From Bacteroidota bacterium (GTDB lineage Bacteria; Bacteroidota; Bacteroidia; JAHEXY01): DNA of 64,000 nucleotides. The notes under the pieces were generated by a model. It ran no database searches. It worked only from the letters and a program-made list of their open reading frames with translations, and was not told the DNA's origin. Made by a program: the position numbers and the translations under genes. The stretch covers positions 80,111-144,110 of the forward strand of contig JAHEXY010000012.1 of NCBI GenBank assembly GCA_023251875.1. The letters are read 5' to 3'. Shown here piece by piece: positions 1 to 64,000 of this stretch; position 1 is the stretch's first letter, and each line of letters opens with the position of its first letter.

Positions 1-3000
1 AGAATCCGGATCGGTAAAATTTGTAAACGTTACAGAAAAAGGACTACAGCTTGTATCGGCACCAATTTTATCGAAGTCAACATCAGGGCCAATAATAAAT
101 AAATCTGTATCAGGAATAAGCGTAAGAACACAAGTAATAGAATCTCCAAGAGCAAAATTAAGAGAATCTTCAAGAATTAATACCGGAATATAAGAGCCTG
201 CTTGGTTGTATGTGTGTGTAATAGTGTCTTTCGCGTATGAAGAACTTCCATCACCAAATATCCATGTAAATGTAGCAGCATTATAAATATCATACGGCAT
301 AAAAGTTACTTCAAGAGGTGCACAACCATCTTTAGGATTGTAATCAAAATTGCCCAAGGGGCCATCCACTTTTACATATTTTGGAATACTTAAGGTATCA
401 AGGCAACCCACAGCATCTTTTACTATTAGTGTTACATCATAAGTACCGGATGTATTATAAACATGTGAAAAGGTATCGGCATCGGCATACGAATTAAAAG
501 TATATTTTACACCGTCACCAAAATCATAATACCAAGTGGAAACCGTTGATGAAGTATCTACAAAAGTTCCAAAAAATGGAGGGCAATTATTATTAAGGTC
601 TGTTATATAAAATCCGGCATAAGGTCTGCGAATATCCACTTTTTTTGTAGTAGTACTATCGCAACCATTAGCATCAATGGCGTATAAGGTAACGTTGAAA
701 ATTGTATCTGAATTAATTGTATAATGATGAGTAGGGCTTACAGTTGACGAATCAAGTGGAGATCCATCTCCAAAATCCCAAACATAAGAAAGGTTGTAGC
801 CCGATGAGGTATTTGGAAAAACGATATTATTATCGTAACAATAAACTGAATTTGTTGAAAAACTTGTTGCCGGCTTGGTAACAATTACTTCATAACCTTT
901 GGTTATGTTTCCTGAGCAGTTATTAGTATCGGTAACAACCAGCGTAACAGGATAAGTACCTGCCCCCGTGAATATGTGTAATGGATCTTGTATAGTATCG
1001 GTATTACCATCTCCAAAATTCCAATTCCATGCTACAATTGGCGCATCTCCTTGTTTTGAAGTATCTATAAAATTAATAGGTAAAGGAGGACAACCTGTTA
1101 GGGAATCTTGTTGGTAATAGGCTTTGGGGGTATCATAAATTCTAACTACATCTTTTAATGTAAGGGTATCTATACATCCGGTACCTGCCCCTACCGTTAC
1201 CAATCGAATTGAAAACAAACCTGCTGTATCATAGGTATGATAAGGTGCAGAATAAGTTCCACCAAAACTACTATCTATACCAATAAATAGTGTATCATAG
1301 GAGTCATTGAGATATGAATTATAAACCGCATCAAAATTATAATAATTAGGATAAAAATTATACCAATCAGATGGCAAAGTCCCATCTCCAAAATACCATC
1401 CCCAATAACTTAATCCTTCATTCGCAGATGATGTATTTGTAATTGTAAAGGGAGATGGATTACATCCTGTAAGAGGGGTTGTATCAATACTAACAGAAAT
1501 ATCAATATTTGAAATAAAAACTGTTGCAGATGATTGATGCACGCATTTTGACGAATCATTGGTAACCGTTAAATTAATGGTATACAAACCGGGTAAAGTA
1601 TACGTATGCTGAGGAGGAATACTATCTGTAGATGTATCACTAACACCTGAACTTGGGTCGCCAAAATCCCAAAGATATTCATCTGCCCCTTCTGACATAT
1701 CCGTTAATGTAACGGTATAAGGTGTATTTCGCTCACAAAAATTACTTGGAGAACTTAAAAAGATGGCTTTAGGAAGGTTCACATAAAAATAGGATGATCT
1801 ACTTACCGTATCTCCGGGGCAACCATTAAACAATGCAACATGGGATATTCCAAAATAAGCAGTATCTATCGTCCAAACGGTTAATAAATCTTTATTATAA
1901 TAATCAGGAGATGATGAAGGGCTTGGATAAAAATAGCTTGAATCTTTTCCTAAAGCATAGCCCCATGACCAACCATTGGCATAAGAACTTGAGGAATCAA
2001 ATACTTCCAAATCTCCTGCATAACAAATTGTAGTATCTACTATATAAAAACCCGTTACCGGTGGAATTCCGGCAACAATTATAACGTTATATGATTCTGT
2101 ACATCCCCCTGCATCAATAAAAGAAAAAGAAACATAAAATGTTCCCGTATCGTTGTATACATGAAATGGGTTTTGTAGAGATGAAGTATTATTAGATCCC
2201 GATGTAGGGTCTCCAAAATTCCATGACCAACTTACAAAATTTTCATTTGACCAACTTTGATCGCTAAAATTTACCGTAAGAGGAATACAACCTGAAATTT
2301 TATCTTGTGTAAAAATCGCATAAGGTTTATTATTATTGATGTAATCATATTTTACAAGCGTATCTACACAGCTATTGGTATCTGTAACAATTAATTTTAC
2401 AGTAAAAATTCCAGCCGTTGAATCGTATGTATGCGTATAAACAGAATCTGTATTATCTAAACCAAATGTATCTTTTCCGAGTGACTGCTCCGGATTATCA
2501 ACATCCCATTGCCAAGCAGCAGCACCTGGCGTATTATCGGTAAAAGTAGCAGAAAAAGGTTGCGAACAAGCTGTTTGATCATCAACAGAAAAACTGGCAA
2601 CAGGCAATGGATATACAATTATGCTTTTTACTAATGTATCTGCACATCCTAAATTTGTACTCGATGAAAGTGTAACGGTATAAGAACCTGTACTAGCATA
2701 TGTATGAGATGGATTTTGGGCAGTAGAGGTTTGCCCATCACCAAAATCCCAATTCCAATTATTGGGGCTTGGTAAAGATAAATCATTAAATGTAATTTGG
2801 GTATTAAGGCAAGCTGCTGTTGCACTCAAATTAAAATTGGCACTAAAGGTAGTTATCGTTACTGTATAAGGGCCATAATTATTTGCACAACCGGTAGCAT
2901 CCATTCCTGTTAAATAAATATTGTAAGTACCAAAAGCTACATAAGTATGCGATGGATTCGTTTGTGTGGATGTATCTCCATCACCAAAATCCCAAGTAAA

Positions 3001-3669
3001 AGTTAAACCACTTGCTGAATTATTAATTAAAGTAATTGTATAGGGTATTGTGCACGATAGGTTTCCTGAAGCCGTAAAAGTAACCGAAGGCAAACTTTGA
3101 ACACTAATATAATTTGAAACCACTTTTTTCTTCGAACATCCCAAACTATCCATTACCTCTAATGCAACTTGATATGTACCAACTGAATTATACGTATGGC
3201 TAGGATTTTGTTGGGTAGAATAGCTTCCATCTCCAAAATCCCAATTCCATGTTGCAAGAGCTCCATTACCTAAAGCCGTTTGATCAGTAAAATTTACTGC
3301 CAGGGGAACACAGCCCCCCACAACATCAGAAGTAAATTTTGGATTGGGTAATTTAAGTATTGCAATATATGCAGACTTAGCTACAGTATTTTTATTTCCA
3401 TTTATATCTGTTACCGTTAAAGTAACCGTATACGAACCCGAAACGCTATAAAACGTAGAAGGATTTTGAAAAGTAGAGGTATTGCCATCTCCAAAATCCC
3501 AATTCCATGCCACAGGACTTCCCGTTGAAAGATCAGTAAAGGTAACGGCTAAATAACCACAACCCGAATCTGCATTTGAAGTGAAATTAGCAGAAACCTG
3601 CGCCTTTAATGCAAAAGAGAAAAAGATAAAAATAAAAAATGCTACTAAATAGTGTATGAATTGCTTCAT
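1..3669 (-). CDS. PKD-repeat secreted surface protein, C-terminus beyond window
   Basis: The reading frame stays open from an ATG at 3669 to the first base of the window (1223 codons), so the C-terminus is missing. The protein starts with a signal peptide (residues 1-23, hydrophobic core ending in ALKAQ) and continues as tandem PKD domains of roughly 80-90 residues. The WxFGDG motif or a close variant recurs at least eleven times, for example near 3490, 3230, 2990, 2750, 2210, 1660, 1385, 1010, 770, 510 and 255. PKD domains are extracellular beta-sandwich modules. Proteins of this build in Bacteroidota usually end in a T9SS sorting or gliding-motility C-terminal domain, which cannot be checked here. 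Its ATG overlaps the TGA of the upstream gene (ATGA), so the two are probably translationally coupled. Confidence 0.9.
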   Translation of the reverse strand, partial: MKQFIHYLVAFFIFIFFSFALKAQVSANFTSNADSGCGYLAVTFTDLSTGSPVAWNWDFGDGNTSTFQNPSTFYSVSGSYTVTLTVTDINGNKNTVAKSAYIAILKLPNPKFTSDVVGGCVPLAVNFTDQTALGNGALATWNWDFGDGSYSTQQNPSHTYNSVGTYQVALEVMDSLGCSKKKVVSNYISVQSLPSVTFTASGNLSCTIPYTITLINNSASGLTFTWDFGDGDTSTQTNPSHTYVAFGTYNIYLTGMDATGCANNYGPYTVTITTFSANFNLSATAACLNTQITFNDLSLPSPNNWNWDFGDGQTSTAQNPSHTYASTGSYTVTLSSSTNLGCADTLVKSIIVYPLPVASFSVDDQTACSQPFSATFTDNTPGAAAWQWDVDNPEQSLGKDTFGLDNTDSVYTHTYDSTAGIFTVKLIVTDTNSCVDTLVKYDYINNNKPYAIFTQDKISGCIPLTVNFSDQSWSNENFVSWSWNFGDPTSGSNNTSSLQNPFHVYNDTGTFYVSFSFIDAGGCTESYNVIIVAGIPPVTGFYIVDTTICYAGDLEVFDSSSSYANGWSWGYALGKDSSYFYPSPSSSPDYYNKDLLTVWTIDTAYFGISHVALFNGCPGDTVSRSSYFYVNLPKAIFLSSPSNFCERNTPYTVTLTDMSEGADEYLWDFGDPSSGVSDTSTDSIPPQHTYTLPGLYTINLTVTNDSSKCVHQSSATVFISNIDISVSIDTTPLTGCNPSPFTITNTSSANEGLSYWGWYFGDGTLPSDWYNFYPNYYNFDAVYNSYLNDSYDTLFIGIDSSFGGTYSAPYHTYDTAGLFSIRLVTVGAGTGCIDTLTLKDVVRIYDTPKAYYQQDSLTGCPPLPINFIDTSKQGDAPIVAWNWNFGDGNTDTIQDPLHIFTGAGTYPVTLVVTDTNNCSGNITKGYEVIVTKPATSFSTNSVYCYDNNIVFPNTSSGYNLSYVWDFGDGSPLDSSTVSPTHHYTINSDTIFNVTLYAIDANGCDSTTTKKVDIRRPYAGFYITDLNNNCPPFFGTFVDTSSTVSTWYYDFGDGVKYTFNSYADADTFSHVYNTSGTYDVTLIVKDAVGCLDTLSIPKYVKVDGPLGNFDYNPKDGCAPLEVTFMPYDIYNAATFTWIFGDGSSSYAKDTITHTYNQAGSYIPVLILEDSLNFALGDSITCVLTLIPDTDLFIIGPDVDFDKIGADTSCSPFSVTFTNFTDPDS

Positions 3670-4787
3670 TCGTTTTTATTTTCTTGTTGGTTGTCTTCTT
3701 GCTTATTTTCTGTTGGCTTAACTTCTTCTACATCCGGTTTTGTTTTATCATCATCTTTTTCTTTTTTATCGGCTTCTTTTGATGAACTCTTTTTTGAATC
3801 ACTTTTTTCTTTTGAACTACTCGACTTTTCTTTTTTGTTTTTATCTGCTTTACCTTTTGTTGTTTTACCTGATTCAGCCTCTTCTAAAGCAGCAGCAGCT
3901 TTATCTTCCCTTGTTATTTTTTCTTTCTTTTCATACGGAGGAACTATTCTATAAACTACTCCAATGGAGATATACGTATTACGTGAATATCCTAATTCAG
4001 AATAAAAACCAATATTTTTATCTGCCATGTATCGTATACCAGCCATTGCACCAAAATTAAGTCCACTTCTCGTAGGCGATGCAACAGTATCGGGTTCAAT
4101 AATTGTTTTAGGATGAGAAGCCAAATTATAGCCTAATAAAGCAGAAACATAAACATCAAAGTGTTCAAAACTTAAAGCAGGTATTGTGAGATGATAATCC
4201 AATCGGGCGTTACATGAATTATAAGAATATTTGTATTGAGATGAGTAAATGGTATAAGAAGTTAAACTATCATCTTGGCTTGTAACTTGAATGTTTTGTG
4301 AAAAATGTTGTACTAACAAACCAACACTTATTTTTTGATTCAATACCCTATTTATTCCCAATGAAATAGGATAGGAATAACCAATACCCCCAAAACCAAC
4401 ACCGCCATAAATATTCCAGGAATGAATTTCGTTGGCATACACATCCGGCTCTAAATCTTGCATCATTTCAAGATCAAGCGCTCTGTATTCTTGTTTTCTT
4501 TTTTCTTCTTCTATTAATTGACTTGTATTAGGATAGTTTTGTAATTGTTTTATATTTTCTTGGTATTGCTCATTAATCTGTTTTTCAACTTCTGCCAATT
4601 TTTGTTTGTATGAATATTTTAAAGTATCGGGTAAATACGCTTTTTTTATTTGAGAGAGATAGAAATTTTGCTGATCGTATAAACGAGAAAGAATAGCGTC
4701 TCCATTTTCAGATCCACCCTGAGCAAGAACCAATGTGGAAATAAAAACAAACAAAAAAGCACAAAGCCATTGCCTTTCTATATTCAT
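3666..4787 (-). CDS. Outer-membrane beta-barrel-type protein with charged C-terminal tail
   Basis: I place the start at the ATG at 4787 (373 residues). It opens a clean signal peptide (NIERQWLCAFLFVFISTLVLAQ), whereas the frame extended to 4979 adds an unlikely N-terminus. After a Gln/Lys-rich, probably helical segment, the middle has alternating glycine/aromatic strands (for example YGGVGFGGIGYSYPISLGI) and an FGAMAGIRYMADKNIGFYSELGY block, typical of a PorP/SprF-like or OmpA-like beta-barrel. The last ~90 residues are a low-complexity Lys/Ser/Glu tail. The stop overlaps the start of the PKD gene, which suggests a surface complex in which this barrel serves the PKD protein. The start codon abuts a 95-bp leader repeated at 7789-7882. 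Exact family not recognised. Confidence 0.75.
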   Translation of the reverse strand: MNIERQWLCAFLFVFISTLVLAQGGSENGDAILSRLYDQQNFYLSQIKKAYLPDTLKYSYKQKLAEVEKQINEQYQENIKQLQNYPNTSQLIEEEKRKQEYRALDLEMMQDLEPDVYANEIHSWNIYGGVGFGGIGYSYPISLGINRVLNQKISVGLLVQHFSQNIQVTSQDDSLTSYTIYSSQYKYSYNSCNARLDYHLTIPALSFEHFDVYVSALLGYNLASHPKTIIEPDTVASPTRSGLNFGAMAGIRYMADKNIGFYSELGYSRNTYISIGVVYRIVPPYEKKEKITREDKAAAALEEAESGKTTKGKADKNKKEKSSSSKEKSDSKKSSSKEADKKEKDDDKTKPDVEEVKPTENKQEDNQQENKNE

Positions 4788-4879
4788 ATGTAGATAATTT
4801 GTTTTTTTAATGTCATATGTTATACGCCATGTTATCTTCATCATTGTTTGTGCACAGGTTCGGTGCATGTCTATTTCAT
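4785..4879 (-). repeat. 95-bp leader repeat, copy 1
   Basis: This block ends exactly on the start codon of the barrel gene and matches 7789-7882 at about 81% of positions with one gap, by hand alignment. Shared cores in coding orientation include GGCGTAT, CATATGAC, GAACC and the final ACATATG. The second copy also ends exactly on a start codon, that of an unrelated exported protein. It is probably a shared 5' leader, regulatory element or mobile-repeat end. Confidence 0.7.
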
Positions 4880-5027
4880 ATTTTTTTGGATAAAAAGAAG
4901 TAACTGCTAACAATATTATAAAATAGAAAGAGAAAATCAAGAAAAATATGAGAATTAATGAGTTATATATTTTCGGCAATAAAAATAAAGTTTAAATAAA
5001 GTGTCTCTACGGACTAAAAACCAAGCA

Positions 5028-5750
5028 TTAAGATATTTTTATAGCACGAATCATTTCTCGCTTGCCGGGAGGTCCTTGTAATGTTTCAATTGTAAAACCA
5101 ATTTCTTTGAGCGTTCTCTTTATAATTCCTTTGGCACAATACGTAACTAAAATACCTCCTGCGTTTAGATGTAGAAATAATTTTTGAAATATTTCCTTTG
5201 TCCACATTTCGGGTTGTTTTTCAGGAGCAAATGCATCAAAGAAAATAATATCATACGTTTCTGATAATTGAATTTGTTGAAGTGTTTGATGAATTTTATG
5301 AATGCTAAAATTACTCGTAATTTCAGTAGGTTTATTCCATTCTGCAGAATGAATGTGTTTAAAAGCCCTCACCCCTAACCCCTCTCCCAAAGGAGAGGGG
5401 AAGCCCTTCGAATTGTCATTTTCAATATTTAATTGGGATGTATAATTTAATTGCTGAATTATTTCTTGTGGCAGGGGATATGCTTCAATTGTAGAATAAG
5501 CAATAGTAAAGTGGGGATATTCTAATCCTTTTAATAAAGTTAGGAGTGCGTTTAATCCTGTACCAAACCCAATTTCGAAAACATTGATATTTTTTGTGGG
5601 AGATAAATTACGAAAATACTCCAATCCATTTTTAATAAACACATGTTGCGATTCTTGAACAGCACCGTGTATAGAATGGTAATGTTCATTTAAATGGGGA
5701 AGAAAGAGGGTATGAGATTGATCTTTGGTAGTAACAATTTGATGGTACAT
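5028..5750 (-). CDS. mnmD: MnmD-like tRNA 5-methylaminomethyl-2-thiouridine methyltransferase
   Basis: This is a SAM-dependent methyltransferase of the MnmD/DUF752 family, which finishes the mnm5s2U34 wobble modification in tRNA. It is the stand-alone MnmD form without the MnmC oxidase domain. Visible motifs are the SAM loop FEIGFGTG (58-65), FFDAFAPEKQPEMW (170-183), YCAKG (204-208) and GPPGKREM (226-233). The 240 residues fit the family, except that residues ~116-130 (GFPSPLGEGLGVRAF) are encoded by an in-frame copy of the family A hairpin repeat, probably in a surface loop before the FKHIHSAEW segment. It starts 1 bp after suhB and is the last gene of the DUF4783-nadC-suhB-mnmD operon. Confidence 0.88.
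   Translation of the reverse strand: MYHQIVTTKDQSHTLFLPHLNEHYHSIHGAVQESQHVFIKNGLEYFRNLSPTKNINVFEIGFGTGLNALLTLLKGLEYPHFTIAYSTIEAYPLPQEIIQQLNYTSQLNIENDNSKGFPSPLGEGLGVRAFKHIHSAEWNKPTEITSNFSIHKIHQTLQQIQLSETYDIIFFDAFAPEKQPEMWTKEIFQKLFLHLNAGGILVTYCAKGIIKRTLKEIGFTIETLQGPPGKREMIRAIKIS
5365..5405. repeat. Family A hairpin repeat inside mnmD
   Basis: The sequence GCCCTCACCCCTAACC followed by CCTCTCCCAAAGGAGAGG is the same element found between genes at 36056, 41240 and 55865. Here it lies inside mnmD in frame and encodes about 15 residues without breaking the protein. Confidence 0.85.
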
Positions 5751-5751
5751 C

Positions 5752-6537
5752 TTACATAAATTTCTTAATAGCTACTAAAAATTCATCAGCCATTAATGCA
5801 TTGGAAGCAATGATTTCTTTTCCAAAAACAAAATCCTCACCGCCCTTAAAATCTACAACCCTGCCACCTGCTTGCTGAACAATAAAAGCTCCTGCAGCCA
5901 CATCCCAAGCTTGTAAACTGTATTCATAAAAACCTTCGAAACGACCACAAGCCACATAAGCCAAATCTGTGGCGGCAGAACCCAATCTGCGTAAGCCTCT
6001 TGTATGAATCATAAAATATTTAAACAATTCTATGTATTCATTCATTTTTGAATAATTATAATACGGAAATCCGGTAGCTAATAAAGAATGTTCGAGCGAT
6101 ACATTTTTTGAAACATGAATTTCCTTGCCATTTAAATAGGCTCCACTATTTTCCCAAGCGTAAAAGCACTCATTTAAATTTATTTCATAAATCACCCCCA
6201 TTACTAAGGTTTTATTTCTCATTAAAGCTATACTTATGGCATAACATGGAATGGAATGAATAAAATTAGTAGTACCATCTAAAGGATCAATAATCCAATT
6301 GTACTCCTCTCCTATTTTATTGATTGTTTTCTCTTCGGTAATAAATCCAGCTTGTGGAAAAATTTTTTCAAGACCTGCTACTAATTTTATTTCTGAGGTT
6401 TTATCTACATAAGTAACAAAATCATTTGAGCCTTTTACTTCAATATTGCCATGAGTAATTTTTCCTGCTTCGGCTCTGATAAAGCTTCCTACTTCTTTAG
6501 TAAGTTCAACAACTTGTTTGCAAACGGATTCCATCAT
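5752..6537 (-). CDS. suhB: Inositol monophosphatase family protein (SuhB-like)
   Basis: This Mg2+-dependent sugar-phosphate phosphatase belongs to the inositol monophosphatase superfamily. I chose the ATG at 6537 (261 residues). The longer frame to 6618 would run back into nadC, and the family normally starts about here. Metal-site motifs are present: EEK near residue 68, WIIDPLDGTTNF (81-92, the DPLDGT signature at 84-89) and WDVAAG (211-216). It starts 2 bp after the nadC stop and is followed 1 bp later by mnmD, so it is an operon member. Substrate (inositol-1-phosphate, or a related sugar phosphate or nucleotide) cannot be told from sequence. Confidence 0.9.
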   Translation of the reverse strand: MMESVCKQVVELTKEVGSFIRAEAGKITHGNIEVKGSNDFVTYVDKTSEIKLVAGLEKIFPQAGFITEEKTINKIGEEYNWIIDPLDGTTNFIHSIPCYAISIALMRNKTLVMGVIYEINLNECFYAWENSGAYLNGKEIHVSKNVSLEHSLLATGFPYYNYSKMNEYIELFKYFMIHTRGLRRLGSAATDLAYVACGRFEGFYEYSLQAWDVAAGAFIVQQAGGRVVDFKGGEDFVFGKEIIASNALMADEFLVAIKKFM

Positions 6538-6539
6538 AA

Positions 6540-7373
6540 TTAAATTGCTTTCAAACTCATGTCTAAACTTTTTACCGAATGGGTTAATGCTCCAACTGAA
6601 ATAAAATCTACACCACATTCAGCATACTGCCTAATATTTTTCTCTGTTATACCACCTGAAGCTTCCGTTTCAAAACGATTATGAATTAACTCAACTGCAA
6701 CTTTTAAATCAGGAATAGAAAAATTATCTAACATTATACGATTTACTTTTCCAACTTTTAATATTGTTTCTACTTCTTGCAAATTGCGAGCTTCTATTTC
6801 TATTTTTAGAGATTTATTATTTTTAATTACGTATTCATTAGTCTTAATAATAGCTGCTTCAATACCACCGCAAAAATCAATATGATTATCTTTTATCATC
6901 ATCATATCATACAAACCAAAACGATGATTATTTCCTCTACCAATGGCAACTGCCCATTTTTCGAGCAAACGAATTCCCGGAGTAGTTTTTCGGGTATCCA
7001 ATACTTTTGTTTTTAGTCCCTCTAATAATTTAACAATATGATTTGTTTTGGTTGCAATACCACTCATGCGTTGCATGCTATTCAATACAATACGTTCTGC
7101 TTTTAAAATAGATTGCGCACTGCCTTTTATTATGAAAGCAATATCACCTACTTGAACAAACGCACCATCACTAATAATTTTTTTGAATTCTAATTTCGGA
7201 TCTACAATTTGAAAAATACGTTCTGCAACTTGAACGCCTGCAAGTATGCCCGATTCTTTAATCAATAAATGAGCAGTATTTTGAGAAGAAGAAGGAATGC
7301 ATGCCAATGAGGTATGATCTCCATCACCAACATCTTCTTGTAATGCATTATAAATAATTGAGTCGATATTCAT
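6540..7373 (-). CDS. nadC: Nicotinate-nucleotide pyrophosphorylase (carboxylating)
   Basis: This quinolinate phosphoribosyltransferase converts quinolinate and PRPP to nicotinate mononucleotide in de novo NAD synthesis. The 277 residues match the family. Diagnostic motifs are EDVGDGDHTS (13-22), DTRKTTPGIR near 125-134, HRFGLYDMMMIKDNHI near 149-164, and the C-terminal EASGGI and GVDFISVGALTHSVK segment of the barrel. The neighbours DUF4783 (23 bp upstream) and suhB (2 bp downstream) share its strand, so the genes are probably cotranscribed. nadA and nadB are not in the window. Confidence 0.96.
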   Translation of the reverse strand: MNIDSIIYNALQEDVGDGDHTSLACIPSSSQNTAHLLIKESGILAGVQVAERIFQIVDPKLEFKKIISDGAFVQVGDIAFIIKGSAQSILKAERIVLNSMQRMSGIATKTNHIVKLLEGLKTKVLDTRKTTPGIRLLEKWAVAIGRGNNHRFGLYDMMMIKDNHIDFCGGIEAAIIKTNEYVIKNNKSLKIEIEARNLQEVETILKVGKVNRIMLDNFSIPDLKVAVELIHNRFETEASGGITEKNIRQYAECGVDFISVGALTHSVKSLDMSLKAI

Positions 7374-7395
7374 TTCTATAGAGAACAGAGATAAA

Positions 7396-7791
7396 CTATT
7401 TATTTACTTTATCTATCTCAATTCTCAACTCCTGAATGGTAAATTTTCCATTTATATTTTTAAGAAGAAAATAGCAACGGTAATTACCTGTTGAGGTGGA
7501 AAGATTTCCAATAACATATTTTGAATCCTCTTTAGAGGCTCCCTGATGCAATATAGAAAAATCTTTAGGTGTATGGCTTTTAAAAAAGTTTCTTAAAATA
7601 ACTTCTGCTTGAGATTTACTGTATACATCCTCTTCTTCTAAAACAGTTAAATCAACATTTGTACTAAAATAGGATGCTATTTCAGCAGAATTGCCTGTTT
7701 TCATTAAATTACTGATGGATGCAATAGCATCATCAGGAGTAATACTCTTTAGAGGAATGAGTAAAAAAAGAAAAATTGCTAGTAAGTTCAT
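7396..7791 (-). CDS. DUF4783 exported protein
   Basis: A 131-residue protein with an N-terminal signal peptide (hydrophobic residues 2-14). The body matches DUF4783, an NTF2-like cystatin/SnoaL-type fold common in Bacteroidota: IASISNLMKTGNSAEIASYF near residue 24 and a C-terminal GKFTIQELRIEID strand. Function is unknown. The family is habitually found beside nadC, as here, where it heads the operon. The start codon abuts the second copy of the 95-bp leader repeat, so the whole nadC operon may be read from that leader. Confidence 0.85.
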   Translation of the reverse strand: MNLLAIFLFLLIPLKSITPDDAIASISNLMKTGNSAEIASYFSTNVDLTVLEEEDVYSKSQAEVILRNFFKSHTPKDFSILHQGASKEDSKYVIGNLSTSTGNYRCYFLLKNINGKFTIQELRIEIDKVNK

Positions 7792-7882
7792 ATGTACATT
7801 ATTTGTTTTAAAAAGTCATATGGAATACGCCATTTAATGTCCATCAGTGTTTGTTTACTGGTTCAGTGCATGGCTATTTCAT
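7789..7882 (-). repeat. 95-bp leader repeat, copy 2
   Basis: Second copy of the 4785-4879 block, ending on the start codon of the DUF4783 gene. With only one gap between copies and no shared coding frame, it behaves as a non-coding leader. It lies in the divergent gap before rlmH. Confidence 0.7.
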
Positions 7883-7946
7883 GGTTTTACTTTATTTTAG
7901 TGTAAGGTAGACAAAAATCAAGCCATTAATTGCAAATTTACAAAAA

Positions 7947-8420
7947 ATGAAGCTTAAACTAATAATGATTGGAAAAACAGATCAGGCCTATCTAAATGAG
8001 GGGATAGCCGAATACATGTCGAGACTTAAACATTATTTACCCACTGAGCTCATTATCATTCCCTCATTAAAAAACTGCAGGGGCTTAACTGCAAATCAAA
8101 TAAAACAGAAAGAAGGAGAACTGATATTAAAACAAGTAGGTAAAGGTGATACCGTACTATTATTAGATGAAAAGGGTAAACACTATACTTCAACCGAATT
8201 TTCTGCATTTATACAACAAAACATGAATCAAGGTATTCAGAATCTAGTTTTTGTTATTGGGGGAGCCTATGGATTTGGGCAAGAGGTTTATTTAAAATTT
8301 CCTTATAAGATTGCACTTTCTAAGATGACATTTTCTCATCAAATGGTACGATTATTTTTCATTGAACAACTATACAGGGCTATGACGATTATTAAGAATG
8401 AATCGTATCATCATGATTAA
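7947..8420 (+). CDS. rlmH: 23S rRNA pseudouridine-1915 N3-methyltransferase
   Basis: RlmH is a SPOUT (trefoil-knot) methyltransferase that acts on pseudouridine 1915 in helix 69 of 23S rRNA on assembled 70S ribosomes. The 157 residues are the full family length. The knot and SAM site are clear: VFVIGGAYGFG near 101-111 and the C-terminal SKMTFSHQMVRLFFIEQLYR. It is transcribed away from the nadC operon, a frequent pairing in this phylum, and converges on the glycosyltransferase at 8510 with a family B repeat between the two stop codons. Confidence 0.97.
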   Translation: MKLKLIMIGKTDQAYLNEGIAEYMSRLKHYLPTELIIIPSLKNCRGLTANQIKQKEGELILKQVGKGDTVLLLDEKGKHYTSTEFSAFIQQNMNQGIQNLVFVIGGAYGFGQEVYLKFPYKIALSKMTFSHQMVRLFFIEQLYRAMTIIKNESYHHD

Positions 8421-8427
8421 AACTAGT

Positions 8428-8508
8428 GGCTTTCTAAAAATTGTGTTTTTCATTTCCTCTCCCTACCCTCTCTTTGAGAGGGACAGAAATGATAATTTTC
8501 AGAAAGCC
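8428..8508. repeat. Family B inverted repeat, copy 1
   Basis: It has outer inverted ends GGCTTTCT and AGAAAGCC with AAAAATT/AATTTTC just inside, and an inner hairpin CCCTCTCTTTGAGAGGG. It fills the gap between the convergent rlmH and glycosyltransferase genes and could double as a bidirectional terminator. Relatives are at 35554 and 38541. Confidence 0.8.
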
Positions 8509-8509
8509 C

Positions 8510-9601
8510 TTAAAGAATAAGCTCATTCAAATATTTTAAATAATTATTTTGTTGAGATAGTACAGAATAATGATCCATTACAGTTTTAAAACCCGCATTA
8601 CCAATTGTTTTTCTTGCAATTTCCGATTCAATTAAAAGAGAAAGTTTTGCCAGCCATTCCTCATTGCTATCTGCTAAATAACCATTTATTCCATCTTGAA
8701 TTACTTCGGTATTTACTCCAACAGGAGACATTATGGTTGGAATTGCCATAGCCATATATTGTATTCCTTTGCAAGCGCATTTTCCTTTGGCCCATTCATC
8801 ATTGGGCAAAGGCATGATTCCAATATCCAAATAGGATAGTTCTTTTACTTCAGTTTCTTGTGACCATGCAATGCCTTTAATACCCAATTCAGGATATTGA
8901 AAACTCGCATCACCAATTACTTTAAAGTATACTTTATCTGCATATTGTTTTTTTATTTTTTCAAGAATAGGCAAAGCAAATTTTAAATGCTGAATAGTAG
9001 TGGGGCTCCCCGTCCAGCCAATGCATATTTTATCTTGAGGTTTTTCAACATCTAATCTTTTATGATACGATGTATCGATGGTTGTGGGAATAATTTTCAC
9101 ATTTTTATTAAACTGATTGGCATAAGTAGCCAGATATAAATTTCCTGCAAAAACCAAATCAGCCATTTTAATAATATTGGCTGTTTTACTTGGATTTTTT
9201 AGCCAAACCAGATTTTTATTGGCTTCAGAAACATTTTCAAGCCATATTGAATCATCAAAATCAAATACTAATTTGGCTTTTGAATGGCTATACAACCATT
9301 CAAAAAAACTAGTTCCCAGCATAAACGCTTCTCTCTGCACAAAAATGATATCATATTGCGCAAGCCTTACTGATTCAATAGCTCTTTTAAAAATACTTTT
9401 AGCTACAATACCCGATTTTTGGAAATAATGATTGGGGCTATAAAAAATTTTATCATCAGCTGCCGAAAGCAAATTTGAGTAGGTATAATCAAATCCATTT
9501 TCTTTTAAATAAGGTAGGTATTGTTCAAACCTAAATCGTTGGCTGGGCGAACGATTAGGCCTGTGAAGAACGGAAAACAATATTTTTTTTGTAGTACTCA
9601 A
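8510..9601 (-). CDS. Glycosyltransferase (GT-B type, family 1/4-like)
   Basis: A 363-residue GT-B glycosyltransferase. The N-terminal half carries a VFDFDDSIWL motif (residues ~111-120). The C-terminal half has the nucleotide-sugar domain, with IGWTGSPTTIQHLKFALPIL near 193 and a PLPNDEWAKGKCACKGIQYM segment followed by MAIPTIMSPVGVNTEVI, matching the E-x7-E-like region. It starts at a TTG whose bases overlap the TGA of the sulfotransferase (TTGA), so it is translationally coupled to it. Donor and acceptor are unknown. With the sulfotransferase and the GT4 gene upstream it probably builds a sulfated glycan. Confidence 0.8.
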   Translation of the reverse strand: MSTTKKILFSVLHRPNRSPSQRFRFEQYLPYLKENGFDYTYSNLLSAADDKIFYSPNHYFQKSGIVAKSIFKRAIESVRLAQYDIIFVQREAFMLGTSFFEWLYSHSKAKLVFDFDDSIWLENVSEANKNLVWLKNPSKTANIIKMADLVFAGNLYLATYANQFNKNVKIIPTTIDTSYHKRLDVEKPQDKICIGWTGSPTTIQHLKFALPILEKIKKQYADKVYFKVIGDASFQYPELGIKGIAWSQETEVKELSYLDIGIMPLPNDEWAKGKCACKGIQYMAMAIPTIMSPVGVNTEVIQDGINGYLADSNEEWLAKLSLLIESEIARKTIGNAGFKTVMDHYSVLSQQNNYLKYLNELIL

Positions 9602-10716
9602 ACCGTTTCTAAAAATGAATCTTCATATTTCCATTCATCTAACGAAAAACCCCAATGCTGATTTACTTTTTCTATCATTTCTGAAGAATAGTTATAGCTT
9701 GTTTTTTCTTTCGATTTTTTTGCATTTACAAAACCTTCAAGTTTAGGTTTAACTTCATTAAAATTGGGTAACGATAAATGTTTGTATATGTGCTCCATCT
9801 TTCCCATAGTATCATTAAACAAATCTTCGTATCTAATTTCCACCAAATTATTCTCAGGAATGAGTTCTCTTTGCTTAATATAATTGCTCAGTAACAATTT
9901 GTAACCAAACAATATGTTGTCTTCTACTTCTTGCTGACTTGGTTTTTGAAAACAAAAATTCTTCAAATTAGCTTTCCATAATCCTAAATTAGAATTATAC
10001 ACATCATAAGGATTGCGATGTATGTATATAAATTTAGCATCCGGAAAAAGTTCCAATAATTGTTTTATTCTACCTGTATTGGGTGGTGTACGCAAAATTA
10101 AAGGCTTTTGATAATGCAATGAAAGTTTTTTAATCATGTACATATAGTCCGACTTCCATTTATCTAAATATTTTTTTTGAGAATTTTCATCAACAAATGA
10201 ATATCGCAGCATCAATTTTTTGTATGACGATGGCATTACCTGCCCCCAATAAGATGTATGTGGAGATATTAAACCAAGAAAACCGGTATCATCTTCATCT
10301 GCACTTATCCATTCTAATTTTACCCTGTGAAAAGGATTTTTTGCACCAATAACATTGTTTCCATATTGCATCAAGGGCCTAAGCACTTTTTCAGTACTCA
10401 CATACATTTGCGGAAAAATAGCTTTATACAAATTGTGATATCCGAAACGATCGTCTTCAGAAAGTAATCGTTGCAGAAAAGTAGTTCCACTTCGCCAATG
10501 GCCTAATACAAATATTGGGGCTTGTTTTAATTCATGCTTTTGAATTTTGCGCTCCATAACAATGGTTTCGAGCCAGCTAATGGGTTCAAAAAGAACAATA
10601 CGGGTTAAATACGGAGAAAGTCTTTGAATGCGACTATAATGTAAGCCACCATTATTTTTAATTACAGAAATAAATCTGTACAAAGATGAATACGGAATAA
10701 GGCGAGAGGGGGTCAT
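9598..10716 (-). CDS. Sulfotransferase family protein
   Basis: A 372-residue cytoplasmic sulfotransferase that would use PAPS. The 5'-phosphosulfate loop is seen as FVLGHWRSGTTFLQRLL near residues 68-84. The 3'-phosphate loop is FIYIHRNPYDVYNSN near 229-243. A YEDLF segment follows. This is the Sulfotransfer_3-like branch, which modifies sugars or other small acceptors. It overlaps the downstream glycosyltransferase by 4 bp and lies 33 bp from the upstream GT4 gene, so the three form one unit. No PAPS synthesis genes (cysDNC) are in the window. Confidence 0.85.
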   Translation of the reverse strand: MTPSRLIPYSSLYRFISVIKNNGGLHYSRIQRLSPYLTRIVLFEPISWLETIVMERKIQKHELKQAPIFVLGHWRSGTTFLQRLLSEDDRFGYHNLYKAIFPQMYVSTEKVLRPLMQYGNNVIGAKNPFHRVKLEWISADEDDTGFLGLISPHTSYWGQVMPSSYKKLMLRYSFVDENSQKKYLDKWKSDYMYMIKKLSLHYQKPLILRTPPNTGRIKQLLELFPDAKFIYIHRNPYDVYNSNLGLWKANLKNFCFQKPSQQEVEDNILFGYKLLLSNYIKQRELIPENNLVEIRYEDLFNDTMGKMEHIYKHLSLPNFNEVKPKLEGFVNAKKSKEKTSYNYSSEMIEKVNQHWGFSLDEWKYEDSFLETV

Positions 10717-10749
10717 GCGCTATTTTTTTGACAAAAGTACCAATATTTT

Positions 10750-11982
10750 TTAAGACCTCATCCCTAAACTCTTATATACGGCCAAATACTTTTCTATTCC
10801 TTTCTCAAGAGAATAAAATTCATACGCAGCTTGCTGAATTTGCAAGGGAGGTATGGCAAGTATAGTATCAATATTATCAACTATTGCATCGTATTCTTTA
10901 TTGGTAAATTCATGAACAAGAACTCCTGATTTACCCGATTTCATAATATCTCCTACATCTCCTACCCCATCGTTACATATTAAGGGAATACCCATTCCCA
11001 TGATTTCACCCTGCTTTGTTGGAGATGATGCTTTTTTTGAATAGACCGGCTGAATAAAAAATATAGATACATTACTTAAACTAAGTAATAAAGGCACTTC
11101 ATTTCTATTGGCAGAATAGATCACCAATTTAGATGTATCAATTCCTTTCTGTTTTGCCTTTTCAATTAAATGCAAAGGATCGTCAGGTGTAATAAAGAGA
11201 AATTTTGCATTGTTTTTTTTGAGCAACAAACGATTGAAAAAATCAAACATTTCATCTAATAAATACCAACTACCAATTGTTCCTAAATAGGATAATACAA
11301 GATCCCGGGATGTAATTTTTAATTTTTGCGAAAATTTAACTGACTCAGCTTTATTAACATTTATAGAAGAATAAAAATGAAGATCGGCACAACAAGGAAT
11401 TACTTCAATAGGAACAGGCTGATTTTTTACGGTTTTCCATGAATGAATATCTTTTTTGGCATTATGCGTTAAACTAATGGTATAATCTGCATTAGATAAA
11501 AACTCCGATTCTTTTTTCTTAAAATAAGTATGAATCATTTTATATAATGGATTTGATAAATTCCATATTTTCCCGTCAACCCTTTCATCGGCCCAATAGC
11601 CGCGCATATCAAAAATATATTTAATGCCGAGATTTTTTTTGAGATACAATCCCACCAATGACGTAACATAGCTTCTGCAATGCACAATTTGAAATTTTTC
11701 TTTTGTATGCAATTCAATTGCCTTATTGCGGAGCATTAACAAATCATAAATAGTTGAAAACACAGGTGGTGATTTATGATAGGTCATAGGCACCCAATTA
11801 ATGGATGTTTGTTTTAAAATAGCGCTAATACTTGTATTTCTTTTCTGATAATTATCAAATTTTTCAAAACTGATGACGGTAAATTTATAACCGTATTTTG
11901 TTAAGCCCACGAGATAGGGAATTACTTGTGATTGCCCCAAGGGATCCGTCATTCCATCGTAAGAAAGGTAGAGTACGTTCAT
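10750..11982 (-). CDS. Glycosyltransferase family 4 protein
   Basis: A 410-residue GT-B glycosyltransferase. The N-terminus has the acceptor-domain GMTDPLGQSQVIPYL loop (residues 10-24), and FDMRGYWADERVDG is near 144-157. The C-terminal Rossmann domain has LSYLGTIGSWYLLDEM near 230 and the donor-binding SSPTKQGEIMGMGIPLICND region near 322. It is the first gene of the three-gene glycan/sulfation unit. Sugar specificity cannot be read from the sequence. Confidence 0.88.
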   Translation of the reverse strand: MNVLYLSYDGMTDPLGQSQVIPYLVGLTKYGYKFTVISFEKFDNYQKRNTSISAILKQTSINWVPMTYHKSPPVFSTIYDLLMLRNKAIELHTKEKFQIVHCRSYVTSLVGLYLKKNLGIKYIFDMRGYWADERVDGKIWNLSNPLYKMIHTYFKKKESEFLSNADYTISLTHNAKKDIHSWKTVKNQPVPIEVIPCCADLHFYSSINVNKAESVKFSQKLKITSRDLVLSYLGTIGSWYLLDEMFDFFNRLLLKKNNAKFLFITPDDPLHLIEKAKQKGIDTSKLVIYSANRNEVPLLLSLSNVSIFFIQPVYSKKASSPTKQGEIMGMGIPLICNDGVGDVGDIMKSGKSGVLVHEFTNKEYDAIVDNIDTILAIPPLQIQQAAYEFYSLEKGIEKYLAVYKSLGMRS

Positions 11983-12007
11983 ATTTTTTAAGCCTCTTTT
12001 TTATTTA

Positions 12008-12083
12008 AAACCTGACAGGTTTCATAGAAAGGGATAGCCTTCATTTTCACAATTGCTGTGCAATTAAAAAACCTGTCAGGTTT
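12008..12083. repeat. Paired palindrome AAACCTGACAGGTTT
   Basis: AAACCTGACAGGTTT at 12008-12022 and AAACCTGTCAGGTTT at 12069-12083 are each self-complementary except at the centre, and they are reverse complements of each other. They frame a 46-bp spacer between rsmG and the GT4 gene. The arrangement suits a small repeat element or a terminator-like structure. Confidence 0.7.
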
Positions 12084-12094
12084 AGTATAAAAAA

Positions 12095-12709
12095 TCATAT
12101 CACCACCACTTTTTTCGTTTCAAAAAATTCTTCTTTAAAAAAATCAGAAAGAGGATAAACTTTATAAGGTCTCTTGGTAAGTTTTAATTCTTCGGCAATA
12201 TCACCTCCCTTTAAATAAACCAATTTGCCTTGATGAACTAGCTTTCCTTTAATCATGTTTATAAATGCAGGTAATTCTGTTACTGCTCTGCTTACAATAA
12301 AATGAAAACGACCATCTACTTGTTCAGATCTTATTTGTTGGGCCTTTACATTTTTCAATTGTAAATTGTCAATTACAGCTTGCACCACTTTTATTTTTTT
12401 TCCAATAGAATCAATTAAATAAAATTGAGTTTGAGGAAATAAAATGGCTAATGGAATTCCGGGAAACCCTCCTCCTGTACCAACATCCATTACACGATGT
12501 GTTTCGTTAAATGAGATAACCTTTGCGATACCTAATGAATGAAGTACGTGTTTTTCGTACAAATGCTCAATATCATTTCTTGAAATAACATTAATCTGGC
12601 TATTCCAAAAAATATAAAGTTCTTTTAGTTTATTAAATTGTTCCTTTTGAAGATCCGTTAAATCAGGAAAATATGTGGTGATGGAATCAATATTTTTAAA
12701 GTCGGTCAT
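12095..12709 (-). CDS. rsmG: 16S rRNA (guanine-527 N7)-methyltransferase
   Basis: RsmG (GidB) methylates G527 of 16S rRNA. I take the ATG at 12709 (204 residues), giving the usual N-terminus TDFKNIDSITTYFPDL. A longer start at 12730 adds MIFCLLI only. The SAM motif VMDVGTGGGFPGIPLAILFP is near residues 72-91, followed by LIDSIGKKIKVV and FIVSRAVTELPAF, all family signatures. The spacing to its neighbours and the palindromes on both sides suggest a single-gene transcript. Loss of this gene is known to give low-level streptomycin resistance in other bacteria. Confidence 0.95.
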   Translation of the reverse strand: MTDFKNIDSITTYFPDLTDLQKEQFNKLKELYIFWNSQINVISRNDIEHLYEKHVLHSLGIAKVISFNETHRVMDVGTGGGFPGIPLAILFPQTQFYLIDSIGKKIKVVQAVIDNLQLKNVKAQQIRSEQVDGRFHFIVSRAVTELPAFINMIKGKLVHQGKLVYLKGGDIAEELKLTKRPYKVYPLSDFFKEEFFETKKVVVI

Positions 12710-12776
12710 TATTAATAAGCAAAATATCAAAATAACAACAACCCAGAATGAGTTGAACTAATTTGAAAATATTATT

Positions 12777-12863
12777 AAACCCCTTTGGGGTTTACGGAAC
12801 AATTGCATTTTGTAATCTGCAGGTTTCACCTACAGCTATTCAAATTTAATCCCTTCGGGATTA
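12777..12863. repeat. REP-like palindromes in rsmG/sigma gap
   Basis: AAACCCCTTTGGGGTTT at 12777-12793 and TAATCCCTTCGGGATTA at 12847-12863 are two perfect or near-perfect palindromes about 50 bp apart. Between them is a CTGCAGGTTTCACCTACAG imperfect hairpin. They fill the 200-bp gap between the sigma factor stop and rsmG and resemble short dispersed palindromic units of Bacteroidota. Confidence 0.7.
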
Positions 12864-12931
12864 TTTAAAAATCAAAAATATCTAAACTTATACACTTCAT
12901 ATTCATAATTCAAAACTCGTAATCAAACTAC

Positions 12932-13543
12932 CTAAAGTGTTTGATGTTTTGTTTTGAGAATGTGATACAGAAACTCTCTAGCTCTATGCAATTGGGCTTT
13001 TACGGTTCCCAGTGGTAAATCAAGATGTTCCGATATTTCTTCGTATGAATACTCTTTAAAATATCGCATTTCAATTAACATTCTATATCGGGGCTTTAAA
13101 CTACTCACCACATCTTGCATCAACTTTGTTTTTTGATCTATAATGTATTTTTCCTCAGGATCCGGGTTTTCTTCTTTTATATCAACTGCTTTTTCACTAC
13201 CCTCCTCATCAGTAAAAGTTCTATCAAGCGAAATAATGGTTTGCCTTTGCTTTCTAATGTGATCGATACAATTATTAGAAGCTATTTTAAATAACCATGT
13301 GCTAAAAGCAAAATTAGGCGTGTATTGGTCTAATTTGCTAAAAGCCTTTGTGAAAGCTTCAATGGTAAGATCATCTGCATCATCCTTATTATTTACCATT
13401 CTTAAAAGCATAAAATAGATGGAATCTCTATAACGTTTCATTAATTCTGCATAGGCTGTTTGATTGCCTTTTGCAGCTAGCCTGACTAAGTTATAATCGT
13501 ACTTTGCTTTTTCTGATAATTCTTGCGTTAATTCTTCTGCCAT
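12932..13543 (-). CDS. ECF-type RNA polymerase sigma factor
   Basis: A 203-residue sigma-70 family protein with only regions 2 and 4, so an extracytoplasmic-function type. Region 2 spans residues ~25-95, with YFMLLRMVNNKDDADDLTIE and FSTWLFKIASNNCIDHIRK. Region 4 spans ~140-195, with MLIEMRYFKEYSYEEISEHL and LPLGTVKAQLHRAREFLY. No anti-sigma gene is adjacent; its start lies inside the 3' end of a family 2 glycosyltransferase (16-bp overlap). Target promoters are unknown. It may respond to envelope or surface-glycan status given that neighbour. Confidence 0.93.
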   Translation of the reverse strand: MAEELTQELSEKAKYDYNLVRLAAKGNQTAYAELMKRYRDSIYFMLLRMVNNKDDADDLTIEAFTKAFSKLDQYTPNFAFSTWLFKIASNNCIDHIRKQRQTIISLDRTFTDEEGSEKAVDIKEENPDPEEKYIIDQKTKLMQDVVSSLKPRYRMLIEMRYFKEYSYEEISEHLDLPLGTVKAQLHRAREFLYHILKTKHQTL

Positions 13544-14637
13544 GAATTGGGAGTATATATTAAATTCAATGTTACCAAAAATAGGTTTAAAATTAAAATA
13601 AACAACTCATATATAGGAAATAAAACTACATGATGCTTTTCATTCAATTTTATTAAACAAGCCTTAAATGTAAAAATTTGTATGAATGTTCGTACTAAAA
13701 ACAAAACAATTATGGGTAAAAAAATAGGTGTGATTGTTATAATATATACAAATGAAGCATAAAATGCAATTAAACTTAGCTGAGAAAGCCCTAAATAAAA
13801 TTTTATAGAGGGTTTATATTTAATGCCGGTAGTTAAATGTCTGCGTTTTTGATATAGCCATGAATACCCATTTTCTTTAGGTAGAGAAAGGGTTTGTGCT
13901 TCTTCATTTATTTCAATAACTGTATTGGCAGCATTTGCAACTTCATTAATAAATAAATCATCATCGCCTGACATCACATTTATATGGCTTTTGAAGCCAT
14001 TATTCTTAGTAAACAATTGTTTTTTATAAGCTAAGTTTCTTCCAACACCCATATAGGGCATACCTGCAATTGCAAACGATAAATACTGAAAGGCAATATA
14101 AATGGTATCGAAACGAACAATCGCATTTAAAAATCCTGCTCTATATTCATAGGCTCCATAGCCAAGAATAATTTCATTTTGCGAAGAAAATTTTCGAGAC
14201 ATTTTATTGATCCAATTTTTACTTTTAGGCATGCAATCAGCATCGGTTAGTAAAAGAGATTCGTATTTGCTGGCTTTTATTCCTTGAGTTAGTGCATTTT
14301 TTTTCCCACAAGACTTTTCAGGAGAAATAGTAACGATACTCAAGTTTTTAAATTGCTTTTGGAAGTTTAACAATACCTTATAGCTATTATCTGTTGAAGC
14401 ATCATCAACAACAATTACTTCAAAACAAGGATAATTTTGTTCCAAAATGGAAATCAAGTTTTTTTCCAGTTTTTTTTCTTCATTTTTTGCACAAACTATA
14501 ACTGAAGCAGGAGGTGCAGATTCGGGAATTTGATTGGGAGTATAAATGGCTAGTTTTCTATATACAAATAGATAAAAATAAAGTTGCGTTAGAAATGCTA
14601 GGACAAAAATAATTTCTATTACGATAATAATTGACAA
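13528..14637 (-). CDS. Membrane-bound family 2 glycosyltransferase
   Basis: A 369-residue GT-A enzyme with an N-terminal membrane segment (residues 2-28) and two or three C-terminal transmembrane helices (~285-360). The catalytic domain shows SVIVCAKNEEKKLEKNL (46-62), VVDDASTDNS (~75-84), LLTDADC (the DxD, ~130), SGDDDLFINEV (~224) and YQKRRHLTTGIKY, standing in for the QxxRW acceptor motif. It starts with TTG at 14637. The stop is 16 bp inside the sigma factor gene, so the two are coupled. It probably elongates or decorates a surface glycan. Confidence 0.88.
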   Translation of the reverse strand: MSIIIVIEIIFVLAFLTQLYFYLFVYRKLAIYTPNQIPESAPPASVIVCAKNEEKKLEKNLISILEQNYPCFEVIVVDDASTDNSYKVLLNFQKQFKNLSIVTISPEKSCGKKNALTQGIKASKYESLLLTDADCMPKSKNWINKMSRKFSSQNEIILGYGAYEYRAGFLNAIVRFDTIYIAFQYLSFAIAGMPYMGVGRNLAYKKQLFTKNNGFKSHINVMSGDDDLFINEVANAANTVIEINEEAQTLSLPKENGYSWLYQKRRHLTTGIKYKPSIKFYLGLSQLSLIAFYASFVYIITITPIFLPIIVLFLVRTFIQIFTFKACLIKLNEKHHVVLFPIYELFILILNLFLVTLNLIYTPNSWQKN

Positions 14638-14748
14638 AATGATAAATGAAAATTTTAAATGATTTCCATCGCCAAGATAATATCTTTCTCTATAAATATA
14701 GGCTTGGCAGGCATATAATTTATTAGCTTCGCTTTTAAAATTATTTTT

Positions 14749-15981
14749 ATGGCAATAGAAAATAAGAGCACTACAAAAATATTAGCGCCCTTATTGTTAA
14801 CCGTTTTTCTCGATTTATTAGGTGTTGGAGTGGTAATTCCTATTGCAGCACCATTATTATTAAATCCTTCAACCGGCATGTTGCCAATTGATTTTACTTT
14901 AACCCATCGTTCTATTATACTTGGATTTTTATTGGGATCATATCCTTTGGCTCAATTTTTTGGAGCACCAATACTAGGTGCAATGGCCGATAGATATGGA
15001 AGAAAAAAATTGCTTACGCTTTCGCTTATTGGAACATGTATTGGCTACATTATTTTTGCAATTGGCATTTATGAGCACTCCATTTTACTTTGCTTTTTAA
15101 GCAGAATTTTAGATGGCTTTACCGGAGGAAATATTGCCATTGCTATGTCGAGTATTGCAGATGTTACAGATGAAAAAAATAGGGCGAGAAATTTTGGCTT
15201 GATTGGAATGAGCTTTGGTATTGGCTTTGTGCTTGGCCCTTTTATTGGAGGAAAACTGGCAGACCCAAGCATTGTAAGTTGGTTTACATTTGCCACCCCC
15301 TATTGGTTTACGGCCATATTAAGTGCAGTAAATATTTTTTTAATTTCTATTTTATTTAAAGAAACTTTACCTAAAGCAAGGCAAACAGAAATTAGTTTTT
15401 TTACGGGATTTAGAAATATTCATACCGCTTTTTCTGATTCAAATTTGCGCACTATTTTTTTAGTAGTCTTTTTTTTCACCTTCGGCTTTAATTGTTTTAC
15501 TCAATTTTTCCAGGTTTTTATGATTGGGAAACACCATTACAATCAATCTGATATTGCAGATATGTTTGCCTTTATTGGAATATGTTTGGCTATTACACAA
15601 GGTGCCTTAACAAGGCCATTGAGTAAAAAATTTAGCCCTTATCAAATACCTAAAATAAGCGTATTAATGTTGGGTTTAGTCATGCCTTTTTTAATATTTC
15701 CCGATCAATCGAAATATTTATATTGTATACTTCCCTTTATTGCCATTTTTAATGGACTTACAACACCTAATACAACTGCATTGGTTTCGATGCAAGCAGG
15801 ACCTGAAAAACAAGGAAGTATTATGGGTATTAATCAATCTATGCAATCGTTGGCAATGGCTATTCCTCCAATATTAGCAGGCTTTATTACCACTATCAAT
15901 ATTAATTTACCCATTATAACTGCCTCATGCAGCATTTTAATTGCTTGGTTAATTTTTATTACAAATGTTAAGAAGCCTTAA
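14749..15981 (+). CDS. MFS transporter, TetA/multidrug-type
   Basis: A 410-residue, 12-helix major facilitator protein. Motif A between helices 2 and 3 is GAMADRYGRKK (77-87), and helix 5 has the antiporter-type LIGMSFGIGFVLGPFIGGKL (~150-170). The early helix LTVFLDLLGVGVVIPIAAPL is typical of the TetA/DHA1 group of drug-H+ antiporters. The substrate is not determinable. It is divergent from the glycosyltransferase, with a plausible promoter (TTGGC near 14704, TAGCTTCG near 14725) in the gap, and it converges on the T9SS gene at 16097. Confidence 0.88.
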   Translation: MAIENKSTTKILAPLLLTVFLDLLGVGVVIPIAAPLLLNPSTGMLPIDFTLTHRSIILGFLLGSYPLAQFFGAPILGAMADRYGRKKLLTLSLIGTCIGYIIFAIGIYEHSILLCFLSRILDGFTGGNIAIAMSSIADVTDEKNRARNFGLIGMSFGIGFVLGPFIGGKLADPSIVSWFTFATPYWFTAILSAVNIFLISILFKETLPKARQTEISFFTGFRNIHTAFSDSNLRTIFLVVFFFTFGFNCFTQFFQVFMIGKHHYNQSDIADMFAFIGICLAITQGALTRPLSKKFSPYQIPKISVLMLGLVMPFLIFPDQSKYLYCILPFIAIFNGLTTPNTTALVSMQAGPEKQGSIMGINQSMQSLAMAIPPILAGFITTININLPIITASCSILIAWLIFITNVKKP

Positions 15982-15988
15982 AATAAAA

Positions 15989-16021
15989 ATCCTTCAAGGT
16001 TTTTAAAAACTTTGAAGGATT
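15989..16021. terminator. Bidirectional terminator-like hairpin
   Basis: The inverted repeat AATCCTTCAA...TTGAAGGATT, with an AT-rich centre GTTTTTAAAAAC, sits 8 bp after the MFS stop codon and before the convergent T9SS gene. Confidence 0.65.
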
Positions 16022-16026
16022 ATGTA

Positions 16027-16090
16027 TGCCCTCATCCCATCCTTCCCGAAAAATCGGGACCGGTACTCCCAAGGGAGAAGGGGTGTTTGG
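16027..16090. repeat. Family A repeat with nested hairpin
   Basis: It matches the copy at 41240 (GCCCTCATCCCATCCTTC then TCCCAAGGGAGAAGG), but about 21 bp have been inserted at the stem shoulder. That insert carries its own hairpin CCCGAAAAATCGGG. It is a hairpin within a hairpin in a convergent gap. Confidence 0.7.
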
Positions 16091-16096
16091 ATTTAT

Positions 16097-17662
16097 TTAT
16101 TGTACCACCACTTTATCAGTAACTGTTTTTTGTTTGTTTTTAATACTGAATAAATAGATTCCCTTATTCACACCTGCAACACTAATTCTTAATTGATTTG
16201 CACCAGCTTTAGCATTGATACTTTGTTCAGCAATTCTTTGTCCACGATAGTCTATTAAAGTATAATATACTGTTTCGTTTTCATCTGTATTAAATGTAGC
16301 AACTACCGATTGGTTATCGCTATTGGTAATAACCGATGTAATATCAAACCCTGTTACAGTGCCACAACTTACGGCAACCGGATCAAAATATTCTTCGGTT
16401 CCGTTATTGTCTATTTGCTTTAAACGATAGTAAGATGTTCCTCCTAGTGGTGAACCGTCTATAGCCATATACGATTTTGGCACATTGCTGTTCGATTCAT
16501 ATTCTTGTAAGTATTGGCTGGCTACCATGGCAAAATTACTTTGGCCATCTAAGCTTCTTTCTACTTCAAAACCATGGTTATCGGTTTCTGAGGCTGTTGT
16601 CCAGTTTACGGTTACTTGACCATCGGTACATGATGCGCTAAAGTGGGTTAACTCTACCGGTAGTGGTGCTGATCCTGTTAAGGTACCTCCATTATTTGAA
16701 AGGGTTACAGGTAAGCCAAATTTGCTAAAACCTGTTACAGTTACTGTATTGGCTGCTGTACTGGCACTTTGTGAACCGGATGTTTGTGCTGCTGTATACC
16801 ATACATTTGATCCTGTATTGGCGGCATTGGCTACCATGTTGGTTTCGCCTCCACTAGTTGGTATTTCTGCTGTTGCATAGGTAAAGGTTACATCCGGAGT
16901 ATTGGTTCCGGCTGATCTACTTACACTCCAAAACCTATCTACTATGGTTGCCGATTGGCCTTCTACCTGTGTAATTCCTGTTGGTTTAGGGCTATTGGCA
17001 GCATTTGATACATAAGTAGCAACTGTTAAAGTACCAATATCTACAGCACCTGCTGTTACTGCTGATACTGCTACATCTACGCCTGCTGCTGTTGAAAACG
17101 GAAATTTATAGGTGCCATTGGCTGTGCCTATTGCCCAGGCTAAGCCGCCTGTTAAGGTTGTTGTTCCTCCATCTATTCCTCCAGATCCTGAGGTTGCTGT
17201 TATAGCTGTTGTTGCACTTGAGGATAAGGTTAAGGTTTTAGCATTTAAGGTTAACACGTTTGCGCCTAAAGTTGCAACTGTGGTTACCGTTACGCTTTGC
17301 CCCAAAGTTACAGCTCCTGCTAAGGTTAAATTACCCGGTACGGTTACAGCCGATGTGCCGGTAAATGTACCGCCTGATGCTGTAATGGTTGATGCGCTAT
17401 TGCCGCTCAATGTACCATCCATCTGGAATCCTTTGGTTCTTATATTGGCTGCTGCTGTGCCTAAATTTAAAGTTCCGCCTGAGGCTACTTGTGTATCGCC
17501 TGTTGTGGCATCGCCATCTACGGTTAAATCTCCATCTACATACAGTGTGCCCCCACTTACGTATAGCGCTGTGCCTGCTTGGGTGTTATTAAGTGTTGAG
17601 GCGCCTAATAGCATCAGCCCTATTAAAGTGGCTTTTTTTATGTGGGTGTATTTAGTTTTCAT
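16097..17662 (-). CDS. T9SS-sorted surface protein with beta-helix-like repeats
   Basis: A 521-residue secreted protein. The signal peptide (1-29) ends NTQAG. Residues ~30-170 are Thr/Gly/Val/Ala-rich strand repeats (SGGTLYVDGDLTVDGD, TLTLSSSATT) resembling head-domain or adhesin beta-helices. Residues ~335-430 form a fibronectin-like domain that starts LPVELTHFSASC and contains VNWTTASETDNHGFEVERS. The last ~80 residues are a T9SS type A sorting domain ending in GIYLFSIKNKQKTVTDKVVVQ minus the first residues. The repeats make the DNA locally richer in GC than its neighbours, which creates long spurious frames on the other strand. It follows the 17706 gene by 43 bp and is probably cotranscribed. 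Confidence 0.88.
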   Translation of the reverse strand: MKTKYTHIKKATLIGLMLLGASTLNNTQAGTALYVSGGTLYVDGDLTVDGDATTGDTQVASGGTLNLGTAAANIRTKGFQMDGTLSGNSASTITASGGTFTGTSAVTVPGNLTLAGAVTLGQSVTVTTVATLGANVLTLNAKTLTLSSSATTAITATSGSGGIDGGTTTLTGGLAWAIGTANGTYKFPFSTAAGVDVAVSAVTAGAVDIGTLTVATYVSNAANSPKPTGITQVEGQSATIVDRFWSVSRSAGTNTPDVTFTYATAEIPTSGGETNMVANAANTGSNVWYTAAQTSGSQSASTAANTVTVTGFSKFGLPVTLSNNGGTLTGSAPLPVELTHFSASCTDGQVTVNWTTASETDNHGFEVERSLDGQSNFAMVASQYLQEYESNSNVPKSYMAIDGSPLGGTSYYRLKQIDNNGTEEYFDPVAVSCGTVTGFDITSVITNSDNQSVVATFNTDENETVYYTLIDYRGQRIAEQSINAKAGANQLRISVAGVNKGIYLFSIKNKQKTVTDKVVVQ

Positions 17663-17705
17663 AAGCAGAATTTTAGAGTTTATAAATAATTTCCCTTAAT
17701 TAATA

Positions 17706-18653
17706 TTAAGGAACTGTTATCCAATCACTCACTCCATCTGAAATGATATATTCCGTTTTATTACCTAGAACACCAACAGTTGCCAATCCTCCCACTGTTT
17801 CTGCAGCATTACCATCTATTGTAACCGTTCCTGAAGTACCTCTATGATTGATAACATACATACGGCCCGGACAACCAGCAGCTGCAGGTAACTTTACAGT
17901 ATCAGCTACTGCTGCGGTAGGTTGCATTTTAACCAAAAAATCTGTTGCGTCAAGTGTAACATTTGTAGCACTAGCACTTGAAACAGATCGGAATGCATTT
18001 GCTGCCATACTTCCTTTAACTTCTAAATTACTGGTAGGGGAAGTTGTAGCTATACCTATATTACCTGCGCTGTTAATAGTTAGCCTGTCGGTTGTGCCCA
18101 ATGTATTGCTCGCACTTATTTTAAATGAAGTTGCGCTTTCATCATAACCAATAGAATATTGGGAGGTTCCAGATGTATTAAATTCTAATGAAGGGTCACC
18201 ATCACCTGCAGCATCATTTTGTACTCTTACAGTACCACCACCAGGAGCAAGCTGATTGGTTATATGCAATGTTGCATTACTTGGGCCACCTACAGCTACG
18301 TTATTATTAAAATCAACCTCTCCGGTTGAAGGTTTCATTTTAACAAAAGTACCCGTAGTAATTGCTGTTGTTCCTACTTTAAATGTAGTATCATTATTAT
18401 CAAAGCCCATTGTGTATTTGGCTACACCATTACGCTTAAATTGTATGTGTGATTTATTGGCCGTATTGGTATTGTTAATAATAATACCTTCGGTGGCTCT
18501 GCTTCCTTTAATATCTAAGGTTAAAGCCGGTACAGTTTCTCCAACTCCCACATTTTGAGCAGAAAGTTTACTGGTAAAACACGTACTCGTTAATACAAAG
18601 GCTAATAAGATCATTGAGATTCTTAAATAGCTAAGGGGGTAATTTGTGTTCAC
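17706..18653 (-). CDS. Secreted tail-fibre-like repeat protein
   Basis: A 315-residue exported protein that begins with GTG at 18653; an ATG at 18614 would leave just the hydrophobic core, and either is possible. After the signal peptide (cleavage near KLSAQ) it starts NVGVGETVPALTLDIKG. It repeats modules with IQFKRNGVAKYTMGFDNNDT and LEFNTSGTSQYSIGYDES, then NIGIATTSPTSNLEVKG. This is the N-terminal collar/tail-fibre-like organisation common to Bacteroidota surface proteins that end without a chaperone domain. The C-terminal ~60 residues form a separate domain (GRMYVINHRGTSGTVTIDG). It shares an operon with the T9SS protein at 16097. The precise role is unknown; an adhesin is likely. Confidence 0.75.
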   Translation of the reverse strand: MNTNYPLSYLRISMILLAFVLTSTCFTSKLSAQNVGVGETVPALTLDIKGSRATEGIIINNTNTANKSHIQFKRNGVAKYTMGFDNNDTTFKVGTTAITTGTFVKMKPSTGEVDFNNNVAVGGPSNATLHITNQLAPGGGTVRVQNDAAGDGDPSLEFNTSGTSQYSIGYDESATSFKISASNTLGTTDRLTINSAGNIGIATTSPTSNLEVKGSMAANAFRSVSSASATNVTLDATDFLVKMQPTAAVADTVKLPAAAGCPGRMYVINHRGTSGTVTIDGNAAETVGGLATVGVLGNKTEYIISDGVSDWITVP

Positions 18654-18938
18654 AGGCTAGGAGGTTTGATTTTGTTCCTTATACGCATTTTTTATAAAAA
18701 AGTTTCAAAAAATACTAGTTATTATACATATACAACACAATACCTGTATAATTAGTTTAACTATTATTTTTATTTTAAAACCCTTATTCTATCCTTTTTG
18801 CCTTGGCTATGCTATAGATAAACTCATAAAAGGGATGCTTAGAATTATTATTGATTTTTTCGTAAACAGAATTTTACGAAGCAATTACTATTGGTTTGAT
18901 AAAGCTATTATTATATTTGCTGCTTTATATTTTACTTA
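18654..18938. other. Intergenic region with hairpin
   Basis: A divergent, AT-rich 285-bp gap. I see a small hairpin CGTAAA-CAGAAT-TTTACG at 18871-18888 and the promoter at 18891-18919. No coding frame was found. Confidence 0.6.
18891..18919 (+). promoter_or_regulatory. Bacteroidota-type promoter
   Basis: TTG at 18891-18893 and TATATTTG at 18912-18919 match the phylum consensus TTG-(about 19)-TAnnTTTG. They lie 20 bp before the nucleotidyltransferase ATG. Confidence 0.6.
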
Positions 18939-19253
18939 ATGAATAAGAATATACTTATAAATAAAATAAGCCAATCAATTAAACACTATGAACCAAACGC
19001 TCAAGTTTTTTTATATGGATCAAGGGCGAGAGGAGATAATAAAGAAAATTCAGATTGGGATATACTTATATTATTAGACAGACCTTCTATTACAAATAGT
19101 ATTGAAGATAAGCTTAGAGTTCCGCTTTATGATATTGAGCTTGAGTCAGGTCAAATTATTTCTGCATTAATATATCCAAAAAAATATTGGTATGAAACAT
19201 TAAAATATTCTCCATTATATAAAAATATTGAACGAGAAGGAAAAGCCATATAG
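18939..19253 (+). CDS. Nucleotidyltransferase domain protein (MNT-type)
   Basis: A 104-residue minimal nucleotidyltransferase of the Pol-beta superfamily. The signature is FLYGSRARGDNKENSDWDIL (24-43), with GS at 27-28 and the metal-binding aspartates D39 and D41. Such MNT proteins are often antitoxins that AMPylate a HEPN-domain toxin encoded next to them. No HEPN gene is visible on either side here; the next gene is the GxxExxY protein. So it is an orphan or acts on a distant partner. It has its own promoter. Confidence 0.85.
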   Translation: MNKNILINKISQSIKHYEPNAQVFLYGSRARGDNKENSDWDILILLDRPSITNSIEDKLRVPLYDIELESGQIISALIYPKKYWYETLKYSPLYKNIEREGKAI

Positions 19254-19270
19254 TTTACATTATTATAGAT

Positions 19271-19296
19271 AATTTTTAAACCACATAGATGCATAG
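19271..19296 (+). repeat. Left arm of inverted repeat around GxxExxY gene
   Basis: AATTTTTAAACCACATAGAT followed by GCATAG. Its reverse complement recurs at 19736-19760 with one indel and one mismatch. Confidence 0.85.
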
Positions 19297-19313
19297 TTAT
19301 TGATACAATACAA

Positions 19314-19700
19314 ATGATTACTCAAAAATATTTAGACGATTTAATTTATGAAATAGTTGGTGGCGCTATTGAGGTGCATAAAATAATGGGAAGAGGGTTG
19401 CTTGAAAGTGTATATCATCAATGTTTGAAAGAAGAATTAGCACATAGAAAAATAAATTTTTTAACAGAGATGAAAATCCCTGTATTTTATAAAAATAAAG
19501 AATTGGAAATAGAATTTAGATGTGATCTATTTGTTGAAAATGCAATTGTAGTTGAGTTAAAAGCTGTTCAAGAAATGACTAGTGTGTTTGAAGCGCAGCT
19601 TCTAACCTATATGAAACTTTTAAAATCTCCCAAAGGTATTTTAATAAACTTCAATTGTTTTAATATCTTTGAATCAAGGACAAAAGACTTATGTAAATGA
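19314..19700 (+). CDS. GxxExxY protein (PD-(D/E)XK nuclease-like)
   Basis: A 128-residue protein of the GxxExxY family. The name motif is GLLESVY (28-34). Downstream, FRCDLFVENAIVVELKA holds the nuclease-like D71 and E81-x-K83 pattern, and the C-terminal half has LLTYMKLLKSPKGILINFN. The family is predicted to adopt a PD-(D/E)XK nuclease fold; its biological role is unknown. The gene is enclosed almost exactly by a 25-bp inverted repeat, which gives it the look of a small mobile cassette. Confidence 0.9.
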   Translation: MITQKYLDDLIYEIVGGAIEVHKIMGRGLLESVYHQCLKEELAHRKINFLTEMKIPVFYKNKELEIEFRCDLFVENAIVVELKAVQEMTSVFEAQLLTYMKLLKSPKGILINFNCFNIFESRTKDLCK

Positions 19701-19735
19701 ATATTTTAGTCTTCTACCTAAAAACTAAGCAAATG

Positions 19736-19760
19736 CTATGTATCTATGTGGTTAAAAATT
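19736..19760 (-). repeat. Right arm of inverted repeat around GxxExxY gene
   Basis: CTATGTATCTATGTGGTTAA followed by AAATT, the inverted partner of 19271-19296. The pair encloses 439 bp holding only the GxxExxY gene. Confidence 0.85.
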
Positions 19761-19810
19761 ACCATCATTAAAAACTAATAAATATTGTATAACTATTTAA
19801 TTATTAAACC

Positions 19811-20755
19811 ATGAAAATAACAGTTATTGGAGCCGGTAACGTAGGCTCAACTTGTGCTAATGTTATTGCACACAAAGAACTTGCTAATGAAGTGATATTA
19901 GTAGATATTAAAGAAGGTGTTGCTGAAGGCAAGTCGCTTGATATGTGGCAAACAGCTCCCATCAACTTGTATGATACAAGAGTAAAAGGCGTAACCAATG
20001 ATTATAAAGCTACCGAAGGATCGGAAGTGGTTATTATCACATCAGGCTTACCTCGCAAACCCGGCATGACACGCGATGATTTGATAGCTACCAATGCAGG
20101 TATTGTAAAATCGGTTACAGAAAATGTTGCTAAGTATTCTCCCCATACTAAAATAATAGTAGTATCAAATCCTTTAGATGTGATGACCTATTGTTCATAT
20201 CTTACTTCAGGCTTTGATTCTAAAAGAGTTTTTGGAATGGCTGGTGTATTAGATACAGCTCGTTACCGTGCATTTTTAGCTGATGCTTTAAATACATCTC
20301 CAAAAGAAATTCAAGCTGTATTAATGGGTGGTCATGGAGATACAATGGTTCCGCTTCCTCGTTATACTACTGTTGCAGGTATTCCGGTAACAGAATTAAT
20401 TGCAAAAGATAAATTGGACGCTATTATTGACAGAACAAAAAATGGTGGTGGAGAAATTGTAAACCTAATGGGTACATCTGCCTGGTATGCTCCAGGAGCT
20501 GCAGCTGCACAAATGGCTGAAGCAATTGTAAGAGATCAAAAAAGAATTTTCCCATGCTGTGTTTGGTTAAATGGTCAATATGGATTAAAAGATATTTATT
20601 TAGGAGCACCAACCAAATTAGGTAAAAATGGTATAGAAGAAATTATTGAGCTCAAATTGAATAATGATGAAATGGAATTACTTCACAAATCTGCTAAAGC
20701 TGTAAAAGAAGTAATGGGTGTATTGGATAATATGAATAAAGCAGTTGCAAATTAG
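19811..20755 (+). CDS. mdh: Malate dehydrogenase
   Basis: This NAD-dependent malate dehydrogenase (LDH-like type, 314 residues) interconverts malate and oxaloacetate in the TCA cycle. The NAD loop VIGAGNVGSTCAN (5-17) is followed by D33 (VDIKEG) for the ribose. The mobile loop GLPRKPGMTRDDL (~79-91) carries substrate arginines, VVSNPLDVMTY is near 117, and the catalytic His is in VLMGGHGDTMVPL (~175-187). It is a monocistronic gene followed by a strong terminator. Confidence 0.97.
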   Translation: MKITVIGAGNVGSTCANVIAHKELANEVILVDIKEGVAEGKSLDMWQTAPINLYDTRVKGVTNDYKATEGSEVVIITSGLPRKPGMTRDDLIATNAGIVKSVTENVAKYSPHTKIIVVSNPLDVMTYCSYLTSGFDSKRVFGMAGVLDTARYRAFLADALNTSPKEIQAVLMGGHGDTMVPLPRYTTVAGIPVTELIAKDKLDAIIDRTKNGGGEIVNLMGTSAWYAPGAAAAQMAEAIVRDQKRIFPCCVWLNGQYGLKDIYLGAPTKLGKNGIEEIIELKLNNDEMELLHKSAKAVKEVMGVLDNMNKAVAN

Positions 20756-20810
20756 TTGTTGGTTTTTTGTTGTTAGTATTATATTAGAAGTAAAGTGAAT
20801 CTGTATTTTC

Positions 20811-20852
20811 AAGAGGCTGTTTCGTATGTTTATATGAGACAGCCTCTTTTTT
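20811..20852 (+). terminator. Rho-independent terminator after mdh
   Basis: Stem AAGAGGCTGT (20811-20820) pairs with ACAGCCTCTT (20839-20848), closed by TTC/GAG and followed by a T run. Confidence 0.85.
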
Positions 20853-20922
20853 ATTTTACATAGTTTTACTATTTGATAAAAAATTGCTTTCTTGGTAAGA
20901 ACCCCTTAATCAATTCAAGCGC

Positions 20923-23900
20923 ATGATTTTTTTTTTACATTTTCCTAAAAATTTAATTCTATTTTTTTGTTTGTTCTTAAATACATTTTCTTATTCGCAA
21001 ACTCCTGATTGGTCTTGGGTAGATATTGAAAATGGACAGACAAATGGAATTCTTTCTTATAAAATAACTACTGATAAATTTGGCTTTGTATATGTAGCCG
21101 GTATGACTTATTTGCCACAAAGCTTTGGATCAACTGCGCTGGGAAATTCAAATGATCCAGTCCCTTTTATTTTAAAATATAATAATAAAGGAGATATTAT
21201 TTGGGCATTAGCTGCAACACGATCAAGTACTTCTGGGGCTATTAAAATAGGAGATTTAAAAACAGATAATAAAGGAAATATATATTTGATTGGTAGTTGG
21301 TCTGGCTCTGATATTACTTTTGGAGGGCAAACACTAAATTATACTAGTTATAATAGCTATGATGGATTTATATTTAAAATTGATGCCGGAGGTAACTCAA
21401 TTTGGAATCTCAAAATAGGGGGAGATAACCAAGATTTTCTATATTCTATGGATATAGATGATGAGAACCATATATACTTAACCGGAACACTTAGAAGTTC
21501 CCAAACCTATATTGAATATTATCAAAATGGTTCCATAATACATGATACCTTGTATGCAGCAAGTTCCGGAAAAGATGACATATTGGTTATTAAATACGAT
21601 GAAGATGGAGGCTTGATTTGGTCAAAAAGTTTTGGAACAGCTAGTGCATATGAATATGCTTATGCTATTACAGTAGATGAAAATGAAAATACATATATAG
21701 GTGGTTATTGGGAGAGTGCTACTTCAACTTCATTTGGCAGCATCACTGTAACAAAGTCAGGATCGAACTCAAGTGATGAACAATTTATTTTAAAGTTGGA
21801 TGAAAATGGTGACGAACAATGGGTAAAGGCAGCTGCTTCAGGTAATGATGATAGAATTTATAAACTGGAAATTCAATCTTCTGCTATTTACTCGCTTGGA
21901 CGTTTTAACTATACAATTGCATTTGATAATACTAGTTTTACCTCTGTAGCAAGTTCAATTGATATGTTTTTAGCAAAGTATGATCTAGACGGTAATCTAA
22001 AATGGGCAAAACAACTAGGTATGTCTGCTGGCAGCGAACTCCCCAATAATTTAAGCATTGATAATAATGAAAATTTATTTATATCAGGAGGGCATTCTAG
22101 CAATGACACACTTTATTTTGATGCAATAGCTGTTAGTGCACAAAACTCTTTTGATATGTTTTTAGCAAAATACGATTCAGCAGGTAATGCAAAATGGGGA
22201 ATTAGTATTGGTGGAAATGGTGTTAGTACAGGTGGATTTCCAGGAGTGAGCTGCGACAATCAAAACGGGATTTATTTTTGCGGATACTTTGATAATCAAA
22301 ACATCATTGTACTTGCTAATGATTCATTTGCCAGTACAGATTCTAATTATGACATATTTGTTGCCGCACTTGTTGATTTTAGCGATACAGTAAGTATTTA
22401 CGACACAACAGCAATTTACAGTTTTGATAATGGAGGCTTGTATGGAGGCTCAAGTACAGACCTTACCTACTCACAAAACAATCGTTTATTTTCAGGTATA
22501 GAAACACCGGTCTCTTTATTTATTTCAGATGATGAAGCTACAACCTGGTACAAAGCATTTGATAACGATTCTTTAGAATATACTACCAATGGAATAGAAA
22601 GGGGCTGGAGTGGTAAAGCAACAAAGATTTTAACAAACCAAAATAATTGGGTAGCTGTACTAACCAATCATCCTAAAAATAAATATTCTGCTGTGGTGAT
22701 AAGTTATAATAATGGTGATACCAATACTTATAAAACTGCAATAGATCCTTTAATGTTAAACAATTTTGGATATGGCTCATATACTGCATCTGCAATCGCT
22801 TTATCTGATTATAATTTATATGCTGCATTAGGTCCATGTGTGGTTAAAATTGGAAGTGGTGCAATAAATTCTGTAACTGATATTACAAATATACTTTCGG
22901 CTATTAGCGGATTACCTTCTACATCAACTGTAAACAGTATTGCTCTTGCCAATAATGCAAATGCCTATCCTTATTACATTGCCATTGATGAAAATGGAGA
23001 TGAGAATGGTTATAACAGATTGCTTTATAGATTTAATGGTTCAACGTATGCTCAAATAAATTTACCTTCAACATTAAATGGAATACAGGCTGTTTTTACT
23101 CATCCTACCCAAACAAGTGGCGATACTATTTTTGTTACCGGTATTGATATTAATACAAGTGCATATAAAATTTACCGTTCATTTGATGCCGGAATAAATT
23201 GGTCTGATGTTTCTTATTCATCTGCCTCAGATTTTTTAAGCGATGTTGATTATAGTGCCTATTGGAATTTAAGTTCCAGCAATAATATAATTTTAATTAT
23301 TCCGGGTAATGCCATTTCAAAAGATTTAGGCGCAACATGGGATGTATTAGCAAATGAACAAACTGCTAATGTTATAAAACCGGATGATCTTAATACTATT
23401 GTGGGCTCTGATAAAACTGTTGAAATAAGTACTACTGGCACAAGTGGTTCTTTTACAAGAATGCCAAGTTATGGGCTTGAATCATTAGAAGTGAATAAAA
23501 TTGCCAGAACAGAAAGTGAGTCTATATTTTATATCGCTACTAAAACGGGTTTAGGGTATACAAAATCATATCTCGATACTACACTCTCGGCAGGAGAAAA
23601 ATGGACTACTCCAAACGGAGTATTTCCGCTTATTTCTGATACCATTGATTTTGGTGCTGTTGCTATTGACCCAACAGATTCATTGCATGTAATTGCGGGT
23701 AGTAAATATGGATTTTATATTTCTACAAATGGAATAAATTTTACAACTGTGGCTCCTACAAATTTTACAAGTGATAATCCGCAAGTAAAAGATATTGTAT
23801 TGATCAATCATAATACTGCAATTGCTGTAACTGGTGGCGATAGTGCTTATGATACAGGCAAAGGAAATATTTGGAGAACTATTGATGGTGGGTTAAACTG

Positions 23901-24756
23901 GACTAATGTTTCTCCAAGTGGATTTAAAAGTGGAAACTCCATTGCAATAGGAAGTGTAGGAACAGATACTGCAATTTATATTGGAACGGGATTATTAAAT
24001 GTTGACACCGGTTATTTATATAAATCAACTGACTTAGGCATTACCTGGCTAAGAATTAAAAATGGCCCTACTTCAATGGCCGGAACTAGCATTTTGGGAT
24101 TACCCATAAATGATATTGCAATTGATCCCAGAGGTAAAGATACTTTATATATAGCTGCCGGTTATGAAAATGAATATGCTTTTGTGCTTTCATTTGATGG
24201 GGGCGAAACTTTTATTTATTTAAATTCTTATACCCAAAAACCTTATACTTCAATTGCAATCAATAGAAATAATCCTGATACGGTTTATACGGCATCGGGC
24301 AGAGAAATTTATTTATATGATTTATTAAACAATAATTTCAGGTTTGTATTTAGAGGTTTGCCTGATGAACAAATACCTGATTTAATGACGGGTTCAATTT
24401 TGGTGGGAACAACAACGGGGTTTTACACTTTTGATCCTAATTTAGAACCTAATCCTATCGATACGCTTATCACAAATAATCACACAGAAAATCTTAATGG
24501 TATTGTTGTAAATGTATATCCTAATCCGTTTAGTGATGAGGCTACAATTAGATTAACCTTAAAAGATAATGCTGATGTAGCAATAGATTTATATGATCTT
24601 ACAGGAAGAAAAATACAAAGTATTTACAAAGGCAAATCTGAAAAAGGAAGTACAAATTATAATTTCACAGCTAATAATTTAGCATCGGGCACTTACCTCA
24701 TCAATATAAAAGTAAATGAGGCCATGGGCAGAAGGTTGTTGTATCATGTGGAATAA
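20923..24756 (+). CDS. T9SS-sorted protein with SBBP and sialidase/VPS10-like repeats
   Basis: A 1277-residue secreted protein. The signal peptide (1-25) ends TFSYSQ. Residues ~25-480 are SBBP-type beta-propeller repeats with recurring FILKYNNKGDIIWA, FLAKYDLDGNLKWAKQLG and DNENLFISG phrases. Residues ~520-1170 are BNR/VPS10-like propeller repeats marked by ISYNNGDT, FDAGINWSDVS, STDLGITWLRIK and FDGGETFIYL (Asp-box-like). The C-terminus (VVNVYPNPFSDEATIRLTL to GTYLINIKVN) is a T9SS type A sorting domain. It is likely a cell-surface or released protein. Catalytic residues of a true sialidase are not evident, so I do not call an enzyme. Confidence 0.9.
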   Translation: MIFFLHFPKNLILFFCLFLNTFSYSQTPDWSWVDIENGQTNGILSYKITTDKFGFVYVAGMTYLPQSFGSTALGNSNDPVPFILKYNNKGDIIWALAATRSSTSGAIKIGDLKTDNKGNIYLIGSWSGSDITFGGQTLNYTSYNSYDGFIFKIDAGGNSIWNLKIGGDNQDFLYSMDIDDENHIYLTGTLRSSQTYIEYYQNGSIIHDTLYAASSGKDDILVIKYDEDGGLIWSKSFGTASAYEYAYAITVDENENTYIGGYWESATSTSFGSITVTKSGSNSSDEQFILKLDENGDEQWVKAAASGNDDRIYKLEIQSSAIYSLGRFNYTIAFDNTSFTSVASSIDMFLAKYDLDGNLKWAKQLGMSAGSELPNNLSIDNNENLFISGGHSSNDTLYFDAIAVSAQNSFDMFLAKYDSAGNAKWGISIGGNGVSTGGFPGVSCDNQNGIYFCGYFDNQNIIVLANDSFASTDSNYDIFVAALVDFSDTVSIYDTTAIYSFDNGGLYGGSSTDLTYSQNNRLFSGIETPVSLFISDDEATTWYKAFDNDSLEYTTNGIERGWSGKATKILTNQNNWVAVLTNHPKNKYSAVVISYNNGDTNTYKTAIDPLMLNNFGYGSYTASAIALSDYNLYAALGPCVVKIGSGAINSVTDITNILSAISGLPSTSTVNSIALANNANAYPYYIAIDENGDENGYNRLLYRFNGSTYAQINLPSTLNGIQAVFTHPTQTSGDTIFVTGIDINTSAYKIYRSFDAGINWSDVSYSSASDFLSDVDYSAYWNLSSSNNIILIIPGNAISKDLGATWDVLANEQTANVIKPDDLNTIVGSDKTVEISTTGTSGSFTRMPSYGLESLEVNKIARTESESIFYIATKTGLGYTKSYLDTTLSAGEKWTTPNGVFPLISDTIDFGAVAIDPTDSLHVIAGSKYGFYISTNGINFTTVAPTNFTSDNPQVKDIVLINHNTAIAVTGGDSAYDTGKGNIWRTIDGGLNWTNVSPSGFKSGNSIAIGSVGTDTAIYIGTGLLNVDTGYLYKSTDLGITWLRIKNGPTSMAGTSILGLPINDIAIDPRGKDTLYIAAGYENEYAFVLSFDGGETFIYLNSYTQKPYTSIAINRNNPDTVYTASGREIYLYDLLNNNFRFVFRGLPDEQIPDLMTGSILVGTTTGFYTFDPNLEPNPIDTLITNNHTENLNGIVVNVYPNPFSDEATIRLTLKDNADVAIDLYDLTGRKIQSIYKGKSEKGSTNYNFTANNLASGTYLINIKVNEAMGRRLLYHVE

Positions 24757-24783
24757 TTTGAAGGCAAGCTCTTTTCATGCCCC

Positions 24784-26382
24784 TTACCTCACTGCAACCG
24801 AATAAGGATCTACAGATAATTCCGTTTTAAAGTCACTCAATTCTAAAGTACTCATATCAATTAGGGTTAAATAACCATCTCTACCGCCACATTCAGTAGT
24901 ATGATGTGGCGCAATACCACCAGAGGTAGCATTTCTATTAGCTACATAAACATATTGATTATTATCATCAACAGATAAACCGTGTGGTTGATAGCCAGAA
25001 AAAATATTTTTAACCAAGGTATTATTTACATAATCAATAACACTTATACAACCTCTGCCTAGTGATGGAAATTGAATGGTATCTTCTGTGCAGCTTATAA
25101 AAAGATAATTATTCGATAATGACAAAGCAAATTCAGATGGGTATATTCCTACAGGAATAACCGTAATGAGTGTATCTGCTTTAGCATCCATTACTCGTAC
25201 TTCATTACTTTTTTGGCAGGTAACAAAATATTTAGTTTGATCAGGAGAAAGAATAATATCATGGGCATCTAAAGAAGAAACTGAAGATGGAGCTTCTCCC
25301 GGCACCATTGAAATTTCTTCTATATCAGGAAAATTAATATCAGTTATATTTACTTTATAAATAAAATTACCGGTTTGTGCAGTTAAATATAAAACGGTAG
25401 CAGAATCATTCAAGGTACTACCATGCGGATAGATAAATAGATTACTTCCTTTATATAGTTTTTTCAAAGTCATTGTTTCAAGATCAACACAGGCAACTTG
25501 TCCGTTTGCTTCCCAATCAACTGCAAAAGCAGTTTTAGAATCTTTTGAAATGGTCATGGTATTCCAGCTACCATATCCTATTTCAACTTCTTCAACGTAG
25601 CTATCATCAATAGCATTAAATTTTTGCATCACTGTGCTATTAATAAAAACAACATACCAATACTTACCATCAGGAGAAACTCTTACCATATGAGGGCCTT
25701 CAACATTTTCAGAATTTCCTACACTCACATATCGCATAATTAAATTGGTTTGTTCATCAACTACGGCAACCAAATCACAGCCTTGATTGGTAATGTATAT
25801 TTTTTTTCTACTTCGGTTATCCGAAAACTTTATAATTCCATCTCTATTGGGAGCTCCACCATCTATCCAATCTCTCAATGTTATTACTTCGTTTTTACTG
25901 AGGGGATCGCCACCGACAGGCATTGTTGGACTTACACTTGCTCCTAAATCAGAATAGGTATTGGTAAAAAGAAAAGCAGTGCTTTGTCCATGATTAAAAG
26001 GAATGGTAACGGCTCCATTATTGCCTCCCTGCATCATCTTGTCCCAAGTTTCAAGAGAAAGCCCTGCTGCAGCTTCTTTACTTTTATCTGTATGGCAACC
26101 CGAAACAGCACATTTGGTTAATAGAATGCTTCCAATTTCTTGGCTATAGCCTGTTGATTCTTCAACCACAGTATCATCAACTTTGCAAGAAGTTATTACA
26201 AATAAAATAAAAAAGACTAATAATTGATAGTTGATAATTGACAAATGACAATTATCAATTTGAAAATTTGAAAATTTGAAAATTGAACTAAACTTTGAAC
26301 CTAGAACATTAAACTTCCCTCGTAATTCGTAATTTGTAATTCGTAATTTCTTCATTATCAATTCTCCATTATCAATCGTCAA
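24784..26382 (-). CDS. Lipoprotein with cytochrome-c-like domain and YncE-type beta-propeller
   Basis: Up to 532 residues. A TTG at 26382 overlaps the upstream TGA; the ATG at 26355 (residue 10, MKKLRITNYELRG) is an equally good start. The lipobox FVITSC gives a lipid-anchored mature protein. Residues ~75-180 are a PSCyt1-like haem domain with CAVSGCH (a CX4CH spacing), MMQGG, MPVGGDPLS and LRDWIDGGAPNRDG. Residues ~190-532 are a YncE/surface-layer-type seven-bladed propeller. The n-region of the signal peptide is unusually long and is encoded by short word-like DNA repeats (26225-26350). It forms an operon with the 26379 and 26761 genes. An extracellular electron-transfer or binding role is possible. 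Confidence 0.82.
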   Translation of the reverse strand: MTIDNGELIMKKLRITNYELRGKFNVLGSKFSSIFKFSNFQIDNCHLSIINYQLLVFFILFVITSCKVDDTVVEESTGYSQEIGSILLTKCAVSGCHTDKSKEAAAGLSLETWDKMMQGGNNGAVTIPFNHGQSTAFLFTNTYSDLGASVSPTMPVGGDPLSKNEVITLRDWIDGGAPNRDGIIKFSDNRSRKKIYITNQGCDLVAVVDEQTNLIMRYVSVGNSENVEGPHMVRVSPDGKYWYVVFINSTVMQKFNAIDDSYVEEVEIGYGSWNTMTISKDSKTAFAVDWEANGQVACVDLETMTLKKLYKGSNLFIYPHGSTLNDSATVLYLTAQTGNFIYKVNITDINFPDIEEISMVPGEAPSSVSSLDAHDIILSPDQTKYFVTCQKSNEVRVMDAKADTLITVIPVGIYPSEFALSLSNNYLFISCTEDTIQFPSLGRGCISVIDYVNNTLVKNIFSGYQPHGLSVDDNNQYVYVANRNATSGGIAPHHTTECGGRDGYLTLIDMSTLELSDFKTELSVDPYSVAVR

Positions 26383-26798
26383 TTCACTATAACATCAGCG
26401 GCTCTATCTTCTTTACTTTTAAGTTTTACATAAACACCTCCATACACGTTTGTATTGGCTACAGTATCATACCCTATTGCATATAAGTAATAATCGCCTT
26501 TATATAGCGTATCAAATGTTATTACTCCACTTGCATTGGCAATGTTGTTATCTTCATACACAGCCATATCAGTTCCGGGAAATTCAGTTGCATCGTATTT
26601 AATATATACCTGGGCAAAAGGAATTTGTTTGCTGTTGTGTTTAATGGTTGCTGTAATAGAAGATTTGCCTCCCTCACCGGCTTTATGACAAGAGACTAAA
26701 ATACAAAAAAGCCATACTAACCTTCTCAAAAGAAAGGAGTATATCCATCCAAGTTTTTTCTTAATGTAGTACAACAAATTTACAAGATGTATATTCAT
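26379..26798 (-). CDS. Small lipoprotein with transthyretin-like domain
   Basis: About 140 residues with uncertain start. The frame opens at a TTG (26813), with ATGs at 26807 and 26798. A TTG at 26729 would give an ideal short lipoprotein signal, MRRLVWLFCILVSC, that clears the upstream stop at 26761. The mature part has an Ig/transthyretin-like carboxypeptidase-regulatory look (ITATIKHNSKQIPFAQVYIK, GVITFDTLYKGDYYLYAIG). Such domains are common in periplasmic or surface-exposed Bacteroidota lipoproteins. It lies between the FG-GAP protein and the haem-propeller lipoprotein, overlapping the latter by a few bases. Function unknown. Confidence 0.7.
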   Translation of the reverse strand: MNIHLVNLLYYIKKKLGWIYSFLLRRLVWLFCILVSCHKAGEGGKSSITATIKHNSKQIPFAQVYIKYDATEFPGTDMAVYEDNNIANASGVITFDTLYKGDYYLYAIGYDTVANTNVYGGVYVKLKSKEDRAADVIVN

Positions 26799-28935
26799 TT
26801 TTTCCATAGGCAATTATATTGTATAAGCCACCTGAAAAATTACTGGTTGTGATGGTAATAGATTTCTTATCCCCTAAGTTATGCTTATAAATTTCATTTC
26901 CCATTTGATCAAAAATAATTATTTGTGAAAAATAATTATCCTTACCAAAATCAATTGCCAAATTATCATCTGCAGGGTTAGGATACGTTTTTTTTATTCC
27001 TGAAAATGGTTGATGAATGTTTTTAACTCCTGCCGGGTTTGAACCATAATATAATGCAATGCCTCCATCATAGTTACCCACAACTAAATCTACTAGTCCA
27101 TCATTGTTTAAATCATTTACATTTACACCCGATCTTTCTCCTTCAAAAATATTTCCGGTAGTGGTATCTTCAACGGTAAATGCTCCTGTTAAATTATTAT
27201 CAATATTGGTGTAATGGTAAATATCTCCGCTTTCAGAAGCTACAAACAAATTAGTTTCTCCATTTATTTTGTAAACACATGGAACACTATAACCAAGAAT
27301 AGATCCATCTTGACGAACATCTACTTCTCCAAAGAACGAGCTTATAGCTGTAAAAGCAGGAGATAAAGACGTACCTGTATTTTCATAATAATTTAGGTTA
27401 CCGTTTTGCTCACCAACAATTAAATCGAGTTTTGAATCGCTGTTAATGTCATAGATAAAAGGTGCGGAAAAATTTCCTACATCTATGCCTTTATAAAAAG
27501 CTTCGGTTAAAGTAAAGCTGGCTGTGTTACCTGCCCCAGCAGAGTTTTTAAAATAATGCAATGCCCCATCTTTATTGCCAATAATCATATCTTCATCTCC
27601 ATCATTATCCATATCACCAAAGCTTGGAATAATATTTTGCATACCTAATGATGCTATACTTGCATAATCTGTAGAAATGAGTTTAAATTCCGGATTTACT
27701 GAAGTGCCTGTATTTTCATACAAAGCCAAACCGGATTGATAGGAGCCGGTATTGTTATAGTATCCATAATTACCAACAACCAAATCTGAAAGCCCATCCG
27801 TATTATAGTCAAAAAAAACAGGATAGGCTCCTTCTCCTAACTCTATCATCTCATCTTGAAATAAACTTTTGCTTTCTAATGTAAAATTAGGAAAAGCAGT
27901 GGTTCCTGTATTTCTGTAATACCAAACAGAATTTACATTTTCAGAAACATTGGAGGCACTTGGCGTAACCAATAAATCTTTAGCAGAATCATTATTTACA
28001 TCAACATAATACGCACAAGGAAATATAGTAAGATTTACCGGACTTGAAGAAGACGGAAATGCATAATCTTGGGAGGCCATGTATGCATTTTGGCTATCTC
28101 CACCATTGGTAAGCATTACTAAATTGCTAAAAGAAATATCTCCGACCAATAAATCCTTATCATTATCACCATCTAAGTCAATTGCTAAAAGAGTAGAACC
28201 GGCATGTCCATTCATTTTAAGTGGGCTACAAGTATCATTCAAATTTACATCGTTTGAAACTGCATTTTCAGAAAAATAGCCCCAGCAATTGGCTTCTATT
28301 TTATAAGCAAGACTATCACATGTTCCATATAATTCGATGGATTGATTCTGATGATACTCAACATAAATATTATTGGTAGCATAATTTAAAATATCTAAAT
28401 CACCATCACCATCAATATCAGTAATGGTTGGTAAACTCACAGCATTTACAGTAATGGGAATGGTATCGGTTAAATAATCAGAAAGCAGAGCGGAAGTAAT
28501 TAAGGTAAATTTTAAGCCATCTATTGCATTGCCATCATTTCGATAAACAGCCATAGCACCACTGGTATGTGTAAAAATATCTTCTTTTCCATCGCAATTG
28601 TAATCTGCTAAAAATGCCCAATCCATCATTTTAGGAAATAAACTTTCGTATTCAGGAGCATGTTTATAATCTGTTATTCCTGCTGCCCCATTATTTAAAA
28701 AAGTAACAACCTTATCTCCAGAGCGGTCAAAAACAAAAATATCTTTTACACCATCAAAATTTAAATCTATTTCAGAAAACTGAGGGTTGTTAAATCCTCC
28801 AGCCCATGGATTATTAAGATAGGATGCCCCACTTTTTACTTTTACAGTATCGGCACGATAAAAATAAGATGGCAATTGCGCTTGGCAATTAATGCAGAAT
28901 GCAAAAACGAATATGGCTGTTATTCTAAAGATCAA
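26761..28935 (-). CDS. T9SS-sorted FG-GAP/VCBS repeat protein
   Basis: A 724-residue secreted protein that starts with TTG at 28935 (signal peptide ending INCQAQ). It carries many FG-GAP/VCBS repeats, each with a calcium-binding-like DxDxDG loop: DLNFDGVKDIFVFD, DYNCDGKEDIF, DIDGDGDLDIL, DLDGDNDKDLLVGD, DMDNDGDEDMIIGN, DLNNDGLVDLVVGN. These fold into an integrin-like seven-bladed propeller. The last ~75 residues, from KKTYPNPADDNLAIDF, are a T9SS type A sorting domain. First gene of a three-gene unit that also holds two lipoproteins. Confidence 0.92.
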   Translation of the reverse strand: MIFRITAIFVFAFCINCQAQLPSYFYRADTVKVKSGASYLNNPWAGGFNNPQFSEIDLNFDGVKDIFVFDRSGDKVVTFLNNGAAGITDYKHAPEYESLFPKMMDWAFLADYNCDGKEDIFTHTSGAMAVYRNDGNAIDGLKFTLITSALLSDYLTDTIPITVNAVSLPTITDIDGDGDLDILNYATNNIYVEYHQNQSIELYGTCDSLAYKIEANCWGYFSENAVSNDVNLNDTCSPLKMNGHAGSTLLAIDLDGDNDKDLLVGDISFSNLVMLTNGGDSQNAYMASQDYAFPSSSSPVNLTIFPCAYYVDVNNDSAKDLLVTPSASNVSENVNSVWYYRNTGTTAFPNFTLESKSLFQDEMIELGEGAYPVFFDYNTDGLSDLVVGNYGYYNNTGSYQSGLALYENTGTSVNPEFKLISTDYASIASLGMQNIIPSFGDMDNDGDEDMIIGNKDGALHYFKNSAGAGNTASFTLTEAFYKGIDVGNFSAPFIYDINSDSKLDLIVGEQNGNLNYYENTGTSLSPAFTAISSFFGEVDVRQDGSILGYSVPCVYKINGETNLFVASESGDIYHYTNIDNNLTGAFTVEDTTTGNIFEGERSGVNVNDLNNDGLVDLVVGNYDGGIALYYGSNPAGVKNIHQPFSGIKKTYPNPADDNLAIDFGKDNYFSQIIIFDQMGNEIYKHNLGDKKSITITTSNFSGGLYNIIAYGKNEYTSCKFVVLH

Positions 28936-28962
28936 ATGAAAAATAAAGTTTGAATATTATTA

Positions 28963-28983
28963 CTAATAGCCAATGGCTATTAG
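28963..28983. repeat. Palindrome CTAATAGCCAATGGCTATTAG
   Basis: A perfect palindrome around one central base, followed by a partial second copy (AGCTAAAAGCTAATT), in the gap after kup. It lacks a T run, so a simple terminator is unlikely. Confidence 0.6.
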
Positions 28984-29012
28984 CTAAAAGCTAATTTGTA
29001 AGGTACAAAAAA

Positions 29013-30962
29013 TCAACAATTAATTCTCTTTAGATTACTAATATCCCTAGCAGGACTAATAACAAGAGGTACTTTTTCAACGGTAACAGAACTGGTATCG
29101 AGCCCAAATGCTTTTTCTTCAGACAAGCCCATTTTTTTAAGAACCGTATGAATATTTAAAATCAATTTTTGAAAAAAAGGAAAATCATTATCATAAGAAA
29201 GAAATTTTTCGAGCACAACAAATTTAAAATCTCCAATAATATTTTGCTTGTTTAATGATTCATAACGGCTGGTAATATCTACTTCTTTGTTAACCACCAT
29301 ATCTTCAATTACTTTTCTAAACATGAGATTAATTCTTGGGGCAATTCTAAAACCCAAATAAAAATCGACTCTAAAAATATCGTTAGGTGCAATTTCAGTT
29401 ACTTTGTATTCCATTCTATACGGCTCATCAACAACATTAATGTGTAAGAACCAATAGATATCTGCTCGTTTGGGTTGTTTTTGAAGGATGGAGTAAATAA
29501 TTTTTTGTTCAATTTCATCAATTTTTTCAGCACCGGTTAAATAAATTAAATGTGTTGAGTATTTGGTTACCGATTGATCAATACTAAGGGCATTAATTAA
29601 TTCTTTGTATTCATTTATCTTAATAAATTCAACAAATTTATCGCGTATTTTTTTTGCCTGGTTCCAAGAAATCATAATAAAGATAAGGCCAGAAGCAATT
29701 AGTAATGTAATCCAACCTCCATGACTAAACTTACTTAAATTAGCAACCATAAAAGAGCCTTCTATAATTAAATACATGGCCAGGCAAATAATAATTAATA
29801 CAGAAGGATATCTTTTGAGATATAAATAATAGGCAAGAAGTGTTGTTGTCATTAACATAGTAAGAATAATGGCCAAGCCATAAGCGGCTTCCATATTGGA
29901 TGATTCTTGAAAATGCCATACCACCAATACACAGCCTATACATAACAACCAATTAATAGAAGGAATATAAATTTGCCCTTTTAAAACGGTTGGATACACT
30001 GTTCTCACTTTTGGCCAAAGATTTAAGCGTATAGCTTCATTGATAAGCGTAAATGAGCCACTAATTAATGCCTGACTTGCTACAACAGTTGCAGCAGTTG
30101 CTATGGCAATGCCATACACAACAAACCATTGAGGCATAATAGAATAAAATGGATTAATATCACCCAATACTTTACCTTGATTTGCAATTAACCAAGCTCC
30201 CTGCCCAAAGTAATTTAAAAGCAACATTGTTTTTACAAATATCCAGCTCAAGCGAATATTATTTCTTCCACAATGACCAAGATCAGAATAAAGAGCTTCT
30301 GCCCCGGTTGTACAAAGAAAAACGGCTCCCAGCAGCCAAAATCCGCCTGGATGTTGTACTAAAAGTTTGTAAGCATAATAGGGATTAATTGCTTTTAATA
30401 TTCCCGGATCAGAGATTACTTTTGCACCACCAAAAAAACCAAGCATTACAAACCAAACCAACATTACAGGGCCAAAGAAATTACCCACTAACTTAGTTCC
30501 AAATTGTTGAATGGTGAACAACAAAACAATAATTGCAATTACAATAGGTATTGTATTAATTTCAGGATAGAGCACTCTTAAACCTTCAATAGCAGAAGAA
30601 ACTGAAATAGGCGGTGTAATAATTCCATCTGCTAGTAAAGCACTACCACCAATAATTGCTGGAAATAAAAGCCATTTAATCTTTGTTCGCTTTACGAGGG
30701 CATATAATGCAAATATGCCTCCTTCTCCTTTATTATCAGCCTTAAGGGTTAACAAAACATATTTAATGGTAGTTTGAAAGGTAAGCGTCCAAAATATACA
30801 AGAAAGACCGCCCGATACAACATCTGCATTAATGGGCAAATTACCCATTATGGCTTTTAGCACATACAAAGGGGATGTGCCAATATCACCATAAATAATA
30901 CCAAGGGTAATGAGAAGCCCTGCGGCTGAAATTTTTTTAAGATGGTTGTTTCCTTCTGACAA
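29013..30962 (-). CDS. kup: KUP-family potassium uptake protein
   Basis: A 649-residue K+/H+ symporter of the inner membrane. It has the family N-terminus LLITLGIIYGDIGTSPLYVL (16-35), about twelve transmembrane helices to residue ~430 (including GGEGGIFALYALVKR-like NKGEGGIFALYALVKR and GAEALYSDLGHCGR), then a ~200-residue cytosolic C-terminal domain. The length matches E. coli Kup closely. A TAnnTTTG box lies in the short gap before it, so it may be read independently of the TPR gene upstream. Confidence 0.96.
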   Translation of the reverse strand: MSEGNNHLKKISAAGLLITLGIIYGDIGTSPLYVLKAIMGNLPINADVVSGGLSCIFWTLTFQTTIKYVLLTLKADNKGEGGIFALYALVKRTKIKWLLFPAIIGGSALLADGIITPPISVSSAIEGLRVLYPEINTIPIVIAIIVLLFTIQQFGTKLVGNFFGPVMLVWFVMLGFFGGAKVISDPGILKAINPYYAYKLLVQHPGGFWLLGAVFLCTTGAEALYSDLGHCGRNNIRLSWIFVKTMLLLNYFGQGAWLIANQGKVLGDINPFYSIMPQWFVVYGIAIATAATVVASQALISGSFTLINEAIRLNLWPKVRTVYPTVLKGQIYIPSINWLLCIGCVLVVWHFQESSNMEAAYGLAIILTMLMTTTLLAYYLYLKRYPSVLIIICLAMYLIIEGSFMVANLSKFSHGGWITLLIASGLIFIMISWNQAKKIRDKFVEFIKINEYKELINALSIDQSVTKYSTHLIYLTGAEKIDEIEQKIIYSILQKQPKRADIYWFLHINVVDEPYRMEYKVTEIAPNDIFRVDFYLGFRIAPRINLMFRKVIEDMVVNKEVDITSRYESLNKQNIIGDFKFVVLEKFLSYDNDFPFFQKLILNIHTVLKKMGLSEEKAFGLDTSSVTVEKVPLVISPARDISNLKRINC

Positions 30963-30990
30963 ATTTTTAGAAGTATGTAGATACAGGCAT

Positions 30991-30998
30991 CAAAGGTA
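30991..30998 (-). promoter_or_regulatory. TAnnTTTG box before kup
   Basis: TACCTTTG on the minus strand, 29 bp before the kup ATG. No clear TTG was found at -33. Confidence 0.4.
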
Positions 30999-31010
30999 TA
31001 AAGTAAACGA

Positions 31011-32630
31011 TTACGATTTACTTTTACTACCGTTTATTTTTTTAGCATCATTTACTACACTCTTGGCTTGCTCATCTGCCGGATCTAATTCTAATACCTT
31101 TTTGTAATAATCAATGCCTTCTGCATCTTTATTGTTTTGAATAGAAAGCCAACCCAAATACTTATAAGATTCTATTATGTCTTTTTTGTTTTTTGTAACA
31201 TCTACAGAAGCTAATTCAACACATTTTTCATAAAACGGTTTGGCTAATTGTTGAGCACCTGTTGAATCAATATTAGAATTGCATCTTCCTCTCCATAAAA
31301 AGCCAACTTGAGAATTTGGAGAAAGCTCTGTAACTTTAATAAAAGCACTATCTGATTTGCTATATTGCTCCGCATAGTAATAACATTTACCCACTTGAAA
31401 ATAATCTTGTACGTTAGGCTTAATTTTAGCCATTTTTAATACAAACTCATGAGCCGCATCTGCATACTTTTTCTTTTTATAATACATTTGAGCAATATCT
31501 CCATGAAGTTCAGCTTTTGAGGTATCCATGGTCATGCATAGATTCAAATTGATAATAGCTAAAGAATCATTCCCATTTTTTGACAACAATTTTCCGTAAT
31601 ATTCATAATCGGAGGCCAATATTTTTTTTGAATCTACTTGTTTAAAAAATTTTTCTATATAATCTAAGCCTTCTTTATATTTTCCTTCTTCATAATATGA
31701 ATATGCTATCAAACGGCTTAAAATAAAATTGGAAGGATTTTTTTCAATCACATTATTAATCATGGTAATAGTAGTTTCATAGTCTTTCGCAAGGAAAAGA
31801 AAAGAAGCATAACGCGATTGATTTTCGATAGTAGCATCAGCTAATGACATGTATTTTTTATACGTATCTCTTGCTTTTGTATACTGTTTTGATTGGTAAT
31901 ATAGTTCACCTAATTCTCTATGTGCAGGAGCAAACAATGAATCGGCAGCTAAACTTTTTTGGAAACCACTTAATGCTTCATTGTAATTTTTAGCTTTTGC
32001 ATACAACACTCCTATTCTACAAAAAGCCTGTGCTGCTAAAGTTGATTGGGAATATTGGGCAGCATATTCATAATTGGTAACGGCTTGTCCTGCTCCATCC
32101 CATTTGCTCATGTAAGCATCCCCTAGCATTAAAAATGTATTCGGATTTTTTTTATCTATGCTTAATGCTTTTTCAAGCACCGTAATACCATCTTGAGCAC
32201 TCTTATTATCGGTATTCGGTTTTGTAGGAACATTTGCATAGGCTTCGCCAATCAATTGCAATGTTTTTACATCTTTAGAATTTAATGATGTTGCCTTATC
32301 AAAATTAGTTTTAGCATCAACAGCATTAGCTTGGTCAAGATAAAAACGGCCCAAGCCAACATAATTATATGAAAACTTAGCATTGGCAACTATACCTTTA
32401 TCAAAAAATATTTTTGCTGAATCCTTTTGATCCAGTATATAAAAAACTTTACCTGTGTAATAAAGCGCTTCTGAATTGGCTGGATTTTTTGTTGTTATGT
32501 CTAACAATATTTTTTTTGCAGTATAATAATTTTCATTATCCATTGCTTTAATTCCATCTTGAAGTGATTGTGAAAAAGAAAATCCACAAGCCATCGAAAG
32601 CATTGATACAATTGAAATAATTTTTTTCAT
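31011..32630 (-). CDS. TPR-repeat exported protein
   Basis: A 539-residue protein with signal peptide (1-20, MKKIISIVSMLSMACGFSFS) and about a dozen tetratricopeptide repeats over residues ~20-530. Examples are NSEALYYTGKVFYILDQKDS, PAHRELGELYYQSKQYTKAR and GIDYYKKVLELDPADEQAKS. TPR arrays are protein-binding solenoids. It follows the PstS-like gene by 7 bp, and this TonB-PstS-TPR order recurs in Bacteroidota. That points to an envelope role, possibly linked to energised transport. The partner is not known. Confidence 0.85.
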   Translation of the reverse strand: MKKIISIVSMLSMACGFSFSQSLQDGIKAMDNENYYTAKKILLDITTKNPANSEALYYTGKVFYILDQKDSAKIFFDKGIVANAKFSYNYVGLGRFYLDQANAVDAKTNFDKATSLNSKDVKTLQLIGEAYANVPTKPNTDNKSAQDGITVLEKALSIDKKNPNTFLMLGDAYMSKWDGAGQAVTNYEYAAQYSQSTLAAQAFCRIGVLYAKAKNYNEALSGFQKSLAADSLFAPAHRELGELYYQSKQYTKARDTYKKYMSLADATIENQSRYASFLFLAKDYETTITMINNVIEKNPSNFILSRLIAYSYYEEGKYKEGLDYIEKFFKQVDSKKILASDYEYYGKLLSKNGNDSLAIINLNLCMTMDTSKAELHGDIAQMYYKKKKYADAAHEFVLKMAKIKPNVQDYFQVGKCYYYAEQYSKSDSAFIKVTELSPNSQVGFLWRGRCNSNIDSTGAQQLAKPFYEKCVELASVDVTKNKKDIIESYKYLGWLSIQNNKDAEGIDYYKKVLELDPADEQAKSVVNDAKKINGSKSKS

Positions 32631-32637
32631 AAGATTC

Positions 32638-33579
32638 TTAATTTAAATGAACAATTCGTACTGGCTGAGATGCCGGCATTATTCCGGCTTTTAATATGAT
32701 GCGTTGGCCTTTATCTCCTGCAACAAATGCTGCAAAGCCCGTGCCTAAACCATTTCTGCCTTGAGCACTAATAATATAAATATCTCTAATAAGAGGATAT
32801 TGCTTTAAAGCAATATATGCTTGATAGGGTTGATAGAATTCGCCTTTCTCACCAATAGTATCTTTAGGATTGGTTAAGGCCAATACGTTTACTTCATTTA
32901 AAAAACTTAATGCTTTTGGATCATTACCATTACTCACCCAACTCACACCAATAAGGCCCAATGCATTTTTGTTTTTACTTACGTAATCTATCACGTCAGG
33001 GTTGGTTTTTACTGCATAGCAGTTTTTAGGTAGCGCTTGATTATTCAATAAATTTTCCGATATGTACCTTACCGCACCCGATTGTGCATTATCAAATACT
33101 ATATGAATATCGCCAAGGTTTGATTGAGGATCTAAATCTTTCCAGACTTGGTACTGACCTGAAATTAATTTTTGAACTTGCTCATATGTTATAGAAGAGT
33201 CCTTATTTTCTTTATTAGTAATTAATGCAATAGCATCAATTGCAATTTTAGTGGGTCGGGGAGTAATTTTTTCTTTTTCAAAGAAGTTTTCTTCATCCTT
33301 ATTGAGAGGCCTTGCAATGATCATTGCTTGTGCAGAATCTTTTGCAATGTAATTGAAAAGCTCATTCTCAGGAGCATAAATAAATTTTATAACTGCATAT
33401 TTATAAATCGCACTAAAAACCTGGTATTCTGAATCAATAATTGGTTTTAGGCTTTCATCAGCAACAATAGTAATATGACCAGTTGTTGGAGTGTCAATAT
33501 CTGTAGATTTTACACCTTGTTGACAGGCCGCAACCATTAGTATTAAAACAAGATTTACAAAAATAATTCTAATACGCAT
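32638..33579 (-). CDS. PstS-like phosphate-binding lipoprotein
   Basis: A 313-residue substrate-binding protein of the PBP-like superfamily. The lipobox is LMVAAC (residues 14-19). The mature protein shows GHITIVADESLKPIIDSE, the hinge region IAIDAIALITNKEN and the anion-site-like NAQSGAVRYISENLL. The C-terminal QGRNGLGTGFAAFVAGDKGQ matches the PstS family end. It lacks a pstCAB operon nearby, so high-affinity phosphate uptake is only one option. In this phylum such proteins sit in TonB/TPR operons of undefined role. Confidence 0.85.
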   Translation of the reverse strand: MRIRIIFVNLVLILMVAACQQGVKSTDIDTPTTGHITIVADESLKPIIDSEYQVFSAIYKYAVIKFIYAPENELFNYIAKDSAQAMIIARPLNKDEENFFEKEKITPRPTKIAIDAIALITNKENKDSSITYEQVQKLISGQYQVWKDLDPQSNLGDIHIVFDNAQSGAVRYISENLLNNQALPKNCYAVKTNPDVIDYVSKNKNALGLIGVSWVSNGNDPKALSFLNEVNVLALTNPKDTIGEKGEFYQPYQAYIALKQYPLIRDIYIISAQGRNGLGTGFAAFVAGDKGQRIILKAGIMPASQPVRIVHLN

Positions 33580-33580
33580 G

Positions 33581-33784
33581 TTAATTTTCTCTTGCTTTTA
33601 AGGCCCTATAAATTCGAAAAAAACCATAGACCAACCATAAAATGCCCAGTGTGATTCTCGCAATAGGGGAAGCGAAGTTACTGAACACTTCATTATTAAA
33701 CAATAGCAATAAGCCCATGAAACAAATAACCAAAGCCATTAAAATGCCAAAGCCACTTACAAGTCTATTTCCTTTGTTGATCAA
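33581..33784 (-). CDS. Small two-helix membrane protein
   Basis: 67 residues, starting with TTG at 33784. Two hydrophobic helices (about 9-28 and 40-59) are followed by a basic C-terminus (RIYRALKAREN). The gene is 1 bp before the PstS-like gene, clearly within the operon. I do not recognise a family. A comparable small hydrophobic gene often lies between tonB and pstS in related genomes. Confidence 0.65.
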   Translation of the reverse strand: MINKGNRLVSGFGILMALVICFMGLLLLFNNEVFSNFASPIARITLGILWLVYGFFRIYRALKAREN

Positions 33785-33853
33785 TCAAATAAATTTTGCC
33801 AAAGTTATCAAACTAGCTTAAAACAAAAAATGACAGGCAAAAAGATAAATCAA

Positions 33854-34657
33854 CTATTTTATTGTAAAGGTAACCGGCAAAGCATATCTCACACTTACCG
33901 GATTTCCATTTGCTTTCCCAGGTTTCCATTTAGGCATAGCATTTACTGCATTTAAGGCCACCTGATCTAAGCCTGCACCAATTCCTCTTATTATATCAGC
34001 ATCAATTACTTTACCTTCTTTATCTACTACAAAAGAAATAAAAACCTTACCGCTCACATTCATTTCCCTTGCTTGAGGTGTATACTTAATATTATTGGCT
34101 AGGTATTGCAGCAAGGCTTGTTTACCTCCCGGAAATTCAGGTTCTTGTTGAATGGCCCAAACAGAATAAACTGAATCGGGTTTATCAATATGAATTGTTC
34201 CAATCTTATTGGTTTCATTGGGAACAGAAGCCGCTGTGTCTTTATTTGTTTCGTTTCCGGCTACAGTTGTATTTAATTTATCTTGAGGAGGAAAATCATC
34301 CGGATTTTGATCAACAATTACAGGATGGGTAAATTTTAGTGTTTGCTTTAATGTTTTTGTAGGAATTTTTTCCTCTACTTTAAGTTTAACTGGAGGTTTG
34401 GTTTTAGGTAAAACCTCAATAAGAAAATTAGAATCCACAACTAATGGAGGATCTTTTATTTCAATCACATTAGGTTTAAGCCATTGCATAATCATAGGAA
34501 TGCTTGCAATGGAAATAAAAAAAATACTGCTCAAAAAAAATGCAATAAAAGTATTGCGTGCATCTCTTTTGCGAAGCATATAAGCTCCATAGTTTTTTTC
34601 ACGGTTTTCAAAAACGATATCACACCATTGGTTGTTAAAAACATCTGTTTGAAACAT
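33854..34657 (-). CDS. tonB: TonB energy-transducing protein
   Basis: A 267-residue TonB-family protein. There is a cytoplasmic N-terminus (EKNYGAYMLRKRDARN), one transmembrane anchor (~32-52), a periplasmic linker rich in Pro/Lys (KTKPPVKLKVEEKIPTK) and the C-terminal TonB domain (~175-267). That domain has EPEFPGGKQALLQYLANNI, GKVFISFVVDKEGKVIDADI and MPKWKPGKANGNPVSVRYAL. It transmits proton-motive force to outer-membrane receptors. The ExbB/ExbD partners that normally stand beside it are absent from this locus. First gene of the tonB-small membrane protein-PstS-TPR train. Confidence 0.93.
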   Translation of the reverse strand: MFQTDVFNNQWCDIVFENREKNYGAYMLRKRDARNTFIAFFLSSIFFISIASIPMIMQWLKPNVIEIKDPPLVVDSNFLIEVLPKTKPPVKLKVEEKIPTKTLKQTLKFTHPVIVDQNPDDFPPQDKLNTTVAGNETNKDTAASVPNETNKIGTIHIDKPDSVYSVWAIQQEPEFPGGKQALLQYLANNIKYTPQAREMNVSGKVFISFVVDKEGKVIDADIIRGIGAGLDQVALNAVNAMPKWKPGKANGNPVSVRYALPVTFTIK

Positions 34658-34754
34658 AAGTTTACATTTAAGGTTAGGTATTGGCTAACGCATAAATACA
34701 TGCTTATAGTATAGGATGTAGAGATTTTTATTGAAAAGAATACTATATTAGAGA

Positions 34755-35549
34755 ATGATCGAAAAGAAATTAATAAACTGTTTTGTTTTTTTATTTTATC
34801 TCTCTCTGTTGAATTCATGCAGCCCCGATGTGCTTGTGCCCTGCGAAAACGATGGATTAAAAATAGGTTTGCTATGCAAACAATATATATACCAAGGAGA
34901 TGAAGTTGTGGGCTATTACAATTACTATTACAATTCTCAAAATCAATTGGTGAAAAAGGCTTTGCAAAAAAGTAGCGGTATTGTTGTAAGAGAAGAAACC
35001 TACCAATACAATACTAAAAATCAAATTAGTGAATTAAATAAACATGATCAGAATAGCAATGTTGATAGCACATTTAAATTTTCATATAATACATTCGATA
35101 GTCTTTCAGAAAAAGAAATTTATGTTTCTAATGAATTAATTACCTATACTACTTATTCCTATAATAATTACAATCAAATAGCTTCATCAATAAATCATCT
35201 TGGTGATAGCATTTTATCCTTTACCAATTACAATTACTTATCAGATGGAAAAACTTATAAAATAACATCTTACTCTGCCGACACCAATATTACAGCATAT
35301 ACACTGTATGATTATTATACTAATAACATGCTTAAAATTGAATTTTATAAGGGAACTACCTTATCTGATTATCATATTTTAGAATACGAAAATGATACCC
35401 TTATAAAACTTTCTGAATTTAGTGCCGATCAATCTCTTAATGGGTATTATCAATATGAGTATGATAAATATAATAACATTAGTAAAATTTCATTTTATGA
35501 TGAGAGTGATGATTTGATTTATTATAACGAATACAAATATTATTATTGA
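34755..35549 (+). CDS. YD/RHS-like repeat lipoprotein
   Basis: A 264-residue lipoprotein with lipobox SLLNSC (cleavage at Cys22, CSPDVLVPC). The mature protein is a run of about nine short repeats rich in Tyr and Asn (YYNSQNQLVKKAL, YNTKNQISELNKH, YSYNNYNQIASSI, YEYDKYNNISKIS). These resemble single YD/RHS or MORN-like strands that wind into a beta-spiral. It is divergent from tonB. The role is unknown; it is probably surface-exposed and may bind carbohydrate or protein. Confidence 0.75.
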   Translation: MIEKKLINCFVFLFYLSLLNSCSPDVLVPCENDGLKIGLLCKQYIYQGDEVVGYYNYYYNSQNQLVKKALQKSSGIVVREETYQYNTKNQISELNKHDQNSNVDSTFKFSYNTFDSLSEKEIYVSNELITYTTYSYNNYNQIASSINHLGDSILSFTNYNYLSDGKTYKITSYSADTNITAYTLYDYYTNNMLKIEFYKGTTLSDYHILEYENDTLIKLSEFSADQSLNGYYQYEYDKYNNISKISFYDESDDLIYYNEYKYYY

Positions 35550-35553
35550 TGGG

Positions 35554-35631
35554 ATTTCTAAAAATTGTTTTGTTTTTCCCTCTCCCTACCCTCTCAAAGA
35601 GAGGGATAAAAATGATAATTTTTAGAAAGCT
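35554..35631. repeat. Family B inverted repeat, copy 2
   Basis: Ends TTTCTAAAAATT and AATTTTTAGAAA are perfect inverted repeats. The inner hairpin is CCCTCTCAAAGAGAGGG. It lies 4 bp after the lipoprotein stop. Confidence 0.85.
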
Positions 35632-35683
35632 TTGACTCTATTCAAGAACAATTGCTATATTTCACATTCCAAAACCCGTACAC

Positions 35684-36040
35684 ATGAAAATTCTTGTTGC
35701 CGAAGACGAACCCATATTACTCAATGCAATTAGTTTTAAATTAAATAAAGAAGGTTACGAGGTTATAAAAGCTGAAAATGGAAAAGAAGCCATTGAAGCC
35801 TATGATAAACACGATCCAGATTTGGTTATTACCGATATGATGATGCCATTTGCCAATGGACTGGAAGTGATCAATTGGGTGAAACAATTAAAAGGCAAAA
35901 ATATTCCAGTTATTATTTTATCAGCAATGGGTCAAGAAAATGCCGTTTTAGAAGCTTTTAAAGTTGGGGCTGATGATTACATCACAAAGCCATTTAGTCC
36001 GAATGAATTAATTGTAAGGGTTAAGAAATTATTAAAATAA
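35684..36040 (+). CDS. Stand-alone response regulator receiver protein
   Basis: A 118-residue receiver domain without output domain. The phosphoacceptor is D51 (VITDMMMP), with the acidic pair E7/D8, S80 (IILSAMGQ) and K102 (DYITKPFSP). All required residues are present. Such single-domain regulators work by protein-protein contact. Here it stands first in the 35.7-42.6 kb cluster with a barrel, a family 2 glycosyltransferase and a HEAT protein, so it may control polysaccharide synthesis or export. No histidine kinase is in the window. Confidence 0.93.
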   Translation: MKILVAEDEPILLNAISFKLNKEGYEVIKAENGKEAIEAYDKHDPDLVITDMMMPFANGLEVINWVKQLKGKNIPVIILSAMGQENAVLEAFKVGADDYITKPFSPNELIVRVKKLLK

Positions 36041-36055
36041 TATATAAATCTAATA

Positions 36056-36099
36056 CCTCACCCCATCCCTCTCCCAAAGGAGAGGGGGAGTTTGGAATT
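36056..36099. repeat. Family A hairpin repeat
   Basis: CCTCACCCCATCC followed by CTCTCCCAAAGGAGAGGGG and the AGTTTGGAATT tail shared with 55865. It lies between the receiver gene and the YaiO gene. Confidence 0.85.
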
Positions 36100-36127
36100 A
36101 ATAAATTTTAATTAATTCTATTTAGCA

Positions 36128-37360
36128 TTGAAAATAGTTTTACTTTCTTCATTTTTATTTTTCTCTTGCTTTTCAATTTCCTTTTCGCAACAAGTAATCA
36201 ATATTGATTCTCTTTATAAAAAAGCCGATTATGCTTCAAAACATCAGGATTATAGTACTGCAATAAAATTATGTGATTCAATTATTGCCTTAAACAATAA
36301 TCATTATGATGCCCATTTACTAAGGGCACGAGTATATGCCTGGAAAAGAGAATGGCAAAAAGCTGAATCAGATTTGGTTTTTATTTTGGCCACTAAACCA
36401 GAATACATTGATGGATGGACCATTTATGCCAACGTTGAACTATGGTCGGGGAATTACAAAAAACTAATTGATGTTGCATCAAAAGCGTTGGAAAAATATC
36501 CAAAAAATGAATTCTTTTTATTTAAAATGGCCCAAGCTTACTATGGATTACAGCTGTATGAAGACTCAAAAAAATATATTGATCAATTATTAGCAGTGCA
36601 TGACCAACATCCCGAAGCTCTTGTTTTACAAAAAAAAATAAAAGAGGAAGGAGCAAAAAACAAAGTCACTTTATTTACCGAACACAGTTACTTTAATAAA
36701 GTCTATACCCCATCTCATTTATATTCCATAGAATATTCCAGAAGAATAAAAAAAACAATTGTTACACCTCGTTTTAATTATTACCAACGATTTGGCTTAA
36801 ACGATTGGCAATTTGAAACGGATGCTTACCCAAGATTTGGAAAAACTTTTTATGGCTATATAAATGCAGGTATTTCGAGAAATGTGTTGTTTCCAAAATG
36901 CAGAGCCGGACTTGAGCTCTATGCTAGATTGCCTTTTGCAATGGAAGCCTCAATAGGCTATAGAGATTTAGTATTTACCAGTCAAAATGTATCCATTATT
37001 ACAGGCTATATGGGCAAATATTGGAGAAATTATTGGTTTGCATACAGACCCTTCATTACTCCAAAAAATAATGGTGTTTCACTATCCAATACCATTATTG
37101 CAAGAAGGTATTTTGCTTCGGCACAAGAATATGTTTCACTGAGTTTTAGCAATGGCTTTTCGCCTGACGATGCTCAAAAACAATTTTATTTTTCTTACGC
37201 TAATTATTTAGATTCATACAGAGCTGGGATCATGCTTCAGAAAAAAATTATTGCTGAATTGTATTTTAAAACGGAGTATAGTTTTGAATATTTCGAAGGC
37301 AGTGCATCCATTTTTTACAATAAACATACTTTAAATGCAGGATTATTTCTACTGTTTTGA
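36128..37360 (+). CDS. YaiO-family outer-membrane beta-barrel with TPR domain
   Basis: A 410-residue protein starting with TTG at 36128. Signal peptide 1-20 (ends SISFSQ). Residues ~25-180 form four TPR-like helix pairs (DYSTAIKLCDSIIALNN, YDAHLLRARVYAWKREWQKA). Residues ~185-410 are a YaiO-type 12-16-strand barrel ending in Phe (NKHTLNAGLFLLF), as expected for BAM substrates. TPR plus barrel is the layout of PgaA-like exopolysaccharide exporters. Its stop overlaps that of the convergent gene by 12 bp. It is the likely export port for the glycan made by the 38616 enzyme. Confidence 0.85.
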   Translation: MKIVLLSSFLFFSCFSISFSQQVINIDSLYKKADYASKHQDYSTAIKLCDSIIALNNNHYDAHLLRARVYAWKREWQKAESDLVFILATKPEYIDGWTIYANVELWSGNYKKLIDVASKALEKYPKNEFFLFKMAQAYYGLQLYEDSKKYIDQLLAVHDQHPEALVLQKKIKEEGAKNKVTLFTEHSYFNKVYTPSHLYSIEYSRRIKKTIVTPRFNYYQRFGLNDWQFETDAYPRFGKTFYGYINAGISRNVLFPKCRAGLELYARLPFAMEASIGYRDLVFTSQNVSIITGYMGKYWRNYWFAYRPFITPKNNGVSLSNTIIARRYFASAQEYVSLSFSNGFSPDDAQKQFYFSYANYLDSYRAGIMLQKKIIAELYFKTEYSFEYFEGSASIFYNKHTLNAGLFLLF

Positions 37361-38503
37361 ATAATGATCATCCAAAATTTTTATCATGAGTGGTCGGTAA
37401 TATTCCCAAAAAAAACTTTTTCGTTCTGCAATGTTATCTCCCGAATAAAATGCATGTTTAAAAAATTGAAAGCCTTTTAAGTATGAGGTTAGCATGGCAA
37501 TGGGATTATCATCAAAATCACCGGCAAAATAAAAGAAGTTATAGGCGCTATCAAGATGTTGAATCACACACGGAAAATCTTTAGGTATGTTATAGGCATT
37601 TAAAATAGAATCTCCTTTTTGATTGGTAAGGATAGAAAAATAAGAAACAATAGTATTGGCATGCGAGGCGTAAGTAATATCAAACCAAAATGGATATTTC
37701 ATTTCGGCAGGTAAATTATAATATTCTTGAAATTGAGGTAAAGTGCGAATTACAGGAACCTCATAAGTTAAATGTGTATAGTTTTCAAGAATTTCAATAT
37801 GACCATCGTCACGCACAAAAGCAATTCCGGAATTTTTAAATGGCCATTGCTTATTATGTTGGTTTAAATAATTATTTTTTAACCAATGCGGAATTTCAAT
37901 ATTTCTAATAGTATCAAAAGTTTCAAAATAGCGTCCAATCCATCCGGTCCATTTTAAACCAAACATATTTTCAAATGCAGCTCTGTGAATAGAATCGGTA
38001 GGTGAAGCAAAATCATTAAATTCTGTAATGATTAATTTATTTGGCGATTTTAGTTTTTTCAAAAAATACAAATCATGATCTGAAAGTCCACCATAAATGA
38101 TTTCAGAATGTTCCGTTTGGCTTGCCTGTAAATCCCACTCTTTGTAATAAATTCCATAAGTATCGGTAAAATATACCATATCTGATTTTTCAGCCAAACT
38201 ATCTAAAGATAATGTATCTAATTGTTCTAGTCCGGCAATCACATACTTCTTATTCTCTTTTGGAAAAAACCCAAAATAATCTGCCGAAAGACTATATAGT
38301 TCTCCATTAGGCTTACAATATTTTTTATAATTCAATACCCAGTTTAGTGATTTATGTTCATCACATTTTTCATTTAATACAGTTTTATCAATTATGGTAA
38401 TATTGGTTTTAAATGATGGCGTAAAATACCAGTAAACAAATGATACCAATGGAAATGATATAAATAGAAATAGTAACAATAAAATAATTCTTTTAAGGCT
38501 CAT
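37349..38503 (-). CDS. Membrane-anchored protein, possible polysaccharide-modifying (PelA-like) domain
   Basis: A 384-residue protein with a single N-terminal membrane anchor (6-28) and a large extracytoplasmic domain. I do not recognise it securely. The order of segments resembles the glycoside-hydrolase-like region of PelA/DUF2194 proteins: DMVYFTDTYGIYYKEW near 110, GGLSDHDLYFLKKL near 138, IITEFNDFASPT near 158, GLKWTGWIGRYFETFD near 184 and FYFAGDFDDNPIAM near 330. It lies downstream of the glycosyltransferase with a family B repeat between. A role in trimming or modifying the nascent glycan is inferred from context only. Confidence 0.6.
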   Translation of the reverse strand: MSLKRIILLLLFLFISFPLVSFVYWYFTPSFKTNITIIDKTVLNEKCDEHKSLNWVLNYKKYCKPNGELYSLSADYFGFFPKENKKYVIAGLEQLDTLSLDSLAEKSDMVYFTDTYGIYYKEWDLQASQTEHSEIIYGGLSDHDLYFLKKLKSPNKLIITEFNDFASPTDSIHRAAFENMFGLKWTGWIGRYFETFDTIRNIEIPHWLKNNYLNQHNKQWPFKNSGIAFVRDDGHIEILENYTHLTYEVPVIRTLPQFQEYYNLPAEMKYPFWFDITYASHANTIVSYFSILTNQKGDSILNAYNIPKDFPCVIQHLDSAYNFFYFAGDFDDNPIAMLTSYLKGFQFFKHAFYSGDNIAERKSFFWEYYRPLMIKILDDHYSKQ

Positions 38504-38540
38504 ATTTATTTCAATAAATTATAATCTTACTTTAAGGATT

Positions 38541-38615
38541 TTCTAAAAATTATTTTTTTATTTCCTCTCCCTTAATCCCTCTCAAAGAGAGGGACACAAA
38601 TAGTAATTTTTAGAA
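38541..38615. repeat. Family B inverted repeat, copy 3
   Basis: Ends TTCTAAAAATT and AATTTTTAGAA. The inner stem is CCCTCTCAAAGAGAGGG. It abuts the glycosyltransferase stop codon. Confidence 0.85.
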
Positions 38616-40046
38616 CTACACCTTATCTTTTTCAAAACCATCACGCGTCATATCTCCCCAACCACGATCCTTTTTTAAAAGTTTATCAAAATGCCCGGTT
38701 AAAGATGCAACAACACCAAAAGGATGAAATATAAAGGGTTCTAAAATGGCAGTTAATAAAAGTCTGGCAATATCTGATCGCTTATTGTATTGGTGATAGG
38801 TAATTTCTTCAGAAAAAATAGCAAAGGCCGAAAACATTACACCAAAAGAAACAATAGAGAAAATTAATACGAGTGTATATTCCCAATCAACCAAGCCTGT
38901 TACAGAAAGTAAAACAAACAACACAATACCCACAAATTCGATAATAGGCGCTAAGAATTCGAAAAAAAACCAATAAGGATAACTGATCATTCCCAAGTTT
39001 TTATACTTACGATTAAAAAACATTACTTTATGTATATTGAGCGTTTCTATGGTTCCTCTTGCCCATCTATTTCTTTGTCTTTTTAAAAGTTTAAAATTGC
39101 TGGGCACTTCTGTCCAACATAATGGATCAGGAATATAAGCCACCCGATAATCAATATTTTTTTCATGCATAATTCTACGCATGCGAACAACAAGCTCCAT
39201 ATCTTCCCCAACCGTATTTGTATTATACCCTCCAGCTTCTATTACTGTTTTTTTATCAAACATGCCAAAAGCACCGGAAATAATTAATAAACCATTTAAT
39301 CTACTCCAAGCCATTCTTCCTAAAATAAATGCTCTAATATATTCTAAGGTTTGAAAACGAGGAATCAATTTATCTGCTAATTTCACCTTGGTAATTCTAC
39401 CTGAATCAACAATGCATGAATTAACAATACGCAATACACCACCTGTTGCAATGGTTTTTATAAAGGGTTTTTCAATAAATGGTTTCACCATTTTCAGCAA
39501 GGCATCTTGTTCTAAAACACAATCAACATCATTGCAAGCAATAAAATCATGTGTGGATAAATTGATACCCACATTTAATGCATCAGCTTTTCCTCCATTT
39601 TCTTTATCAACAACAGTTAGTTTACGAAATACAGGATTTTTCGATTTATAAATTCCTTTTAGCGGTTTTGTTTTTATTTGTTCATCATAAAAATAATTTA
39701 CTTTTTCAAGTTCGTAAGCCTGAATTAATTTTTGCAAAGAATCATCTTTACTTCCGTCATTAATAATAATTACTTCAATATGATTATAATGAACCGATAA
39801 GAGTGAACGCACATTATCAATAATGGTAGCAGCCTCATTAAATGCAGGTGCTAAAATTGAAATACCCGGAGCAAATGGAGATGTAGCAGCAACTTTATAA
39901 TCAATAAAACTATTTTTGTGGAGATATCTAATGGTTTCGCGAATGGCTATAATACCTAAAATGAGGTAGGATGAAAAAATAATGAAAGTATAAATTAAAA
40001 TAATGTATTGCAGAAAAAGCAAAAATAATTCTAATACTTCTATCAT
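38616..40046 (-). CDS. Processive family 2 glycosyltransferase (PgaC/BcsA-like)
   Basis: A 476-residue inner-membrane GT2 enzyme. Transmembrane segments lie at ~9-35 and then three or more at ~345-450. The catalytic core has SILAPAFNEAATIIDNV (~63-79), IINDGSKDDS (~95-104), ACNDVDC (DxD, ~170), GEDMELVVRMRR (~282) and QRNRWARGTIE (QxxRW, ~327). This D, DxD, TED-like, QxxRW set is that of poly-N-acetylglucosamine, cellulose and hyaluronan synthases. Its ATG overlaps the stop of the HEAT gene (TAATG), so the two are cotranslated. It is predicted to make an extracellular polysaccharide; the sugar is unknown. Confidence 0.88.
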   Translation of the reverse strand: MIEVLELFLLFLQYIILIYTFIIFSSYLILGIIAIRETIRYLHKNSFIDYKVAATSPFAPGISILAPAFNEAATIIDNVRSLLSVHYNHIEVIIINDGSKDDSLQKLIQAYELEKVNYFYDEQIKTKPLKGIYKSKNPVFRKLTVVDKENGGKADALNVGINLSTHDFIACNDVDCVLEQDALLKMVKPFIEKPFIKTIATGGVLRIVNSCIVDSGRITKVKLADKLIPRFQTLEYIRAFILGRMAWSRLNGLLIISGAFGMFDKKTVIEAGGYNTNTVGEDMELVVRMRRIMHEKNIDYRVAYIPDPLCWTEVPSNFKLLKRQRNRWARGTIETLNIHKVMFFNRKYKNLGMISYPYWFFFEFLAPIIEFVGIVLFVLLSVTGLVDWEYTLVLIFSIVSFGVMFSAFAIFSEEITYHQYNKRSDIARLLLTAILEPFIFHPFGVVASLTGHFDKLLKKDRGWGDMTRDGFEKDKV

Positions 40047-41185
40047 TATTCTCTTACAATAAGTGGATCTAACACATGCTTAATAATACGAATAATTCTT
40101 TCACTATTGGCATTATGTTCCATTAATTCAGTTAAAACTTGAGGCCCATTAGAACTTGATTTTTTTATTGCAATAGCAGCTTGCAATGCAATTTGATTAT
40201 CAGCAGAAAACAATAGCTCAGTAAAAAAAGGAATATCCTCATCTGAACTCAAATAAACCAAGGCCTTAAGTGCCTCCTTTTTTTGAGCAGTATTAAATTG
40301 ATAAAATAAAGTCAGCAATAATTCCTTTGCACTTATATCTTGAATTTCTCCTAGAGTAACAATTGTTTCTTTTACAATATTCTCATTGGCATGACTTAAT
40401 AATGGCAAAAGCTCATGGGTATAATTAAGAATTTGATACCCCCTCACAATTTTCAATGCTAATGAAACAACACTTTCATTTTTACTTTTCAACCATGCAG
40501 GGTTTATGTTTACAGTTTTTTCCGATTTTAGTAAAATATCCATTAAACATACTTGTTGCCATTCACTTATAATAAACTTATAATCATCAAGAAACGAAAG
40601 CCCCTCTCCTTTTTTAAAAATTAACAAGGCCATTTGAACTTCATTTCTTAGCAAAGCATGAGGTGCATTAATAAATTTATATACATCTTCATATAATGGA
40701 TTGTATTTCATGTGAGATATTTCACTAATACCTTTTGCCTTTATATACCAAGTTGAAGTATTTAATTTTTTTTGAGAATCGGTATAAAAATGAAGTTCAA
40801 CATACAGATTTTCAATTTTGATAGCATATTCACCGGAAAAACTTTTATGCAGATTTATCAATACTTCAATAAATGCATTGCGAAGAAATGCTCTATTTAA
40901 AATACGCTTATACTTTTTTTCAAATTCAAGATGAGCATTTAACCAGGTTTTAAAATTGGCATGATCAGAAAACAAGTAATCAGCCATTTCTTGCTCTATT
41001 TCTTGTTTAAATTTTAAAAGGTTTCTTTCTCTTACTATTTTAAATGAGCGCAATAAAAAAACGCTACTTATGGTTATAAAAAAAACAAATACAAATAAAA
41101 GTGAAATACTAATGATAATTACTTCATGAGCCGGCAGCTCATGGCCAATAATCGAGATACAATATTTATTAAAAATTTCAATCAT
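40046..41185 (-). CDS. Membrane-anchored HEAT-repeat protein
   Basis: A 379-residue protein with one N-terminal transmembrane helix (~21-46) and a cytoplasmic helical solenoid. HEAT repeats are clear from ~230 on, for example ENIVKETIVTLGEIQDISAK, KKEALKALVYLSSDEDIPFF and NQIALQAAIAIKKSSSNGPQ. The stop overlaps the glycosyltransferase start by one base (TAATG). This HEAT-glycosyltransferase pairing recurs in Bacteroidota. The protein may be a scaffold that couples the receiver domain to the synthase. Confidence 0.82.
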   Translation of the reverse strand: MIEIFNKYCISIIGHELPAHEVIIISISLLFVFVFFITISSVFLLRSFKIVRERNLLKFKQEIEQEMADYLFSDHANFKTWLNAHLEFEKKYKRILNRAFLRNAFIEVLINLHKSFSGEYAIKIENLYVELHFYTDSQKKLNTSTWYIKAKGISEISHMKYNPLYEDVYKFINAPHALLRNEVQMALLIFKKGEGLSFLDDYKFIISEWQQVCLMDILLKSEKTVNINPAWLKSKNESVVSLALKIVRGYQILNYTHELLPLLSHANENIVKETIVTLGEIQDISAKELLLTLFYQFNTAQKKEALKALVYLSSDEDIPFFTELLFSADNQIALQAAIAIKKSSSNGPQVLTELMEHNANSERIIRIIKHVLDPLIVRE

Positions 41186-41239
41186 TTTCCTCTAACTATA
41201 AAGTTTATATACGCTAAAGAACATCCCACTCGTTTTTAT

Positions 41240-41285
41240 GCCCTCATCCCATCCTTCTCCCAAGGGAGAAGGAGAGTTTTGAATT
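41240..41285. repeat. Family A hairpin repeat
   Basis: GCCCTCATCCCATCC followed by TTCTCCCAAGGGAGAAGG, located between the CotH and HEAT genes. Confidence 0.85.
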
Positions 41286-41305
41286 TAAAAATAGTATCTA
41301 AATTT

Positions 41306-42601
41306 TTACTTATAACCCTCTTTCTTTAATTGCAGCAAAACACTTTTTCTTCTATCTACAAAAAAGGTTTTTAAGCCTGGGACATAAGCTCCAGGATCAG
41401 CTATATCTCCAATTGTTTCAGTCAAATTCCTTTCAAAATATTCATTCGAATACATCTTTAAAGTATCAGCATATACATCTTCTCTTATCAAATCAGAAAG
41501 GCTATCAATTTTGGTATTAAAATAAGTTGAATTAAAATTTTGTGTCATTTCATTTATGGCATCTAAATACATTTTTCTGATGTATTTATTATTGTATAAG
41601 TTATACAATATACTGCTATTGGCTTTTTGCGTATTGTTATAAAAAAACGAAACATTTACAGCATCTGAATATGAAAATACCGGACTAAAAGCATCAAAAG
41701 AATAATTAGCATCCCAAGCTATCCATTTCATTTTTTTTGAATCCAGATCAAAATATAAAAAGAAATTGTGGGGAGCGCCATAATTATATGAATCGGTATT
41801 TACTAAAATAGTATTGGCAGCAAAAACATTTAGCATGACCCTTAAATCTATAATGGAATCAAGTGAATGGAAATAGATTTCATCTGAATGAATAGAATGA
41901 TCAAGAATATTGGTTAGCTGAACCAAATCAGTCCAATTATTTGCATTAAGGTTGGTAATTTTTTTATACGATTTGTAGTATGCCTCTTGGTCTTCACCCT
42001 TCCAGCACAATGTACTCAATGGATCTCCTTTATATAAATTACCATTTGCGGAAGTAAAATTATTTTTAATAAATTTTTTATCTACTTCCTCCACCAATAA
42101 ATATACTCCCCAATACACATCATTAATATAAAGTTTAGTAAACGTGCATTTAGGAGCTATTACATTATTATCTCTCAAAAAATCATAATATAGTTTTTCT
42201 CTCAAAAATGTAGGATCTCTATGTGAATTATTTAGATTGAGTTCTGAAATACCATTCATATCTTGACAAGCAACAAATTCATCGAATTTAATTTTAAATG
42301 ATTTTTTTTTGCCCTTATAATCCGAATAGGATGAATTACCCTTTAATCGTAAACCACAATAATAAAATAAATTACCATCAACATTTACATTACAAGGAAC
42401 ATATTGATAGGTTTCTGTTTTTTCAAAATTAGATTTAGAATAAATTAACGAATCCCAATAATGTTCAACGTAAAAATTAATTCTAATTTCATGAACAATG
42501 GCCTGATCAAAAAAATCATTCTTATGAGCCAAACACTGAAATCCAATTAATTGAATAAAGCTAAGGGTAATAAAAAATATTTTAATATTTTTTTTAGGCA
42601 T
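41306..42601 (-). CDS. CotH-kinase-family secreted protein
   Basis: A 431-residue exported protein (signal peptide 1-25, ends QCLAH) with the CotH kinase fold. Seen in order: CGLRLKGNSSYSDYKGKKKS (~83-102), the lysine-bearing FKIKFDEF, the GISELNLNNSHRDPTFLREK loop (~118-137), LYINDVYWGVYLLVEEVDKK (~155), and the metal-site WIAWDANYSFD (~307). CotH kinases are atypical protein kinases that act on secreted proteins. It stands upstream of the HEAT-glycosyltransferase pair and is divergent from topA. A second CotH-like gene is at 47897. Confidence 0.87.
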   Translation of the reverse strand: MPKKNIKIFFITLSFIQLIGFQCLAHKNDFFDQAIVHEIRINFYVEHYWDSLIYSKSNFEKTETYQYVPCNVNVDGNLFYYCGLRLKGNSSYSDYKGKKKSFKIKFDEFVACQDMNGISELNLNNSHRDPTFLREKLYYDFLRDNNVIAPKCTFTKLYINDVYWGVYLLVEEVDKKFIKNNFTSANGNLYKGDPLSTLCWKGEDQEAYYKSYKKITNLNANNWTDLVQLTNILDHSIHSDEIYFHSLDSIIDLRVMLNVFAANTILVNTDSYNYGAPHNFFLYFDLDSKKMKWIAWDANYSFDAFSPVFSYSDAVNVSFFYNNTQKANSSILYNLYNNKYIRKMYLDAINEMTQNFNSTYFNTKIDSLSDLIREDVYADTLKMYSNEYFERNLTETIGDIADPGAYVPGLKTFFVDRRKSVLLQLKKEGYK

Positions 42602-42770
42602 ATAAAATCAATCCAATGGGCTGCTAATATAGGGTATTACAATAGTTTTTTATGTAAAAGAATTAAAAAAATTGAAACGAAGAATGTACATATATTAAAG
42701 TAGTATTGAAAAATTTTTATTTCTTTGTTGCCTTGATAGCATTTAAAAACACATTTAAAGCAATTGAATA

Positions 42771-45095
42771 ATGTCTAAAAATCTAGTTATAGTTGAGTCA
42801 CCTGCAAAGGCAAAAACCATTGAAAAATTTTTAGGAAAAGATTTTATGGTGCGTTCAAGCATAGGTCATATACGCGATTTAGCTGAAAAAGGATTGGGTA
42901 TTGATATAGAAAATAATTTTCAACCCATTTATGAAGTACCTGAAGATAAAAAAGCTGTTGTAGCAGAACTTAAAAAAATTGCAAAGGGTGTTGATGAGGT
43001 TTGGTTAGCAACGGATGAGGACCGTGAGGGAGAAGCCATATCATGGCATTTGGCACAAGTTCTTGATCTTAATATTAAGAAAGCCAAAAGAGTTGTTTAT
43101 CACGAGATTACTCAAAAAGCAATTGAAGAAGCCATTCAAAATCCTAGAACCATTGATATTAATCTGGTAAATGCGCAACAAGCAAGGCGGGTACTGGATC
43201 GTTTGGTGGGTTATGAGCTTTCACCAGTATTGTGGAGGAAAGTTAAACCATCCTTATCGGCCGGTAGGGTACAATCAGTAACTGTTCGATTAATTGTAGA
43301 AAGAGAAAGAGAAATACAAGTGTTTAATTCTATTTCTGCATTTAAGGTAAGTGCTATTTTTACATCAAATGGCAAATCATTTAAAGCAGAATTACCAAAA
43401 CGTTTTTCGAAAAAAGAAGAAGCTTTAGATTTCTTAAAAAAATGTATTGGAGCAGAATTTACAGTTCTTAATTTAGAAGTAAAACCAGCAAAAAAAACAC
43501 CTGCAGCTCCATTTACAACTTCAACTTTACAACAAGAGGCAAGCCGTAAATTAGGTTTTTCTGTTTCCAGAACCATGATGGTTGCTCAAAAGTTGTATGA
43601 GGCAGGAAAAATTACCTACATGCGTACAGATTCTATGAATCTTTCGCAAACTGCTATTGATGCAGCTTCGGCAGAAATCAAAAAATTGTACGGAGATAAA
43701 TTTATAGAAGTAAGGAGATATGCTACCAAATCGAAAGGTGCACAAGAAGCCCATGAAGCCATCCGCCCTACTTATTTTGAAAATCAAACTGAAGGCAGTG
43801 ATGCTGCAGAAAAAAAATTATACGATTTAATTTGGAAACGCACCGTTGCATCGCAAATGGCCGATGCTCAAATTGAGCGTACAACAGCACGTATTGGAGT
43901 TAGTACAACTAACGAAGAATTAATTGCCAAAGGCGAAGTATTAAAATTTGAAGGTTTCTTAAAAGTTTATTTAGAAGATACGGATGACGAAAATGAAGAG
44001 GATGAAAATAACGCTATGTTACCTCCATTAAAAGTGGGAGACAAACCAAGTTTAAATGAAATGTTGGCTGTTGAACGTTTTAGTCAGCACCCACCAAGAT
44101 ATACAGAAGCAAGTTTGGTTAAAAAATTAGAGGAGCTTGGCATCGGCCGTCCTTCTACTTATGCACCTACCATTTCAACCGTTCAAAAAAGAGGTTATGT
44201 GGAAAAGGAAGAAAGGCAAGGCAAAGAGCGTAAATACTTTGAACTTGTTTTAAAAGGTGGAAAAATTACCGAGAATGCAAAAACAGAATTAACCGGACAA
44301 GAAAAAAACAAACTATTTCCTACCGATATTGGTATGGTTGTAAACGATTTTTTGGTACTGCACTTTAAAGATATTTTAGATTACAACTTTACTGCTTCTA
44401 TTGAAAAAGAATTTGATGAAATTGCCGAAGGTCATGTAGTATGGACAAAAATGATAAAAGAATTTTATGATCCTTTACATGCCGGTGTGGAGAAAACCTT
44501 AGAAAAATCTGAAAGACCTAGTGGAGAACGATTATTAGGTACAGACCCAAAATCAGGCAAACCACTTATTGTTCGTATGGGGCGTTTTGGACCCATGGCT
44601 CAAATTGGAGAAACCAGTACTGAAGAAGGGGCTCCAAAACCAAAATTTGCCGGACTCAGAAAAGATCAACGATTAGAAACCATAACCCTTGAAGAAGCCG
44701 TGGCTTTGTTTGCATGGCCACGCATGGTGGGCACTTATGAAGATGGCGAAATGGCTGTAAATATTGGCCGCTTCGGACCCTATATAAAACTACATGATAA
44801 ATTTTATTCTATACCTAAGGAACATGATCCAATGGATATTGATGGACCTTTAGCCATAGAAATTATCAATGCCAAACGTAAGGCTGAAAGTGAAAAGCTC
44901 ATCAAGGAATTTCCTGAAAATGCTGATGTGAAAGTATTAAATGGCCGTTGGGGCCCATACATTGCAGCAGGAAAAAAGAATGTAAAAATACCCAAAGGGC
45001 AAGATCCAAAATCGCTTACGCTAGAAGAATGCTTGCAATTAGCTGCTGAAGCACCCGAAAAGAAAAAAGGGGGATGGGGAAGGAAGAAGAAATAG
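42771..45095 (+). CDS. topA: DNA topoisomerase I
   Basis: A 774-residue type IA topoisomerase that relaxes negative supercoils. The Toprim domain starts LVIVESPAKAKTIEKFLG (4-21) and has the acidic cluster TDEDREGEAISWHL (~81-94). The active-site tyrosine is Y283 in ITYMRTDSMN, and HEAIRPT plus GIGRPSTYA follow. The C-terminal part (~590-774) has two to three Topo_C_Rpt modules (GRFGPMAQIGE, GRFGPYIKLHDKFYSIP, GRWGPYIAAGKKNVKIP) in place of zinc fingers, as usual in this phylum. Ends in a basic tail. Confidence 0.98.
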   Translation: MSKNLVIVESPAKAKTIEKFLGKDFMVRSSIGHIRDLAEKGLGIDIENNFQPIYEVPEDKKAVVAELKKIAKGVDEVWLATDEDREGEAISWHLAQVLDLNIKKAKRVVYHEITQKAIEEAIQNPRTIDINLVNAQQARRVLDRLVGYELSPVLWRKVKPSLSAGRVQSVTVRLIVEREREIQVFNSISAFKVSAIFTSNGKSFKAELPKRFSKKEEALDFLKKCIGAEFTVLNLEVKPAKKTPAAPFTTSTLQQEASRKLGFSVSRTMMVAQKLYEAGKITYMRTDSMNLSQTAIDAASAEIKKLYGDKFIEVRRYATKSKGAQEAHEAIRPTYFENQTEGSDAAEKKLYDLIWKRTVASQMADAQIERTTARIGVSTTNEELIAKGEVLKFEGFLKVYLEDTDDENEEDENNAMLPPLKVGDKPSLNEMLAVERFSQHPPRYTEASLVKKLEELGIGRPSTYAPTISTVQKRGYVEKEERQGKERKYFELVLKGGKITENAKTELTGQEKNKLFPTDIGMVVNDFLVLHFKDILDYNFTASIEKEFDEIAEGHVVWTKMIKEFYDPLHAGVEKTLEKSERPSGERLLGTDPKSGKPLIVRMGRFGPMAQIGETSTEEGAPKPKFAGLRKDQRLETITLEEAVALFAWPRMVGTYEDGEMAVNIGRFGPYIKLHDKFYSIPKEHDPMDIDGPLAIEIINAKRKAESEKLIKEFPENADVKVLNGRWGPYIAAGKKNVKIPKGQDPKSLTLEECLQLAAEAPEKKKGGWGRKKK

Positions 45096-45160
45096 TTTAA
45101 AAGTTAGAAGGTTAAAAGTTTAAAGTTATACTTAATTTCTTTTTCCAAAAAAGCCAAAAT

Positions 45161-45200
45161 TTTTGTTTTTGATAATTATTTTTTGTTTTTGACAATAATA
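45161..45200 (+). promoter_or_regulatory. Tandem 20-bp repeats, candidate HigA operator
   Basis: TTTTGTTTTTGATAATTATT (45161-45180) is followed directly by TTTTGTTTTTGACAATAATA (45181-45200): 16 of 20 bases agree. The second copy contains TTGACA, with TACCTTCA at 45206-45213 as a possible -7 box. The 20-bp period places two sites on one DNA face, fitting autoregulation by a dimeric antitoxin. Confidence 0.5.
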
Positions 45201-45217
45201 ATAACTACCTTCATAAT

Positions 45218-45511
45218 ATGGTTATTATTACCAAAGCCAAGTTTATCAACTTTTACGAAGTAGAACCTAGAGCAAAAGAATCTTTGCTTAAATGGTATCA
45301 TGAAGTATTATTGAGTGATTGGCAAGATTTTCATAGCATAAAACAAACCTTCAATAGTGTAGATAGTGTAGGAAACGATAGGTTTGTTTTTAATATAGCA
45401 GGGAACAAATACCGAATTGTTACCATGATACATTTTAGTACCAGAACCATTTACTTAAAATTTGTAGGTACACATAAACAATATGATAAAATTGATTGTA
45501 AAACCATATAA
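45218..45511 (+). CDS. higB: HigB-type mRNA interferase toxin
   Basis: A 97-residue RelE-superfamily toxin of the HigB_toxin family. Family landmarks are the N-terminal FYEVEPRAKESLLKWYHEV, then SVGNDRFVFNIAGNKYRIVT and the C-terminal IYLKFVGTHKQYDKID. HigB toxins cut mRNA on the ribosome. The gene precedes its antitoxin by 3 bp, the toxin-first order usual for higBA. The candidate -7 element is only 5 bp from the ATG, so the transcript may be nearly leaderless. Confidence 0.93.
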   Translation: MVIITKAKFINFYEVEPRAKESLLKWYHEVLLSDWQDFHSIKQTFNSVDSVGNDRFVFNIAGNKYRIVTMIHFSTRTIYLKFVGTHKQYDKIDCKTI

Positions 45512-45514
45512 GCA

Positions 45515-45895
45515 ATGAAAAAAGAAGTAACAAAAAAAGAGTTTGAAATAGCTGATAAAAAAATGAATAATTTATTGGCTATTGCAACTAAAAAAGGAGG
45601 ATTTGATTATTTGTCAAAAAAAGAAAGCTTAGAATTAAACAAATACACTCAAATTGTAAAAACCTATGAAGATGAGCACTACACAATAGCCATGCCTCAA
45701 ACGGTGCAAGGTTTGATAGAGTTAAAAATGTTTGAAAATAAATTAAAACAAAAGGAACTTGCAAAAATGCTCAATACTACAGATACCAAACTCTCAGAAA
45801 TAATGCATAAGAAAAGAAAACCAAGTATCTCCTTTTTAAAAGCTATGCATCTTATATTAGGTATTGACGGTAATTTACTTTTAAGAATTGCATAA
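45515..45895 (+). CDS. higA: HigA-type HTH antitoxin
   Basis: 126 residues with a C-terminal Xre-type helix-turn-helix: IELKMFENKLKQKELAKMLN, then TDTKLSEIMHKKRKPSISF. The N-terminal ~60 residues are helical and probably cover the toxin. The length and domain order match HigA antitoxins that pair with HigB_toxin proteins. Presumed to repress its own promoter with HigB as corepressor. Confidence 0.92.
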   Translation: MKKEVTKKEFEIADKKMNNLLAIATKKGGFDYLSKKESLELNKYTQIVKTYEDEHYTIAMPQTVQGLIELKMFENKLKQKELAKMLNTTDTKLSEIMHKKRKPSISFLKAMHLILGIDGNLLLRIA

Positions 45896-45912
45896 ATTCT
45901 TTAGAATATTAT

Positions 45913-47178
45913 CTACCTCCATCTATTGGTTTTAGGTTTACCAAACCATTTTCTAGAACTATTGTTGCCATCAGGTTTTGGTCTTGAGTGACCAGAATTT
46001 CCTCTTCCTTGTTGTTGCTTAGGAGCTTTAACCGGATTGTTAATCAATAATGGAAATGGATGGTCATCAATAACAGAAATTCTTTTGGCAATTAGTTTTT
46101 CTATATCGCGTAAATATTCTTTTTCTTCTGCATCACAAAATGAAAGTGCAGTACCCTTTGCTCCTGCCCTACCCGTTCTTCCAATACGGTGCACATACGT
46201 TTCAGGAATATTGGGAATTTCATAATTGATTACATACTCTAAATCATCTACATCAATACCTCGCGCTGCAATATCTGTAGCTACCAATACACGAGTAGTT
46301 TGATCTTTAAAATTATTTAATGCACGTTGGCGCGCATTTTGAGCTTTGTTACCGTGTATGGCTTCTGCTTTTATATTGTGCCTCAATAAAATTTTTACCA
46401 CTTTATCAGCACCATGCTTTGTACGCGTAAACACCAAAGCTGTTTTAATATTTTTGTCTTTTAAAATTTCTACCAATAAGGCATTCTTATTTCCCTTATC
46501 TACAAAATAAATGGATTGTTTAATAATATCTACCGTTGATGAAACAGGCGTTACCGAAACTTTTGAAGGATTATATAAAATGGTACTTGCTAACTTAATA
46601 ATTTCAGGAGGCATGGTGGCAGAAAAGAAAAGTGATTGTCTTTTCTTGGGAAGTACAGCCAATAATCTTTTCACATCATGAATAAAACCCATATCGAGCA
46701 TGCGGTCAGCTTCATCCAACACAAATATTTCTACATCACGTAAAGTTAAATGACCTTGATCCATTAAATCTAATAATCTACCGGGAGTTGCAATTACAAT
46801 ATCAACACCATTGCGCAAAGCATTTACTTGAGCATGTTGGTTAACACCACCAAAAATTACGGTATTGTTTAAGCCGGTATACCTGCCATAAGCATTAAAA
46901 CTTTCTCCTATTTGAATAGCCAATTCTCTTGTTGGGGTAACAATTAAACTCCTTATTTTCTTTTTATGAATATTTATTTTATTGGCACTCAATAATTGCA
47001 AAATGGGAATGGCAAAGGCCGCTGTTTTGCCTGTGCCCGTTTGCGCACAACCCAACAAATCTGTGCCTTGTAAAACAATAGGAATAGACTGAGCTTGAAT
47101 AGGTGTTGGTGTTGTGTAACCTTCTTCTTGCACCGCTTTTAAAATAGGCTCAATAATATGTAAGGATTGAAATAGCAT
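45913..47178 (-). CDS. rhlE: DEAD-box RNA helicase (RhlE-like)
   Basis: A 421-residue ATP-dependent RNA helicase. All signature motifs are present: Q motif ([12 protein letters not shown]), Walker A AQTGTGKT (45-52), [19 protein letters not shown] in [15 protein letters not shown] in [15 protein letters not shown] and [10 protein letters not shown]. The C-terminal ~45 residues are a basic Gly/Ser/Gln/Arg-rich tail typical of RhlE, useful for RNA binding. Probably works in ribosome assembly or RNA turnover, often cold-induced in the phylum. Confidence 0.94.
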
Positions 47179-47345
47179 AGTAGAATTTAAAATGATTATA
47201 TCGAGAACAAACGTTTGCGCTCAGAAATTTTGACGAAGGTAAGGGTTTATTATTATAGAACAGATAATACGTATGCTGGCAAGCTATAACTTTATGTTTT
47301 ACTTGAAAAATATTTAGTTGATTAGCATTCTTATTTATAAATCAA

Positions 47346-47645
47346 TTAATGCGAGAATAAAAAGAACAACAATAAAAATGGCAATATCACTATAAAGCTG
47401 ATGATGTAATACAGTATTTTTTTGCCATTTACTCCCCTTTGTGTTTCATTTTTATCTTTATTTTTTATAAATAGTTTTACTGTAAATATCACCCAAATAA
47501 AAAATAAAAAAACATACGCCATTACATAAGGTGCTAATGAATCTAATCCTCTTGCAAATCCACCAGCCAAAACCATTTGCGGTATTAAAGCCACACCTAC
47601 AAGAAATAGAAAAGAAATAAGATATTTAATTGGTTTAGAATTCAT
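47346..47645 (-). CDS. Small membrane protein, paralog A
   Basis: I place the start at the ATG at 47645 (99 residues); the frame to 47708 runs back through the upstream gene. Hydrophobic segment 1 (~6-28) holds SFLFLVGVALIPQMVLAGG, which is nearly identical to the neighbour's. Segments at ~38-57 and ~77-96 are also hydrophobic. It is a tandem duplicate of 47668-47868 with strongly conserved DNA over about 50 bp at the signal region. No known family. Confidence 0.65.
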   Translation of the reverse strand: MNSKPIKYLISFLFLVGVALIPQMVLAGGFARGLDSLAPYVMAYVFLFFIWVIFTVKLFIKNKDKNETQRGVNGKKILYYIISFIVILPFLLLFFLFSH

Positions 47646-47667
47646 AAATAAGAAATATTTATACTTA

Positions 47668-47868
47668 TTATTTTTTATTATCCTTTTTAAGGATACAATA
47701 AATAACAAAAACTACTAACAAAATAATTACTAAAATAATAGCAATAAACACATGTAATATTGGGTCAAGAGCATGAACAGCTCCTCCTGCTAAAACCATT
47801 TGCGGTATTAAAGCCACACTTATAAGAAATGTGAAACAGAGAAGTAGTTTACTATATTTTGCTGTCAT
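47668..47868 (-). CDS. Small membrane protein, paralog B
   Basis: 66 residues with two hydrophobic stretches (~7-27 and ~36-58) and a basic tail KKDNKK. The first contains FLISVALIPQMVLAGG, shared with paralog A. The shared part might be a signal peptide ending LAGG. It is followed 22 bp later by paralog A. No known family. Confidence 0.6.
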   Translation of the reverse strand: MTAKYSKLLLCFTFLISVALIPQMVLAGGAVHALDPILHVFIAIILVIILLVVFVIYCILKKDNKK

Positions 47869-47896
47869 ATTGATGTAATTAAAAAATTAAATATAA

Positions 47897-49222
47897 TTAA
47901 AAATTAAACTGTTGTTTTAATATACTCACATTATTAAGCAATGGGCTGGGATCAGAAAAGCCCAACGAATGATCAAAAGGCAAACTATTTTTGTGAAGCT
48001 GTTTATGAAAACTATCAACCATTTTAAATTCTTCATCTATTTGTTTTGCATGAAGTGAAGTAAATGCTTTAATTTTTTCTTGAGTCGTTTTTTTAATTTT
48101 TTCATTTTGTGAAACACAAATAAGCAGGGGTAGTTGAATACCTTTAAAATCATAATCTCCATAAAAAAATGGATACCAAATATTTAATTGTTCGTATACA
48201 TTCTTATCACTTAGATCTGTTTGAAAGTTATCGCGGTGATAGATGGGATAAAATTTAAAATTTAATGTGTCAAAATAAACAAGTAAGTTTTCATGCGTAA
48301 ACCCATGTCCATCATAACCACCAACAAAACGCATGGCTTCAAAAGAAGATATATAATCAAGGTCGAAATACTGCTCTATACTATCAGATTCTCCTGTTTC
48401 TAATTTTCTATTTATGCTTGTATATCTTTCAATTATTTTTTCTTGCATAGCAACTGGGCATTTTATTTTACTCACTTCTTCTTTTATTGCTGCATTTAAT
48501 GTTTCAAGTGTATCTCCATCAGAATAAATCATCGATTTATGAAAGTCCCTTTCAATACGTATTAATGAACTTTTTCCAATTGACTCCAAATAATCATTAT
48601 TCATTCTTGTTTCAAGAAAAAATAATTTATTCGAATTCTTATTTATTTTCACCTTTACTAATTCATCTCTCTGATACATCAAATGAAATGATTCTGCCAA
48701 TATTTTTAAACGATCGTAATTTATATTGATACGTTCGTAGATAATTAAATTAAACCTATCCATTCCATTAATTTCTTTCTTTCCTTTTAATAAAACATTT
48801 AATGAAATGTATTGAGCTGACTTTTGATAATCTGGCCTTTTGCCATGTGCTTTAATTAAAACATCGTAACATTCATTTTTATACCAAAGCTTTGCTTCAA
48901 ACCAATAGTTATGCTTGGCATAATAAATATACCCTAATCGCTTTGAAACATATTCATCATACAAGGTGTCGAGATGTTTTAGATTATTATCACTGATTTC
49001 AATTTTTAATTCAGGAATATTTAAAGTGTCTATTACTTCTATATTTTCAGGATATAAATATGATAGAAGCGTATTGATATTACCACTCAAATATCTATAT
49101 GAGGCTTCTTTAACTGCAATAATAGGATGATTGAGAATTGAAAAGAATAGGAGCAAAAGTAAAATAGGAATTCCAATAAATAAATAAGTGCGTTTTTTCT
49201 TTAAGCAATTTTCTTTAGCCAT
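47897..49222 (-). CDS. CotH-like secreted or membrane-anchored protein
   Basis: 441 residues from the ATG at 49222, chosen because the frame to 49294 overlaps the asd promoter. One N-terminal hydrophobic segment (~9-29) anchors or exports it. The CotH-like order is seen: IPELKIEISDNNLKHLDTL, VLIKAHGKRPDYQ, a block of basic residues with LLKGKKEINGMDRFNLII, and later RFVGGYDGHGFTHENLLVYF then FKFYPIYHRDNFQTD. It is more divergent than the 41306 protein, and kinase activity is uncertain. The divergent promoter region is shared with asd. Confidence 0.65.
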   Translation of the reverse strand: MAKENCLKKKRTYLFIGIPILLLLLFFSILNHPIIAVKEASYRYLSGNINTLLSYLYPENIEVIDTLNIPELKIEISDNNLKHLDTLYDEYVSKRLGYIYYAKHNYWFEAKLWYKNECYDVLIKAHGKRPDYQKSAQYISLNVLLKGKKEINGMDRFNLIIYERININYDRLKILAESFHLMYQRDELVKVKINKNSNKLFFLETRMNNDYLESIGKSSLIRIERDFHKSMIYSDGDTLETLNAAIKEEVSKIKCPVAMQEKIIERYTSINRKLETGESDSIEQYFDLDYISSFEAMRFVGGYDGHGFTHENLLVYFDTLNFKFYPIYHRDNFQTDLSDKNVYEQLNIWYPFFYGDYDFKGIQLPLLICVSQNEKIKKTTQEKIKAFTSLHAKQIDEEFKMVDSFHKQLHKNSLPFDHSLGFSDPSPLLNNVSILKQQFNF

Positions 49223-49263
49223 AAAGACAAAGATAAATGCTAGTAGTATCAGCACAAAATTTT

Positions 49264-49271
49264 TATCTTTG
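49264..49271 (+). promoter_or_regulatory. TAnnTTTG promoter box before asd
   Basis: TATCTTTG matches the phylum -7 consensus and lies 28 bp before the asd ATG. Confidence 0.55.
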
Positions 49272-49299
49272 CAGTAATAAAATATATAAATCATATATT

Positions 49300-50313
49300 A
49301 TGAAAGTAGCTGTAGTAGGTGCCACAGGCTTGGTTGGCACAAAAATGTTGCAAGTATTAGCAGAACGTAATTTTCCGGTAACGGAACTTTTACCGGTAGC
49401 CTCAGAAAAATCTATTGGTAAAGAAGTTATATATAAAGGAAAGGCTTATAAGATAATAAGTGCAACAGATGCCATTTCAAAAAAGCCTGAAATAGCTTTA
49501 TTTTCTGCAGGTGGTAGTACTTCATTAGAATGGGCTCCCAAATTTGCAGCAGCTGGCATTACTGTAATTGATAATTCATCTGCTTGGCGTATGGATCCTA
49601 CAAAAAAACTAATAGTACCCGAAGTAAATGCACACGTGCTTACAAAAAATGACAAGATCATAGCCAATCCAAATTGCTCAACTATTCAAATGGTAGTGGC
49701 ACTACAACCCTTACATGAAAAATACAAAATAAAAAGAATTGTAGTTTCTACTTATCAATCTGTAACAGGTACTGGTGTAAAAGCTGTTGCTCAATTGCAA
49801 AACGAGCGTAATGGAGTAAAAGGAGAGATGGCTTATGCACATCCTATTGACATGAACGTATTACCACACATTGATGTTTTTACAGATAATGGCTATACAA
49901 AAGAAGAAATGAAAATGGTAAACGAAACCAAAAAAATTATGGGTGATGATGGTATTCGCTTAACAGCTACTACTGTTCGTGTGCCTGTAGTAGGCGGACA
50001 TAGCGAAGCAGTAAATGTTGAATTTGAAAAAGATTTTGATTTAAAAGAAGTAACAAACTTATTGGCCTCATCACCTGGAGTAATTGTATATGATGATGTA
50101 AAAAATTTAAAATACCCTATGCCACTTCTATCTCATGAAAGAGATGAAGTATTTGTGGGTCGTATCAGGAGAGATGAATCTCAAGCCAATACTTTAAACA
50201 TGTGGATTGTTTCTGATAACCTACGCAAAGGAGCTGCTACAAATGCGGTTCAAATTGCTGAATATCTATTGGAGAAAAAATTGATTAATGTTGTTCCTGC
50301 AGTATTAGTTTAA
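49300..50313 (+). CDS. asd: Aspartate-semialdehyde dehydrogenase
   Basis: A 337-residue enzyme that reduces aspartyl phosphate to aspartate semialdehyde, the branch point to lysine/diaminopimelate, threonine and methionine. The ATG at 49300 gives the normal N-terminus MKVAVVGATGLVGTKM with the NADP loop. The catalytic cysteine is C126 in NPNCSTIQ, followed by STYQSVTGTGVKAV. The His base lies in VPVVGGHSEAVNVEF. The earlier in-frame start at 49237 is not credible. It has a promoter box just upstream and a strong terminator downstream; monocistronic. Confidence 0.97.
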   Translation: MKVAVVGATGLVGTKMLQVLAERNFPVTELLPVASEKSIGKEVIYKGKAYKIISATDAISKKPEIALFSAGGSTSLEWAPKFAAAGITVIDNSSAWRMDPTKKLIVPEVNAHVLTKNDKIIANPNCSTIQMVVALQPLHEKYKIKRIVVSTYQSVTGTGVKAVAQLQNERNGVKGEMAYAHPIDMNVLPHIDVFTDNGYTKEEMKMVNETKKIMGDDGIRLTATTVRVPVVGGHSEAVNVEFEKDFDLKEVTNLLASSPGVIVYDDVKNLKYPMPLLSHERDEVFVGRIRRDESQANTLNMWIVSDNLRKGAATNAVQIAEYLLEKKLINVVPAVLV

Positions 50314-50370
50314 GATATTAAAAATATCTCATTAATTGCTTCTGTAAGAAAAAAACATCTACAAAATCAA

Positions 50371-50406
50371 AAAACCATGTTGAAACAAATTCAGCATGGT
50401 TTTTTA
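50371..50406. terminator. Bidirectional terminator after asd
   Basis: AAAACCATGTTGA pairs with TCAGCATGGTTTT (one bulge) and a T run follows on the plus strand. It sits between convergent asd and the small exported protein. Confidence 0.85.
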
Positions 50407-50580
50407 CTATTCCACACTATCGCAGTTAAACTGATAATAAAGTTTGGATTTGTTTTTTAGAATAGTTGTATCGCAAGGAACTCTTTCTATAAGATCAAGT
50501 TCACTCTCACAAAAGCATTTGTTTTGCCCATAGGAAATTGAGGTCAACATCAATAATAAAATGAAAATTATATGCTTCAT
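50407..50580 (-). CDS. Small exported cysteine-containing protein
   Basis: 57 residues, below the usual ORF-size cut-off. A good signal peptide (MKHIIFILLLMLTSISYGQ) precedes a 38-residue mature chain with four cysteines (KCFCESELD, ERVPCD, QFNCDS), enough for two disulfides. The stop is next to the terminator stem. No family recognised. Confidence 0.6.
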   Translation of the reverse strand: MKHIIFILLLMLTSISYGQNKCFCESELDLIERVPCDTTILKNKSKLYYQFNCDSVE

Positions 50581-50707
50581 ATTTTATCTCAACCATTCAT
50601 CAAATTTTTGAATAGCTAAACAAACCTGATTAAATGTGCTTTTTATTTCATTGCTTTTTTGGAATCACCTGCATATATCCTTTTGAAAAAACAAACTCAT
50701 ATTTTTA

Positions 50708-50744
50708 CCGAATTGCCAATAATTGCATATTGTTGGCAATTCGG
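50708..50744. repeat. 12-bp inverted repeat CCGAATTGCCAA
   Basis: CCGAATTGCCAA (50708-50719) and TTGGCAATTCGG (50733-50744) are perfect inverted repeats with a 13-nt loop and no T run. The 220-bp gap around it also holds a short open stretch that looks like a gene tail (ending FDEWLR, minus strand, stop near 50586). Confidence 0.6.
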
Positions 50745-50800
50745 ATAATTCCGCAAGACTAAAACAGAAAGCATTAAAGACGTTAGTTTTTATACCCCTT

Positions 50801-52162
50801 TTAAATTTTGTTCAATATTTTCCAGTATCCTCCTTTATCAGCACCTAAACGTTTAATTTTCTTTTCCTTTTTTAGTTTATCTAATTGATATTCAATTCCT
50901 CTTCTGCTTAATCCGGTTTCATTTTGAAGTTCTATTGCTGTTACTTTTGGATTTTTTTCTATCAAATTGAAAATAATATTTTCAGTTTTCTCCACAGTTT
51001 TCTCCACAGTTTTCTCCACAGTTTTCTCCACAGTTTTCTCCACAGTCCTTTTTGAATTTATAGACGTACTAAATTCAACAATAAATCCTGAAAAATCATA
51101 TTTAAATTTTGGGGCAGATAATTTCGCCTCCTTACATTCATTAATAATTTTAATGGTTCCTCTTCCCCAAGCTTCTATAAGCCCGGCACGAAAAAATGTA
51201 ACAGCTATATCAGGATTGAAAGGTTTAGATGGATGTTTTGATACCAATTTTTTAACTGTCCAGTTATCTGGCAACTGCCCTTCATTCCAAAATTGAATTT
51301 TATTCTGGTAAACACTAATTTGGATGGGATTTCCACTGCTATAATCTTTATGGGCAACAGCATTCAGCAATGCTTCTCTCAAAGCAGCTTCCGGATAAAT
51401 ATAATCTTCAATTCTATTTAAACCCTTATAACTGATATTTGCTTTTAAATATTTAGTGAGCAATATGTCCATCGTTTTTTCTATTTGCTCAAATAAATTA
51501 CCATGAATATCATCTTGAAATAGTAGGTCTGCATCGGTTTTAAAAAAGCCGATTTTAATGAAAGCTCCTGTAATATATTTTTCAGGATCAGGATGAAAAA
51601 GTAAAATAGTAGCTCTCTTTATTAATGACCTATCAGTTAAATGTAATTTTTCTAATAGAATTTTATTAGATTCTTTAAGTACATCTTGATCCAACCTTTT
51701 GCTTTTGATTGCATTTTTACGAAAATAATCAAATGCCGATACGCTTAAATTTGAAATAGAAATACCTGGAACTACAAAGCTATCCCATCGTTTTCCCTGC
51801 TTTTGTAATAAAAATTTATCCAATGCAGCACCTTTTAGTTCTTGTTTGGTGCTTCCACTACGGTAATGGTATTGCCCTTTATAACTAACAGGATATGGGT
51901 AGGGTTCTACTATTATTTCAATATAAGATTTCTGGCTTTGGCTATATAAATTTACATCAACCATAATACCTAAAATATCCTTTACCTTATTGGGAATATC
52001 TTCCAATAGTTTTTTTGCATCATCTATACCAATAACAACGCCTTTATCATTTTTACCAACGTATATTTTACCACCTTGTGCATTGGCAAAACCGCAAATC
52101 CATTTAAGATATTCATCACGCCAAGATTCTTTCCATTCTAAATTTTGGTTCTCTTTATTCAT
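50801..52162 (-). CDS. AlbA_2 / ATP-binding transcriptional regulator
   Basis: A 453-residue protein. The N-terminal AlbA_2 (Schlafen-like) domain has ESWRDEYLKWICGFANAQGG (11-30), then GKIYVGKNDKGVVIG. The middle is a HATPase_c_4-like domain with YPEAALREALLNAVAHKDYS (~256-275), VYQNKIQFWNEG, and FRAGLIEAWGRGTIKIINEC. A linker of five perfect VEKT repeats follows, then a winged helix (~395-450, TAIELQNETGLSRRGIEYQL). Such proteins act as regulators or in defence contexts. A damaged copy of its 3' end lies at 52382-52453. Confidence 0.88.
   Translation of the reverse strand: MNKENQNLEWKESWRDEYLKWICGFANAQGGKIYVGKNDKGVVIGIDDAKKLLEDIPNKVKDILGIMVDVNLYSQSQKSYIEIIVEPYPYPVSYKGQYHYRSGSTKQELKGAALDKFLLQKQGKRWDSFVVPGISISNLSVSAFDYFRKNAIKSKRLDQDVLKESNKILLEKLHLTDRSLIKRATILLFHPDPEKYITGAFIKIGFFKTDADLLFQDDIHGNLFEQIEKTMDILLTKYLKANISYKGLNRIEDYIYPEAALREALLNAVAHKDYSSGNPIQISVYQNKIQFWNEGQLPDNWTVKKLVSKHPSKPFNPDIAVTFFRAGLIEAWGRGTIKIINECKEAKLSAPKFKYDFSGFIVEFSTSINSKRTVEKTVEKTVEKTVEKTVEKTENIIFNLIEKNPKVTAIELQNETGLSRRGIEYQLDKLKKEKKIKRLGADKGGYWKILNKI
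50985..51044. repeat. Five 12-bp tandem repeats in the AlbA_2 gene
   Basis: GTTTTCTCCACA occurs five times without a mismatch and encodes VEKT x5. It is a potential slippage site that keeps the reading frame. Confidence 0.95.
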
Positions 52163-52219
52163 AGAAAATTTATTTTTCTGTTAAAAAACATCATGTATTA
52201 CAAAGAAACGAAATTTTAA

Positions 52220-52380
52220 ATTTCTCGCCCCTCTCATCTAAAACCAGTTTGCTTTTTGCAACAAGGCATTCTTGCAAATCAAATATGGACACCAAGAGCA
52301 TCAGGAGTTCCAATTAAACATGAAGTGGTAAATGAACTTGAGCAGGTTTGGGCTAATTTTATTAAAGAAATTAGTCTTTA
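52220..52380 (+). pseudogene. C-terminal gene fragment A
   Basis: An open plus-strand stretch without a start codon, ending in TAG. It reads QQGILANQIWTPRASG, VPIKHEVVNELEQVWANF and KEISL. It shares AACTTGAGCAGGTTTGG with 52714-52730 in fragment B, so both may be relics of one gene family. That family may be DUF6577/AbiEi-like, judged from fragment B. Confidence 0.55.
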
Positions 52381-52381
52381 G

Positions 52382-52453
52382 ACCCTTTTAAAATTTTGTT
52401 CAGTATCTTCTAGTACCCTCTTTTATCAGCTCCTAAACGTTTAATTTTCTTTT
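52382..52453 (-). pseudogene. Decayed copy of the AlbA_2 gene 3' end
   Basis: About 70 bp closely resemble 50794-50865. On the minus strand it reads KKIKRLGADKRGY-stop-KILNKI, against KKIKRLGADKGGYWKILNKI in the intact gene: the Trp codon became TAG. Confidence 0.8.
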
Positions 52454-52557
52454 CTTATTCCAAATCAAATATTAGACAGTAAAAGGCGATAGCTGTCAAT
52501 TATTTGATTTATATTTTATAGCTTGCAACTTCAAATCCCCAAAAAAAAGTAGCAAAA

Positions 52558-52713
52558 ATGTCAAAAAGTTTATTTATAGAGCAGTTAAAACAACTGTTTA
52601 AAAATCAGATTTATATTACTCGTAATGAGCTTTTTGATTTTTACAGAACGTTTGATCCTCAATTAAAAGATTCAACTTTTACTTGGCGGATCTTTTATGC
52701 ATATATTAAATAA
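52558..52713 (+). pseudogene. N-terminal gene fragment B (DUF6577-like)
   Basis: A 51-codon frame starts MSKSLFIEQLKQLFKNQIY and runs through TRNELFDFYRTFDPQLKDST and FTWRI, resembling the N-terminal wing of DUF6577/AbiEi-like antitoxin proteins. It breaks off after WRIFYAYIK. The following bases jump to the LEQVW segment also seen in fragment A, as an internal deletion would produce. Confidence 0.6.
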
Positions 52714-52735
52714 ACTTGAGCAAGTTTGGATTTAC

Positions 52736-53305
52736 ATGAAAGTAATTGGAATACTTTTGGTCATTATTGTTTTGACCGATTCTTGTAAAAACAATGTAAA
52801 AAACAGCGAAAATAATTATCAAAAACAGATTGCGGAAAAATTAAATAAAGCTGCAAAAGTGATTTGTGAAGAAAAAGATAGTGTAATTCCAAATTCAGAG
52901 GATCCTGCTATCATAAGGACATGTTTTTATGGTAAGTATAAAAATATAATTGTTGGTTCTGCAGATTACAAAGGTCGCTATACATATGATTATAGATTGT
53001 TTAAAAATGATAAAATAATTGAAAACTGCAAAATGTTCAATGAGCATCAGAAGGAATTGCTTGAAATAATTAACCAAAAAATAAAAATCGAGTTTAACTC
53101 ATTACAAGGAGACCCTGAAAACACAAAATGTTTTGATGGAGTTACAAAAATAGATTTGTTTGAAATGAATCAATTAGGAATTGAATTTGTAGAAAATGAA
53201 ATAATTTTCAACTGTAATATTGGACTTAGTGGAGCTTGTTTCAGCCTTGATAGAATAAGTGTGAAAATGGAATTAAAAGAAGTTGAAAAATATATAAATG
53301 AATAG
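52736..53305 (+). CDS. Hypothetical lipoprotein
   Basis: 189 residues from the ATG at 52736. The frame extends to 52697, but its first 13 codons (NKLEQVW...) match fragment A and are relic DNA. Lipobox LTDSC gives a Cys17-anchored mature protein with Asn/Lys/Glu-rich sequence (KNSENNYQKQIAEKLNKAAK, then DSVIPNSEDPAIIRTCFYGK). No family recognised. It sits within a stretch of broken genes next to a recombinase and may be a recently acquired gene. Confidence 0.65.
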   Translation: MKVIGILLVIIVLTDSCKNNVKNSENNYQKQIAEKLNKAAKVICEEKDSVIPNSEDPAIIRTCFYGKYKNIIVGSADYKGRYTYDYRLFKNDKIIENCKMFNEHQKELLEIINQKIKIEFNSLQGDPENTKCFDGVTKIDLFEMNQLGIEFVENEIIFNCNIGLSGACFSLDRISVKMELKEVEKYINE

Positions 53306-53491
53306 AAAATTCTTCATCTAACATTATTGGATTAAACGAATAAGAATAGAAATCCTCAGATTATAGTATTCTATAAGGGCAGCCTATCCAATAATAAGTT
53401 CTGGCTAAGGAGTGCCGCGTCCCTGAAAAAAACTTATAAATTGTGAGTATTGATTGTTTTTCATTCACATTTATGAAAATTGATTATGAAT
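53306..53491. other. Intergenic region beside recombinase gene
   Basis: It contains a patch richer in GC than its surroundings (GGGCAGCCTATCC at 53379-53391, GGAGTGCCGCGTCCC at 53410-53424) just past the stop of the tyrosine recombinase. It could hold the attachment site. No perfect inverted core is visible. Confidence 0.3.
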
Positions 53492-54085
53492 TTATATTGA
53501 TTCAGATAAAGACTTATATAAATCCTCAATTTGCTCTTCTCGTATGCCTATATAGGCAATGGTAGTATCAAGACTAGAGTGATTGAATAATTTTTGCAAA
53601 ATATGCAGTGATTTGTCGCTACAACCATTGGCTTCATAGCATTTTCTACCAAAGGTCTTGCGAAGTAAATGGGAACTGGCATTTCGGCAAAGGATGCCAT
53701 AGCGTTTCAATAATAATTTGATTTTAACATTTACCCATTGAACCCTGATGGCCTTTGTGCCATATTTATTGATAAAAACAAGCCCGTTAGGGTCTTTTAT
53801 TTCCATGAGTTTATAAAGGCGTTCGATTTCTGTTTTTACATCAGAGATAATGGTAATCTCCCGGTATTTTCCTGTTTTTTTCTCTTTGAGTAAAAATTTA
53901 TCCTTGTGTAAAATTTGATTCCAAGTAATATTTAAAATATCAGAAATCCGAATTCCCATATAAGTGCCACATAAAAATAACATGAGGAATTTGTATTCTT
54001 TGTCTTGTTCTAATTTTTGTAGAATATTTTGGTAATCTTTCCAGTCAAGATAGGTGGTGGTGGTTCTGCTGCCTTTTAGAGCCAT
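53492..54085 (-). CDS. Short tyrosine recombinase / integrase
   Basis: A 197-residue phage-integrase-family protein, little more than the catalytic domain. Residues that fit the R-K-H-R-H-Y set are R46 (GIRISD), K70 or K73 (KKTGK), H139 and R142 (HLLRKTFGR), H169 (FNHSSLD) and Y178 (IAYIG). The N-terminal core-binding domain is very short, and it lacks the IntI-specific patch, so it is not an integron integrase. It resembles the compact recombinases of Bacteroidota mobile elements, close to a WYL regulator and broken genes. Confidence 0.88.
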   Translation of the reverse strand: MALKGSRTTTTYLDWKDYQNILQKLEQDKEYKFLMLFLCGTYMGIRISDILNITWNQILHKDKFLLKEKKTGKYREITIISDVKTEIERLYKLMEIKDPNGLVFINKYGTKAIRVQWVNVKIKLLLKRYGILCRNASSHLLRKTFGRKCYEANGCSDKSLHILQKLFNHSSLDTTIAYIGIREEQIEDLYKSLSESI

Positions 54086-54263
54086 ATTTTCTTTATTTAT
54101 AATACGAATAGAGCCTTTAAAAGTTGCAGAAAATAAGCTTTTCCTTAGGTAATTCTAAATAAGGCAATTACAAAACCAACTATCAAAAATGTACTTAGTG
54201 ATAGTTGAATAAGGCCTATATCTCAATGGAAGGTTTTTAAAACGAGATTTAATCCCACACCTT

Positions 54264-55166
54264 CTATTTATACTGCTTTAAGGTGTTTTTAAGCATTTGT
54301 GCTATTTCTTTTGCTAACCATGCTGGTTTTATAACCTTTATATCGGAGCCAAGCATTAGTATTTTTTGTTGGAGTTCGTAATTGGAAGCCACTCTGATTT
54401 TTAACCGAACCTCCTTTTTTGTGTCCGATATAATTTGTTGCGATTTATGCAGGGGCAATGATTTAAGATATTTTCCCTGTAATGGTGTGCAAGATAAAAT
54501 AATGTCTTCTACCGGGTGCTGATCATAAACCAAGCCGATGGTATTGTCAAATAAGTAAAGCACTTCTTCAATATTATTCAATTTAAAAGTTTGGTCGCTT
54601 ACTTCAAGGGCTGTTATGCGGTCAATGCCAAATGTTCTATATGCTGATTGGTTCTTGATGCTGCCAATGATGTACCAGCGGTTCTGGTATTCTTTTAGCA
54701 TGTAGGGTTGAATGGAATAGGATTTCTTTTTGCCACTCACAAAATTCTCATGGATGAAATTGATATATCGTTTGTTTTGAATGGCAAACAGTAATGCCTT
54801 CAAATGATCCATACCCTTTTGTAAACCGTATGATTCAAAAGAAATATAGTTTAATGCATTTTGACCTTTCCGAATAGAATCGGTAAGTAAGTTTGCTGTA
54901 TTTACAATTTCCAGGAAGCGCAAAAAGCTATCAATATTAATGCTTTTGGACTTATTAATAAAATAGGCATTTTTAATTCGGTTGTATTCAATTTCCATCC
55001 CAAATTCATTGCGTATTTGCTCCAAATCTCTTTGAAGGGTACGTTCCGAAAATTCAAAGTCGTGATCAAACAAAAAATCCTTTAATTCATTTAAAGAGGC
55101 ATGTTTGCCTTTGCTCAGCTTTTCAACGATGAGCATGTACCGTTTTATTCCTGCTTGTTTCGACAT
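54264..55166 (-). CDS. WYL-domain transcriptional regulator
   Basis: A 300-residue regulator with an N-terminal winged helix (YMLIVEKLSKGKHASLNELK, then FSERTLQRDLEQIRNEFG), a WYL domain (~130-210, with YSIQPYMLKEYQNRWYIIGS and FGIDRITALEV) and a C-terminal WCX domain (~225-295). WYL proteins sense ligands such as nucleotides and often repress defence or mobile-element operons. The six-gene operon at 55976-58982 is on the same strand and upstream in reading order; whether it is the target is unknown. Confidence 0.9.
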   Translation of the reverse strand: MSKQAGIKRYMLIVEKLSKGKHASLNELKDFLFDHDFEFSERTLQRDLEQIRNEFGMEIEYNRIKNAYFINKSKSINIDSFLRFLEIVNTANLLTDSIRKGQNALNYISFESYGLQKGMDHLKALLFAIQNKRYINFIHENFVSGKKKSYSIQPYMLKEYQNRWYIIGSIKNQSAYRTFGIDRITALEVSDQTFKLNNIEEVLYLFDNTIGLVYDQHPVEDIILSCTPLQGKYLKSLPLHKSQQIISDTKKEVRLKIRVASNYELQQKILMLGSDIKVIKPAWLAKEIAQMLKNTLKQYK

Positions 55167-55227
55167 TGGAAATGCTTGTTGCTTGGTTAATATTCTTCGC
55201 TAACTCTAAAATAAATAATAGAATCTT

Positions 55228-55419
55228 ATGTTTAGCGAAAAAAACGAATAAATCTACGACATTATTTGGCGTAATAGCTACTTTAATATTTCTAAAACGG
55301 AATTTCATAAAATCTTTAATTTAAACAGGTATTTTGAAAACCCTGAAATAGTTCAATTGGAGTTGACGAAAATTGAATCTGCTGTTTCTAATGCCATTCT
55401 TTTAGGCCCACATGAATAA
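55228..55419 (+). pseudogene. Gene remnant with in-frame stop
   Basis: The frame reads MFSEKNE, one TAA, then IYDIIWRNSYFNISKTEFHK and NLNRYFENPEIVQLELTKIE to LLGPHE and a stop. The second part (55252-55419) has normal protein-like composition but no start. Probably the tail of a lost gene; I cannot assign the family. Confidence 0.45.
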
Positions 55420-55505
55420 TAGATGTACTTTTTTATTTTACTACGACATAGATTGTCTCTGTTCTATCGTATATTTATAGCATAACACAAATAAATAAAC
55501 TATCC

Positions 55506-55817
55506 ATGCATTACGGAGATCCGGATCAGATTAAGGCCAATAAGCTTGTCATAATTGTTTACAAGCACGGCACACCAAGAAGAAACGTTTACGACTATGT
55601 AGTAACTTCCATACATGAATGTAAATATTTTGCTCCCTACATAGTAAAACTGCTTGTTGAAAATCCGAATAAATATTTAGGCAAGTATTTCAAGAATAAG
55701 AAGAAGGAAAAATGGTACAAAACAACCATAAAATCAATAGACAGCATAAAACATTTTGAAATTGTTTCCATTGAAGAAGTTTTTAGCTCAAAAAATAAAT
55801 TTAATATTTTACATTAG
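55506..55817 (+). CDS. Hypothetical basic protein
   Basis: 103 residues, Lys- and Tyr-rich, without signal peptide. It starts MHYGDPDQIKANKLVIIVYK and contains TSIHECKYFAPYIVKLLVEN, ending ASKNKFNILH-like (SSKNKFNILH). No family recognised. It lies alone on the plus strand within the accessory region and converges on the 55976 gene with a family A repeat between them. Confidence 0.55.
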   Translation: MHYGDPDQIKANKLVIIVYKHGTPRRNVYDYVVTSIHECKYFAPYIVKLLVENPNKYLGKYFKNKKKEKWYKTTIKSIDSIKHFEIVSIEEVFSSKNKFNILH

Positions 55818-55864
55818 AGATTATATAAGTTAAACAACATATCAATAAATATTGATTTTTTTAT

Positions 55865-55908
55865 GCCCTCACCCTGTCCCTCTCCCAAAGGAGAGGGTAA
55901 GTTTGGAA
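55865..55908. repeat. Family A hairpin repeat
   Basis: GCCCTCACCCTGTCC followed by CTCTCCCAAAGGAGAGGG and an AGTTTGGAATT tail, in a convergent gap. Confidence 0.85.
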
Positions 55909-55975
55909 TTATTAATAATACATTAACTTATAGAAACTCTACTAATCAAAAATAATTTGGCTATAAAATTAGAAT

Positions 55976-56332
55976 CTAAACCTTTTTAATCAGCGCTTCA
56001 AAATCCTTAAACGAATCAACATTTATGTTCCATAAATCAAGCAAAGCTTGCTGGTTTAAAACAATCCATTTGAATATTTTTTTGAGATCAGCATCTTTTA
56101 TTTCCCCCTGATCACCGGCAAGTATTTTTGGAGTATCTGAAATTGATACAGAAAATAAATTCTTAGGATCCATTTTTTTAGCATAAGTTCGCTGTACCAA
56201 AATTCTTGGTTTACGCCCTTTCACATTTAATCCCGTCCATACCAATACCGCTAAGCCGGTTTGCTCTGCACCATAATTACACATTTCATAAAAATCAATA
56301 TTTGATTCTAGCTTTTTTACTTTGGGCTTCAT
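55976..56332 (-). CDS. Unknown protein, paralog of 56335 product
   Basis: 118 residues, cytoplasmic, last gene of the six-gene operon. It is clearly related to its neighbour. Shared pattern: a GxxxTGLAVLVW strand (TGLAVLVWTG), PRILVQRTYAKKMDPKNLF, ISDTPKILAGDQGEIKDADL and a C-terminal helix ending FEALIKKV. The two products may form a heterodimer. No family recognised. Confidence 0.65.
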   Translation of the reverse strand: MKPKVKKLESNIDFYEMCNYGAEQTGLAVLVWTGLNVKGRKPRILVQRTYAKKMDPKNLFSVSISDTPKILAGDQGEIKDADLKKIFKWIVLNQQALLDLWNINVDSFKDFEALIKKV

Positions 56333-56334
56333 TT

Positions 56335-56730
56335 TTACTTTTTTGTTATTAGTTCATTCATTTTATTTATTACAACATCTGATGTAATATTACCCTCCCA
56401 ATGGTCTAATAGAATAGGCGTAGTTAGTTTTACAAAATCAATAATTTTAAAAATATCACTGCGCTTAATCCTTCCTACATATCCAATTACTCTTGGGTTT
56501 TCTTCAATTGTAATAATAAAAAGATCTTTTGTACTCATCTTCTTGGCATAATTGGATTGAACTTTTATTGCCGGAACATGGTAAATTCCCTGAACAGAAA
56601 ACCAAATTATCATTGGCAAACCAGTGGTCTTTTCTCCAATGGCAGCCATTAAAAATCCATCTTCTCCTTTTATGGGGTATTTGGCTTTTTTCCAAAGATG
56701 TTTAAAATTGCTATTAGCTTTTTGTTTCAT
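56335..56730 (-). CDS. Unknown protein, paralog of 55976 product
   Basis: 131 residues with TTGLPMIIWFS, IKVQSNYAKKMSTKDLF, IEENPRVIGYVGRIKRSDI and a C-terminal helix. It differs from the 55976 product by an extra ~25-residue basic N-terminus (FKHLWKKAKYPIKGEDGF). It is 2 bp from both neighbours, so the two are cotranslated. The alternating strand/helix pattern suggests an alpha/beta fold; function unknown. Confidence 0.65.
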   Translation of the reverse strand: MKQKANSNFKHLWKKAKYPIKGEDGFLMAAIGEKTTGLPMIIWFSVQGIYHVPAIKVQSNYAKKMSTKDLFIITIEENPRVIGYVGRIKRSDIFKIIDFVKLTTPILLDHWEGNITSDVVINKMNELITKK

Positions 56731-56732
56731 AT

Positions 56733-57386
56733 TTATCTTATGTTAGTTCTTTTTATTTTTTTATACCTGTCTTTGAGTTGCTTTTCATAATCAGGAGTAA
56801 TTTTAGCGGAAGGTGGATAGCAATAATAAACCTGAGGATGATCATGAATACTTTTTTTATGCCCAGTTAATACCGAATAACAATCATTGCGTGAATCAAG
56901 CACACTTAAAACGTTTATAACATCTTTGAGTCTCTTTTTCTCTTTATTTAATATTTGACCGGCTTCTTTTTTATTGGGAGGCAAACCGGCTACTATGCCA
57001 ATAGTAAGGCTATTTCCGTTAACATATTCAATTAAATCTCCCGGTTTAAATTGGCAGTCTTTTGCTTCTCTGCCAAAAAATGAAGTTTCATCTCCAAAAT
57101 GTTCTCCAATAAATTTTCCATCCTTATCATAAATTCTGGTGCTGTAATACAATAGAAAATAATTCGTGTAGCTTGTTTCTATTTCAAATATTTTAAAAGG
57201 TTTGTCCTCTAAAAACCAATAGGCATCCTTTCTATGAAAGGCAATATAATATTCTGCTTTTTTTAATTCTGTAAAATAAGCAAGCGTTTCGGTTTCGAGC
57301 TTGCAAGGGTATTTTATTTTATCATCTGTATATTTCATTTTTAGGATGAATACAGGCTTTGAATTATCGTTCTTCTGGTCTTTCAT
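56733..57386 (-). CDS. Unknown protein of six-gene operon
   Basis: 217 residues, cytoplasmic. Notable parts are the N-terminal FILKMKYTDDKIKYPCKLET, an aromatic-rich middle (ETSYTNYFLLYYSTRIYDKD), FKPGDLIEYVNGNSLTIGIV and a C-terminal VYYCYPPSAKITPDYEKQLK with a basic tail. The FKPGDLIEY(V)NG stretch resembles a small SH3-like or CarD-like barrel, but that is only an impression. The start overlaps the 57364 gene by 23 bp. Confidence 0.6.
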   Translation of the reverse strand: MKDQKNDNSKPVFILKMKYTDDKIKYPCKLETETLAYFTELKKAEYYIAFHRKDAYWFLEDKPFKIFEIETSYTNYFLLYYSTRIYDKDGKFIGEHFGDETSFFGREAKDCQFKPGDLIEYVNGNSLTIGIVAGLPPNKKEAGQILNKEKKRLKDVINVLSVLDSRNDCYSVLTGHKKSIHDHPQVYYCYPPSAKITPDYEKQLKDRYKKIKRTNIR

Positions 57387-57873
57387 CTGGTAAATATATT
57401 TTATCTATCGAATATCTGAATTTGTAAATAATGTGAGGCAGTTCTTCCGGAATTTTAAATTCTAATTTTCTACTTCCAAAAAGTTTAGGACTGTCAAAAC
57501 ATATAGTTTTAGTACATTTTAAATTATCCCAATCCGATCCTTGTATGTAGAAGTAAAATCTCATTTTCTTTACATCTTCATTCAATAATTGTTTAACAAT
57601 AGGCCTAAATACATGGGTGTAGTCGAACGAACCTATATTTGTTTTAATGGATGCAAAGCCTGTTTTTCTACATATTTCTTTTTGATAAGGAAGCGAGTAT
57701 GGCTCAGATTTAACAGAAGCTTGCATGTCTAACTGATTTAAAATAATTTTCAACTCTGTTTCTACTTTTCTCTCCAATGCCTGAATTTCCTCTTCCAAAT
57801 TTCTATCAGGATTACGCTTTTTTAAATTTTTAGTCCATTGGATATCAAATCTTATGTTATTACAGTTTTCCAT
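57364..57873 (-). CDS. Unknown protein of six-gene operon
   Basis: 169 residues. An N-terminal region with predicted coiled coil (NLEEEIQALERKVETELKII, ~23-42) is followed by a strand-rich domain with MRFYFYIQGSDWDNLKC and KLEFKIPEELPHIIYKFRYS. It ends DERPEER. The gene overlaps both neighbours (14 and 23 bp), which implies coupled translation. No family recognised. Confidence 0.6.
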   Translation of the reverse strand: MENCNNIRFDIQWTKNLKKRNPDRNLEEEIQALERKVETELKIILNQLDMQASVKSEPYSLPYQKEICRKTGFASIKTNIGSFDYTHVFRPIVKQLLNEDVKKMRFYFYIQGSDWDNLKCTKTICFDSPKLFGSRKLEFKIPEELPHIIYKFRYSIDKIYLPDERPEER

Positions 57874-58465
57874 TAGTTTTTATTTTTGGTATTTTAAAAT
57901 TGTGTTGTATTTGCAATTTAATATCAATCCATACATCCCTTATTGAAACTAAATCTTGCCAAGCTAAAAATGTATGATCATATAAATGATGAAAAGTATA
58001 ACAATGAAATTGTTTACCTAATGGATGATCTGATCTATGCCGGAATTCATTCCAATTGTCATTATAAAAACAAGCCTTATCTTCATCCTCATAACCTTTA
58101 ACTTTGTTAAATGGCAGTCTAAATTCTCCTGAAAAAAATGAATCTCCTTCTGCATCTGTATTCTTAAAGTGCGTTTTATTATCAAATAGGTCTATTGTAA
58201 ATTCTATCTCCCAGTCGGTATTCGTAATGTTTGAAGCAATAAATTTTCTAAACGCTTCGGCTTGCACCAATACTATTTGCTGTTTTTTTGCCAATATTTT
58301 ATTTAGGCAATCGAGTTGTGCGATATTGGCTTTTGTAAATTTAAATGCGTCATTTAAAATTTCTTGTCGCCTTTCCATAGCCTTTTTATATTCTTTTTTA
58401 TTTTTAGAATATTCATTTTCGGCTTTGATTAGAATTTCTTCAACTGAATGTTCTTTCATATTCAT
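57860..58465 (-). CDS. Unknown protein of six-gene operon
   Basis: About 201 residues from the ATG at 58465 (MNMKEHSVEEILIKAENEYS). The longer frame to 58525 would run 86 bp back into the GNAT gene. Residues ~5-70 are helical and coiled-coil-like (EYSKNKKEYKKAMERRQEIL). The C-terminal half has DWEIEFTIDLFDN, GEFRLPFNKVKGYEDED and GKQFHCYTFHHLYDHTF, with a His-rich patch. No family recognised. Confidence 0.6.
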   Translation of the reverse strand: MNMKEHSVEEILIKAENEYSKNKKEYKKAMERRQEILNDAFKFTKANIAQLDCLNKILAKKQQIVLVQAEAFRKFIASNITNTDWEIEFTIDLFDNKTHFKNTDAEGDSFFSGEFRLPFNKVKGYEDEDKACFYNDNWNEFRHRSDHPLGKQFHCYTFHHLYDHTFLAWQDLVSIRDVWIDIKLQIQHNFKIPKIKTNGKL

Positions 58466-58982
58466 TATGAATTTTCTGTAAGTCAAACCAGCAATAGGTT
58501 TCATAGATACCAAGTTCCTTGCCAATTGTTACTTCTTGTTGACGTAGCAATTGTGCTTTTTGATTAATAAAAAACTCTTTATACAAAAATTCCTTAAAAA
58601 AAGATACTTGCAAAGTCTTCGTTCCCATTTCAACTAAATACTCAAATGTTTTATTCAACAGTAATTTCCCCTTACCATTATTGCGAAATTTTGGCAATAA
58701 ATAAATTGAAAAAAGTTCGGCTTCTAAACTATTTCTTTCAACCTTATTTACTATTTGAGAATAACCAATAATTAATGCATTATACTCAATCAAAAAAAAT
58801 GAAACATGCTTTTCTATTTCATTTGTAATTTTTAAAGTTCTCCTTTCAATTTCTATATTAACATATACTACTTCCAAATTTTCCGGGCTATTTACTTCTC
58901 TTAATCGTTCGATTTGAAGTTTAGCTATGGATAAAGCATCATTAATTGTTGCTAATCGAAAAATGTAATTTTGCTGATTCAT
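58440..58982 (-). CDS. GNAT-family N-acetyltransferase
   Basis: 180 residues with the GNAT fold: FRLATINDALSIAKLQIERL (8-27), a beta4 strand ALIIGYSQIV, then the acyl-CoA loop IYLLPKFRNNGKGKLLLNKT (~116-135, the R-x-x-G-x-G/A pyrophosphate loop as RNNGKG) and LQVSFFKEFLYKEFF. The substrate is unknown. It is the first gene of the six-gene operon and may modify a partner there, as GNAT enzymes do in some toxin and defence systems. Confidence 0.88.
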   Translation of the reverse strand: MNQQNYIFRLATINDALSIAKLQIERLREVNSPENLEVVYVNIEIERRTLKITNEIEKHVSFFLIEYNALIIGYSQIVNKVERNSLEAELFSIYLLPKFRNNGKGKLLLNKTFEYLVEMGTKTLQVSFFKEFLYKEFFINQKAQLLRQQEVTIGKELGIYETYCWFDLQKIHNEYERTFS

Positions 58983-59064
58983 GTTTTTTTTCTACAATAT
59001 TCTAAAACACTTTATCTTTCCTATTAATAAAATTTTATTGAGTATCATTTTGTTTTTAGTTTTC

Positions 59065-59406
59065 TTACTCTATTTTATACGCCACACTATTCGTGGGGCG
59101 ATTAAATATTATCCAATCACAAGGCAATGTTGGCCCATCAAAAGTAACTACACAAAAGTCTTTCCACTTCTTTTTGCCGCCTGATTTAACAATACCTTTT
59201 AAGCCAAGTTTTTCCCATTCATCAATTATAAATTGCATATCCATTTGATTCATGGCACCATCTCTGAATAAGTATTCATCATGCCAATATCTGCCATTAA
59301 ATAATTCTATGCGTTCATTTTTAAATTGCGCAAAGCCCCCATTATAAACCCTCTCAATATTTGAGATGGGAATAATTAAATTGATAAATTCTAGTTTCAT
59401 TGCCAT
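59065..59406 (-). CDS. Hypothetical protein
   Basis: 113 residues (111 if the second ATG at 59400 is used), cytoplasmic. It starts AMKLEFINLIIPISNIERVY and has YWHDEYLFRDGAMNQMDMQF, IDEWEKLGLKGIVKSGGKK and CVVTFDGPTLPCDWIIF. An acidic, compact, single-domain protein. The size and composition would suit an immunity-type or regulatory protein, but nothing adjacent supports that directly. No family recognised. Confidence 0.55.
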   Translation of the reverse strand: MAMKLEFINLIIPISNIERVYNGGFAQFKNERIELFNGRYWHDEYLFRDGAMNQMDMQFIIDEWEKLGLKGIVKSGGKKKWKDFCVVTFDGPTLPCDWIIFNRPTNSVAYKIE

Positions 59407-59503
59407 AAAAGCTCCTTACTATTAGGGATTACATAGTAAAGATATTAGGTGAGAGCGACAAACTGTGACGTGGTTGGATACGAATTTATAATTAATTGAT
59501 TAG

Positions 59504-59620
59504 CGTAGAACAAATGCCGGTCTGCTTGAAAATTTCCATAATAAAAAGACCATTAATGTTGGAGGACAGAATATTAGTTCTGCTACTATTCAAGATTGGA
59601 GAGTAAGCGAGGAAGGGTAA
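59504..59620 (+). pseudogene. Gene tail remnant
   Basis: A 38-codon open stretch without a start. It reads RRTNAGLLENFHNKKTINVG, GQNISSATIQDWRVSEEG and a stop, and stops lie upstream in frame. Protein-like composition suggests the tail of a lost gene in the 299-bp gap 59407-59705. Confidence 0.35.
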
Positions 59621-59705
59621 TAATTTATTTTCATTTCTTAAAACCTTTTGGCTTCTTTAACAAAGAAAATTAAAAATTTATTGGTATTTTATGACAGATC
59701 CTCGA

Positions 59706-60254
59706 TTAGTGGCTAGGGCTATATTTGTAACTATCATTTGCCTGTTTAAGAATAGGTTTAATATTTTCATATTTCTCTGTAATTTCATTCCAAGTTATAA
59801 GCTGTGAAAAACAATTTCGTGTATAGGTGGAAGGTGTATATTTATCTGAATGAATTGCTATGAAATTAATTTTTGGTAAAGGTTGTTTGATAATTTTAAA
59901 TAATTTTTGAAGGTATTCGTGGTCTTTCTGAAAATAGGCTAATTGGGTTTTATCAAAACCAGTATTTGCTTTAGCTTCAATAATTATAAATTCCGTCTCA
60001 GACATAAGAACTATATCAAATGTTCTTTTAACTGGTAGTTGATTAGATTTTGCGCTTAAATCATACGATTTTAAAACATCCCTATAGAAACAAACTTCAT
60101 ATCCAATATCATAATGATTGGAAACATCTTTAGATATAAGTTGTAAAAATGGAGCAATATTGTTTCGTATTTGAAAAAAAAGTTCAGCGCAGAACAAGCG
60201 TTCTTCTCTTGTCGTTTCAGACCAAGATTTATTTTTAAGATACGGAAGCTTCAT
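59706..60254 (-). CDS. PD-(D/E)XK-like nuclease-fold protein
   Basis: 182 residues. A nuclease-like core is visible: KRTFDIVLMSETEFIIIEAKA, in which D80 precedes two strands and E93-A-K95 forms the ExK motif. Next come DKTQLAYFQKDHEYLQKLFK (helix) and INFIAIHSDKY (strand). The ~75 N-terminal residues are helical. This matches Type II restriction-like or mobile-element-associated nucleases in small format, although catalysis is not proven. It stands next to the attC-like repeat that follows the DUF262 gene in reading order. Confidence 0.65.
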   Translation of the reverse strand: MKLPYLKNKSWSETTREERLFCAELFFQIRNNIAPFLQLISKDVSNHYDIGYEVCFYRDVLKSYDLSAKSNQLPVKRTFDIVLMSETEFIIIEAKANTGFDKTQLAYFQKDHEYLQKLFKIIKQPLPKINFIAIHSDKYTPSTYTRNCFSQLITWNEITEKYENIKPILKQANDSYKYSPSH

Positions 60255-60457
60255 TTTGATTGCGGCTTATTTGGCGATAATTTTATAATTTTCATTTTGT
60301 TTATAAGTGGTGATGTCTTTTTAAAATTCTGACTAATTTTTTTCTTTTGGGTTCAAAAGTAATTATTTACTATTCTATTTTTCTGTTCAAATTTTTCAAC
60401 TTCAGAAAGTCCGTTAGCATGAGAAATTATTTCCGTTTCCCGGAAAATAGGGAATTA

Positions 60458-60617
60458 CACATAACGTTTGGCACCTACAAGAAGTTAGCGATTTCGGAGC
60501 ACAAAACTCTCTGCCAGCACAAAACTTGATACAAAGCACAAAGCTTCATTTAACCACTGAACCGCCAATTTCTTGTAGGTGCTGTAGGTGCTGTGTTTCT
60601 TTCTGTCGTCATACGTT
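60458..60617 (-). other. attC-like palindrome 1 (downstream of DUF262 gene)
   Basis: Arms GCACCTACAAGAAGTTAGCG (60471-60490) and CGCCAATTTCTTGTAGGTGC (60563-60582) pair at 18 of 20 positions. Outside them are CACATAACG at one end and GTCATACGTT at the other. On the minus strand the order is GTATGAC, arm, 72-nt loop, arm, CGTTATG. This resembles the RYYYAAC...GTTRRRY plan of integron attC sites. The TGA of the DUF262 gene lies in the first box. Confidence 0.6.
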
Positions 60618-62363
60618 GTCCTTTAAGAATATGATTATTTTCTCTTTTCTTTTTTGTATTTCTTGCTTCGTCCAAGTCAAGTCGTCCTTTGTCATTTCTT
60701 GAATTTCTCTTTGTTGTGCCAAGTGATTATAAGTTGCTCTCTTGTCAGCAAAAGGATTGTTACCAACGGAACAGTTGTGAGATTTTGAAAGAAGTAAATA
60801 GTTGCCTAAACAATCAATGAATTGTTGTCTAAATTCTTCGTCATATTCGCAATAACCCGCTGCAACTGGTTTTCCATCTGTCGGTGTCTGTGGTGCAATA
60901 TGCTCTAATTCGGGGCTAACAATTTTATCAAAACGTGTTGGAGAGTAACCACTTTTGCCTTGTCCTTCTAAATGGTTTTCGTATTTCCAAAGAAGATACT
61001 TAGCTGTCGAGTGAGGAATTGCAGATTGGATGGATCGTTCAAATTCGCTGTCATTCCAATATGCCCACCACCAAGAATCACCACCTGTTTTTTTCATCCA
61101 GTCAATTCTGTCAATGATTGGTTTGATGGCAGGTTTCTCTGCTGTAAAATTTTGAAAAACATCATTGACTCTTGATGTTATGTCAGCTCGTGTTCCAATA
61201 AGGCGATGTCTTAAAACTATAGATTCGAGTTTACTGCAAAGTTGGTTCATTGTATTTGTCGGCAACCCAAATTTGTAAGCCTTGATTACAAAAGGAATTG
61301 CAATTCCAATTCCGTCAAGAGTTATGAGTGAATGAATTTCTAATTGTTCTCTTTCGTCTTTGCCGAAGAATGTTGTTAGATGCTCAAAACTAATTGCCAA
61401 AGAATGTGTGAATGATTTTATGAAAGCAATAGGATTGCTCTCTGAAAGAAGTTTGTTTATTTTTTCAATAGCGTTTGTTTCCCAAAGCGAATTAAAATGA
61501 ACTCTAAGTGTATAAACTAAAACATCATCTTCGTCAATGTTATATTCAATTGACGAGATTGATTTATAAATTTTCTCAAATCGGTTTTTAATTTCTTCGA
61601 TTAGTAGTTCCTTTTCTTCTCCACCGTAAAGATGAATACTGAACATAAATTGAGCCTTGATAATTTCCAAATTAGAAGGTTTTTTACCTCTGTTGTTTTG
61701 GAAAATAAACATCTGTATTGCTTCAGATTCATCTTCTACAGGGTGAGTTGTGCAAGTTGCTTCTTGTACAGTCTTCAACATTTTCAGCAAATAGGGTTCG
61801 CCCTTATTCTCTAATTGAGAAGCGAAAAAGTCAAAAGAATTTACAATTCTTTTTGCCGATGCTGTTTCAAGCCCGTTCTTGTCTTTTTTGGTTTGGTCAA
61901 TTACATAATCTTTAAAAAGTTGTTTGTCATAATCAACGGTGTCAAAACGATATGTTGAATTACGTTTAATGATGTCCTCAAAAATTTCTTGTTCGCTTTC
62001 TGTCAGCTTCCGGAATGAACTTAAACGCTTGAAAAGTGCAGAAAGAAAAATTACAATAGTTGTAAGTCTTTGCTGTCCGTCAATAACTCCAAATTTTTTA
62101 TCGGGTTTCTCTTCAAATAGAAAGTGGCCGAAATAATATCTTGATCCTGTTAAACTTTTATTGTAATCCTCCAAGTCTGTAAGAAAAACGTTAGTCTGTT
62201 TAGGCGTTTTGCTTTTTTCAAATTCTGTGTCCCAAGAATATGCTCTTTGATAGGTTGGAACAAAAATTCTGTTGCCAGCCAACATTTTTTTTATTGTAGT
62301 AGATGATTCCATTTTATTTGATTTTTCGTTTAGCTTACTATAGTCGGTTTTCAGCGTCCCCAT
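60609..62363 (-). CDS. DUF262/DUF1524 (GmrSD-like) protein
   Basis: 584 residues from the ATG at 62363; a TTG at 62372 or an ATG at 62312 would also work. The N-terminal DUF262 ParB-like domain has VPTYQRAYSW (~36-45) and VIDGQQRLTT (~93-102, the nucleotide-binding DGQQR). The C-terminal DUF1524 HNH-type nuclease domain has LEHIAPQTP (~512), GNYLLLSKSHNCSVGN and NPFADKRATY. Single-chain GmrSD proteins are Type IV restriction enzymes that cleave sugar-modified phage DNA. Both sides carry attC-like repeats. Confidence 0.88.
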   Translation of the reverse strand: MGTLKTDYSKLNEKSNKMESSTTIKKMLAGNRIFVPTYQRAYSWDTEFEKSKTPKQTNVFLTDLEDYNKSLTGSRYYFGHFLFEEKPDKKFGVIDGQQRLTTIVIFLSALFKRLSSFRKLTESEQEIFEDIIKRNSTYRFDTVDYDKQLFKDYVIDQTKKDKNGLETASAKRIVNSFDFFASQLENKGEPYLLKMLKTVQEATCTTHPVEDESEAIQMFIFQNNRGKKPSNLEIIKAQFMFSIHLYGGEEKELLIEEIKNRFEKIYKSISSIEYNIDEDDVLVYTLRVHFNSLWETNAIEKINKLLSESNPIAFIKSFTHSLAISFEHLTTFFGKDEREQLEIHSLITLDGIGIAIPFVIKAYKFGLPTNTMNQLCSKLESIVLRHRLIGTRADITSRVNDVFQNFTAEKPAIKPIIDRIDWMKKTGGDSWWWAYWNDSEFERSIQSAIPHSTAKYLLWKYENHLEGQGKSGYSPTRFDKIVSPELEHIAPQTPTDGKPVAAGYCEYDEEFRQQFIDCLGNYLLLSKSHNCSVGNNPFADKRATYNHLAQQREIQEMTKDDLTWTKQEIQKRKEKIIIFLKDNV

Positions 62364-62433
62364 TTTCAGCAAAGTTAGATTGCTTGTCTGTCAAACCGTG
62401 TCGTTGTCATTTTGCACGATTTATTCTAACATA

Positions 62434-62570
62434 CACCTAACGGTTTGCAGCTACAAGAAGTTAGCGATGTTCACCACAAATGTTGATGCGGAGAACGAAA
62501 CTTTCGGCTACGACAAAATTGTCTGCTGAGCACTGAACCGCCAATTTCTTGTTGGTGCTGTTATGCGTTC
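62434..62570 (-). other. attC-like palindrome 2 (between DUF262 and 62561 genes)
   Basis: Arms GCAGCTACAAGAAGTTAGCG (62447-62466) and CGCCAATTTCTTGTTGGTGC (62539-62558) pair at 16 of 20 positions. Outer boxes on the minus strand are GCATAAC and CGTTAGGTG, an almost ideal GTTRRRY. Both right arms share CTGAACCGCCAATTTCTTGT with palindrome 1. The TAA of the 62561 gene lies in the GCATAAC box, as in cassettes. Confidence 0.65.
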
Positions 62571-63619
62571 GTGTTTTTACTTATTAAGTCGCCCCAAACT
62601 TGTGATAGTTTAAAATATCCATTCCATGCATTATTTTGAACATCTGTTATTTTAGGTCTTTCAAATTCCATTTTTTCACTTAAAATAAATACTTTCAATC
62701 GCATTTGTTCTGTTCCAATCCATCTTTTCACTTTTTCTTTAATTCTTTGGTCTTCTATTGCTTCAATTGAATCGTTGTCAACGATAAAACTGCTGTCGAT
62801 TTTATATAACGCAATTGAACAACCTTTACCTTTTAAATTTGAAAAATCAGTTATTCCATATTTGTCTGTAAGTAAGTCTTGAATTTTAAATACAGGGATT
62901 CTTGGAAGAAGATAGATTGCCTCCTTTAAACTTCTGTCTGCTGGGCAACAATATATATTCAATTCTTCAACTAAAGCATATGTGTCTCCGACTGGAGGGC
63001 AAAAAACTTCCTCCTCATAGGTCTTGATGAAATTTGAGTTCATAATTTCTTTTTTAAATGATGTTATTAGTTGTTCGTCAATGTCAGATAATATGTAGAT
63101 TATGTCTTGCCATTTTAGCGAAAAAATTTTAGTTAGTTGCTGCAACTTGTCTTGACTAAAGTATAACTTGTCTTTCGTTAGAGTAACCCCAATTTTATTA
63201 GTAATTGTATTGGTGTCTGAAAAAGCATTAGTGTCAAAATACTTTAATAATTGTTGAGTTATTGTCACGCTACTTATTTGTTTTAGGTATAAATTTTTAG
63301 CCTCTAAAATAATAAGTGTATTCTTGGTAGGTTCTGCATAATAAAGTATGATTGTTATGTCTCGTCTATTTTCAGGGAAGCTTACATTGTCTATACCTAA
63401 ATCAGGTTTTTGTTCTGCTGAAATAAATGTCCGATTATAATTTGAGTCAATTGATGGGTCAATAATTGTCAATAGTTTTAAAAGCAGGTCGTTTGAATAA
63501 TGTAATAAAAAGGCTAATGATTTTGTTAAATCGGGTTCTGTCCGCCCAATAATGGAAAAAATTGAGTCGGATTGATTTGATGTCTTATCCTTAGAATAAA
63601 TTTTAAAAATACTTTTCAT
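62561..63619 (-). CDS. Unknown protein with PD-(D/E)XK-like core
   Basis: 352 residues, cytoplasmic. The N-terminal ~120 residues have AEQKPDLGID near 68-77, RRDITIILYYAE with D87 and then TLIILEAKN with E106-A-K108. This is the D...ExK layout of restriction-like nucleases. The remainder is strand- and helix-rich with no motif I know (DTYALVEELNIYCCPADRSL, KVKRWIGTEQMRLKVFILS). It is the first cassette-like gene in reading order and ends inside attC-like palindrome 2. Confidence 0.6.
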   Translation of the reverse strand: MKSIFKIYSKDKTSNQSDSIFSIIGRTEPDLTKSLAFLLHYSNDLLLKLLTIIDPSIDSNYNRTFISAEQKPDLGIDNVSFPENRRDITIILYYAEPTKNTLIILEAKNLYLKQISSVTITQQLLKYFDTNAFSDTNTITNKIGVTLTKDKLYFSQDKLQQLTKIFSLKWQDIIYILSDIDEQLITSFKKEIMNSNFIKTYEEEVFCPPVGDTYALVEELNIYCCPADRSLKEAIYLLPRIPVFKIQDLLTDKYGITDFSNLKGKGCSIALYKIDSSFIVDNDSIEAIEDQRIKEKVKRWIGTEQMRLKVFILSEKMEFERPKITDVQNNAWNGYFKLSQVWGDLISKNTNA

Positions 63620-63858
63620 TTATTGTAGGTCTTTTAACATGACGCATAATATTCTTATATACGCAATCAATTACGGGTTATTTGATTTTTGGGCTATTTA
63701 CTCAAATAATTTCGTTTAATTTACAATTAAGTACAAGATAAAATAAAAAAGATGTAATGGCGCCCATTTTTTTAATACTATCATTTCGAACTTTCCCTTT
63801 CCATTAAATCTAGCCCATTTTGATTAATATATTTTTCAATATCATATTGTTATAGATG

Positions 63859-64000
63859 TTATTTATCTCCTTTATAAAACCTCTCCAACACCTCCAACAT
63901 TTCAGGCGTTAATAACTCTTTTGCATTTTCAATAATTGGTAATGGTATTTCTTAAAAAAATGCTTCGGTAGCCAAATATATTCACATTGAATTTCATGCC
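63859..64000 (-). pseudogene. Frameshifted gene tail at right edge
   Basis: On the minus strand one frame reads HEIQCEYIWLPKHFF and a second continues EIPLPIIENAKELLTPEMLE and VLERFYKGDK with a stop at 63859. The two join through one missing base at the homopolymer TTTTTTTAAGAAA. Either a real frameshift or a sequencing error. The start lies outside the window. The gap 63620-63858 shows nothing else. Confidence 0.45.

Follow-up and report, generated by a model that had tools for sequence, protein, structure and literature searches.

What could have placed a hairpin repeat in frame in the middle of a tRNA methyltransferase gene? The question is raised by mnmD in a Bacteroidota genome, within the stretch of 64,000 nucleotides analysed here (the window). 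The reading favoured below is that the mnmD insert is probably a solo terminal repeat belonging to a family of mobile elements, whose full members consist of inverted ends and a DUF559 endonuclease gene. Features are collected in Table 1.

The insert in mnmD

The preliminary description had placed a hairpin repeat in frame within mnmD, and this is borne out: positions 5365-5400, inside the 240-aa minus-strand ORF, hold a C-rich tag (GCCCTCACCCCTAA) followed by a hairpin predicted at -18.1 kcal/mol, and encode the peptide GFPSPLGEGLGVR. The protein matches Pfam Methyltransf_30 and passes the NCBIfam MnmC2 model (198.6 bits, cut-off 136); a single mnmD was detected. Among 105 aligned MnmD homologues, nearly all from Bacteroidota, the segment from LNY to HxxxW spans 19-31 residues (mode 24-25) as against 39 here, giving an insert of about 14-15 residues, with boundaries that range over roughly 42-51 nt because even the nearest homologues are only about 55% identical. 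The preliminary description had asked whether some 15 residues are missing from relatives, and they are: the insert is found in 0 of the 105 homologues, and the peptide is missing from all 29 of the class-level relatives displayed.

Table 1. Positions of the features discussed (window coordinates unless a locus is given)
Feature	Position	Strand	Basis or repeat family
mnmD, interrupted gene (MnmC2-type tRNA methyltransferase), 240 aa	5028..5750	-	ORF, domain matches and structure
Codons of the inserted peptide with its margins, GFPSPLGEGLGVRAF (residues 116-130)	5361..5405	-	alignment; low-confidence model loop
C-rich outer tag GCCCTCACCCCTAA; read after the hairpin on the coding strand, the order seen at the right end of DUF559 elements	5365..5378	+	
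Hairpin CCCCTCTCC-CAAA-GGAGAGGGG	5379..5400	+	sequence, folding prediction
Family A copy, hairpin loop expanded by added sequence	16028..16094	+	repeat family D8
Intergenic family A copy	36056..36115	+	repeat family D3
Intergenic family A copy	41242..41301	+	repeat family D3
Intergenic family A copy, within longer TATATAAGTTAA...TTAACTTATA inverted-repeat context	55867..55926	+	repeat family D3
MetH with 141-aa DUF559 insert and shorter repeat-derived insert HPSLALPEGEGRVQEKN	L226:913-3312 (G000:C11 ~753.9-757 kb)		

Might the peptide be a lineage-specific loop extension whose likeness to the repeat is due to chance or convergence? Loop length does vary among the homologues, over the 19-31 residues given above. 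Against this, 36 nt match a high-copy repeat in both hairpin and tag, and some 20 further proteins encoded in the genome have peptides of the same type; a 35-nt pattern taken from the mnmD copy has one match in the window, with 0.00 expected from shuffles. The DNA match refutes a chance or convergent extension for practical purposes, and we consider it hardly credible.

The mnmD subtype of the repeat (CTAACCCCTCTCC) is a minority one, with just two occurrences in 4.8 Mb, and its tag is 1-2 nt longer than those of the three intergenic copies in the window. AAGCCCT stands on either side of the mnmD copy, at a spacing of 38 nt that would be frame-breaking if this were a target duplication.

An AlphaFold model of MnmD, built on an alignment of 60 rows, has a mean pLDDT of 94.6 and fits the MnmC2 crystal structures 2qy6 and 3vyw; confidence falls to 62 in block 111-120, the loop between helices 103-106 and 125-135. 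Modelling had been proposed as a way of locating the extra residues, and they do coincide with this low-confidence loop of a confident MnmC2 fold, supporting the view that a loop insertion would be tolerated. Together, the confident fold, the floppy loop, the sole mnmD and the intact domain matches make it plausible that function is kept despite the insert, and we infer that MnmD remains active.

Copies elsewhere in the genome

The copies at 36056, 41242 and 55867 were recovered as a single repeat family. The hairpin core CCTCTCCNNNNGGAGAGG has 45 exact copies in the genome, besides more diverged ones, and 123 copies of the repeat (family A) were collected by pattern searches and from short stretches. 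Of these, 23 are in frame, in 21 long reading frames and away from the frame ends, on the coding strand mostly in the order hairpin then tag (17 of 23). Their hosts, for most of which domain identity was verified, are MnmD, RlmD-like, SufD, a copper P-ATPase, MiaB, TsaB, KsgA, a class IV aminotransferase, BioF/KBL-like, ComEC, RsmF, DUF2851 (two), alpha-2-macroglobulin, an NRPS, an M28-type peptidase, four related RHS-like proteins, one unidentified protein and MetH. The repeat had been described as lying otherwise between genes, which is wrong: since at least 21 long frames of this genome hold in-frame copies, mnmD is no exception to an intergenic repeat.

The copy in the P-ATPase comes directly after DKTGT and that in KsgA directly ahead of the NFPYN motif, and solved MiaB and KsgA structures have alignment gaps opposite the repeat. 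TsaB is generally essential in bacteria; the one with a double insert is the sole TsaB detected in the genome. In the family of proteins with RHS-like motifs (L017, L169, L176, L196), repeat peptides stand at similar positions across several paralogues.

The surroundings of the copies vary. Some intergenic ones lie inside a larger palindrome, TATATAAGTTAA...TTAACTTATATA (window 55831-55926; L007, L015, L020, L021, L029), which suggests that the two make up a composite element, and others (L011, L031) lie within a MITE-like frame with ends GGGCAGTTCTAAAAATT, related to the inverted-repeat frame of the second hairpin family described below. Hairpin loops containing further sequence, at L158, L162, L215 and the window copy assigned to D8, encode peptides such as SPLGEPVPFFREGQSEG and SPLGESLSRTWFGSRGEG and are nested insertions inside the repeat. 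The window also holds a second family of GC-rich hairpins (8416-8507, 35539-35630, 38531-38615) with TTTCTAAAAATT...AATTTTTAGAAA inverted repeats around them, and, in its first gene, a repeat segment with a period of about 250 bp (CCATCTCCAAAATCCCAATTCCATG, 762-3522).

Elements with a DUF559 gene

One of the in-frame copies closes a 141-aa insert in the MetH of the same genome; this insert includes a DUF559 domain, and its flanks are adjacent in E. coli MetH (404/405). DUF559 was searched for in 295 class-level genomes and 32 loci were inspected, these being the best-scoring ones, one per genome, and not a random draw. In 20 of the 32 the domain is in frame within a larger protein: MetH (two sites), LeuRS (two sites), Acs, an IleRS-type synthetase and HsdR. 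In one of the remaining 12 a glutamine-amidotransferase (PurL-like) protein has the domain at its end, and 11 are standalone genes.

The in-frame domains (L229-L257), which occur in many Bacteroidota, are bordered by hairpin-repeat peptides. GC-rich hairpins occur at the DUF559 edges in 25 of the 32 loci, compared with 2 of 62 same-locus controls, and inverted flanks (z>5) surround the domain in 20 of 32, compared with 0 of 62. The tag points outward in 27 of the 31 DUF559 flanks that score at least 30 against the mnmD repeat. In one metH element (G219), whose left end reads GACCTCACCCCTAACCCCTCTCCGAAGGAGAGGGG where mnmD has GCCCTCACCCCTAACCCCTCTCCCAAAGGAGAGGGG, a 33-nt end (CCTCACCCCTAACCCCTCTCCGAAGGAGAGGGG) aligns to the mnmD repeat with a score of 56 of 72. 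This is the best DUF559-element end; the best copy from the genome itself scores 60, so the two sources are about equally similar and similarity alone is silent on where the mnmD copy came from. A match to a group II intron domain (68 bits, L230:3113-3187) adjoins the same metH locus.

Across genomes, DUF559 is present in 50 of 61 that bear the hairpin and in 88 of 234 that do not (Fisher p=4e-10, uncorrected for kinship), leaving 11 hairpin-bearing genomes from which it is missing. DUF559 proteins without these repeats exist, and strong flanks are absent at L231 and L236. Two standalone genes, L227 and L228, have inverted copies of other C-rich hairpins on both sides (CCCCCGCTGGCGGGGG; CCCCCTTCAAAGGGGG), and L226 has a related hairpin subtype on one side only; a full element with the exact mnmD subtype was not found among the three DUF559 genes of the genome itself.

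Are whole nuclease domains tolerated in such proteins? In 9 of 9 genomes the LeuRS carrying DUF559 is the sole LeuRS detected (in two of these a contig end or a frame break divides the gene), from which it follows that the domain has to be tolerated there. An AlphaFold prediction of the metH segment including the DUF559 insert was of poor quality (mean pLDDT 57.4) and is left out of the argument.

One possibility is that the repeat is an ordinary REP- or RPE-like palindrome moved by a RAYT (Y1 tyrosine) transposase, its link to DUF559 being a mere by-product of the build-up of both in genomes rich in repeats. Intragenic REPs in frame are on record in several phyla (PMC3733652), which would fit, and this genome carries seven Y1_Tnp genes; but no complete family A copy occurs within 1.5 kb of any of the seven (there is one weak tag match), six look like a subclass described as usually without terminal structures (PMC6006769), family A has no fixed GTAG or CGTC tag, and its hairpins sit, inverted, directly at the edges of the DUF559 domain. 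Since the repeat does not flank the Y1_Tnp genes that the genome has, RAYT mobilisation was rejected and seems unlikely.

Empty, occupied and remnant sites

Different states of one site were compared at metH site 1 across a genus of 36 genomes (that around G020). The site is empty in many of them, e.g., ALSDFVNPNNLDYIGSFALT, and others have a full DUF559 element there, in frame; in a few there is an end-like remnant, short and in frame (L246, SLSFGEGPGVRS; L291; L304), and at L306 the DUF559 element has an internal deletion. At the acs site, two families have the full element (L249/L257) and a third a solo end of 15 residues (L322). A DUF559 tree sets the in-frame copies apart from most standalone ones (0.95), places two lineages at metH site 1 inside the one genus, and groups copies across different host genes: lineages switch genes. 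As far as comparison of sequences goes, the association of repeat and DUF559, the polymorphism of the sites and the tolerance of inserts are established. The earlier proposal that the repeat moves as a unit holds at metH and acs, though it does not follow from mnmD alone.

Another possibility is that the repeats are passive landing sites for DUF559 elements among others, with family A spreading in some other way (e.g., by hairpin template switching) and the mnmD copy never having been linked to a nuclease. Certain insertion sequences do target REPs (PMC3733652), some family A copies lie within other inverted-repeat, MITE-like contexts, and solo copies in this genome are far more numerous than DUF559 genes. 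Landing sites should precede the elements, yet most empty metH and acs sites are without a pre-existing intact repeat, and gene copies free of DUF559 at either place (metH site 1, acs) have an end-like remnant or else no repeat at all; moreover, the element ends face outward on both sides, and one metH copy (L306) is a DUF559 element with an internal deletion. This explanation appears doubtful.

A model for the mnmD insert

Under the favoured reading, that of a solo terminal repeat, a complete element would consist of two outward-facing inverted ends, each a C-rich tag plus a hairpin GACCTCACCCCTAACCCCTCTCC-NNN-GGAGAGGGG, around a gene for DUF559, a putative Vsr-like endonuclease of the PD-(D/E)XK type; likeness to Vsr is on record for a DUF559 protein of Caulobacter (PMC12907096). 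The element would enter conserved genes in frame, so that the host protein is translated with the nuclease as an additional domain, and would never be spliced out, being tolerated because of its position in loops and because its ends are free of stops whichever way round they lie. If the nuclease were lost internally, or if a single end moved in trans, a peptide of about 10-20 residues would remain, in mnmD GFPSPLGEGLGVR. The nuclease would presumably cleave the target DNA, drive copying and so move the repeat; spread of solo ends in trans may occur as well. The mnmD locus has one element end and is missing the second, inverted end and the nuclease gene; with one end only, it is termed a solo end and not a member of the full elements, and could be either a remnant (scar) or a non-autonomous insertion.

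We also think it somewhat probable that these loci represent an undescribed class of Bacteroidota mobile element, with a Vsr-like DUF559 gene between hairpin ends in inverted orientation, which would home into conserved genes without shifting their frame, be translated inside the host enzyme with no splicing, and decay to short peptide scars of the MnmD type.

Comparison with known systems

Rickettsia palindromic elements (RPE) reportedly go back to Ogata et al. (2000, 2002). They are short palindromes inserted without a frameshift into a wide range of unrelated housekeeping proteins, typically in unstructured segments (PMC2996958, PMC3733652), and in-frame palindromic repeats are on record in Rickettsia, Wolbachia and several REP families (PMC3733652, PMC2996958). 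Family A resembles the RPE and the coding palindromes of Wolbachia in being a palindrome in frame inside conserved protein genes; it differs from the RPE in sequence and phylum, in lacking the CGTC tag (CGTC/GACG lies within 100 nt of just 5 of the 123 copies), and in having a candidate autonomous partner, the DUF559 element, for which a single site shows both full and remnant states. A curated RPE model (NCBIfam) had no match in MnmD and nine other proteins. The parallel with Rickettsia drawn in the preliminary description therefore holds for in-frame insertion into loops of housekeeping proteins and fails for the CGTC tag and a nearby RAYT, the repeat resembling instead the terminal repeat of a DUF559 element.

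Like the REP/RAYT systems (GTAG, CGTC; Di Nocera 2013, PMC3733652), family A is a high-copy palindrome of 20-40 bp, partly intragenic, with tag and hairpin; unlike them, it has neither an invariant GTAG or CGTC tag nor an adjoining RAYT, and its partner gene is a Vsr-like nuclease. GTAG/CTAC is near 34 of the 123 copies, is not fixed and is missing from the family A consensus. With inteins and homing-endonuclease elements the DUF559 inserts share an in-frame nuclease domain, a preference for conserved housekeeping proteins, recurrent sites and both empty and occupied alleles, but they have terminal hairpin repeats and leave peptide remnants, and no Hint or splicing domain was found: Pfam searches of the metH, acs, IleRS-type and hsdR inserts gave only DUF559/MTES_1575. 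As with MITEs, short non-autonomous copies are related to the ends of a bigger gene-bearing element, although the mnmD copy is a single end and not two inverted ends.

A further resemblance is to whalefall-1, which Rfam (RF01762) lists as a candidate non-coding RNA and which comes from the metagenome of a whale fall (PMC2864571). Full-length matches, all below the gathering score, fall at window 5365-5401, L007, L015 and L232, and in this sub-threshold alignment a hairpin is followed by AGGGUGAGGRC, as at the right end of the family A repeat. Whalefall-1 may thus be a repeat of the family A kind and not a non-coding RNA.

In-frame palindromic inserts, those of REP families and of Rickettsia, are already known and come nearest to what is seen here; for in-frame DUF559 elements, the titles and abstracts of the 14 papers naming DUF559 in one literature collection describe neither repeats nor in-frame insertion, an absence that is no proof. 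In the same collection, SPLGEGLGVR-type peptides turned up in an unrelated HDV study alone.

Implications

To our knowledge, what moves protein-coding palindromic repeats has been unsettled since the Rickettsia reports. A repeat that matches the ends of a nuclease-bearing element, with empty, full and remnant alleles within one genus, makes the question of mobilisation directly testable. If the proposed reading is true, enzymes such as LeuRS and MetH can contain an entire nuclease domain that is never spliced out, and many Bacteroidota proteins would bear scars of mobile elements in the form of short insertions in loops, with consequences for annotation, for structural work and for models of how proteins gain sequence.
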